This document shows positions 1 to 30,409 of a stretch of 30,409 nt of DNA, in pieces. The first letter of the stretch is position 1, and every line of letters starts with the position of its first letter. The stretch lies in the IMG/VR virus record IMGVR_UViG_3300031746_000114, positions 1 through 30,409 of that record. The stretch is one strand, 5' to 3'. The stretch is from a virus. Both the position numbers and the translations under genes were made by a program. The notes beneath the pieces are model-generated. The model saw only the letters and a list, made by a program, of their open reading frames with translations, was not told where the DNA came from and ran no database searches.

Positions 1-1206
1 GAGAACGTCCTTGATTGCCTTTATCTTCGCCTCGCCTGCTTCGAGATTTTCGATATCCATAATTTTATTTTGATAGGCCTTCAGTTCTTCTTTTGTCCTC
101 CCCGCCCCGGCGAAGTCATAATAGGCCTTCCAATTTTCAGACATCCCGAAGGTGGCGATTTCCTTATTAATTCGTTTCATCGCCTCGGCGTAAGCCATAG
201 CGCCATCGGTTGCCGTCTTGAATGCCTTGGTATCTTCCGTTATCTGGTCATAAAGTTCCAATTGTTCCGGCGTTCCCCCTGCCTTGGCGAATTCAAATCT
301 TCCGAAGGCCGCCTCTCCTATCTTTGTCTTGAGGTTATGTAATCGCAGTTTTTCAAGCGCCTCATCTAATTTTTCTATCCCTTCCGCCGCATCCTCGCCC
401 TTGTCTTTATATTGCCCAAGAATGGATAACATTTCTTTCTGTTTTTCATTCAATTCTCCCCTAAATCCCCGATATATTTCTCCGCCAAGACGCATTATAT
501 TTGCGCCGGGTGAAATCTCCATAAGACCATGAATCATAGGAACTACAATTGAAAAAGTTTCTCCCGCATCTCTTTTGAGGTCCTTCCAGGCATTTGAATT
601 CTTTTTCAATTCACCGCTGAGTCCTGATGCCATAAGCTGGGCCGCCAGAAATCCTTCATGCCCTTTTTGGATTACGAGATTATATTTTTCGGTTTCATCC
701 TTGGTGTCTTTGATCTCTTTGGAAAGCCGGATAAACTCCCTGAAGTTTCCTTGTGCCGCCCTCGCGACCTTTTCCATTGCGGAGTTTACATCTGTTTCGA
801 GAATGGCCGCCCATCCAATCGCCGCTTCAGTCGCCTTAATCAGTTTTTCTCCGGTTAATTCTCCGACAGCGGCGCCCAAACCCATTGCCTTGATAATCAG
901 TTCATCATGGATTCCTGTTGTCTTTTCAAGGGTCTTGGCATATACCTCCATCTTTCCTGCCGCCCCGACCCCTTCAACCCCTGCCAGCTGAAGCGCCCCT
1001 GTCAGGCGCAGCATTGCCTCCTCATAATTCCCTGCCTCTGCAAGTCCCTCTCTTATGAATCCTGTAATCTGTGAAATACCAAGGTATCCCGCCCCCATTG
1101 CGGCCATTTTACCGATTGAGTTCTGGAACGCGGACCCTGCCTTTGCGAACTGCCCGCTCGCCCTGTCGTATCCCTGAATTATGATGTCAACTTGATGTTT
1201 AGCCAT
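1..1206 (-). CDS. tape measure protein, N-terminal part (cut by window edge)
   Basis: The frame is open from an ATG at 1206 to base 1, giving at least 402 residues; the C-terminus lies outside the window. It begins MAKHQVDIIIQGYDRASGQF, the usual opening of siphovirus tape measure proteins, and continues with Ala/Gly-rich helical sequence (AAMGAGYLGISQITGFIREG) and long charged helices. Tape measure proteins set tail length and act during DNA ejection. It directly follows the G/GT-type tail assembly chaperone genes, the conserved position for this gene, which is strong support. The start sits just downstream of a large inverted repeat (1224-1256). The call is from composition and order; no enzymatic domain is visible in the part present. 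Confidence 0.85.
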   Translation of the reverse strand, partial: MAKHQVDIIIQGYDRASGQFAKAGSAFQNSIGKMAAMGAGYLGISQITGFIREGLAEAGNYEEAMLRLTGALQLAGVEGVGAAGKMEVYAKTLEKTTGIHDELIIKAMGLGAAVGELTGEKLIKATEAAIGWAAILETDVNSAMEKVARAAQGNFREFIRLSKEIKDTKDETEKYNLVIQKGHEGFLAAQLMASGLSGELKKNSNAWKDLKRDAGETFSIVVPMIHGLMEISPGANIMRLGGEIYRGFRGELNEKQKEMLSILGQYKDKGEDAAEGIEKLDEALEKLRLHNLKTKIGEAAFGRFEFAKAGGTPEQLELYDQITEDTKAFKTATDGAMAYAEAMKRINKEIATFGMSENWKAYYDFAGAGRTKEELKAYQNKIMDIENLEAGEAKIKAIKDVL

Positions 1207-1223
1207 CTCTATCTACCTGCCTG

Positions 1224-1256
1224 CCCCGTGAGATGCCGCTTCGCTATCTCACGGGG
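1224..1256. repeat. inverted repeat CCCCGTGAGAT / ATCTCACGGGG
   Basis: A perfect 11-bp stem with an 11-nt loop lies in the gap between the chaperone extension gene and the tape measure start. A related copy with one stem mismatch is at 20021-20058. The two share the 16-base string TATCTCACGGGGTAAA (1245-1260 and 20047-20062). It could also act as an RNA hairpin before the tape measure gene. Confidence 0.7.
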
Positions 1257-1277
1257 TAAATCTGTGGTTAATTTCGT

Positions 1278-1610
1278 TCATTTTTTATGAAACTCTCTAA
1301 GCCGCATAACGTATTTCGCGCCATCTAAGAAGCACTTCGCCTGGTCCAACTGCCCGCCGGCTATGGGCGGCAGCCCATGCTCGAGATACAAGACCGCCAT
1401 ATCGATGAAGTCCCACGTCTCGGGCGGTATTGCCCGAAGCGGGCAATCGTTTATATAAATTTTTCCTTTCTTGTTGCATTCTTTGCATCCTGCCCCGCCG
1501 CATTCCGGGCATTCCAGTATGAGCGGGTCGTTTTTTGCCGGCCTGTCCTTGCATTTAGTTGTTCCCGGGCAGTTATGACAGCCGGCGCCGAACTGCAGGG
1601 CGACGGCCAC
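1278..1610 (-). CDS. GT-type extension of the tail assembly chaperone, Cys-rich
   Basis: The 110-residue frame has only a GTG at 1610 and no ribosome binding site at a useful distance. It is open upstream to 1616, exactly where a -1 frameshift from the preceding gene would enter it, so it is probably made as the C-terminal half of a fusion of about 250 residues. Such G/GT fusions bind the tape measure protein and tail tube during lambda-like tail assembly. It carries CHNCPGTTKC near its start and CPECGGAGCKEC around residues 34-45, a likely zinc-binding pair resembling DnaJ CxxCxGxG repeats. This is followed by a helical region (MAVLYLEHGLPP, QAKCFLDGAKYVM). The tape measure gene follows. Separate expression from the GTG is possible but less likely. 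Confidence 0.75.
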   Translation of the reverse strand: MAVALQFGAGCHNCPGTTKCKDRPAKNDPLILECPECGGAGCKECNKKGKIYINDCPLRAIPPETWDFIDMAVLYLEHGLPPIAGGQLDQAKCFLDGAKYVMRLREFHKK

Positions 1611-1622
1611 CGTCAGTTTTTT
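1581..1622 (-). promoter_or_regulatory. programmed -1 ribosomal frameshift site (slippery heptamer plus stem-loop)
   Basis: On the minus strand the end of the 138-codon gene reads CGA AAA AAC TGA. The heptamer A AAA AAC (1622-1616) is in the correct zero frame for tandem -1 slippage and sits directly against the stop codon. After an 8-nt spacer (1615-1608) comes a stem: GCCGTCGCC (1607-1599) pairs with GGCGCCGGC (1589-1581) with one internal mismatch and a 9-nt loop. A -1 shift reads CTG ACG GTG and enters the downstream frame. Heptamer, spacing, stem and gene position all match G/GT sites of lambda-like phages. Confidence 0.85.
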
Positions 1623-2029
1623 CGTTCTTCCGCGTTGAATTCCTGCTCTCTGAATGCAGCCAGGAGTTCTTCCGCTTCTGCTCTCGTAACGATATGGTCT
1701 ATATTTTCCGCGTCGAACGGCATGGGTTTTCCGGTATCTGGATCAATGATATTGCCCCAGTTCACGAGTCCTGCCGCCAGCATGAGGTTTGTATAGTCGG
1801 GCGTTTCAATCGCCCATATTCGCACCTTTTGTTCCTTATCTTCCTTGATTTTGGTCTCAATCTCCTCGAATGCTGCACCAATTTTTTTCCTCGTTTCCGT
1901 AACCAGGTCCCCCCAGGCGCTTTTCGAGAGGTGCTTGAACTCAAACCACGGCCTTTCTGCTTTCGTTGTTTCCATATCGCTTTTGAGGACCACTTTGAAC
2001 GTCGCCCCCGGCCTGCATCCTAACGGCAT
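1613..2029 (-). CDS. tail assembly chaperone, G-like
   Basis: The 138-residue protein starts at an ATG preceded by AAAGGAG at good spacing. It is charged and helical (TRKKIGAAFEEIETKIKEDK). It lies between the tail tube gene and the tape measure gene, the fixed position of lambda gpG-like chaperones. Its last codons form the slippery site for -1 frameshifting into the next frame. The normal product would be the G form and the rarer shifted product the GT form. I do not recognise it by sequence; the call rests on position, size and the frameshift signal. Confidence 0.75.
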   Translation of the reverse strand: MPLGCRPGATFKVVLKSDMETTKAERPWFEFKHLSKSAWGDLVTETRKKIGAAFEEIETKIKEDKEQKVRIWAIETPDYTNLMLAAGLVNWGNIIDPDTGKPMPFDAENIDHIVTRAEAEELLAAFREQEFNAEERKN

Positions 2030-2059
2030 TTGTTAAACTCCTTTCTTTTTTACCTTTTT

Positions 2060-2117
2060 CGCCACTAAGTCACGAAGAAGTTTTTTATTCCTTGGTGTCT
2101 TTGCGCCTTCGTGGCGA
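2060..2117. repeat. CCAC-AAG type intergenic inverted repeat
   Basis: GCCACTAAGTCACGAAG at the left faces CTTTGCGCCTTCGTGGC at the right, an imperfect inverted repeat around a T-rich centre. The same degenerate words (CCAC-AAG-CAC-AAG and the complement) recur at 5128-5215, 5950-6075, 17223-17290, 21787-21866 and 29087-29210. It overlaps the 3' end of the 80-residue gene. Confidence 0.6.
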
Positions 2118-2327
2118 TTCTTCAATCGATTCAAGATATTGTTTCTGCGTTTCCGGCAGCAGTGCGTTCCATAGCGTCATTATTCCGGCGTCACCGGTCT
2201 GCTCGTGACCTCCACGATTGTTACATATAGCTTTTCGTATGGTCTGCAAATCAATCGTGGTGAGATCTCGCCCATCACGAAGTGATGAGGCGGATCCGCC
2301 GCCCCCGCGTATGGTTTGAATGTCCAT
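2085..2327 (-). CDS. small hypothetical protein between tail tube and chaperone genes
   Basis: I chose the ATG at 2327 (80 residues, beginning MDIQTIRGGGG) because AAGGA lies 8 nt upstream. An upstream in-frame ATG at 2357 lies in a run of ATTGATAATTGATAATT repeats and looks spurious. The position suggests a tail-related role, but no family is recognised. Residues of the type ASSLRDGRDL are encoded by a two-armed palindromic repeat (2212-2297) inserted in frame; the same peptide signature occurs in the zinc protein at 22067. The C-terminus (RRRKDTKE) comes from a CCAC-AAG repeat. Much of this protein may therefore be repeat-derived. Confidence 0.5.
   Translation of the reverse strand: MDIQTIRGGGGSASSLRDGRDLTTIDLQTIRKAICNNRGGHEQTGDAGIMTLWNALLPETQKQYLESIEESPRRRKDTKE
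2212..2297. repeat. two-armed palindromic element, AGATCT family, copy 1
   Basis: Arm 1 pairs CCACGATTG (2212-2220) with CAATCGTGG (2252-2260) across a 31-nt loop. The core TGAGATCTCGCCC follows at 2261-2273. Arm 2 is ATCAC-GAA-GTGAT (2274-2286), closed by GAGGCGGATCC. The skeleton is shared with 10887-10943, 22219-22278 and 23916-23975, while the arm sequences differ. This copy lies inside the 80-residue ORF. Confidence 0.7.
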
Positions 2328-2375
2328 AATCAGCATCCTTAAATTATCAATTATCAATTATCAATCATCAATGGA

Positions 2376-3278
2376 TTATGTGACTGCAATCGATACTGCG
2401 TCATTTCCCGTGCTATGCTGGCATGACCCGGTCCAGTCGAGGACCTTTAGTCCTTCACGGTCGCCATCTTTGAGGTCTTTGCATTGCGCTTTGGGACAGG
2501 TGAAGGTGATGATATCGGTCCCATCAGTGACCGGAAGTGATATTGCCGCCTGTGTCCCCGCCAGCCAAATCCCGTGGTAATCATAATCGCCGACGAGGTG
2601 TTCTTCCGGGTCCATTGTAATGACCGGGTCGTAGTCCGTGACCATGAAGTAGTCGCCCGAGCGGTTTGCCGGCTTGATTCCCATATCCAGAGCGAACCGG
2701 CCTATCTTGATTGCATTTAGTGCCAATGTGAGCGCCCCGCCGTCGAACAACAGGGGCAGCCGCGTCGAGGGTGCCCAGGTCGGCATTGCCTCATCGGCGG
2801 GTGCAATCCAGAACCCATCGAAGTCGCATTCGAGGAACATTACCTTCCCATGCTCGCCCGTGAATCGCACATTGCCCGTGCAGCCGGACAGCATCTTCTT
2901 TTTGCCGCCTTCCCAGACCGCAATTGAAATGGTGTTGTCAACTGCATGGTTGGAATGGACCGAATAGGCCTCCGTCGCCTTAACGAACCCGCACGCCTGC
3001 AGGAGTATGGCGCAGAATGCATCCATACCGTGTTGGCCGGTCCCCTTCAACTCCGTTCTGAACGTGCATTTGCTGGTCTTTTCCCCATGTTTGCCCTGGA
3101 ATTGCGGCCCTCGATATTGCCCGGTGCCTTTTCGTTCGATGAAATCGGCTGTCGGCTCGCATTTAAGGTCATAGACGTGCCCTGCCTGGTCCGGCGACGT
3201 ATAGGACCCCTTTGGTGCTTCGATTTTTACCTTCATCACGCGAAGGCGTGACAGCATTGGAGTTCCCGTAAAAGCCAT
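2376..3278 (-). CDS. major tail tube protein
   Basis: The 300-residue protein starts at an ATG with GAAAGGATAAGACA upstream. It resembles siphovirus tail tube proteins in length, in its beta-rich composition and in its N-terminal region (MAFTGTPMLSRLRVMKVKIE). It has a C-terminal stretch (SLPVTDGTDIITFTCPKAQ) of the type seen in environmental phage tail tube proteins. It would polymerise into the tail tube around the tape measure. It follows the tail terminator gene and precedes the chaperone pair, as expected. The family assignment comes mainly from order and length, so the exact family is uncertain. Confidence 0.7.
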   Translation of the reverse strand: MAFTGTPMLSRLRVMKVKIEAPKGSYTSPDQAGHVYDLKCEPTADFIERKGTGQYRGPQFQGKHGEKTSKCTFRTELKGTGQHGMDAFCAILLQACGFVKATEAYSVHSNHAVDNTISIAVWEGGKKKMLSGCTGNVRFTGEHGKVMFLECDFDGFWIAPADEAMPTWAPSTRLPLLFDGGALTLALNAIKIGRFALDMGIKPANRSGDYFMVTDYDPVITMDPEEHLVGDYDYHGIWLAGTQAAISLPVTDGTDIITFTCPKAQCKDLKDGDREGLKVLDWTGSCQHSTGNDAVSIAVT

Positions 3279-3330
3279 TGTCTTATCCTTTCAAATTAAG
3301 TTTTTTCCATATTTCAAATCATCAATCACC

Positions 3331-3460
3331 CCGAGAAATTCAAAGAATTTCCGGCCTCGTGGAATCCGAAGGATTCCCGAGACTTTTGTCCTGGAAATCT
3401 CAAAGAGATTTCTCAGGGGACCAAGTCCTCGGAATCCCGAACCATCGGGATTCCAGAGGG
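3331..3460. repeat. cluster of four hairpins, AAAT-arm palindromic family
   Basis: Four consecutive perfect hairpins lie between the tail terminator and tail tube genes: GAAATTC-AAA-GAATTTC (3335-3351), GGAATCC-GAA-GGATTCC (3361-3377), GAAATCTC-AAA-GAGATTTC (3394-3412) and GGAATCCCGA-ACCA-TCGGGATTCC (3431-3454). They are joined by linkers such as CCCGAGACTTTTGTCCTGG and CAGGGGACCAAGTCCT, which recur in other copies (5997-6066, 21494-21540, 23411-23473, 29131-29190). Confidence 0.8.
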
Positions 3461-3477
3461 TCAATCATAAATCTGAT

Positions 3478-3963
3478 TTAGATTCTCGTATATGGGTCGT
3501 CATATTTTGTCCGGTAGTGGACGATAACGGTTATTTCCGCCCCGCTGAATCCATTGCCTCGGAAGAATATCGCCGGCCCCATAATCGTATCGAATGCCCG
3601 TCCGCCTCTCTGGTAAGTTGCGACAAGTTTCTTTCTTATATCCGCGACAATCTGATTGATTATGGTGTCAGGCGAGCTGGTGTCCTTGTCTGAGGTGCTG
3701 ACGAAACAGGTCAATGAGAACGATTGTTTCCATTCCGCCGTATTTTGAGCGCCATCTTCAAGTAAGTCCTCGTTTGTCTGGCCAACCAATACCGACCCTG
3801 TATCATAGGGGGATCCGCCGGCGATTAGCCAGTCCTCGATATTATCGAAGTCCGTCTGTTTCAGCCGGCCTGCTTTCAGGTCCTGATTGAAGCCGTTGGC
3901 GACCGTGACCTCATTGAGGGTCATCACTAAATTTGCCGCAATCTGTTCTACGATCGGCGTCAT
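3478..3963 (-). CDS. tail terminator / gpU-like minor tail protein
   Basis: The 161-residue protein starts 3 nt after the stop of the gpZ-like gene and has AAAGG upstream. Its size, alpha/beta pattern and place between gpZ-like and tail tube genes fit the tail terminator (gpU-like) family, which caps the tail tube and joins it to the head connector. The N-terminal helix (MTPIVEQIAANLVMTLNEV) and the later segment DTIINQIVADIRKKLVA are typical of this kind of protein. I see no diagnostic motif, so an alternative label is simply minor tail protein. Confidence 0.6.
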   Translation of the reverse strand: MTPIVEQIAANLVMTLNEVTVANGFNQDLKAGRLKQTDFDNIEDWLIAGGSPYDTGSVLVGQTNEDLLEDGAQNTAEWKQSFSLTCFVSTSDKDTSSPDTIINQIVADIRKKLVATYQRGGRAFDTIMGPAIFFRGNGFSGAEITVIVHYRTKYDDPYTRI

Positions 3964-3966
3964 AAC

Positions 3967-4626
3967 TTAAACCTTTGAGCCCCAGTATTTCTCGTAATAT
4001 GCTGCCGCCCCGATGAGTTTTTCCGCCTGTATATCGACCATTCTTTCGAGCATGGTTCCGGCGAATCGTTGTATCGTTCCAATCGCCCCCGGGGTCTGTG
4101 AGAGCATTGCACCTGCCGATGGTCCGTAAATCTCCTGAATCCCAAGTCGCGGTACGACTGGTTTTGCCGCAAGGCCGAATCCCAATTCCCCACTTGTCTC
4201 CGCACCGACTTTTCGAGACCCTCGCCAGCCGGCCGTATATCTTTTGGAGATTCCAGTATATCCCTTTGGCATCGTTGCGAAGAAGGCCCCCGGTATGAAT
4301 CCGGCGTGTCCGGTCAGGAATCCTATGCCTTTCGATGTCGGCCAGGTCCCGAACGCCTTCAGGGGCAGCCGGCTCCCCCGGACCATAATCTTGGCCCCTA
4401 AAGTATTGATTGCGGTCTTGTATCTTACCTTGCCTTGGAGGTATGATTTTTGGGGATGTCCACCTTTTAATATCTCTTCGACGATTACCGGTTTTGTCGC
4501 CCGCACCGTCTTGGCAATCGCGTTTTTGAGGGCCTCTTTGAGGCCCCCGGGCGTATCCCGCAGCATCGCCCTGACCCGGTTCATCTGGGCCGGGTTAATC
4601 TTGATTTCAATCCAATTCTCGGCCAT
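3967..4626 (-). CDS. minor tail protein Z-like (tail completion)
   Basis: The 219-residue protein resembles the prophage minor tail protein Z family in its N-terminal part: an amphipathic start with INPAQMNRVRAMLRDTPGGL, then KNAIAKTVRATKPVIVEEI, a pattern shared by lambda gpZ. It then has a Gly/Arg-rich middle with the LTGHAGFIPGAFFATMPKG stretch common in this family. gpZ-like proteins act at the head-tail junction at the end of tail assembly. It is coupled to the terminator gene downstream (3-nt gap). Confidence 0.75.
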   Translation of the reverse strand: MAENWIEIKINPAQMNRVRAMLRDTPGGLKEALKNAIAKTVRATKPVIVEEILKGGHPQKSYLQGKVRYKTAINTLGAKIMVRGSRLPLKAFGTWPTSKGIGFLTGHAGFIPGAFFATMPKGYTGISKRYTAGWRGSRKVGAETSGELGFGLAAKPVVPRLGIQEIYGPSAGAMLSQTPGAIGTIQRFAGTMLERMVDIQAEKLIGAAAYYEKYWGSKV

Positions 4627-4678
4627 TTTTTTAGTTGATAGTCGATAGTCGATAGTCTTTAGTTACTATTCACTAATG

Positions 4679-5107
4679 TTACCTTACTTCCAAGGTTAGC
4701 ATTCCCTTGTCCTGACTGATTATGTCCATTATTCTTCTCTTTTCAGGCGTCCCGCCCTCTCTCACGGCCAGCATTAAATGGTCCTTGCCGATATCTAATG
4801 AGGTCCCGAACGGGTAATAAGTTATCGATTCCGCTCCCAGCGAGTCCAAGAAGGCCAAAGCCGTGGCGACCAGGGCCTCATCGAACGGTTCCGTGGCTGA
4901 TATCGACTCGGCCGTGCAAATCCCCTCTATTGGATGGTTTTTGACCGTTATGAACGTTCGTGGCGCCGGTATCTGTGAGCTGCCGGGTATAACCCCTATC
5001 TGCTGCCGGTCAACTATGGCCCTGATTGTCCGGGCCGGGAGGGTCTCCTCGAACGTCAGGGGCGGCTTGATTGATGGTCTTTCGGTTATATCAATTCCTG
5101 TGGTCAT
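4679..5107 (-). CDS. putative head-tail connector or minor tail protein
   Basis: The 142-residue protein begins MTTGIDITERPSIKPPLTFE. No family is recognised. It contains a beta-rich first half (RTFITVKNHPIEGICTAESI) and a helical segment near residues 75-95. It lies upstream of the gpZ-like gene and downstream of the secreted-protein cassette, so a head-tail joining role is plausible by position only. The gap before it (5108-5236) is filled with CCAC-AAG repeats, and the start has only a weak AAATAAG leader. Confidence 0.55.
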   Translation of the reverse strand: MTTGIDITERPSIKPPLTFEETLPARTIRAIVDRQQIGVIPGSSQIPAPRTFITVKNHPIEGICTAESISATEPFDEALVATALAFLDSLGAESITYYPFGTSLDIGKDHLMLAVREGGTPEKRRIMDIISQDKGMLTLEVR

Positions 5108-5127
5108 CTTATTTTTAACTCAAATCT

Positions 5128-5215
5128 TCACCACGAAGGGCACGAAGTTTCACGAAGATTTTCCCTTTTTACTTATTTTTTTTGCGCCTTCGTGTTTTTT
5201 CGTGTCCTCTGTGGT
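5128..5215. repeat. CCAC-AAG type intergenic inverted repeat
   Basis: CACCACGAAGGGCACGAAG followed by TTTCACGAAG faces GCGCCTTCGTG and CGTGTCCTCTGTGGT across a T-rich centre. It fills the gap between two genes and has no coding potential that I believe. Confidence 0.6.
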
Positions 5216-5236
5216 AAAAAACTTTTTCCTTTTTGT

Positions 5237-5935
5237 TTATATTCCGTTCGCATCTGAGATTATTTTAACGCCTCCGGTATATGACCAGTCCTGAGTAGTG
5301 CACGCCGTTCCTGCATCGTTGTATGTATAGATTTTCGTCGCCGTCTGGGCTATTTTCTTGAAGAACCATCGCCACGTCTGTACCTGCATTTCACGGTATG
5401 TACCCGCGACCCCGTTCGGCTCCGTTATCGGTATATAGTCGAGTCCGGCGGCTGCGAGCGTGACCATTCCATTGGCGTCGGCCAGAATCTTATTGTTCGG
5501 ATCGGTGAATAGTGCCGTGTGGACAGCTGTCGGCAGTGCCGCGATTGCCATCTGTGTCGTCAGGTGATTTGTATCTGATGCGGTATCGATTGAAATCGCA
5601 TGGTCCATCCATAATCCCGGCGCCGACTGGTCAATGATGGTCACGAAGATTCTCGTTGCAGTCATTTCCGTTGCCGACAATGCGATGGAATAAAATGAGC
5701 CGCGGTCGATAAAATTGGCATCGACGACTCCCCACTGACTTTCATTTTTTGAGATCTGGCAGTCGCCGGCGGCCGATACTGCGTTTACTAAGAGACGATG
5801 CGGACTATTTGAGTCATAGAGCGGGAAGTCTATTGTCGTCGCCTCCCCGTATTTCCTCGCCTCTTTTTGGATTGCCAGCGCCGCCGACACACTGCATAGA
5901 AAAGCCAGAACCAGCAGTATAATCATTTTTTTCAT
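5237..5935 (-). CDS. signal-peptide-bearing adaptor-like (BppU-type?) protein
   Basis: I chose the ATG at 5935 because AGGAC lies 6 nt upstream and a clean signal peptide follows (MKKMIILLVLAFLCSVSAALA), giving 232 residues. The mature part looks like phage baseplate or fibre adaptor sequence: FPLYDSNSPHRLLVNAV, then GSFYSIALSATEMTATRIFV, and a C-terminal WRWFFKKIAQTATKIYTY plus TTQDWSYTGG, the usual ending of phage structural proteins built for receptor-binding complexes. A Sec signal on such a protein is unusual. It is the last of five signal-bearing genes in a row. Its role as virion component or secreted adhesin is inference. Confidence 0.65.
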   Translation of the reverse strand: MKKMIILLVLAFLCSVSAALAIQKEARKYGEATTIDFPLYDSNSPHRLLVNAVSAAGDCQISKNESQWGVVDANFIDRGSFYSIALSATEMTATRIFVTIIDQSAPGLWMDHAISIDTASDTNHLTTQMAIAALPTAVHTALFTDPNNKILADANGMVTLAAAGLDYIPITEPNGVAGTYREMQVQTWRWFFKKIAQTATKIYTYNDAGTACTTQDWSYTGGVKIISDANGI

Positions 5936-5945
5936 TTTCTGTCCT

Positions 5946-6078
5946 TCTGCCACCAAGTCACTAAGGCACTAAGAATCCCGGCGCGCCGGGATTGGGTCTT
6001 CGTGCCCTGAGAAATTCCAAAGGAATTTCCAGGACTTGGTCCCGGAAATCTTTCAGATTTCTCGGGGTCTTTGTGGCT
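5946..6078. repeat. nested palindromic repeat: CCAC-AAG frame with three inserted hairpins
   Basis: A CCACCAAGTCACTAAGGCAC frame on the left and CTTTGTGGC on the right enclose three hairpins. These are the 20-bp perfect palindrome AATCCCGGCGCGCCGGGATT (5974-5993), GAAATTCC-AAA-GGAATTTC (6011-6029) and GAAATCT-TTC-AGATTTC (6045-6061). Bases 5997-6042 are identical to 21494-21539, 15 kb away. Confidence 0.8.
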
Positions 6079-6083
6079 AATTT

Positions 6084-6917
6084 TTATTCAATAATTCTCA
6101 TAAAATAAGCCGTTTTCGCCGCATCAGGTTCCTGTGTTTCAAACGGCACGCCGCCTTCCACCCATTCATAAGCGAAAGGTGCACTACCAAGTGTCGCTGT
6201 GTCATCAGACCATACGCCAGAAACTAATTTCCGAGCAGATAAAGTTGTTCCGTTGTTATCGTCCACATTAGAAAACCACCCATCATCCACGATAACCGAT
6301 ATTTCCGTTTCGTTTATTTTGCAACCAATACCGGAATTGTATATATCTTGTATTTGTGATTGAGTCAGGACTGCCCCTTTATAGAATCTGAAGTCATCAC
6401 CATATTGCGATTCCGGCCCTTCAAGAAACTCAAAACAGTCAGCAGGGAAAGTTGCTGCCGCAAAAGGCATAGCATTTGCTTCACCTTCTAATCCGCCGTC
6501 AATATATAACTTTTGTCCGGTTGCCGAATCTCTATCACAAACAATAGTTATTAAGTGATTTCTGCCATCGTTAATATCGGTAATTCCTGTTATTATGGCC
6601 GTCGATGGGCCATATATTAAAACGAATGACGCCAATCCTGCTATTGGGTAATTATCTGCATCTGTTAGATATACCATTATCTCTGAATAAATTTCGCCAT
6701 TGGGCGGGTTTATAAGAACAAATAATTGTTGAGAGGCCGCCGCCAATGGCGAATTCATCCAGAATGAATATGTAAAATCCTCCGTGCCAGGCGATAAAAG
6801 GGACATATCTTCTGGGATAATTCGTCCCTGATTGGCATCTGCATTTTTCAGCCAGTAGTCCCCCGCCTGTGCCGTGCCGGCCAAGACCAGAATCAGAAAT
6901 AGAATCAATCGTTTCAA
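6084..6917 (-). CDS. LamG/concanavalin-like lectin domain protein with signal peptide
   Basis: The frame opens from a TTG at 6977 overlapping the upstream gene. I prefer the TTG at 6917, which is followed at once by a signal peptide (MKRLILFLILVLAGTAQA) and preceded by AAAGAG, giving about 277 residues. A LamG-like fold is indicated by FTYSFWMNSP, then DGRNHLITIVCDRDSATGQ, KLYIDGGLEG, and DDFRFYKGAVLTQSQIQDIY, the classic order of LamG/laminin-G-like lectins. Such domains bind sugars or surface polymers. With its signal peptide it would leave the cytoplasm. It lies among the other signal-bearing genes. The base composition is more AT-rich than the tail genes. Confidence 0.7.
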   Translation of the reverse strand: MKRLILFLILVLAGTAQAGDYWLKNADANQGRIIPEDMSLLSPGTEDFTYSFWMNSPLAAASQQLFVLINPPNGEIYSEIMVYLTDADNYPIAGLASFVLIYGPSTAIITGITDINDGRNHLITIVCDRDSATGQKLYIDGGLEGEANAMPFAAATFPADCFEFLEGPESQYGDDFRFYKGAVLTQSQIQDIYNSGIGCKINETEISVIVDDGWFSNVDDNNGTTLSARKLVSGVWSDDTATLGSAPFAYEWVEGGVPFETQEPDAAKTAYFMRIIE

Positions 6918-6960
6918 AATAATCTCTTTCTCAATAAAAATACTACAGCCAGTGTTTGTA

Positions 6961-7437
6961 TTATTCCTTTGCCACAACCCCCAGGAAAGGGGGTCTGTTC
7001 ACCTTGATATTAACGGAGCCATATCTTCTGGCGTTCCAGTCGTCCGACACCATTACAACAACAGGAAACGTCCCAACGGCGTTAATGGGAGGGACTATGG
7101 TTATCCACCTTGCGGCCTTAACCGTCTGATTCACCAAAACAGAAGAACCATCACAGGGAGAAATCTCACCTGTGCTAATTATTACATTCGAGTCGTTTAT
7201 AATCAAAGGCCCGACCGTTATCCAGGATGGCTTGCTCAGGATGTTTATATCTATGGCGTAAGGGCCGAAAGGCGGCACGTTGCCATCGGGGTCTTTGTAT
7301 GAAAAACCATACCCGATTTTTGATTTTCCCGGTTCGACGATAATCGTCTCCATCAAGGTCGGATTGCAGGGGTCAGTTGAACAAACAGCGAAGGCCGGAC
7401 CTGCGAAAATCAGAACTACCAACATCATTCGCCACAT
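6961..7437 (-). CDS. secreted Ig-like domain protein
   Basis: The 158-residue protein starts at an ATG with GAAAGGAC upstream. It has a signal peptide (MWRMMLVVLIFAGPAFA) followed by CSTDPCNPT. The mature chain matches the putative Ig (cadherin-like) pattern: IDINILSKPSWITVGP around the middle, then INAVGTFPVVVMVSDDWNAR and VNIKVNRPP near the end. These domains usually mediate adhesion in secreted or surface proteins. The stop overlaps the long TTG-started version of the next gene, implying coupling. The link with phage adsorption is inference from its neighbours. Confidence 0.65.
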   Translation of the reverse strand: MWRMMLVVLIFAGPAFAVCSTDPCNPTLMETIIVEPGKSKIGYGFSYKDPDGNVPPFGPYAIDINILSKPSWITVGPLIINDSNVIISTGEISPCDGSSVLVNQTVKAARWITIVPPINAVGTFPVVVMVSDDWNARRYGSVNIKVNRPPFLGVVAKE

Positions 7438-7505
7438 AATAAAGTCCTTTCAATTTATCAGTCCTTCGTTATGGTCTTTCGACCGAACGCTAAAATACAC
7501 ATAAT

Positions 7506-10190
7506 CTATCCGCCATTCGTCCAAGCCCCTATCGGGGTATTGAAATCTATGAAAATGATGTTCGCATCCCAAATGTCGTGGGTGAAGTAAGCGGATGCTC
7601 GACCATCACTGGCAGAGATAATCCCCTGATTCACGTCCATTCCAAGAAAATAGTCGCCTGGATAGGGTTTGATGTTCGGGTCCGCCCCTGCGGTATTGTT
7701 GACATCGTTGATAGTGATATACCAGCTATTCGTCGTCTCCGCCTGCGGCAAGGTCAGATTAGCGGCGGCAGAACCGTTGTAATAAATAGTCCTTCCACTC
7801 CACCAAACAGGTATTGACGTTTCGCCATATACAGTTATGTCTGCCGACTTTGAGAAGTATTTAATCGTCCAGACATTCGGTTCCTCTACGGCGACCTTCA
7901 TATTCATTGGCCTGTCTGTTTCATTTGCTATCTGCTCCCCCAAACTCATATAAATTCCATTGGGCAGTTTGAATCTGTCGGTTGCAGCAATTACGATATT
8001 TACATCCGCACCATCAGTATCATTTGAATCCTGCAAATCATAGACCAATGCACTACCCCTGAACGCCGGCGGTAGGGTATAAAGCACCCTTGCAGTGGCA
8101 TTTGCATTGTCATACGTTGCCCCATTATAGACTGGCGTAATATAAACCGTCCCACCTGTGCAATTAACCGGAATAGTCCTGTTATTTGTGAACGTAGGAT
8201 AATAAGAGCCGCCAAAAGCATATTGGCCAGTATATGAAGTGCTTGGTATATTCGATGCCCCCGTCCCCGCCAGTGTGCAAGTCCAGTAGTTTGTGAAATT
8301 GGCGTCGCCATCAAGAAGTGCCTTTAATGCAGTTCCGGTCCTTGCTGTCGAACCTTTTGTTACGAACACGCCCTTGCCTATGACCGACAAGGTAAAAGTG
8401 GACGGCGAACCGGAAGCAAGCTGCTGGTATTTCGTGCTGTTCCATTCCGGGTCAGCACTTTTGGCCGTGATTATTACATTCGCATTAACGCCGTTTGTGA
8501 AGTTCGTAGTAAGGGTTGCGTAATTGTTCGTCTGGATATTAGGGGGCCATAGATTGTTTCCGTCGTTATCTGACCCATAAATGCTTCTTATAATCTTGCA
8601 ATTCCTTATTACGGCCAGAGGCCCTATCCCCTGCGACCGCACAGAGGGGCCATTTGTGTTGCCGTCCGCGAAAGAAAAATACGCTGATGTTGCGGGTTTG
8701 TTTATTCCTTCACTTCCACAATTCCTGATTTCCACATTTTCTGCAACACCGTTAAAATAGGCATTTACATCACCTGTTCCTCCAGGATTTCCTCCTGCTT
8801 GATAATAATCACCAGCGGCAAGACTACCGACCCCGCAAAGTGAATTTCTGATTGTTCCTGTAAAGCTGCGTTGAACCGCTAACGACTGTACCCCGCAGGA
8901 AAGATTCTCAATATATCCCGCTACCTTACAACTATAAGCCACACATCCCGCAAAATAAGAACCGGCCTTCCAGTTTATGATATTCGCATCAACTACAACG
9001 CCATTCAAGTCCCCGCCCATACAATACCAGCCATAGTAACCATCTGGCGACACCTGATTGACGTATTGATGCCAATTAACCCCATCCTTGAACGTGCCTC
9101 CTATTGTAACATTCTCAGCCGCCCGAAATGCCTGGCCTGTTGTATTGACATTCCGCCAGGCGCCATTTGAATTTGTATTGAAAAATACAGGGACAGAACC
9201 GTTATATAACGTCGCTATCGCAGTCCCCTCAAGATTGGCATTCACTATTTTTAGACCATCACCATAACCACAATTTATGTCAAGGCCGATATTGACCGGC
9301 ACGGAAGGCCAAGTCCACGTTTTTGAGGGCGAGCCGGTATTCCTGATGGTTATTCCGTTTATGTGAACATCGGGATTCGTAATCTGAACCGTTGAACCCA
9401 TAGAGGCAGTTATGATGTTTGAGCAGGGGTCGCCGTTAAGACCCACTATATCAACGCCTGCCGTATCTAAAACCAGTTTCGGGCCGGTCGCCGAGTTTGC
9501 GCCGTTCACATCGAAAGTCCCCGCAATAAAAAGCGTCCTTCTTGTCGCGGGCAGAGTCCCCATACTGGCATTTCTGTCCGAACTTTTCAACCAGGCGTAA
9601 GCGTCAATAAGGTTTTGGTCAGGATAGACAACCATACAACCAGCGTGTGCATTGGGGTCGGCCAATCTCGCAGGCAGGGTATTCGGGTCGTAAAACCTGC
9701 TGTAATTTACATCTACTACCCTCTTCGCCTCGGCCATAATCGCATCATCTGCGGTCTTGTTGTAAAAGTTGTTGGAAATCACAGCATTGACTTCTATGGC
9801 TGGGGTATTTGAATCCCATTTCTTGCTGTAATTGGCATCGTTCGCCGCCTTAGTCTGGTAGGCGGCTATGAGAGAATTGATATACGTCGCATTGTACCAA
9901 TTGCCTGTAAGCAAGGAATTAACATCAGTTGCGCCGGCTGCGATAGCTGCGCCAGCGTTATCTCCTTTAAGAATCAAGCCAGTTGTTGCTATACTTCCAC
10001 TGCCTCCCCCTTCTTCACAATGGCAAAAACCATTGGCATCTCGGACAAGGAACCCGTTGCAATCACTCGAGCTGGATATTCCTTTGAGCCCGTCTCCACC
10101 CGAATTCAGTTTATTTGGAATATCAGCATTAACGATCGAAACAAATAACATTGCAAGAAAACCCGCAATAATCATTTTCGCCGACTTCAT
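7506..10190 (-). CDS. beta-helix tailspike-like protein with Sec signal peptide
   Basis: The 894-residue protein starts at an ATG with AAGGAG upstream and a clear signal peptide (MKSAKMIIAGFLAMLFVSIVNA). Residues about 30-190 resemble phage fibre stalks, with repeated spacer-like sequence (SLIAAYQTKAANDANYSKKWD, AIMAEAKRVVDVNYSRFYD). From about 190 to 560 a parallel beta-helix is suggested by repeated short strands and Asn/Gly turns (LVLDTAGVDIVGLNG, VHINGITIRNTGS, LEGTAIATLYNG, AVIRNCKIIRSIYGS), as in pectate-lyase-like spikes. The C-terminal third is beta-rich and ends NTPIGAWTNGG, a phage-spike style ending. A spike would bind or cleave a surface polysaccharide. Spikes normally lack signal peptides, so how it would reach the virion is unclear. 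Confidence 0.75.
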   Translation of the reverse strand: MKSAKMIIAGFLAMLFVSIVNADIPNKLNSGGDGLKGISSSSDCNGFLVRDANGFCHCEEGGGSGSIATTGLILKGDNAGAAIAAGATDVNSLLTGNWYNATYINSLIAAYQTKAANDANYSKKWDSNTPAIEVNAVISNNFYNKTADDAIMAEAKRVVDVNYSRFYDPNTLPARLADPNAHAGCMVVYPDQNLIDAYAWLKSSDRNASMGTLPATRRTLFIAGTFDVNGANSATGPKLVLDTAGVDIVGLNGDPCSNIITASMGSTVQITNPDVHINGITIRNTGSPSKTWTWPSVPVNIGLDINCGYGDGLKIVNANLEGTAIATLYNGSVPVFFNTNSNGAWRNVNTTGQAFRAAENVTIGGTFKDGVNWHQYVNQVSPDGYYGWYCMGGDLNGVVVDANIINWKAGSYFAGCVAYSCKVAGYIENLSCGVQSLAVQRSFTGTIRNSLCGVGSLAAGDYYQAGGNPGGTGDVNAYFNGVAENVEIRNCGSEGINKPATSAYFSFADGNTNGPSVRSQGIGPLAVIRNCKIIRSIYGSDNDGNNLWPPNIQTNNYATLTTNFTNGVNANVIITAKSADPEWNSTKYQQLASGSPSTFTLSVIGKGVFVTKGSTARTGTALKALLDGDANFTNYWTCTLAGTGASNIPSTSYTGQYAFGGSYYPTFTNNRTIPVNCTGGTVYITPVYNGATYDNANATARVLYTLPPAFRGSALVYDLQDSNDTDGADVNIVIAATDRFKLPNGIYMSLGEQIANETDRPMNMKVAVEEPNVWTIKYFSKSADITVYGETSIPVWWSGRTIYYNGSAAANLTLPQAETTNSWYITINDVNNTAGADPNIKPYPGDYFLGMDVNQGIISASDGRASAYFTHDIWDANIIFIDFNTPIGAWTNGG

Positions 10191-10246
10191 TTTCCATGCT
10201 CCTTAATAAAAATCAGCAATCAAAAATCAGAAATCAGAAATCAAAA

Positions 10247-10960
10247 TTAACCGCCTGTTCCCGTATAAACACAGTAAATATGGTCGGTGTACCACCAGGT
10301 CCCGTTCGTTATCTCGACCTTGACAAATTCAGTCCCCAGACCCAGCCACCAGACCTCGATGATATCGACGCCGGTAACATCCGAATCGGGCAATCCCTCG
10401 ACCGGCCAGTCCCAGTCCACGGCAGTCGCGGCATCCGCCCATTTGTAGTTCGGGTCCGCCAGTCCCGAGCGGAATTGCGTGCCTGAATTCGGGTCCCGGC
10501 TTAGCTGCGTGGTTCCGATTCCAATAGTGGCCCCGACGACCCGTTTGATTCCGCCGTATTTACGGGCCGCGAAGACATTCACATCGAACGAACCCTGTGC
10601 CGGGTCATTGCCGTCCTTGCCGTGCGCGTAGCAGGCGAGGCAGTGGTAGGTATTGCCCGGATTGACCGGATACCAGTTGGCATCGGCCATCTTGTCATCC
10701 CAGGTCTTCGTCGCCGCCGCTAACGGAGTATCGTTGGCATCCGCCGACTTGACGAGCAGCCAGCCGTGCTGCGATGAGCCGATATAGGCGATTTCGTTGA
10801 ACGATTCGTAACTCTTCGAGTCGGCGTATGCGGCCCCGGCAATCATCAAAAACCACAGGCATATCGTTAATGGAAACAACCCGAACCCGCCTCTCCATTT
10901 TATGGAGGGCGAGGTCTCGACATCGGCTTTGCCGATGGCGGATTTGTTTTTATTCTTCAT
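10247..10960 (-). CDS. secreted protein of unknown family, head of the signal-peptide cassette
   Basis: The 237-residue protein starts at an ATG with GGAG 8 nt upstream. A hydrophobic segment (GLFPLTICLWFLMIAGAAYA) forms a signal peptide preceded by an unusually long cytoplasmic stretch of about 28 residues. About 20 of those (SAIGKADVETSPSIKWRGG) are encoded by a two-armed palindromic repeat (10887-10943). The mature part is beta-rich and Trp-rich, with NVFAARKYGGIKRVVGATIG and the final NGTWWYTDHIYCVYTGTGG. It may be a virion-associated or secreted carbohydrate-binding protein, but I do not recognise the family. Confidence 0.6.
   Translation of the reverse strand: MKNKNKSAIGKADVETSPSIKWRGGFGLFPLTICLWFLMIAGAAYADSKSYESFNEIAYIGSSQHGWLLVKSADANDTPLAAATKTWDDKMADANWYPVNPGNTYHCLACYAHGKDGNDPAQGSFDVNVFAARKYGGIKRVVGATIGIGTTQLSRDPNSGTQFRSGLADPNYKWADAATAVDWDWPVEGLPDSDVTGVDIIEVWWLGLGTEFVKVEITNGTWWYTDHIYCVYTGTGG
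10887..10943. repeat. two-armed palindromic element, AGATCT family, copy 2 (in coding sequence)
   Basis: The layout is CCGCC, arm 1 CTCCA-TTTTA-TGGAG, core GGCGAGGTCTCGA, arm 2 CATCGGC-TTT-GCCGATG, closing GCGGAT. It is the same skeleton as the copies at 2212, 22219 and 23916, with different arm sequences. It lies in frame in the N-terminus of the gene at 10247-10960. Confidence 0.75.
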
Positions 10961-10991
10961 CTTAATATCTCCGAAGAATCTGTCTGATTTT

Positions 10992-11315
10992 TCATTTTGC
11001 AGACCCGTTTATTATGGAGCCAATCCATTTTATGAGCGGAACGGCGATATATGCGAGCCAGGTCCCGCCGATTATGGTCAGTATGCCTACGGCATATTTT
11101 TTTATCTTCATCAGTCCCCTGATTTCCTCGCAAATTCCCATCTTGTCTTCTTTTTCACTGCCGTGAAGGTTGCACTGATGTTCGTCTAATTGTTTTTGGT
11201 GTTCATCTAATTGTTTTTGATGCGCCGGGCATCGTTCGCTAATGGCGCCGATGGTCTTTTGGATATTCGATACCATATCGAATAAACCATCGAAATTTTT
11301 CCCATCTTTTGCCAT
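10992..11315 (-). CDS. small membrane coiled-coil protein (holin- or XhlA-like?)
   Basis: The 107-residue protein has a soluble helical N-terminus with a 7-residue tandem repeat (QKQLDEH twice, from a 21-nt duplication). It then has a charged linker and one strongly hydrophobic segment (YAVGILTIIGGTWLAYIAVPLI) near the C-terminus, probably a membrane helix. Proteins of this shape near phage fibre genes are often annotated as holin-like or haemolysin XhlA-like. It separates the capsid gene from the secreted-protein cassette. The function is unproven and the leader before the ATG is weak. Confidence 0.55.
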   Translation of the reverse strand: MAKDGKNFDGLFDMVSNIQKTIGAISERCPAHQKQLDEHQKQLDEHQCNLHGSEKEDKMGICEEIRGLMKIKKYAVGILTIIGGTWLAYIAVPLIKWIGSIINGSAK

Positions 11316-11383
11316 TTATGATACAGTTCAATTTAATCCAATACACATTCCCCCTAAACCACGGCGGATCCAGGGAAGGAGGC

Positions 11384-11415
11384 CCCCGTACCAGGCCGAG
11401 GCGCCTGGTACGGGG
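11384..11415. terminator. strong GC-rich hairpin downstream of the capsid gene
   Basis: CCCCGTACCAGGC (11384-11396) pairs perfectly with GCCTGGTACGGGG (11403-11415), a 13-bp stem with a 6-nt loop, about 27 bases after the capsid stop codon. No U-run follows on the minus strand. It may stabilise the capsid mRNA 3' end or reduce read-through rather than act as a classic intrinsic terminator. Confidence 0.5.
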
Positions 11416-11441
11416 TTGTCGCAGTCCGCGACTGATTGTGG

Positions 11442-12398
11442 TTAGCTTAATGTCGCGTGGGCGCCGTATTGCCAGTACCCATATCCTACGTTGCTTATTC
11501 GTTTAACACCGTAGAGGTGCCGATTGTTCTTGAACTCTTCCTCGGAACCTTCAGCGAGAGCATCGACAGATAGCGGCTCCTCTTCCTGAACGATGAACGG
11601 CTTTGCAGGCGCATCGGTTCGGAATACTGAAAATACGTCCGTCCACGTCAGTCGCGAGTTGGCGGCGATGGATATATTGAATCCATCCGCCTTCAGCGCC
11701 ACGATTGCGTTCGTCTCGCCCGATGACACCGTCGGTTGGATTATCCCCTGCGCCAGATAACCCCAGAGTGCCGGGCTTGTCATTACAAGGAACTCCTTCG
11801 CGTTGTCGTTAATCGGCTCACCCTGGTCATCTTTATACCCCAACATGTAGGCGACGACCCCTAAAATGGCCTTGACCGCCTCGGCTGATGTCGGTGCGGC
11901 CGGCGTGGTGACGTTCAGTGTAGGGACCTGTGCGGCTGCTAAAAGGTTCAATTGTGTCCCGCTCTCGCCTTCCGAGTGGTCAGTATCGAAGAAGACATGG
12001 CCGTCGTAGCAGTACCCGCTCGTTGTTCCTGTCCCGTTTGCGATCAGGGTGCTGAGTAACTTGGCGTCATGTTCCGTCGCCCTCTTCGCCAGTTCGGCGA
12101 TTCGGACCGCTATCTGGCCCGTCTTGTCCCTGCGGATCCAATCGATGAGGATCTCCAGCGTAGCTTCCCACGTCTTGTTCGTGATGGTCATTCCGTTCTC
12201 ACGGAACCCTTTTGCCTGCCTTCCGCCGACCCATTCCCGCAACGCCGGCACCATGCCGAGCCATTTATACGTCTCGGATTCCTGGTCTGAGTCCATCAGC
12301 ATTGATACCCTGCCGACCCACGATGCACCTGTGGCCGCCTCTAAGGCGGCGTAAAACTTCCCGATTATCGCCCTTGATCCTAATCCCGCTGCTCCCAT
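11442..12398 (-). CDS. major capsid protein, Mu gpT-like
   Basis: The 318-residue protein starts at an ATG with AAAGGA upstream. It matches the Mu-like major head subunit (gpT) family. The order of motifs is SETYKWLGMVPALREWVGGR near residue 40, MTITNKTWEATLEI near 70, CYDGHVFFDTDHSE near 130 and the final YGVKRISNVGYGYWQYG. This is an HK97-fold shell protein. It pairs here with a lambda-type portal and a GpA/Nu1-type terminase. It lies downstream of the decoration gene and is bracketed by a terminator-like hairpin upstream and a strong hairpin downstream, which suggests its own transcript. Confidence 0.9.
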   Translation of the reverse strand: MGAAGLGSRAIIGKFYAALEAATGASWVGRVSMLMDSDQESETYKWLGMVPALREWVGGRQAKGFRENGMTITNKTWEATLEILIDWIRRDKTGQIAVRIAELAKRATEHDAKLLSTLIANGTGTTSGYCYDGHVFFDTDHSEGESGTQLNLLAAAQVPTLNVTTPAAPTSAEAVKAILGVVAYMLGYKDDQGEPINDNAKEFLVMTSPALWGYLAQGIIQPTVSSGETNAIVALKADGFNISIAANSRLTWTDVFSVFRTDAPAKPFIVQEEEPLSVDALAEGSEEEFKNNRHLYGVKRISNVGYGYWQYGAHATLS

Positions 12399-12527
12399 GT
12401 TTATGTCCTTTCTCGCCCTTGGCGAAGTCTCGCCCCTTAGGGGGCGGACAAAAATTAGTATTTAGTTTTTAGTCGTTAGTCATTAGTTGTTGGTCATTTG
12501 TCTTTTTACATTTTTATTTCGGGCAAC

Positions 12528-12571
12528 AAAAAAAGGGCCATCGAGATGTCGGTCCCGACAGACCTTTTTTT
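12528..12571. terminator. bidirectional terminator-like hairpin between decoration and capsid genes
   Basis: A run of seven A plus GG (12528-12536) faces CC plus seven T (12563-12571). Inside is a second stem TGTCGG-TC-CCGACA (12547-12560). On the minus strand this gives a hairpin ending in a U-run, so it could terminate or attenuate transcription coming from the decoration gene. The 293-base gap 12399-12691 also contains degenerate TTAGTCGTTAG-type and TGAACAATGAAC-type word repeats. I see no convincing promoter. Confidence 0.6.
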
Positions 12572-12691
12572 GCCTTTAATATCCTGCCCCTGCCGGGTAC
12601 AGGATCAAAGCCCGATATTCACATTTCAAATCTGTTCATTGTTCCTTGTTCATTGGCTATGAACCATGAACTCATTGCTATGAACTAAAAC

Positions 12692-13474
12692 CTACTCGCT
12701 CGCCCACGTCCCGCGAATGTTGTTGATATTCCAGCCGGTTGTCCCGTTCATGGCGAGTTTGATGAAGTCGCCGCGTCTCGCCCCCGCCGCCGTATTCCCG
12801 ATCTTATGCCCATCGGCATTTGCAGCCACTCCGCAACCGCCGGCAAGAAGGTCCGCGTTGTCCGGGTCAACCTCCACAAGCACCAGGCCATCCCCACCGG
12901 CATTGACGACCGTTAACTCGCCAGCGCCTAATATAGTTGTCCCGATGCAAAGCGTTACCACCACCCCGGTGGTATCGACATAGATTATCTTGCCGTTATC
13001 TGTGATGAGCGACGTATAGTTGGCGCTTTTGAGGATGCGGTTGGGATTATCGCCGAACTGGTCGAACCCTCCGACATCCAGCTTGACGACGCCGTGTGTT
13101 GCATCGACGTATCTTTCCAGTCTGCCGATATAGGAATTGGGTCCGCTGGCGTTCGCCCCGACCATTGTGAATGTGGCGTCATCCGAGGCATAGACCGGCA
13201 ACCCCACGTCGGTAATATACACCGCGGCAATCGGGACCTGTATTCGTCCTTCCACGAGGAGTTTTATGTTCTTGGCGCCCGCCGCCCCAGCGGAGTTATC
13301 GCACTTGTCCATGCAAAAGCCCCGGAACCTGTCACCCGCAACAAGGGGTCTTCCGTACCCGGCCGATGTTCCGACCGCCGAACCTTCCCAAACTATGTCC
13401 GTGACAATGCACGGAATCGACCCGATACTGCCTACGCTTTCTATGATCGGGACATCTGCTGCTGAAGTTGTCAT
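12692..13474 (-). CDS. capsid decoration protein, DUF2190-like N-terminus
   Basis: The 260-residue protein starts at an ATG with an excellent AGGAG leader. The first part resembles DUF2190 capsid cement proteins: a beta-rich chain with GYGRPLVAGDRFRGFCMD near residue 40, then VYITDVGLPVYASDDATF near 105. The second half (from about 160) is a different beta-rich module ending AMNGTTGWNINNIRGTWAS, common in environmental phage virion proteins. It lies just before the major capsid gene, the usual position for decoration proteins, which bind the outer capsid surface and stabilise it. Confidence 0.75.
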   Translation of the reverse strand: MTTSAADVPIIESVGSIGSIPCIVTDIVWEGSAVGTSAGYGRPLVAGDRFRGFCMDKCDNSAGAAGAKNIKLLVEGRIQVPIAAVYITDVGLPVYASDDATFTMVGANASGPNSYIGRLERYVDATHGVVKLDVGGFDQFGDNPNRILKSANYTSLITDNGKIIYVDTTGVVVTLCIGTTILGAGELTVVNAGGDGLVLVEVDPDNADLLAGGCGVAANADGHKIGNTAAGARRGDFIKLAMNGTTGWNINNIRGTWASE

Positions 13475-13544
13475 TGTTTATCTCCTAAAAAAATTTTGTC
13501 ATTCAAATTTATTGTACCCCCCATATCCTGATTTCCGCAGGGAA

Positions 13545-13868
13545 TCATTTGGGGGGTTTCAAATCCGCATTATTTTTGGGCGTAAACTTTGCAATCGCCT
13601 CATCCGCCAGTGCGCCCCTGATCTTGTCGCCGGCCCCGTACGCCCTCTGCCTGTAGCTTTTCAGGCAGGCGAGAGCTGATGGGTCATCCGCCCTCAGAAC
13701 AAACGGCCTCGCATTGACATCGGCTACAGGTTTGGCGGCTATCCTCGCATAATGCCCCACGATCGGCTCGACGTAAGGGTCCGTCATTGGTATGCTGAAG
13801 GTCGGCGCCTTTTCCACTTCCGCTACCGCCGGCCTCCGCTCTTCCGCCTTCTTCTGCTCTTTTGCCAT
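13545..13868 (-). CDS. small head-region protein of unknown function
   Basis: I chose the ATG at 13868 (107 residues, MAKEQKKAEERRPAV) because GTGGAG lies 7 nt upstream; a longer frame up to 13916 lacks a good leader. The N-terminus is charged and probably disordered, followed by Pro-rich sequence (FSIPMTDPYVEPIVGHYARI) and a helical C-terminus (LACLKSYRQRAYGAG). It lies between the protease/scaffold and decoration genes, so a head role is likely. No family is recognised. Confidence 0.6.
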   Translation of the reverse strand: MAKEQKKAEERRPAVAEVEKAPTFSIPMTDPYVEPIVGHYARIAAKPVADVNARPFVLRADDPSALACLKSYRQRAYGAGDKIRGALADEAIAKFTPKNNADLKPPK

Positions 13869-13915
13869 TTTCAATCTCCACTTTTTCGGTTCGATTTTTC
13901 GTTGCCTACAAAACA

Positions 13916-13967
13916 AAAACTACAGATGCTATTCCTTACGCAAAACTACAGATGCTATTCCTTACGC
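13916..13967. repeat. perfect tandem duplication, 2 x 26 bp
   Basis: The same 26 bases occur at 13916-13941 and 13942-13967 without a mismatch. The stop codon of the protease/scaffold gene (13955-13957) lies in the second copy. A recent slippage or duplication event is the simplest explanation. Confidence 0.9.
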
Positions 13968-14479
13968 GACATTATCTTCACTCGGCCCGCCGCATCCGCC
14001 TTTTTGAATGCGACGTATTCCCTCGCGTTGCTGAACTCTTTCTGCAGGTCCGCCGAATCGGCGAATTCCTTCTCCCAGCCATCCGGCGTTGTCGCAATTG
14101 TTTTGCCCTGATTGTTCTTTTTCGCTGCGTCGTCGGAGAACGCCTGTATCGCCGGGTCCGCCGGCTTTTTCGTTTCAGTTGTCTTTGCCGCCTCTTCCTT
14201 CAACTTGGCGTTCTCCGCGGCTAATTTCGAGGTATAGGCCGCCGTCGCCGCCTCGAGTGTGGCGCCCGCCTTGAACTGCTCGAGACAGAAGGTCGGGTCG
14301 GCGCCGAACCGCTTCTCGAACTCGGCGAACTGGTCCCGCACCGCCTTTTCGCCCTCAACCTTCCCCTCCGCCTTCGCTTGTTCTGAACCCAATTTTGTTG
14401 CCTTGGCAAAAACCTCGGCCCAAATATCCGGGTAGTCCGCCGCGAAGGTCTCGGCCGTCAATTTTGTCTTTGTTTCCAT
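13955..14479 (-). CDS. nested scaffold protein (internal start within protease/scaffold gene)
   Basis: An in-frame ATG at 14479 (codon 204 of the larger gene, METKTKLTAETFAADYP) is preceded by AGGGGACAGGA, a strong ribosome binding sequence inside a coding region. It would give a separate 174-residue helical, Ala/Lys/Glu-rich protein with a coiled-coil centre (YTSKLAAENAKLKEEAAK). This is the layout of lambda C/Nu3, where the scaffold is made alone from an internal start of the protease gene. Expression is inferred from the leader. Confidence 0.6.
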   Translation of the reverse strand: METKTKLTAETFAADYPDIWAEVFAKATKLGSEQAKAEGKVEGEKAVRDQFAEFEKRFGADPTFCLEQFKAGATLEAATAAYTSKLAAENAKLKEEAAKTTETKKPADPAIQAFSDDAAKKNNQGKTIATTPDGWEKEFADSADLQKEFSNAREYVAFKKADAAGRVKIMSRKE

Positions 14480-15088
14480 TTCCTGTCCCCTTTCAAAAAT
14501 ATCGAATCTTACATCCTCGTTTTTATCGAAGACTTCTCCGCTTGTCCTGTTATCAGCCCCGAGGCAGCACAAACTGACCTCGTATATCGTCGATTTGCGA
14601 AACACCGTCCCCGGCCCATCCAATTTCCGGCCGTTGACCATTACGCTTGACCCCTGCTCCACCCTCTCGATTATTTCAGGCACGTTGTATATCGAGGCCT
14701 GCATGGGGAACCCCTCTACCATATCGTTGCGCATCTTCTGTGCCGGCTCGCTCGACAGGAACTTTCCCTCGACTACTACCACATCTGAGATGTCCTGCAT
14801 CGTGGTGAACCCCAGCCGGACGCTGGTTGCATGATCTTCGATTACGGGCGTCTTTTTCTTGTCAAATTTTTCGCCTGACAGGTCGAACGCGAGGTTCCCC
14901 CAGTACCAGTGGTTTTTGATGACCTCGCCCGAATACGCGACAATCCGGAACTTCTGATTGCTCGCACCCTCGCCGTCTGTGAACCCCACAATCGTGGTCT
15001 CCCGGAATATGCACGCCTTCATGGGCGCCGTATTGCTTTTTGCCGATTCGTTTATCTCTGTGACCTCTGTGTTCTCTGTGGCCATCAT
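13955..15088 (-). CDS. prohead protease fused to scaffold
   Basis: The 377-residue protein starts at an ATG with GAGG upstream, 7 nt after the portal stop. The first 190 residues resemble HK97-type prohead proteases: candidate catalytic His86 in VIEDHATSVRLGF, candidate Ser172 in YEVSLCCLGADN, and MVEGFPMQASIYNVPE between them. Residues 204-377 are helical, Ala/Lys/Glu-rich scaffold sequence. The protein would guide capsid assembly and then cleave scaffold and itself. The N-terminus MMATENTEVTEINES is encoded by CTCTGTG-type repeat words and may be dispensable. The start could instead be Met23. Confidence 0.8.
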   Translation of the reverse strand: MMATENTEVTEINESAKSNTAPMKACIFRETTIVGFTDGEGASNQKFRIVAYSGEVIKNHWYWGNLAFDLSGEKFDKKKTPVIEDHATSVRLGFTTMQDISDVVVVEGKFLSSEPAQKMRNDMVEGFPMQASIYNVPEIIERVEQGSSVMVNGRKLDGPGTVFRKSTIYEVSLCCLGADNRTSGEVFDKNEDVRFDIFERGQEMETKTKLTAETFAADYPDIWAEVFAKATKLGSEQAKAEGKVEGEKAVRDQFAEFEKRFGADPTFCLEQFKAGATLEAATAAYTSKLAAENAKLKEEAAKTTETKKPADPAIQAFSDDAAKKNNQGKTIATTPDGWEKEFADSADLQKEFSNAREYVAFKKADAAGRVKIMSRKE

Positions 15089-15095
15089 TTTGTCC

Positions 15096-16556
15096 TCAAT
15101 TCGTTATCTGTATTTTTCCCGCCGTCTGGTCCGTCACATCCAGCAAGTTATTTTCCTTGAGCAGTTTTTTCTCTTCGCCGAGTTTATTCGCAATATCTTT
15201 ATGGTCATTGCCCTGCCGTGCGCAGATGATTGCGCGTGTAATAGTCGTATTTTTCAATTGCTGCTCATCCGCTATGGCCTCCTTGTACGGGTCAACGTAG
15301 GGCCAGCGATTACAAAGCACTTCATGCCTGAACCAGTCCGCCGGCCGGCCTTTGAGCAGTTTTGTTTCTATCAGCCGGCCTATTCCCCACAGCCATATCC
15401 GCGTGGCCAACGGCTTTTCAACGAAGTCCTGCTCCGCCTCCCAGTGCTCCTGCGCCTTCTGGTATGCGATGCGTGTGTTCATGAACGTAGCGCCAGAAAA
15501 ATCCAGCGTGACTAACATCATAGGCATGCAAAGCGGCCTGCCTATAATTGAAAGCATCCTCGCCACGAACGGGTCAAAGGTCGTCCCCGGATATGCCTGA
15601 CCTATCCCTGTCGCCGATTCGCCCGGCCTGCCGTACATAATCGTTCCCGGCTCCAGCTTCTCATGCTTGATCCCTTCATCCGTCTGGCCCGACGATTCAA
15701 CACCGCCCGTATATCCCGCCGTCGGCAGTCCTGTATTTTCCTGTGCGACGAACACGCTGAAACAGGCATTCACCTTCATCGCCACTAAGGTGGCATCGAC
15801 GATGCCGGTCAGGTAATCGAGGTATTTTATCGAGGGCGTCAGGACCGGCTCGCCCCTTGAATAAGAGACCCGTTCGGGATTGAAGATATGATGGACCTGC
15901 GCAACCGGGTAATTCTGCCACGAATCCGGCTGGATATATCCCCACTTGTTCGGCTGGCCGATATAGTAACCTATTACCCGGCGGGTCTGTTTGCTATAGG
16001 CAACGCCGTTGATTATATCGAAGTTTTCCGGCCTCGCCTTTCCCCACGGCGTTCCTATCTGCTCGCCCTCGCACAACTGCAGATTGTCCTCGTTGAATAT
16101 AACGGCGGCATCCCCATCGCGGCGATATGAAAGAAACCCTGTCCTTTGCAACTGTTGTGCGTTGAATCTCCCCGTCAAATCGCATGGTTTATCGATGTAA
16201 TTTTCCTTGAATGCCGCCTCCGCCTCTTCGTTCCACTTCTCGTCTTTGGAGCGGGCCTCGACCTTCGGCCCTGATCCGACAACGGCGTTCATTTCAGTCC
16301 GCAGCATCCCTATCGCAATCGGGTTATTGCGGGAGAGGTCGCGGGCGATCTCGCGGAGCTGTGCAAGCGAAAATTCGTCAAGATTGAGGTCGCCCGTCCC
16401 GCCGGCGAGATTGCGTTTTGTGCGGGTGCGATGCCGGTCAAGGATCTCATATGCCTGGCGGAAGGCGTGGCGCTTATAGGCCGCCTTCGGCGATATAACG
16501 CCTATCGCCCTGTCGAGCATCTTTCCGAAATCGAATTTTTGTTTTACTTCGTACAT
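15096..16556 (-). CDS. portal protein, lambda family
   Basis: The 486-residue protein matches the lambda-type portal family (Phage_portal_2). Residues 60-100 contain LREIARDLSRNNPIAIGML and EMNAVVGSGPKVEAR, followed by EAAFKENYIDKPCDLTGRF, SYRRDGDAAVIF, then VAQVHHIFNPERVSYSRGEP near 250 and DFSGATFMNTRIAYQKAQEH near 370. Twelve copies form the ring through which DNA is packed and where the head joins the tail. It is preceded by the gpW-like gene and a two-armed palindromic insert, and followed closely by the protease gene. Confidence 0.9.
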   Translation of the reverse strand: MYEVKQKFDFGKMLDRAIGVISPKAAYKRHAFRQAYEILDRHRTRTKRNLAGGTGDLNLDEFSLAQLREIARDLSRNNPIAIGMLRTEMNAVVGSGPKVEARSKDEKWNEEAEAAFKENYIDKPCDLTGRFNAQQLQRTGFLSYRRDGDAAVIFNEDNLQLCEGEQIGTPWGKARPENFDIINGVAYSKQTRRVIGYYIGQPNKWGYIQPDSWQNYPVAQVHHIFNPERVSYSRGEPVLTPSIKYLDYLTGIVDATLVAMKVNACFSVFVAQENTGLPTAGYTGGVESSGQTDEGIKHEKLEPGTIMYGRPGESATGIGQAYPGTTFDPFVARMLSIIGRPLCMPMMLVTLDFSGATFMNTRIAYQKAQEHWEAEQDFVEKPLATRIWLWGIGRLIETKLLKGRPADWFRHEVLCNRWPYVDPYKEAIADEQQLKNTTITRAIICARQGNDHKDIANKLGEEKKLLKENNLLDVTDQTAGKIQITN

Positions 16557-16557
16557 C

Positions 16558-16704
16558 CTTCGTTAAAACTCCGTCCCCTGCTGATTCCGCCAGGGGCGAA
16601 ATCAAATCGCTGGGGACTCGGCCCCCGGTTGATTTCGCTTCAAGGTCGCGAAATCACCGCACCGGGGACTACGTTCTAATTCACTTCGTTTCATTAGAAC
16701 TCCG
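16558..16704. repeat. two-armed palindromic insert flanked by short direct repeats
   Basis: Between the gpW-like and portal genes, GTCCCC (16573) pairs with GGGGAC (16612). CCCCGGT (16623) pairs with ACCGGGG (16661), enclosing the perfect stem TGATTTCGC / GCGAAATCA (16630-16656). The block is flanked by similar sequences, CTTCGTTAAAACTCCG (16558) and CTTCGTTTCATTAGAACTCC (16684), which look like a diverged target duplication. GTTCTAAT / ATTAGAAC forms a further hairpin at the right border, over the gpW-like stop codon. Confidence 0.65.
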
Positions 16705-16894
16705 CAACCGTTCTTGACATCGTCGCTGTCGAGTTGATTCTGTTCTGGCAGTCGGTTCGCATCTGTCGAAGTTCGGCGATGTCCGCCGCCTCATACATCC
16801 GACCATTCATTTGATACCGCTGCCCTCTGGTCAGGACCGCCGTTATCGCCGTCTCGATTTCCGCGAGCTCAGCTTCTAATGTTTTTGCCGTCAT
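16694..16894 (-). CDS. gpW-like head-tail joining protein
   Basis: The 66-residue protein has two helices separated by a short beta hairpin: TLEAELAEIETAITAVLTRG, then QRYQMNGRMYEAAD, then IAELRQMRTDCQNRINS. This is the gpW (or DUF6148-like) pattern, including the central Gly-rich turn and the strand before the second helix. In lambda, gpW sits under the portal and prepares the head for tail joining. Its place between the large terminase and portal genes is identical to lambda W. The leader before the ATG is weak, so coupling to upstream translation is likely. Confidence 0.75.
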   Translation of the reverse strand: MTAKTLEAELAEIETAITAVLTRGQRYQMNGRMYEAADIAELRQMRTDCQNRINSTATMSRTVAEF

Positions 16895-16966
16895 ATTTTT
16901 AGTATCGTGCTTGGTTATAACGGGGGCAACAGGCTGATTACTAAACTTTAGTAACGACTTGAAAAT

Positions 16967-17212
16967 TTATTTTTCGATAGATTTGAAGGTATTTTTGCAT
17001 TTGAGGCATTTATGATAGCGAATAGGCAGGTGTGAACTGTCATAGACCCTTGTTTTTTCCGATTTGCAGAATGGGCAATTGACCCGGCTATAAATCACCG
17101 TCGGATATAATTCCTCGGTTTTCCTGGTCGGGACAGGTTTTCCCGCGGTCCCCGTCTTTTGTTTGGCGGGAAGGTCTAATTCCGGCAGGTCGTCGAGAAA
17201 TCCATTTCCCAT
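16967..17212 (-). CDS. zinc-ribbon protein, Ogr/Delta-like fold possible
   Basis: The 81-residue protein has a Pro/Lys-rich start and a C-terminal zinc ribbon: CPFCKSEKTRVYDSS near residue 46 and HKCLKCKNTFKSIEK at the end, two CxxC knuckles about 20 residues apart. This resembles small transcription-type zinc ribbons such as Ogr/Delta late-gene activators, though the similarity is only in the metal ligands. It sits inside the packaging module after the terminase gene. Whether it regulates late transcription or binds DNA during packaging cannot be told from the sequence. Confidence 0.55.
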   Translation of the reverse strand: MGNGFLDDLPELDLPAKQKTGTAGKPVPTRKTEELYPTVIYSRVNCPFCKSEKTRVYDSSHLPIRYHKCLKCKNTFKSIEK

Positions 17213-17221
17213 TTTTTAATC

Positions 17222-17290
17222 CCGCCACTAAGACACTAAGGCCCTATCCCGGCACGCCGGGATTCCTGGTGACTTCGCGCCTTTGTGGCT
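17222..17290. repeat. CCAC-AAG frame enclosing ATCCCGGC palindrome
   Basis: CGCCACTAAGACACTAAGG at the left and GCGCCTTTGTGGC at the right enclose ATCCCGGC-AC-GCCGGGAT (17246-17263). The same hairpin type sits in the frame at 5974-5993. It lies in the gap between the terminase and zinc-ribbon genes and overlaps the end of the terminase gene (17289). Confidence 0.65.
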
Positions 17291-19373
17291 ATGTTAATTG
17301 CGGCAAATCGCTTAAAAATCCCTTTCTGTCTTCCCTGTCCTCGAGCTTTATTATCGGGGGCGCCGGTTCCGCCTTCGCCCTCATATTCTGTATCCCCTTA
17401 TAGAACGCCGCCGCGGTGGCATAGACCGCCGTATCGAAGAAGTGCGTCGCCGCTCCCCTCGATGCCGGCTGCCAGACGTATTTTTTCAGCCCTGTTTTCC
17501 TGTCCGTGATGGGTACAAGTTTTTCATTCGTGAACTCCGTGGCGTAATAACTCGGAATTTCGGCGTAGAATTGCGTCATTGGCGGGCGGACCAGTTTCGG
17601 CTTGCCGCCCGCCGCATCCTCCTCATAGGTCGGCTCCGCCCAGCTCGTCACCTGGTTCTTGAAATAGTATGTATCAATGATAATAAGCTGCATGCCCTTA
17701 TACCACATCCGGGAATGCCGGCTCCTTATTCTCCGTTCCGTAGCGACCTCGAGATCGCTCATCCTCAACGGCTTCATCAGCGGCCCCTCTTCTCCTTTTA
17801 TCGGGATTGTTATTCCCGGCCTTCGCCGGCAATAATTATAGACATCATCCGGCTCGAACCCTGAATCGATGAACGCGCAGCAGGGTCCGAGCGGCGATTT
17901 CTGGTCCGCCGCCGTGCCATCTGACCATGGGAATGGCGTCCCGAATATCCGTTCATCGAACTCATCGAAGTTGCTCGCCCAGCCGGAATCGATAACGTAG
18001 TTCTTGCCCGCTATCTTTTTCTTCTCTCCTTTTTCATCGGTCACATATTTATCGAGTGCGAACCCCCTCACCTCGAAGTCGATTCTTATAATGCCCTTGA
18101 CCTCGCTTTTATGGTAGTCCGCCCCGACCGTAAGCATAACGCAGTCGGCGGGCACCGTATGCGCCGAGAAAAATCCTTCAAGCTTACGGACATCCGATGC
18201 CCTCAATTGCTTGCCCTGCGGCTCGTACGGCTCGCCGTCGTATGCGTTTGAAAAGTCCATTCTTTTGCCGCGTGCAATTCCCTCTTCGGTATTCGCCTCG
18301 AACCATGCCGCCATAATCCGGCACCATCTGACCAGCTCGAACGGGCTGACTACCGACGATATCGCAAACCCGCTCTTGCGTTTCGTTCTTTTCGGCTCGC
18401 CTTTTGTTTTGCCGTTGGCGTCGAGGAAAAGGCCCTCCGGCAGCCAGATACCGGCCGCGACTAATTTCGGCTTCTCTATTTCCTCGATTTTTTTCCCGCA
18501 GACCTCGCATTCGTACCAGACATCGTTTTTTGCGATGATTTCGTCCGGCTCTCTCAACGTCTTCGGCACCCGGATTTGAGAGCATTTCCAAACCCGGTAC
18601 TCGCCGCAGTGCGGGCAGGGTATGTAATATCTTTGCATATTCGAGTCATCGTATGCCTGGTAGATATACCCGTTTCTTGTCGTCGGCGTGCAGGCCATTA
18701 CTATTTTCCTGTCCCACCAAGTCGTAGTCCTTTTCTCGCCGAGGTCGATGGGGTTCGCCTCCCGTCCTGAGAACGGCGGGTATTTGTCCGGCTCGTCGAA
18801 AAATAGATAGCGGATCGATTTCTGGGCGAGTGCGGCGATTGACCCGGCGGAGGCGAAGTATATGGTCATGCGGTCCAAGTTATAGAAACTGCCCTGCAAA
18901 TCACGCGGGGAGCCGGTGGTATGTTTTGTGAGCTGCATACTGTCGTATATCATCGGCTTGATTTTCTTCTCTCCGACGAATCCGATATCGTCCTCAGTCG
19001 GCACAACCACCAGCGTCGGCCCCGGGTCCTGGTCGATAATATAACCCTGCATATTTTCAAGCGTCGTCGTCTTGGCGACCTGGGTCCCCGACATTATGAC
19101 AATCCATTCGACCTCCGAATCCGTGAAGGCATCCATCGGACCGCGCATATAGGGCGTTATCTCGGAACTGTATTTGCCGGGAAACGCCCCTTCCGCAGGA
19201 AGATAGCGGTACTTGTCCGACCACTCGGTGACGGTCAATCTCTCCGGCGGCGCAAACGCCGCCCGCTCCGAAGGAGACCAGACTTCGCTTGATGATTGCC
19301 TGCCCTTCGCAGCCCTCGGCGTAGAAGGGTCTGTTTCAAATAACGTCTTCGTTTTCTCAAATCTTTTTGCCAT
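17289..19373 (-). CDS. terminase large subunit, GpA family
   Basis: The 694-residue protein matches the lambda gpA family. LTVTEWSDKYRYLPAEGAFPGKY lies near residue 45. A Walker A-like SGTQVAKTT is near 95-103, and Walker B is LFFDEPDKYP near 190. A zinc pair follows: CPHCGEYRVWKC and CEVCGKK near 255-300. The nuclease domain has acidic residues in GADYHKSE (about 405), CAFIDSGFEPDDVYNYCRRR (about 495) and HFFDTAVYATAAAFYKG (about 650). It packs DNA into the prohead using ATP and cuts the concatemer. It directly follows the small subunit. The length is normal for the family. Confidence 0.95.
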   Translation of the reverse strand: MAKRFEKTKTLFETDPSTPRAAKGRQSSSEVWSPSERAAFAPPERLTVTEWSDKYRYLPAEGAFPGKYSSEITPYMRGPMDAFTDSEVEWIVIMSGTQVAKTTTLENMQGYIIDQDPGPTLVVVPTEDDIGFVGEKKIKPMIYDSMQLTKHTTGSPRDLQGSFYNLDRMTIYFASAGSIAALAQKSIRYLFFDEPDKYPPFSGREANPIDLGEKRTTTWWDRKIVMACTPTTRNGYIYQAYDDSNMQRYYIPCPHCGEYRVWKCSQIRVPKTLREPDEIIAKNDVWYECEVCGKKIEEIEKPKLVAAGIWLPEGLFLDANGKTKGEPKRTKRKSGFAISSVVSPFELVRWCRIMAAWFEANTEEGIARGKRMDFSNAYDGEPYEPQGKQLRASDVRKLEGFFSAHTVPADCVMLTVGADYHKSEVKGIIRIDFEVRGFALDKYVTDEKGEKKKIAGKNYVIDSGWASNFDEFDERIFGTPFPWSDGTAADQKSPLGPCCAFIDSGFEPDDVYNYCRRRPGITIPIKGEEGPLMKPLRMSDLEVATERRIRSRHSRMWYKGMQLIIIDTYYFKNQVTSWAEPTYEEDAAGGKPKLVRPPMTQFYAEIPSYYATEFTNEKLVPITDRKTGLKKYVWQPASRGAATHFFDTAVYATAAAFYKGIQNMRAKAEPAPPIIKLEDREDRKGFLSDLPQLT

Positions 19374-19379
19374 GAAACT

Positions 19380-20000
19380 CTAAGCCCCTAAGTTTTTAAT
19401 TAAAAACCTAAAATTATCCTTTGTGCCTTGGTGACTTTGTGGCCAATTTCTAATTCCCGCAGCAAAACTCTCCAGAATCTGCCTGTTGTCCGTATCGATT
19501 ATCGATTGCAACTGTTTGAGGTCCCCGCCGGCAGCCCTCAATAAAGGCGCCAGCTTCCTGCCCTGTCCCGTCAGTGCGCGTTTCACCATTGTTATCTGCG
19601 CAATCGACTTCTGCTCGACATCCTGCCGTGCTATATACTCGCCCTGTTTGCTTTTCAGTTCGTAATCTAATAGTTTCGCCTTGATGTCCTTTATATCCGC
19701 CGAGGCGATTTTTTCGCGCTCCCTGTGCGGGTCTGGTTTTATCTCCTCGGCATTCGCGTACAGTTTCAAATCGCCTTTGCGATACGTCTTGCACCTATCT
19801 CGCAGAGAGGTCGGCAGTCCCTTTTTCTCCCAGCGCCATAACGTTTTTTGCGAGACATCCGCGAACCTCGCCGCCGACTTTTGCCCGACGATTATCTCGG
19901 AATCAATGGCCGAAGCCGCGTCAGGGAGATGAGGGGGGCGGCCCTTCTCGTGACTCGTGACCCGTGACTCGTCGTTCGCAGATTTGGTTTTGGCATCCAT
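19380..20000 (-). CDS. terminase small subunit, Nu1-like
   Basis: I favour the ATG at 20000 (206 residues, MDAKTKSAND). A GTG at 20021 would add 7 residues but lies inside an inverted repeat. A helix-turn-helix segment is visible at SAARFADVSQKTLWRWEKKGLP (about residues 41-62), as in Nu1 winged-helix proteins. It is followed by a long helical dimerisation region (SADIKDIKAKLLDYELKSKQ, then GEYIARQDVEQKSIAQ). It would bind the packaging site and load the large subunit. The stretch ESRVTSHEKG near the start is encoded by GTGACTCGTGA-type word repeats. Confidence 0.8.
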   Translation of the reverse strand: MDAKTKSANDESRVTSHEKGRPPHLPDAASAIDSEIIVGQKSAARFADVSQKTLWRWEKKGLPTSLRDRCKTYRKGDLKLYANAEEIKPDPHREREKIASADIKDIKAKLLDYELKSKQGEYIARQDVEQKSIAQITMVKRALTGQGRKLAPLLRAAGGDLKQLQSIIDTDNRQILESFAAGIRNWPQSHQGTKDNFRFLIKNLGA

Positions 20001-20020
20001 GCCGTTTTCTTTCAAATTCA

Positions 20021-20058
20021 CCCCGTTAGATAGACGGCAACGGCTTTATCTCACGGGG
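20021..20058. repeat. inverted repeat CCCCGTTAGATA / TATCTCACGGGG, second copy
   Basis: A 12-bp stem with one mismatch lies between the methyltransferase and small terminase genes. It supplies the last residues and stop codon of the methyltransferase (stop at 20051-20053) and the alternative GTG of the terminase. It shares 16 identical bases with the copy at 1224-1256. Confidence 0.7.
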
Positions 20059-21484
20059 TAAACAATGCCCCCTGTCCAATTTTCTGTTCGGCGACCGGCA
20101 CGCCTGTTTCAACCGCCTTCACTTCGACCTCGGCCTCTTTGAGCCGTTTTTCGGCAATGGCCACGTAGTCCTTTTCAATCTCTATCCCGATATACCGCCA
20201 TCCCCCCAATTTCGCGGCGACTAACGTACTCCCGCTGCCCGCGAACATATCGAGAATTACGCAGGGCGTCGTTTGACCGTAGCCCCCTATCTTGTTTTCT
20301 CCGAAAACATGGGGGGGAGGCGTGATTAACCCAATGAGGTATTTCATAAGGGCGATGGGCTTGACTGTGGGATGAAAATTGGTTCGTTTGTTGACACCCC
20401 TGTTTCGTGGATTATCACCCCCGGGATTACCTTCTTTCCTGCCTTCGTCCATTTGCCTTTCATCCTCACCCTCCAATCCCGCATCCCTCTCTGCCTTGCT
20501 CGCCTTCGCACAGTAAAAAAACCGGGCAGCAGAACCGGAAGATTTCTCACTATTACCAACTCCACCAAGTCCAAACATAGATGTCCCTGAATATCCTGTA
20601 TTTGTGCCAAAATGCGTCGAGGTCTGCGGAAACATCTCCACCACCCCATCAGAGCCATCGTGGATTAAATTGGCAGGAAAACGACCAAGAGATTCCGATT
20701 TAGCAACTTGCCCTTTACATCTCACTATTTTTGATTTTACTGCCTCTTCATTATGACGCCACGGCCTATCCCATCCCTCAGAAGCCGATGTGCTTCCTGT
20801 TGTCATTCCGCCGTTCAATTTATCGTTTGTCCCCACCCTGCACCCATCCACATTTATCCCGCCCGTCCCCCACTTCAAGACATTCTCGGCTATTGTCTTT
20901 TCGCTTATCGGTTTTCGGGCAAGACATACCGGCTCGTGGGCGGGTTTCAAAGCAGTCCCCCAGCCAGACCATTGAACAGCGGCGGGGGTAGTAGGTTTTG
21001 TTTGCAAATTATGTGTTGTCTCTCCTGATTGACATTTACCCGCACTATCCCGCATTGCTTCATCGCTTGCAAAATGACAAGGTTTGCCATCACCGTAAAT
21101 TCTTACCCCAACAACTTCTCTTTCCGCACCTACTTGCTTATCAATCGCCTTGCTAATATCCAAACTTTTCGGGAAACCAGAGCCATAAATCCATTCCACC
21201 ATATCCCGTATCTCAAAACCGGCATCCTCAATAGCACAGGCCATACGGTGATATGTCCGTGAGCCGCCGAAAGCCAAAAGGTGTGCGCCCGGCTTCAATA
21301 TCCGCAAAACCTCACGCCACATATCGACGTTATAAGCGATACCTGTATTGTCCCACGACTTGCCCATAAATCCGATATTGTAAGGCGGATCGGTAACTAC
21401 ATTGTCGATGCAGTTGTCCGGCCAGCCGGCCATAACCGTTCGACAGTCACCACAAACGATTCGATTTATTGGCAGTTCATTCAT
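20051..21484 (-). CDS. DNA methyltransferase, beta-type order (DPPY)
   Basis: I chose the ATG at 21484 (477 residues, MNELPINRIVCGDC); an upstream extension is encoded by a palindromic repeat. Motif IV VVTDPPYNIGF lies near residue 30. A long variable region of about 330 residues follows, likely including target recognition. Then come FHPTVKPIALMKYL (motif X) and LDMFAGSGSTLVAAKL (motif I), then YIGIEIEKDYVAIAEKRL. IV-first order with DPPY indicates N6-adenine or N4-cytosine methylation. No restriction enzyme is nearby, so it is probably a solitary phage methylase protecting the genome. Its N- and C-terminal ends resemble those of the methylase at 27299. The stop codon is supplied by an inverted repeat. 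Confidence 0.9.
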   Translation of the reverse strand: MNELPINRIVCGDCRTVMAGWPDNCIDNVVTDPPYNIGFMGKSWDNTGIAYNVDMWREVLRILKPGAHLLAFGGSRTYHRMACAIEDAGFEIRDMVEWIYGSGFPKSLDISKAIDKQVGAEREVVGVRIYGDGKPCHFASDEAMRDSAGKCQSGETTHNLQTKPTTPAAVQWSGWGTALKPAHEPVCLARKPISEKTIAENVLKWGTGGINVDGCRVGTNDKLNGGMTTGSTSASEGWDRPWRHNEEAVKSKIVRCKGQVAKSESLGRFPANLIHDGSDGVVEMFPQTSTHFGTNTGYSGTSMFGLGGVGNSEKSSGSAARFFYCAKASKAERDAGLEGEDERQMDEGRKEGNPGGDNPRNRGVNKRTNFHPTVKPIALMKYLIGLITPPPHVFGENKIGGYGQTTPCVILDMFAGSGSTLVAAKLGGWRYIGIEIEKDYVAIAEKRLKEAEVEVKAVETGVPVAEQKIGQGALFTP

Positions 21485-21770
21485 CTTCGTGTATCTTCGT
21501 GCCCTGAGAAATTCCAAAGGAATTTCCAGGACTTGGTCCGGTTTTTGATTTCAATTTCAGTGAGTCGTCCAGCCGGACGCCCTGCCGGGCGAGGATTCTT
21601 TCGAGTGCGATATTGTGATTCAAAAGCGACGCTATCTCCGCCGTTGTCAACTTGTTTCGCTTTCCTTGTTCAACCTTCAAATCTTCTAACTCCTGTTTTC
21701 TGTCTTCTATCTCCTTTCGCATTGCCTGATATGCCTTCTCCCTGATGATTCTCAATCCAAATATTTTCAT
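21477..21770 (-). CDS. small coiled-coil protein with repeat-derived C-terminus
   Basis: I chose the ATG at 21770 (97 residues, MKIFGLRIIREKAYQAM) because AGGG lies 7 nt upstream. The central region (KEIEDRKQELEDLKVEQGKRNK) is a coiled coil, followed by TTAEIASLLNHNIALERIL. The last 20 or so residues are read from a palindromic repeat (21494-21539) identical to one at 5997-6042, so the true ancestral end was probably shorter. The end overlaps the methyltransferase start. Similar small proteins precede terminase genes in other phages, but no function is known. Confidence 0.55.
   Translation of the reverse strand: MKIFGLRIIREKAYQAMRKEIEDRKQELEDLKVEQGKRNKLTTAEIASLLNHNIALERILARQGVRLDDSLKLKSKTGPSPGNSFGISQGTKIHEDE
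21494..21540. repeat. AAAT-arm palindromic element, one-armed copy
   Basis: The hairpin GAAATTCC-AAA-GGAATTTC (21508-21526) lies in the linkers CCCTGA and CAGGACTTGGTCC. Bases 21494-21539 are identical to 5997-6042. It lies in frame at the 3' end of the coiled-coil gene. Confidence 0.85.
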
Positions 21771-21786
21771 AAAACACCCTTTATTC

Positions 21787-21866
21787 CCACCACGAAGAAC
21801 ACGAAGGTGCACGAGGCTTTGAAACCTAAAACTTTCCTTCATGTTTCTCTATGCCCTCTGTGGTGA
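21787..21866. repeat. CCAC-AAG type inverted repeat
   Basis: CCACCACGAAGAACACGAAG at the left faces CTATGCCCTCTGTGGTG at the right. It fills the gap before the small coiled-coil gene. Confidence 0.55.
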
Positions 21867-21870
21867 ATTA

Positions 21871-22104
21871 TTATTTTGGCCATCTCAAAAGCCCGTCAAT
21901 TGCCAGGGCCAGGAACATAATGTCCCTTACAACGAACCACGGCCCGCCGACGGCAAAATGCGTGAAGAGCGACAGCCCATTGCCCGCTATCCAGAACCAG
22001 AAACATCGTCTGTCCTTGCGATTGATGAGCCAGACGCCCCAGGCCAATAACAAAGTCGCAACAATCTCAAGAATGTTTACTATGCTTAACCTTCCTTTTC
22101 CCAC
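21871..22104 (-). CDS. small membrane protein, resembles part of PnuC-type transporters
   Basis: The 77-residue frame starts at a GTG at 22104 that overlaps the end of the upstream gene by 38 nt. The AAAGGAAGG within its first codons could point to a slightly later non-standard start. It has hydrophobic segments IVNILEIVATLLLAWGVWLI, CFWFWIAGNGLSLFTHFAVG and VVRDIMFLALAIDGLL, probably three membrane helices with a short basic loop (NRKDRR). The pattern is like half of a PnuC-type nicotinamide riboside transporter. A holin role is an alternative. Confidence 0.5.
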   Translation of the reverse strand: MGKGRLSIVNILEIVATLLLAWGVWLINRKDRRCFWFWIAGNGLSLFTHFAVGGPWFVVRDIMFLALAIDGLLRWPK

Positions 22105-22378
22105 GATGAATTGTGTAACTATGAGTCCGGCATCTTTTGTAGTAATTCATAAAATACAGTCCCAAATCCAAAAAACTGCCGCACCCGCATTTCGGACAGA
22201 CTTGTTCGCCGTTATTGCCTCCGCCAACAGGTCGCCTGTTGGCGAGATCTCGCCCGTCCATAAAGGACGAGGCGGACCACGAGCATCTTGCGCAGACAAA
22301 TCTCCCGACCGAGTCGGGGAATCTAACTGGGTCCGGAGGATGGGCGAGATAAAATTCGTAATCATTGTGCAGGCCCAT
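22067..22378 (-). CDS. zinc-ribbon protein with in-frame palindromic insert
   Basis: The 103-residue protein has two metal-ligand pairs: CARCSW near residue 29 and CPKCGCG near 61, a typical zinc ribbon, then a basic tail (RGKRKVKHSKHS). Between the pairs lie about 20 residues (SASSFMDGRDLANRRPVGG) encoded by a two-armed palindromic element (22219-22278), so the ribbon is split by a repeat. The same peptide signature appears in the gene at 2085. No good ribosome binding site is seen; the 5' side has TTAGTCG word repeats. A competing frame (22147-22365) exists but lacks the ligands. Confidence 0.5.
   Translation of the reverse strand: MGLHNDYEFYLAHPPDPVRFPDSVGRFVCARCSWSASSFMDGRDLANRRPVGGGNNGEQVCPKCGCGSFLDLGLYFMNYYKRCRTHSYTIHRGKRKVKHSKHS
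22219..22278. repeat. two-armed palindromic element, AGATCT family, copy 3 (in coding sequence)
   Basis: Arm 1 is CGCCAACAGG-TCG-CCTGTTGGCG (22222-22244). The core is the 14-base perfect palindrome GGCGAGATCTCGCC. Arm 2 is GTCC-ATAAA-GGAC (22256-22268), closing with GAGGCGGACC. It is the most complete example of the family. Confidence 0.8.
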
Positions 22379-22411
22379 GTTTAGTCGTTAGTCGTTAGCG
22401 GGCGAGCTCCT

Positions 22412-22477
22412 TCAGTCTTTCAAGCTGGCTTTCGCTGTCTTGATTCTGGTTTTAATCGCTATTTCCGTCTTTGCCAT
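22412..22477 (-). CDS. possible 21-residue microprotein (or frameshifted remnant)
   Basis: An ATG at 22477 has an excellent AAGGAAGGAC leader and encodes MAKTEIAIKTRIKTAKASLK plus D. The -1 frame over its second half encodes a more protein-like ending (SESQLERLKELAR, stop at about 22398), so either a frameshift occurs or the gene is a remnant. It lies between the Gp37/Gp68 gene and the zinc-ribbon gene. Confidence 0.35.
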   Translation of the reverse strand: MAKTEIAIKTRIKTAKASLKD

Positions 22478-22495
22478 TTTGTCCTTCCTTTCTTA

Positions 22496-23404
22496 TTATT
22501 GATGACTATTGACTAACGACACGGGCCATTCACGCCTTCTCGCCCATTCCGGCCAAAGATTCATATCTCCCGTCACTTTGCCGTCGATTTTGAGTTTCTT
22601 GACAAAGACCGGGACTTTCGCCGTATCACATTGTTCTATAAGAGATTTGACCCATTCGATTTTACACGGCCTTCTCTTTGGTCCCGTCTCACATCCGATG
22701 ATTAACCATTCTATTTGTCGTTTGTCGTTTATGGTTCGCAGTTCGTTGAGTTTCAAATCTATCGGCCCCAGAAGCGGCTCGCAGGAAATAAACCGGACCG
22801 CGGCGGGGATTTGACAAAGCATCTTAGCCCGGTCAAGATGCTTATCATTTTCAATCGTCACGCCGAGCCATATATTTTCGGGAAATTTCCCGCTTTCCAT
22901 AGATGCATTAAAGGGTGAATCGCCCCGCCAATGTTCGCCAACCCAGTCAAGCCAGAGTGGTATTCTTTCCGGCCTTTTTGTCAGGACCTGATAAGTATGG
23001 CCGGGGTCAACAAGCAATGTATCATCCCCTTCCCTTTCCGCCTTTTTGTTCGGCCATCGCCAGCTGCACATCACATCAAAAACACGGGTTATAAACTCAA
23101 ACGGCACCTTCTCATAAAACAAGTCCCCCATCGAGCAGACGAAGATATGCCTCGGCTTTCGCCAGTGAAGCGGCTGCTCCAGTGCTTTTTCATCATAGAA
23201 AACTCTGCCCGTCCAGGTCTGTCTGCCGCCAAGAGAGTGACCTTTGGTCGTTATGACCCTGCCATATTTTTCCAGACCCATCGCTGCTAATCGAATCGCC
23301 ATTTTTTCGGCATAGCATTTTGCGCATCCCTCGGAAACTTTAGAGCAGCCGACGACCGGGTTCCACGTCGATTCAGTCCATTCAATCCTTGTCTTATCGC
23401 TCAT
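22496..23404 (-). CDS. phage Gp37/Gp68 family protein (DUF5131)
   Basis: The 302-residue protein is a clear Gp37/Gp68 family member. It opens MSDKTRIEWTESTWNPVVGC, followed by CSKVSEGCAKCYAE (Cys-x6-Cys-x2-Cys, radical-SAM-like spacing). Then come HIFVCSMGDLFYEKVPFEFI near residue 90, YQVLTKRPERI near 140, NIWLGVTIEN near 175 and FISCEPLLGPI near 205. The Cys cluster suggests an iron-sulphur or zinc site; the biochemical role of the family is not established to my knowledge. In other phages a three-Cys-motif partner gene is often adjacent; none is seen here. It overlaps the DUF1353 gene by 11 nt. Confidence 0.9.
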   Translation of the reverse strand: MSDKTRIEWTESTWNPVVGCSKVSEGCAKCYAEKMAIRLAAMGLEKYGRVITTKGHSLGGRQTWTGRVFYDEKALEQPLHWRKPRHIFVCSMGDLFYEKVPFEFITRVFDVMCSWRWPNKKAEREGDDTLLVDPGHTYQVLTKRPERIPLWLDWVGEHWRGDSPFNASMESGKFPENIWLGVTIENDKHLDRAKMLCQIPAAVRFISCEPLLGPIDLKLNELRTINDKRQIEWLIIGCETGPKRRPCKIEWVKSLIEQCDTAKVPVFVKKLKIDGKVTGDMNLWPEWARRREWPVSLVNSHQ

Positions 23405-23903
23405 ATCGCAATCCTCGGCCCTGAGAAATCTCCTTGAGATTTCCAGGACAAAAGTCTCGGGAAATCCGAGGCACTATTATTGCCCCCGGCGCCTCACGGA
23501 CGAATCCTGTGGCCTTATCCTGCTTTGAATTATTCGCCCACGCCTTCCACCCGCCGATTCTAACGGCGGAATAAAAAACATTCGCCGTGAATTGAGTATC
23601 TTTGCAAACCACTATCGCCTCCCGCAAAACCGCATCCACAATTTCTCTCGGACAGAATTGCAGCCAGTACCCGATATCGTGAAGTATCACAGCAAGGGTA
23701 TATTTGCCATAAGGCGGGTACAGCCACCACAAGGATCGCGGAATAGAGCCGAGGTCTGTAATGAAGTTTTTGGGGACGTGGATTGTCCTTTTCGCAACTT
23801 CGGACCAGTAGTAAATATCCGTCCTGACTACCCATTCACGAGGACTGCCCGGAAATGGCGTAATTAAAATATCCTCTACCGGTGTTAGGAATCGCGCTTT
23901 CAT
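23394..23903 (-). CDS. DUF1353 family protein
   Basis: The 169-residue protein carries the DUF1353 signature VPKNFITDLGSIPRSLWWLYPPYG (residues about 43-66, quoted as two blocks: FITDLGSIPRSLWWL and YPPYG). This is followed by YTLAVILHDIGYWLQ, with conserved His and Asp that could form a catalytic or metal site. The family is common in phages, often near lysis or tail genes, and its function is unknown. The last 25 residues or so (RISRDFCPGNLKEISQGRG) are read from a palindromic repeat (23411-23473), so the ancestral protein probably ended earlier. The next gene starts within this repeat-derived tail. Confidence 0.85.
   Translation of the reverse strand: MKARFLTPVEDILITPFPGSPREWVVRTDIYYWSEVAKRTIHVPKNFITDLGSIPRSLWWLYPPYGKYTLAVILHDIGYWLQFCPREIVDAVLREAIVVCKDTQFTANVFYSAVRIGGWKAWANNSKQDKATGFVREAPGAIIVPRISRDFCPGNLKEISQGRGLRYER
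23411..23473. repeat. AAAT-arm palindromic element, copy in DUF1353 3' end
   Basis: The hairpin GAAATCTC-CTT-GAGATTTC (23425-23443) is followed by the linker CAGGACAAAAGTCTCGGG and a truncated second arm GAAATCCGAGG. Linker and arm match the third hairpin of the cluster at 3331-3460 in reverse orientation. Confidence 0.75.
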
Positions 23904-23915
23904 ATTTTATAATTA

Positions 23916-23975
23916 TCCGCCAGGCAGAAAATGAAAACTTCTGCCTGGCGAGATCTCGACACTTTGTGGCGGACC
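23916..23975. repeat. two-armed palindromic element, AGATCT family, copy 4 (intergenic)
   Basis: The layout is TCCGCC, arm 1 AGGCAGAA / TTCTGCCT with a 9-nt loop, core GGCGAGATCTCGA, arm 2 CAC-TTT-GTG, closing GGCGGACC. It occupies the gap between the lipoprotein and DUF1353 genes. Confidence 0.75.
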
Positions 23976-23981
23976 CCCGGT

Positions 23982-24392
23982 TTATCCGGGGTTTATTCCT
24001 CTTGTTTTCTTCCCGCGAATAGCGACGTAACCAAGAATTACCAGTGTCAACCAATTCGCTTTCGGAATCCCCAAAGGTGTCCAGGCCATATAAGTTCCGG
24101 CTATTGTATCAATGGCGGCAAGGAAACCTTCGGCCTGATCCGGTTGTATCAATTCGGTATCAATCGCCGCCTGCGTGTAAATATTGGCCTGCTTACTAAC
24201 CTTCTCCACTTCTGATAGAGTAACATCTGCTCGCACCTTGTTGGCCTCGACCGTTGCCTTATCCACCGTCGCTTTTATCTTCAAAGATTCAGCCAGATTG
24301 GTCTGTAAATCCTGCGACTGTTGAGATGTACATCCGCCGACCGAAAACAATCCGGCCAGCATCAGCGTAATTGTCATAATTCGCATCTTCAT
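23982..24392 (-). CDS. lipoprotein with C-terminal hydrophobic segment, candidate unimolecular spanin
   Basis: The 136-residue protein starts at an ATG with a perfect AAGGAG leader. It has a lipoprotein signal (MKMRIMTITLMLAGLFSVGGC) with the lipobox Cys at residue 21. A helical, charged middle follows (LAESLKIKATVDKATVEANK, ADVTLSEVEKVSKQANIY). A hydrophobic C-terminal segment (ANWLTLVILGYVAI) is followed by basic residues (RGKKTRG). Lipid anchor at one end and membrane helix at the other is the layout of one-protein spanins such as T1 gp11, which fuse inner and outer membranes at lysis. No endolysin is nearby. The hydrophobic C-terminal segment is short, so an ordinary lipoprotein remains possible. 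Confidence 0.6.
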   Translation of the reverse strand: MKMRIMTITLMLAGLFSVGGCTSQQSQDLQTNLAESLKIKATVDKATVEANKVRADVTLSEVEKVSKQANIYTQAAIDTELIQPDQAEGFLAAIDTIAGTYMAWTPLGIPKANWLTLVILGYVAIRGKKTRGINPG

Positions 24393-24442
24393 TTTTGTTC
24401 TCCTTTTTTTGCCATTGAATGATTAAATCACTAATCGAAAAT

Positions 24443-24511
24443 TCGTATATCGATGTATCGAAGTGAATCCCCGTCCTGTTTCACCGCCTTTAATGCTTTA
24501 TTGGGCATTGA
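24443..24511 (-). CDS. possible microprotein with DUF4116-like motif
   Basis: A short frame starts at an ATG about 10 nt after the Dam-type gene's stop and encodes MPNKALKAVKQDGDSLRYID, ending near 24443. The AVKQDGDSLRY part resembles one repeat of DUF4116. The ATG lies in a 27-bp direct repeat (24501-24527) that also follows the gene at 25652. Independent translation is unproven and end coordinates may be off by a codon. Confidence 0.3.
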
Positions 24512-24527
24512 ATCACTTCACTCACCA
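24501..24527. repeat. 27-bp direct repeat at gene end, copy 1
   Basis: These 27 bases are identical to 25635-25661. In both places the repeat contains the stop codon of the upstream minus-strand gene (ending Gly-Glu-stop) and a following ATG CCC start. A shorter inverted relative lies near 25532-25548. Confidence 0.85.
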
Positions 24528-25510
24528 ACATCGAATAATCCTTTTTTCTCTTTTAGACAATGCGGGCTAATAAACAGCTGCTCCCTGTGTCGGTTTATAC
24601 TGCCTCTCGATTTTGCGTTGGAGTAGCCGCCCCCCGCCGACCACGCTTCAAATATCCAGCCATTATCCAGTAGCGTCTTGTATTCATCATCGTAACCAGC
24701 GGCAACAATGCGATAGTTAGGATTCCTGCCGCGTTCCAAACACCACACCTCAACATCCTTTGCTATGGTCATAGAATCTTGCTGGTAAATCGCCTCATCT
24801 CTCCCGCTCGTCGCGTATGGTGGGTCAAGGAATATGCCGACTGGTTTGTTTCCGTCCTGCCAGTTACCACCGCAAACCCGCGACCAATCGCCGCAGACAA
24901 CTTTGATATTTCGCAAACGCCTCGATAGTGCGTTAATCCACTCGTAAACGCCCGCATCGCGGGGAAGGTGCGATATCTTGCTTGTGATGCCCTTATTTTC
25001 GATAAGGTGCGGTATCTTGCTTGTTATGCCCTTATCGCCGGCAAGGTGCGGTCTCGCATTTGGGCGGGTAAGGCCCGAACCAATCCAGCAACTTGCCGCC
25101 CAAACCCAATATCCCGCAAGTTTGGCGTCGTGCCATTCGGGGTCATTTTGCAGATTGTTTATTAAATATCCCTCGTTTTCTGTAAGGATTTTGCGGCGGG
25201 CGTTCAAATCAGCGTGATTAACCGGCCAATCACACCACCGAGCGACCTCGTCGGGCGAAAACGCTATCGACCTCCAAACATTCGCGACAAAACCATCCTT
25301 GTCATTTACAATTTCGTAAATCTTGTTGAGTTTTGTCGGTGGACGTTTTAGCAAAACCGCACCACTGCCAAAAAATGGCTCAATGTATTGTTTAACGTCC
25401 CCAAGATACGCCCAAACCCTGTCAGCTACCTTACCCTTGCCGCCGAAATACGGAAATGGGGCTTTAAGGGCTTTGTCCATCACAACATCTTTCGTTGGTT
25501 TATCTGTCAT
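24518..25510 (-). CDS. DNA adenine methylase, Dam (D12 class) family
   Basis: The 330-residue protein has the Dam-type order: PFPYFGGKGKVADRVW near residue 20 (motif X/FxGxK), IEPFFGSGAVLL near 45 (motif I), and IFLDPPYATSGRD near 230 (motif IV). Dam-type enzymes methylate adenine N6 using S-adenosylmethionine. Between motifs I and IV a 13-residue tandem repeat (LAGDKGITSKIPH then LIENKGITSKISH) is encoded by a 39-nt minisatellite, in the region expected to recognise DNA. The start has AAAGGT upstream. No restriction partner is seen, so it is probably a solitary phage methylase. Confidence 0.9.
   Translation of the reverse strand: MTDKPTKDVVMDKALKAPFPYFGGKGKVADRVWAYLGDVKQYIEPFFGSGAVLLKRPPTKLNKIYEIVNDKDGFVANVWRSIAFSPDEVARWCDWPVNHADLNARRKILTENEGYLINNLQNDPEWHDAKLAGYWVWAASCWIGSGLTRPNARPHLAGDKGITSKIPHLIENKGITSKISHLPRDAGVYEWINALSRRLRNIKVVCGDWSRVCGGNWQDGNKPVGIFLDPPYATSGRDEAIYQQDSMTIAKDVEVWCLERGRNPNYRIVAAGYDDEYKTLLDNGWIFEAWSAGGGYSNAKSRGSINRHREQLFISPHCLKEKKGLFDVGE
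24965..25052. repeat. 39-bp minisatellite inside the Dam-type gene
   Basis: Units begin at 24965, 25004 and 25043, each opening AAGGTGCG. The first two are full 39-base copies with a few changes and the third is partial. Because 39 is a multiple of three, copy changes keep the frame. Confidence 0.8.
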
Positions 25511-25537
25511 ATTTTTACCTTTGGTGCGTCAGGTGAT

Positions 25538-25618
25538 TCATTGCCCTTTATTGCCCGCCAAGATATTGATATCCTTTTTTCCCCCGCCAACAATTTCCAA
25601 AAAATCATCCAATTTCAT
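25538..25618 (-). CDS. possible 26-residue microprotein
   Basis: An ATG at 25618 follows GGAGAGGAAAA, a strong leader, and encodes MKLDDFLEIVGGGKKDINIL plus six more residues (AGNKGQ), ending at 25538. An in-frame ATG further upstream (in the 27-bp repeat) would add MPKKRRGK. It lies between the HTH protein and the Dam-type methylase and could be a translated leader. Confidence 0.45.
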   Translation of the reverse strand: MKLDDFLEIVGGGKKDINILAGNKGQ

Positions 25619-25634
25619 TTTTCCTCTCCTTTTT

Positions 25635-25661
25635 TTGGGCATTGAATCACTTCACTCACCA
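25635..25661. repeat. 27-bp direct repeat at gene end, copy 2
   Basis: Identical to 24501-24527. It carries the stop of the gene at 25652-25879 and a downstream ATG. With the inverted relative at 25532-25548 it could pair around the 26-residue frame. Confidence 0.85.
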
Positions 25662-25879
25662 GCACGACGAGTGCGTTGCCATTCTGATATTTTGTTCAAA
25701 GCAATTCTAACTTGTTCAGCATCAAAGTATCGTCTTCCGCCTTTTTGTTTATTTGGATTTACACTGTATTTTCCAGTCCCCACAAACGGGATTCGTCCTG
25801 ATTTTGCCAGTTCATCGAGAAATTTTTGGGGCAGTCCCAAAAAAGCAGACAACGATTCTAATGAATCATATCCTCTCAC
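25652..25879 (-). CDS. small helix-turn-helix (MerR/excisionase-like) protein
   Basis: The 75-residue protein starts at a GTG with GGGAGG upstream and overlaps the preceding 55-residue frame by 14 nt. SLESLSAFLGLPQKFLDELAKSGRIPFVGTG is the two-helix DNA-binding pattern of excisionase-type domains (quoted in part: LSAFLGLPQKFLDEL, then GRIPFVGTG). It is followed by GGRRYFDAEQVRIAL, the usual wing and second helix. It may bind DNA as a regulator. The ending GE-stop is supplied by the 27-bp repeat. Confidence 0.65.
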   Translation of the reverse strand: MRGYDSLESLSAFLGLPQKFLDELAKSGRIPFVGTGKYSVNPNKQKGGRRYFDAEQVRIALNKISEWQRTRRAGE

Positions 25880-26033
25880 AAATAACCTCCCTTTCTTTGA
25901 GTATCTTTACCACTTTTTGATAATCTTCTGGGGGTAATTCTGGAGGTTGTCTAAACCACAATTCCAAAAGCATATCATTGGATAATTTGCTAAAATTTAT
26001 TGACCACAATTTTTCTTCGCTTTTTTTATTCAT
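25866..26033 (-). CDS. 55-residue hypothetical protein
   Basis: An ATG at 26033 opens a 55-codon frame (MNKKSEEKLWSINFSKLSND, then MLLELWFRQPPELPPEDYQK, ending KERE VICERI). It fills the space between the zinc-ribbon gene (whose stop it overlaps) and the HTH gene (which starts inside its end), so translational coupling is likely. The composition is AT-rich like its neighbours. No family is recognised. Confidence 0.55.
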   Translation of the reverse strand: MNKKSEEKLWSINFSKLSNDMLLELWFRQPPELPPEDYQKVVKILKEREVICERI

Positions 26034-26299
26034 ATTTTTCTTTCTGGTGTGTCAGCTATATCATTGCCTTTTTTTGCCGCTAAGGCACTAAGACATAAAT
26101 CACACCACAAAGACGTAAATTTCTTTTGTGATTCGGGGTCTTCCTGATAAAAGGTTTGGCCACAATGTCCAAGACATTTGCGTTGAATTTGTCCTGTTGT
26201 AAGCCGTAAATCACTCAAATCTCCGTTGCAAATTGGACATTGAGCATTTGGTTCATAATGAATTTTTTCAAATACGATAATTTTTTGACTATTGAACAT
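26030..26299 (-). CDS. zinc-ribbon protein
   Basis: The 89-residue protein starts at an ATG with GAGG 8 nt upstream. It has ligands CPICNGDLSDLR near residue 21, then KCLGHCGQTFY near 41, and a further pair CDLCLS near 66. The layout is a zinc ribbon with a possible second half. The end overlaps the next frame by 4 nt. Part of the end (ALAAKKGNDIADTPERKI) is read through CCGCTAAGGCACTAAG-type repeat words. Nucleic-acid binding is likely but unproven. Confidence 0.6.
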   Translation of the reverse strand: MFNSQKIIVFEKIHYEPNAQCPICNGDLSDLRLTTGQIQRKCLGHCGQTFYQEDPESQKKFTSLWCDLCLSALAAKKGNDIADTPERKI

Positions 26300-26362
26300 T
26301 TTCCAAACCTCAAATCTAAAATCATTTTGCCTTTGTGTTCTTTATGTTTTTGGACCTTTGAA

Positions 26363-26566
26363 CTATTCGTCAGGATTTCCGTCAGGTTCGAGAAATCCAT
26401 CACTCAAATCAGGCCCCGCGTCACGTCTGGTTCGGGACTTTATGCAATCGTGTTTTACCAGACATTTTTTGTTCATCGGGTCCCACAGCCGGCACTCGCT
26501 ATTTCGGTGTTCGCAGATATGCGGCACGCCCCACATTTGCTCCGTTGTCAATGGTTTACACAGCAT
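26363..26566 (-). CDS. small cysteine-rich protein
   Basis: I chose the ATG at 26566 (67 residues, MLCKPLTTEQMWGVPHICEH) because GGAGG lies 6 nt upstream; it overlaps the upstream gene by 11 nt. The Cys spacing C-x7-C-x9-C-x5-C (ICEHRNSECRLWDPMNKKC then LVKHDC) suggests a metal site. The acidic, Pro-rich tail is probably disordered. No family is recognised. Confidence 0.55.
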   Translation of the reverse strand: MLCKPLTTEQMWGVPHICEHRNSECRLWDPMNKKCLVKHDCIKSRTRRDAGPDLSDGFLEPDGNPDE

Positions 26567-27302
26567 TTTTCGCCTCCATTTTGTTCTCAATATCTTTGAG
26601 TGTTTGTGTAATTCCTTCACTTAGGGTCCCCATGCCTCCCCTGCTTGGCCTGATGTAATTGCATTCCCTCTTCAATAGAGCATAAAATAATCCTATCGGT
26701 TTTTTGCCAGCTCTTGCCCTTAATGCAATTTCTCTGACCGTTTGATATGCTTTTTCATCTGTTTTGCCAGCCGTTATTCGCTGAGCGATTATATTGCCTA
26801 TGTTCTCATATGACTTCCAGTCGCTGCTCGATTTGGCGGGGATTATCTCATTGAGTTCCCGCGCAAACGAAAGCGAGGGCATGGCATTTACTCTCGAGCT
26901 CGAAAACGAAGATTTTCCCTTTCGTATTTCGTTTTCGTTTACGGAAAGCACTGCTGAAGCAGTGCTTAAGCAGTGCTTCTTTACGTCGCTTCCTATAAGC
27001 CCAGCCCTACGCTTGTCTTGCAATCTTTTCTTTGCGACCCCGATATCGCTTCTTATTGTTTTATGGAAGTATTTGCCTCCGATTTTGTTCAAAAACGCGC
27101 CGACGTGTCTCCACTTCGAGGCCAGTTCGAGTTCGCCCGTCCCGCATATCTGGGCGATATAGGCCATATCATCTTTTATCCAGCCATCATGTGTCAGCAG
27201 GTGGAACAGCAGCGCCGCGTACGGTCCTTTGACATCCGCCGGCAATGACTTGATCTCGCCATCGTATTTCCCAACCTCAATCTGGACGTATCGTATATTC
27301 AT
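26556..27302 (-). CDS. DUF1376-like phage protein, possibly replication-related
   Basis: The 248-residue protein starts with an ATGA overlap with the methyltransferase stop. The N-terminal 100 residues resemble DUF1376 or other phage replication-initiation winged-helix domains: YVQIEVGKYDGEIKSLPADV, KGPYAALLFHLLTHDGWI, DDMAYIAQICG, then LNKIGGKYFHKTI and VAKKRLQDKRRAG. Residues about 108-140 (KHCLSTASAVLSVNENEI, KGKSSFSSSR) are encoded by two adjacent hairpins (26901-26978) that look inserted in frame. The C-terminal region (residues 155-215) is helical. A role in phage replication is family-based inference. Confidence 0.65.
   Translation of the reverse strand: MNIRYVQIEVGKYDGEIKSLPADVKGPYAALLFHLLTHDGWIKDDMAYIAQICGTGELELASKWRHVGAFLNKIGGKYFHKTIRSDIGVAKKRLQDKRRAGLIGSDVKKHCLSTASAVLSVNENEIRKGKSSFSSSRVNAMPSLSFARELNEIIPAKSSSDWKSYENIGNIIAQRITAGKTDEKAYQTVREIALRARAGKKPIGLFYALLKRECNYIRPSRGGMGTLSEGITQTLKDIENKMEAKNAV
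26901..26978. repeat. pair of hairpins inserted in the DUF1376-like gene
   Basis: CGAAAACGAA (26901-26910) pairs with TTCGTTTTCG (26928-26937). AAGCACTGCT (26946-26955) pairs with AGCAGTGCTT (26958-26967), followed by a direct copy AAGCAGTGCTT (26968-26978). They encode the linker between the two domains and keep the frame open. Confidence 0.75.
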
Positions 27303-29074
27303 TTGAATAAAGCCCCCTGCCCTTTTCTCTGCTCTTTAACCGGCACGCCAGTCATCGCCGCCTGAATATGCCAATTGGCGATATCATAGACGTATTTTTC
27401 GCTAATTTCAATCCCGATAAAATCCCTGCCAAGCCGCAAGGCCACCTTCCCCGTCGTCCCCGAGCCGATAAAGGGATCTAAGACGATGCAATTTGCTATT
27501 TTCGATTTTCCAATTTCTATTTGACAGCCGCATTCCGTCCAGCCGATGGTCTGCGTTTCCGTGCAGTGCCTTTCGGTATCGTAATTGAGGCCTTCTGTTT
27601 TTTGAGACAGGCCCGCCCGCGTGGCAACCCTGTTTTTCTGGATAATCCTCTCTCTCGGCCTGCCGCATTTCGGGCAGTTGCCCTTCTCTGAGGTACCCGC
27701 CATTATGCACGGCCCAACCAGTTTCTCCGGGAACGTCGCAAAATGCGCCTCCGGCGTCGCCTGTGTCGTTATGGTCCATTTACTGTCAGTCGCGTTTTGT
27801 AACCATATTGTTTCACACCACTCTAACCATTCACCGAGAGTCATAGTCCAGACCGAACGACGATTACGATTCGGGACCAAACTTTTAACGGCAGCAGAAA
27901 ATGATTCATTTTGTCGAGATTTGATTGCCCTCGATGAATGGTTAGGGCCTCTATCTACATCTACATAGATTCTTGAATTTGGCCCTGGCATCTTCGCCTT
28001 CGGGTTTATCCCATTCCCCCTCTCGTGTGCAGTTCCCGCAACTTCTTCTTTTATCGCCTCCGCATCAAAATAGTAATCGTGGCCCTCCCAGTGCGATTGC
28101 CTGACCCGCCCTTTAATGCACCGCTTATTACCCTTGCAACCCTTGCCCTTGCATCGTGAGCATTCAACCCATTCCCAGTCCTCACCCTCCATTCCATTTG
28201 TCCCCGCCGGCTGAACATAAACCAACTTCTCTATCTTTTCGTTCGTCCAGTATTGCGCCTCGCCCGACTTCGTCAGCAAAAACAGGTACTCGTGGCCCTT
28301 CGTGCATCGGTCGCGGCAACTCTCAGGCATCGGGTTCGGCTTATGCCAGATAATGTCCTGCCTCATCCACCAGCCATCTTGCTGCAAAGCCAAAGCCACG
28401 CGGGCGGGAATCATACAAAGGTCCTTTGGCTTCAGTGTTCCTTGTGGTTTCAATCCCATACCAATCCCGTAAACTTCTTTTTCACGCTGCCCAGATATTG
28501 TATATTGATTATTCGGTGCGGTCGGGCAAAAACCACCACCGCCGACATAGCTATCCCCCAAATTCAGCCATAGTGTCCCCCAGGGCTTCAAAACCCTGCG
28601 GACCTCCCTGAAAACCTCAACTAAATGCCGGACATATAATTCGATAGAGAGCTCAAGGCCGAGGCAACCTAACCAGGCCCCGCACTTGCGGCAAAAGCAT
28701 CCGCCGGATGCGTTATATTGAGTCCCTGAATTTGTTTTTTGTTTCGGCGAATTAGGTATATCATTTTCACTTCGTGGCCTTCGTGGTGGAGAATTTTCCC
28801 AGATATGCTCACACGTAGCCCCTGCGTCGTTTTCCGCCTTTGCGGAAAGTTGCAGGGGGTCGCACGGCTCAATCTTGCCCCGGCAGATTTTCTTACGAAA
28901 ATCAAACGACGCCGGGGCTGCGATTTCTCCCATCCAGATGACGGGAGAATTCTTGTAGTCTCTCAGTCCCCAGTATGGCGGACTGGTCACGACGCAATCG
29001 ACGCAACTATCCGGCCACGCCTTCATCACCTCCCGGCAGTCCCCACAGATAATTTGATTTATCGGTAATTCCAT
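27299..29074 (-). CDS. DNA methyltransferase, SPPYW type (probably N4-cytosine)
   Basis: The 591-residue protein opens MELPINQIICGDC, with motif IV VVTSPPYWGLRDYK near residue 30. A long recognition region follows, then AHFATFPEKLVGPCI (motif X) and VLDPFIGSGTTGKVAL (motif I) near the C-terminus. SPPYW usually marks N4-cytosine methylation. Three Cys clusters are visible: CFCRKCGAWLGC near 125, CSRCKGKGCKGNKRC near 310 and CPKCGRPRERI near 500, so it binds several zinc ions. The region SPPRRPRSENDI near residue 95 is read from a CCACGAAGGCCACGAAG-type repeat. It ends TGVPVKEQRKGQGALFK, like the methylase at 20051. Confidence 0.9.
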   Translation of the reverse strand: MELPINQIICGDCREVMKAWPDSCVDCVVTSPPYWGLRDYKNSPVIWMGEIAAPASFDFRKKICRGKIEPCDPLQLSAKAENDAGATCEHIWENSPPRRPRSENDIPNSPKQKTNSGTQYNASGGCFCRKCGAWLGCLGLELSIELYVRHLVEVFREVRRVLKPWGTLWLNLGDSYVGGGGFCPTAPNNQYTISGQREKEVYGIGMGLKPQGTLKPKDLCMIPARVALALQQDGWWMRQDIIWHKPNPMPESCRDRCTKGHEYLFLLTKSGEAQYWTNEKIEKLVYVQPAGTNGMEGEDWEWVECSRCKGKGCKGNKRCIKGRVRQSHWEGHDYYFDAEAIKEEVAGTAHERGNGINPKAKMPGPNSRIYVDVDRGPNHSSRAIKSRQNESFSAAVKSLVPNRNRRSVWTMTLGEWLEWCETIWLQNATDSKWTITTQATPEAHFATFPEKLVGPCIMAGTSEKGNCPKCGRPRERIIQKNRVATRAGLSQKTEGLNYDTERHCTETQTIGWTECGCQIEIGKSKIANCIVLDPFIGSGTTGKVALRLGRDFIGIEISEKYVYDIANWHIQAAMTGVPVKEQRKGQGALFK

Positions 29075-29083
29075 CTAACTTTC

Positions 29084-29213
29084 TGCCACCAAGTCCCTAA
29101 GTCACTAATTATTTCTTTGGGTCTTCGTGCCCCGAGAAATCTGAAAGATTTCCGGGACTAAGTCCTTGAAATTGCTTTGCAATTTCTAAGGGCCTTAGTG
29201 GCTAAAATTCCCT
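29084..29213. repeat. nested palindromic repeat: CCAC-AAG frame with two AAAT arms
   Basis: The CCACCAAGTCCCTAAGTCAC frame encloses GAAATCT-GAA-AGATTTC (29136-29152) and GAAATTGC-TTT-GCAATTTC (29168-29186). The linker CCGGGACTAAGTCC lies between the arms and CTTAGTGGC closes the right side. It fills the gap between the 75-residue gene and the methyltransferase. Confidence 0.8.
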
Positions 29214-29234
29214 TGATTATCAGCCACATTCCCT

Positions 29235-29462
29235 TTACCGATATCCCATCAAAGTCACAAACCATTCATCGTCCAGCTTCGCCGGGCCATCCGTGAGCGT
29301 CGCTCGTATCTGTTTTTCTTCAAGTCCTGCCATTTGCAGCAACTCCACCCGGCTTATCTCGCCGAAGGTCCGCCCCAGCGCCCGTTCCCTCGGACTCACC
29401 CGCCTTTGCCGCGATTCATTTCTCGATTCGTCCATAGGACTCCGCTTCGCTTCGTCATTCAT
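29235..29462 (-). CDS. small basic protein coupled to the nuclease-like gene
   Basis: The 75-residue protein starts with an ATGA overlap on the stop of the upstream gene. It is rich in Arg and Glu (MDESRNESRQRRVSPRERAL), then has a helical part ISRVELLQMAGLEEKQIRAT that looks like a helix-turn-helix without a clear family. The last part is DDEWFVTLMGYR. Coupled translation with the nuclease-like gene suggests a related role, but function is unknown. Confidence 0.5.
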   Translation of the reverse strand: MNDEAKRSPMDESRNESRQRRVSPRERALGRTFGEISRVELLQMAGLEEKQIRATLTDGPAKLDDEWFVTLMGYR

Positions 29463-29992
29463 TTTTTCGCCTCCAGCAACTCAGGATTTTTCCTTGAACC
29501 AGTCGGGAACCCGGTTTCGGCAGCCCGTATAATTAAAGATGCCAAAAAAAATCTATCAACCGGTTTGGGATAGAGCAAATGCGGCTCTCTCGCAGTTCTA
29601 AAATAACCGTCAATCTCAGTGCCGCCCTGGTCATATATCCATATTCCCCAGTCCTCCGGAATTCTAAGTTTGCCGTCCAACACCCTTTCGTCGCCGACAA
29701 TAAGTATCCATTTGTTGCAAAACTGTTTGAATGTTTCAGCTTTCTCTAAGTCTCTTAGTTCCTTAAGTAAATCGTTGCGGCTGCATTTTATTTCGTATCC
29801 TGTAAGCCCAATTTCCTCTTTGTTTGAACGATAGAATGAAACTTCAATCGCATCGGCGTATCTTTCCGGCCTGACAAATCCGGCGGTTCGCCGTACGTTT
29901 TCGAGCAGTAAATACCTGCACATGCCCAGATGAAGTTTGTTTTGCCTTCTTAATGCCGCCCGAATAAGGTTGGCCTTATCACATTCACTCAT
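29459..29992 (-). CDS. PD-(D/E)XK nuclease-like protein, MmcB-related
   Basis: I chose the ATG at 29992 (177 residues, MSECDKANLIRAALRRQNKL), which overlaps the upstream 36-residue gene's stop as ATGA; the longer TTG start at 30010 is less likely. The core VRPERYADAIEVSFY, then TGYEIKCSRNDLLKEL and CNKWILIVGD plus RIPEDWGIWIYD matches MmcB-like proteins, with Asp, Glu and Lys of a PD-(D/E)XK site (DAIEV, EIK). MmcB-type proteins are linked to DNA repair. In a phage a nuclease role in recombination or host DNA processing is plausible. Catalysis is not shown. Confidence 0.65.
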   Translation of the reverse strand: MSECDKANLIRAALRRQNKLHLGMCRYLLLENVRRTAGFVRPERYADAIEVSFYRSNKEEIGLTGYEIKCSRNDLLKELRDLEKAETFKQFCNKWILIVGDERVLDGKLRIPEDWGIWIYDQGGTEIDGYFRTAREPHLLYPKPVDRFFLASLIIRAAETGFPTGSRKNPELLEAKK

Positions 29993-30099
29993 CGCCTCGT
30001 CACCCCACAATCACCGTTCGGGACCAGCCATATCGCCGCCAGCCCGCACAGGACCGCCCATAAAATCCGTGTAATCCGCGTTAATCCGTGGTTGACCAT
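29989..30099 (-). CDS. 36-residue membrane peptide, partly repeat-derived
   Basis: The ATG at 30099 (GAGGTGG leader) encodes MVNHGLTRITRI then LWAVLCGLAAIWLV and a short polar tail, one membrane helix. The first 12 residues are read from the ATCCGTGTTAATCC-type intergenic repeat. The stop overlaps the nuclease-like gene start (ATGA). It may be a small holin-like or leader peptide. Confidence 0.4.
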   Translation of the reverse strand: MVNHGLTRITRILWAVLCGLAAIWLVPNGDCGVTRR

Positions 30100-30118
30100 A
30101 ACCACCTCGATAGAAAGA

Positions 30119-30409
30119 CTACGAACAACATCGCCCGACCCCGGCCCATATCCCCCACCTCCAACTTGGTTGCGCTTTGAATGCATCGAGCGCCGCATAA
30201 AATCCTAAGCAGCATCCCATTCCGAGTATCATTATCCGATTTATTGGCAAATTGCGGGCATCATATCTCCGGGTGGCCTTACATGTCCCCGTGTATTGTT
30301 TTGTAAAATTGCAGGCATCATATATCCAGGTACCCTTGTATTTTTTAAGCGCGACCGGACACCGAAATTCGCCCGCAAATTTGCCTCTTTGCGCGCGACT
30401 TTTGGTAAC
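30119..30409 (-). CDS. partial ORF with a 19-residue repeat, cut by window edge
   Basis: A frame open from the window edge to a TAG at 30119-30121 gives 96 residues. It contains two related units of 19 residues, YKGTWIYDACNFTKQYTG and CKATRRYDARNLPINRI, encoded by a 57-nt repeat. A hydrophobic segment (IMILGMGCCLGFYAAL) and a Trp-rich end follow. If the frame is not used as a whole, an internal ATG near 30225 would give a 35-residue membrane peptide. No family is recognised. Confidence 0.35.
   Translation of the reverse strand, partial: VTKSRAQRGKFAGEFRCPVALKKYKGTWIYDACNFTKQYTGTCKATRRYDARNLPINRIMILGMGCCLGFYAALDAFKAQPSWRWGIWAGVGRCCS

Follow-up and report, generated by a model that had tools for sequence, protein, structure and literature searches.

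A GTC(C)-tagged hairpin dimer in uncultured bacteria and two related phages, probably a non-autonomous mobile element

The window, meaning the whole stretch of DNA analysed here (a 30,409-base IMG/VR virus record), carries copies of a short dimer of hairpins that is patchily scattered over unrelated uncultured bacteria and two related phages. Each hairpin begins with a GTC(C) tag and holds a single bulged base, and the mobility of the dimer is shown by empty sites and by nested copies. The dimers probably constitute a non-autonomous mobile element akin to REPs, REPINs and Rickettsia palindromic elements (RPEs), and a Y1 enzyme acting in trans probably moves them in single-stranded, folded form. 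The window itself encodes a GpA-type terminase, a lambda-type portal, a Mu-gpT-like capsid and several DNA methyltransferases, and thus represents all or part of a tailed-phage genome.

A sequence-only reading of the window had placed palindromes at five sites, and all five are occupied far above chance. The general unit pattern matches seven times in the window against none in 100 dinucleotide shuffles, triloop hairpins with arms of at least 8 bp number eight against 0.46 expected, and the segment 3320-3475, folded as DNA, is 7.6 SD more stable than its shuffles. Positions 5997-6042 and 21494-21539 are, as that reading had it, exactly the same over 46 bases. The copies in the window are:

3329..3354, minus strand: left unit of an outer dimer (CCG/GAAATTC, loop TTT), with a nested dimer lying between it and its tag
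3355..3418, units on both strands: nested inner dimer, with units at 3356-3383 (minus) and 3388-3417 (plus) and the spacer TTTT
3419..3459, plus strand: right unit of the outer dimer (CTC/GGAATCCCGA), with its tag at 3425
6005..6067, units on both strands: complete dimer, with units at 6006-6035 (minus, CTG) and 6039-6066 (plus, CCG) and the spacer TTG, enclosed by a larger inverted repeat, GCCAC..AAG / CTTTGTGGC
21502..21540, minus strand: cut-down dimer, a unit at 21503-21532 (CTG) plus the tag of its partner, at the 3' end of the ORF 21477-21842 (minus)
23419..23473, minus strand: cut-down dimer, a unit at 23420-23449 (CTG) plus a collapsed partner, at the 3' end of the ORF 23394-23903 (minus)
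29130..29192, units on both strands: complete dimer, with units at 29131-29158 (minus, CCG) and 29162-29191 (plus, CTT) and the spacer TAA, in the insertion context TTCGTG|CCTTAGTGGC

The stretch 3331-3460, described earlier as four hairpins in a row, does hold four hairpins, but it is not a simple chain: 3329-3459 is a dimer inserted within another dimer. Deletion of 3355-3418 joins 3329-3354 to 3419-3459 and yields a perfect CCG/CTC outer dimer with a CAA spacer, CCG with CTC being the commonest dimer pair type, and no duplicated target is left at this site once the inner dimer is removed. The copies at 21503 and 23420 (given as 21494 and 23411 in the earlier reading, which took them for one-armed or truncated) are cut-down dimers that make up the C-terminal ends of two window ORFs. 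The same reading had likened the architecture to that of an AGATCT family, for which a simple count offered no confirmation (four AGATCT sites in the window against 5.4 expected).

The repeated body is not a set of AAAT...ATTT arms with a linker, as had been proposed, but a GTC(C)-tagged hairpin with one bulged base, of the form 5'-(A)GTC-CYN-GRAATNn-[3-4 nt loop]-nNATTYC-(one bulged T/A)-N'RG-GG-3'. Since these tagged hairpins are paired tail to tail, the supposed GGAC-N4-GTCC linker is to be read as two facing tags. Units were sought with a pattern anchored on GTC and with one anchored on AGTCC, whose reversed control gave no match in any genome; the loci scanned (0.80 Mb) contain 182 units against two in the reversed sequence. 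The base preceding GTC is usually A, with T in a small minority and C in only one listed trinucleotide context. Nearly all units have CCG, CTG, CTC, CCT, CTT or CCC as the lower stem, and most arms open with GAAAT or GGAAT. Tabulated loop triplets are usually TNY, which on the strand opposite the tag is mostly GAA, AAA, AGA or GGA. The extrahelical base is T in 145 units and A in 36, and when counted without assuming a bulge it is exactly 1 nt in 105 of 106 distinct units.

Compensatory change was examined in 105 distinct units, located by anchors that impose no pairing. The Y-R pair is Watson-Crick in all 105 (53 expected) and the N-N' pair in 104 (41 expected); across the variable pairs the counts are 105, 104, 103 and 102 of 105, so that the arms covary almost perfectly across species. 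G.T wobble and A.C pairs are almost absent among the variable stem pairs of these units, pointing to a hairpin whose structure is selected or maintained as DNA rather than RNA. The earlier suggestion of structure-based copying through GAA-type triloops was right in that structure matters, but no evidence ties the triloops to copying. An outer stem extending beyond the CC/GG ends was considered and set aside, as only position 3 beside the element covaries, and weakly (30 vs 19.7).

Units are assembled into dimers under strict rules. Of 81 close pairs, 72 are tail to tail, with the tags inside (GAC-TNA-GTC), two are head to head and seven are tandem. The dimer is ~63 bp long, and in 45 of 74 distinct dimers the distance from CC to GG is 63 bases. 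Partners are never alike: the same lower stem occurs in both units in none of 68 dimers, where ~15 would be expected (2,000 permutations, minimum 5), nor in any of the 74 distinct dimers of an enlarged set, and identical arms are likewise found in none of the 68 (4.6 expected), in which typically one arm is 7 bp and the other 8. The two units may have to differ so that each hairpin folds alone, as equal units would be expected to collapse into one long hairpin.

The distribution of the dimer is broad and discontinuous. A strict scan of genome contigs matched 78 stretches, in metagenome-assembled genomes (MAGs) labelled Omnitrophota, Ratteibacteria, NPL-UPA2, Auribacterota, Nitrospirota, Spirochaetes, Elusimicrobia and Phycisphaerales, with single matches labelled Bacteroidetes and Lokiarchaeota. 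Under the broader pattern, 21 of the matched genomes hold 2 to 42 units each, and the reversed pattern none. Within the phylum to which an Omnitrophota MAG belongs, 18 of 384 genomes are carriers, and within the class of one Phycisphaerales MAG, 4 of 397 (the names of both groups being deduced); the reversed-pattern control gave zero throughout. Some dimers from distant hosts closely match each other: one from a Phycisphaerales MAG (L075) and one from an Omnitrophota-labelled MAG (L035), for example, are near-identical and differ in the spacer alone; because the carriers are MAGs, some of the cross-phylum cases could be binning errors. The sequence-only reading had staked its dispersed, recently copied family on excess self-complementarity of the arms and on copies beyond the window, and both were found, the copies in many other genomes.

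Two viral contigs bear dimers in the strict scan. One is a twin of the window phage, near-identical to it; the other is a relative with a 69% identical portal protein. Compared with the window, the twin has ~600 extra bases at window position 26036 (L001 4821-5417). Within the window, a D12-type methyltransferase gene contains two tandem 39-base copies (24965-25042) that are 82% alike. Larger inverted repeats of GCCACNAAGNCACTAAG ... CTTNGTGGC enclose the complete dimers (window 5950-6080 and 29084-29210), and the CACTAAG repeats around the window dimers also occur in Phycisphaerae-class genomes, some of them dimer carriers themselves. These common repeats are suggestive only of a possible Phycisphaerae-class host for the window phage. 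A second palindrome, AATCCCGGCGCGCCGGGATT, lies at window 5974-5993, where it adjoins a dimer, and at 17246-17263, and exact copies of 20-22 bases are present in several Phycisphaerae-class genomes.

That the dimer inserts is seen from orthologous genes without it. A PyrK-like gene (PF10418, PF00175) of the genome G013 contains two identical dimers, both in frame, whereas its orthologues in G022, G012 and G018 are without either; the peptide that a dimer adds to this protein is LRNSMEFQGPKSRKSFRFLGG. In a pseudopilin cluster, dimers are situated in the leader preceding GFTLxE, where one (L072:2266) is absent from G022 and G018, and at another site (L072:1658) G022 has a different dimer. Further in-frame dimers lie in CobT (L013), Fmt (L054), a HisA/HisF protein (L024), an FAD-binding protein (L076) and a phage DUF5131-like gene (L113), with Pfam matches supporting the CobT, Fmt, HisA/F and T2SSG identities, and they occur in either orientation. 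The tag and the ends of the element are constant at new, unrelated sites. No duplicated target was found at the nested window site or at the PyrK sites, and candidate target duplications were rejected, the direct repeats in the flanks being of low complexity and those at PyrK equalling pre-existing sequence in the orthologues. As a separate observation, G022 has a 31-base palindrome, CCCCGTTAGAGAACTCTGTTCTCTAACGGGG, with a flanking TTTAC direct repeat (L162, ~6741), which is absent from G013.

Nesting is not confined to the window. Further cases occur at L016/L076, L041, L012/L070 and L198, the majority in a hairpin loop; a dimer can enter either the loop or the body of another copy. Of all 76 dimers, 13 occupy the loop of a stem of at least 6 bp in their vicinity, against an average of 5.6 for permuted flanks, with one extreme permutation also reaching 13; loop targeting was accordingly not adopted as a rule, the excess being moderate only. 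At L080 2490-2605, the two arms of a perfect 20-bp inverted repeat, CCGCTGAGTGTGCCAAAATT, enclose a dimer in their loop. Several dimers of G008 (L011 2768, L049 1484, L019 5423) adjoin GGGGTCAGGTCTTG / CAAGACCTGACCCC halves, which resemble the termini of a different mobile element.

By analogy with known tagged repeats, a Y1 transposase is the first candidate mobiliser. None of 30 PF01797 (Y1 transposase) loci inspected in carriers, from a search of 21 carrier genomes, is flanked by units, and one of the 30 has a unit ~1.4 kb away. G013, which has 42 units in a 1.5-Mb assembly, has no detectable PF01797 gene, and clustering of the ORFs near copies gave no obvious mobiliser gene common to them. 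A small GIY-YIG nuclease gene of G012 (L164, ~1765-2120) is bounded by the inverted repeat CCCCGTTAGAGATA and sits at the hot spot in the pseudopilin leader that is taken by dimers in G013 and G022. A GIY-YIG nuclease was rejected as mobiliser: units flank none of the standalone genes at 30 loci, and there is no general flanking inverted repeat.

No linked transposase was found, and the step in which a Y1 enzyme acts in trans is an inference. Folded single-stranded DNA would be the form in which the dimer is recognised and moved, the mover being a Y1 tyrosine transposase (IS200/IS605 or REP-associated) encoded elsewhere than in the dimer. The GTC(C) tag would serve as its guide sequence and the bulged base as a recognition mark, and phages like the window phage, which carry the dimer, may transfer it from host to host. 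Y1 elements leave no target duplication on insertion. The REP-associated enzyme TnpA_REP requires a tetranucleotide at the 5' foot and, in E. coli, a bulge (PMC8266576).

The foremost alternative is that the dimers spread without any dedicated transposase, through template switching at replication, gene conversion between copies and hairpin recombination. It agrees with the lack of a flanking transposase at the PF01797 and GIY-YIG loci inspected and with the number of copies in hairpin loops, and the case at L041 resembles a loop-to-loop replacement. Quasi-palindrome correction could account for the absence of mismatches in the arms, yet such correction should also erase the bulged base, which is kept in 105 of 106 units. 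CGTC-tagged repeats, also without a known transposase, might behave likewise. The constancy of tag and ends at unrelated sites argues against this alternative, as does the strict heterodimer rule, which it does not predict, and we regard it as unlikely. Alternatively, the repeats might be recombination targets of a site-specific enzyme from other elements, in the way that REPs and Neisseria repeats serve insertion sequences, with the phage carrying them as attachment or recombination sites. REPs are known as insertion targets for insertion sequences (PMC1525189), and the two related phages hold several copies. These copies are at different places in the two phages, however, and dimers enter unrelated sites as discrete 63-bp bodies, which renders this explanation quite improbable. 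Least probable of all is that the hairpins are RNA elements (terminators or mRNA-stability structures) which selection on gene expression has spread. Most copies do lie in intergenic DNA and give stable RNA folds, but G.U pairs are almost lacking, few copies are placed between convergent genes (3 of 56 flanked sites against a background of 39 of 419), many are translated in frame inside genes in either orientation, and the window has no Rfam 15 match above the gathering score.

A mobile element moved in trans, the preferred explanation, can be set beside several known systems. Di Nocera (2013; PMC3733652) described the GTAG and CGTC superfamilies of tagged palindromic repeats, in which intragenic copies encode 20-30 residues, some genes are hit twice and heterodimers are preferred in several families. 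The CGTC-tagged repeats have no known transposase and take in RPE-4/RPE-6 and Neisseria dRS3 (PMC3733652). Like these, the present repeats are short tagged palindromes, mostly dimers, with copies in genes and sometimes two per gene. The tag is (A)GTCC, however, rather than the CGTC (or TGTC/CCTC) end of that superfamily, and the orientation is tail to tail (72 vs 2 head to head) rather than predominantly head to head. The stem starts with CYN instead of AT, and a lower stem with a 1-nt bulge, the 3' end being the bulge plus N'RGGG, takes the place of an unpaired CCA tail. Heterodimers are common in some CGTC-tagged families too, but homodimers have not been seen here, and the carriers are candidate phyla and phages, unlike those of CGTC-tagged repeats.

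With GTAG-tagged REPs and REPINs the dimers share a tag at the 5' foot, an imperfect hairpin, inverted pairs and many copies. A conserved bulge or mismatch is present in some of those REPs and in 105 of 106 units here, where the unit and the pairing rules are stricter. The foot is GTC(C) and not the GT(A/G)G of the partners of RAYT, and the repeat-flanked RAYT (Y1) gene of a REPtron has no counterpart at the 30 PF01797 loci. IS200/IS605 ends likewise consist of hairpins with an extrahelical base, and the guide sequence at their foot would correspond to the tag here. They are recognised in single-stranded DNA, as the dimers probably are, and insert without target duplication, none being visible at the nested and PyrK sites of the dimer. 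The present hairpins have no transposase gene between them; Class 3 Y1 (TnpA) elements have a CnGA foot (PMC6006769), compared with GTCC here.

The resemblance to RPEs lies in the in-frame insertion into many unrelated protein genes, conserved ones included, whose orthologues lack the insert (PyrK, twice, against three orthologues). RPEs are reported at ~150 bp and in Rickettsia (PMC10969869), and a 63-bp dimer in distant phyla differs from them in size and in carriers; dimers in PyrK, CobT, Fmt and HisF-type proteins add ~21 residues well outside Rickettsia. Tagged palindromic repeats are thereby extended to deep uncultured phyla and their phages, the rule that no two paired units are alike leads to a clear mechanistic prediction, and the clean empty sites in conserved genes make it testable how tagged repeats without a transposase move. 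No report of a GTCC-tagged heterodimer family was found in the literature searched, whose partial coverage makes this weak evidence. Because the tags of both superfamilies differ from the one here, the units are tail to tail and the lower stem is bulged, the dimers are placed with the REP/RPE kind but outside its named families. Tentatively, and with slightly less than even confidence, we propose that they form a third superfamily beside the GTAG and CGTC repeats, one that is GTCC-tagged and obligately heterodimeric, crosses phyla, is carried by phages, makes in-frame edits of core proteins and would be served by a separate single-strand enzyme.
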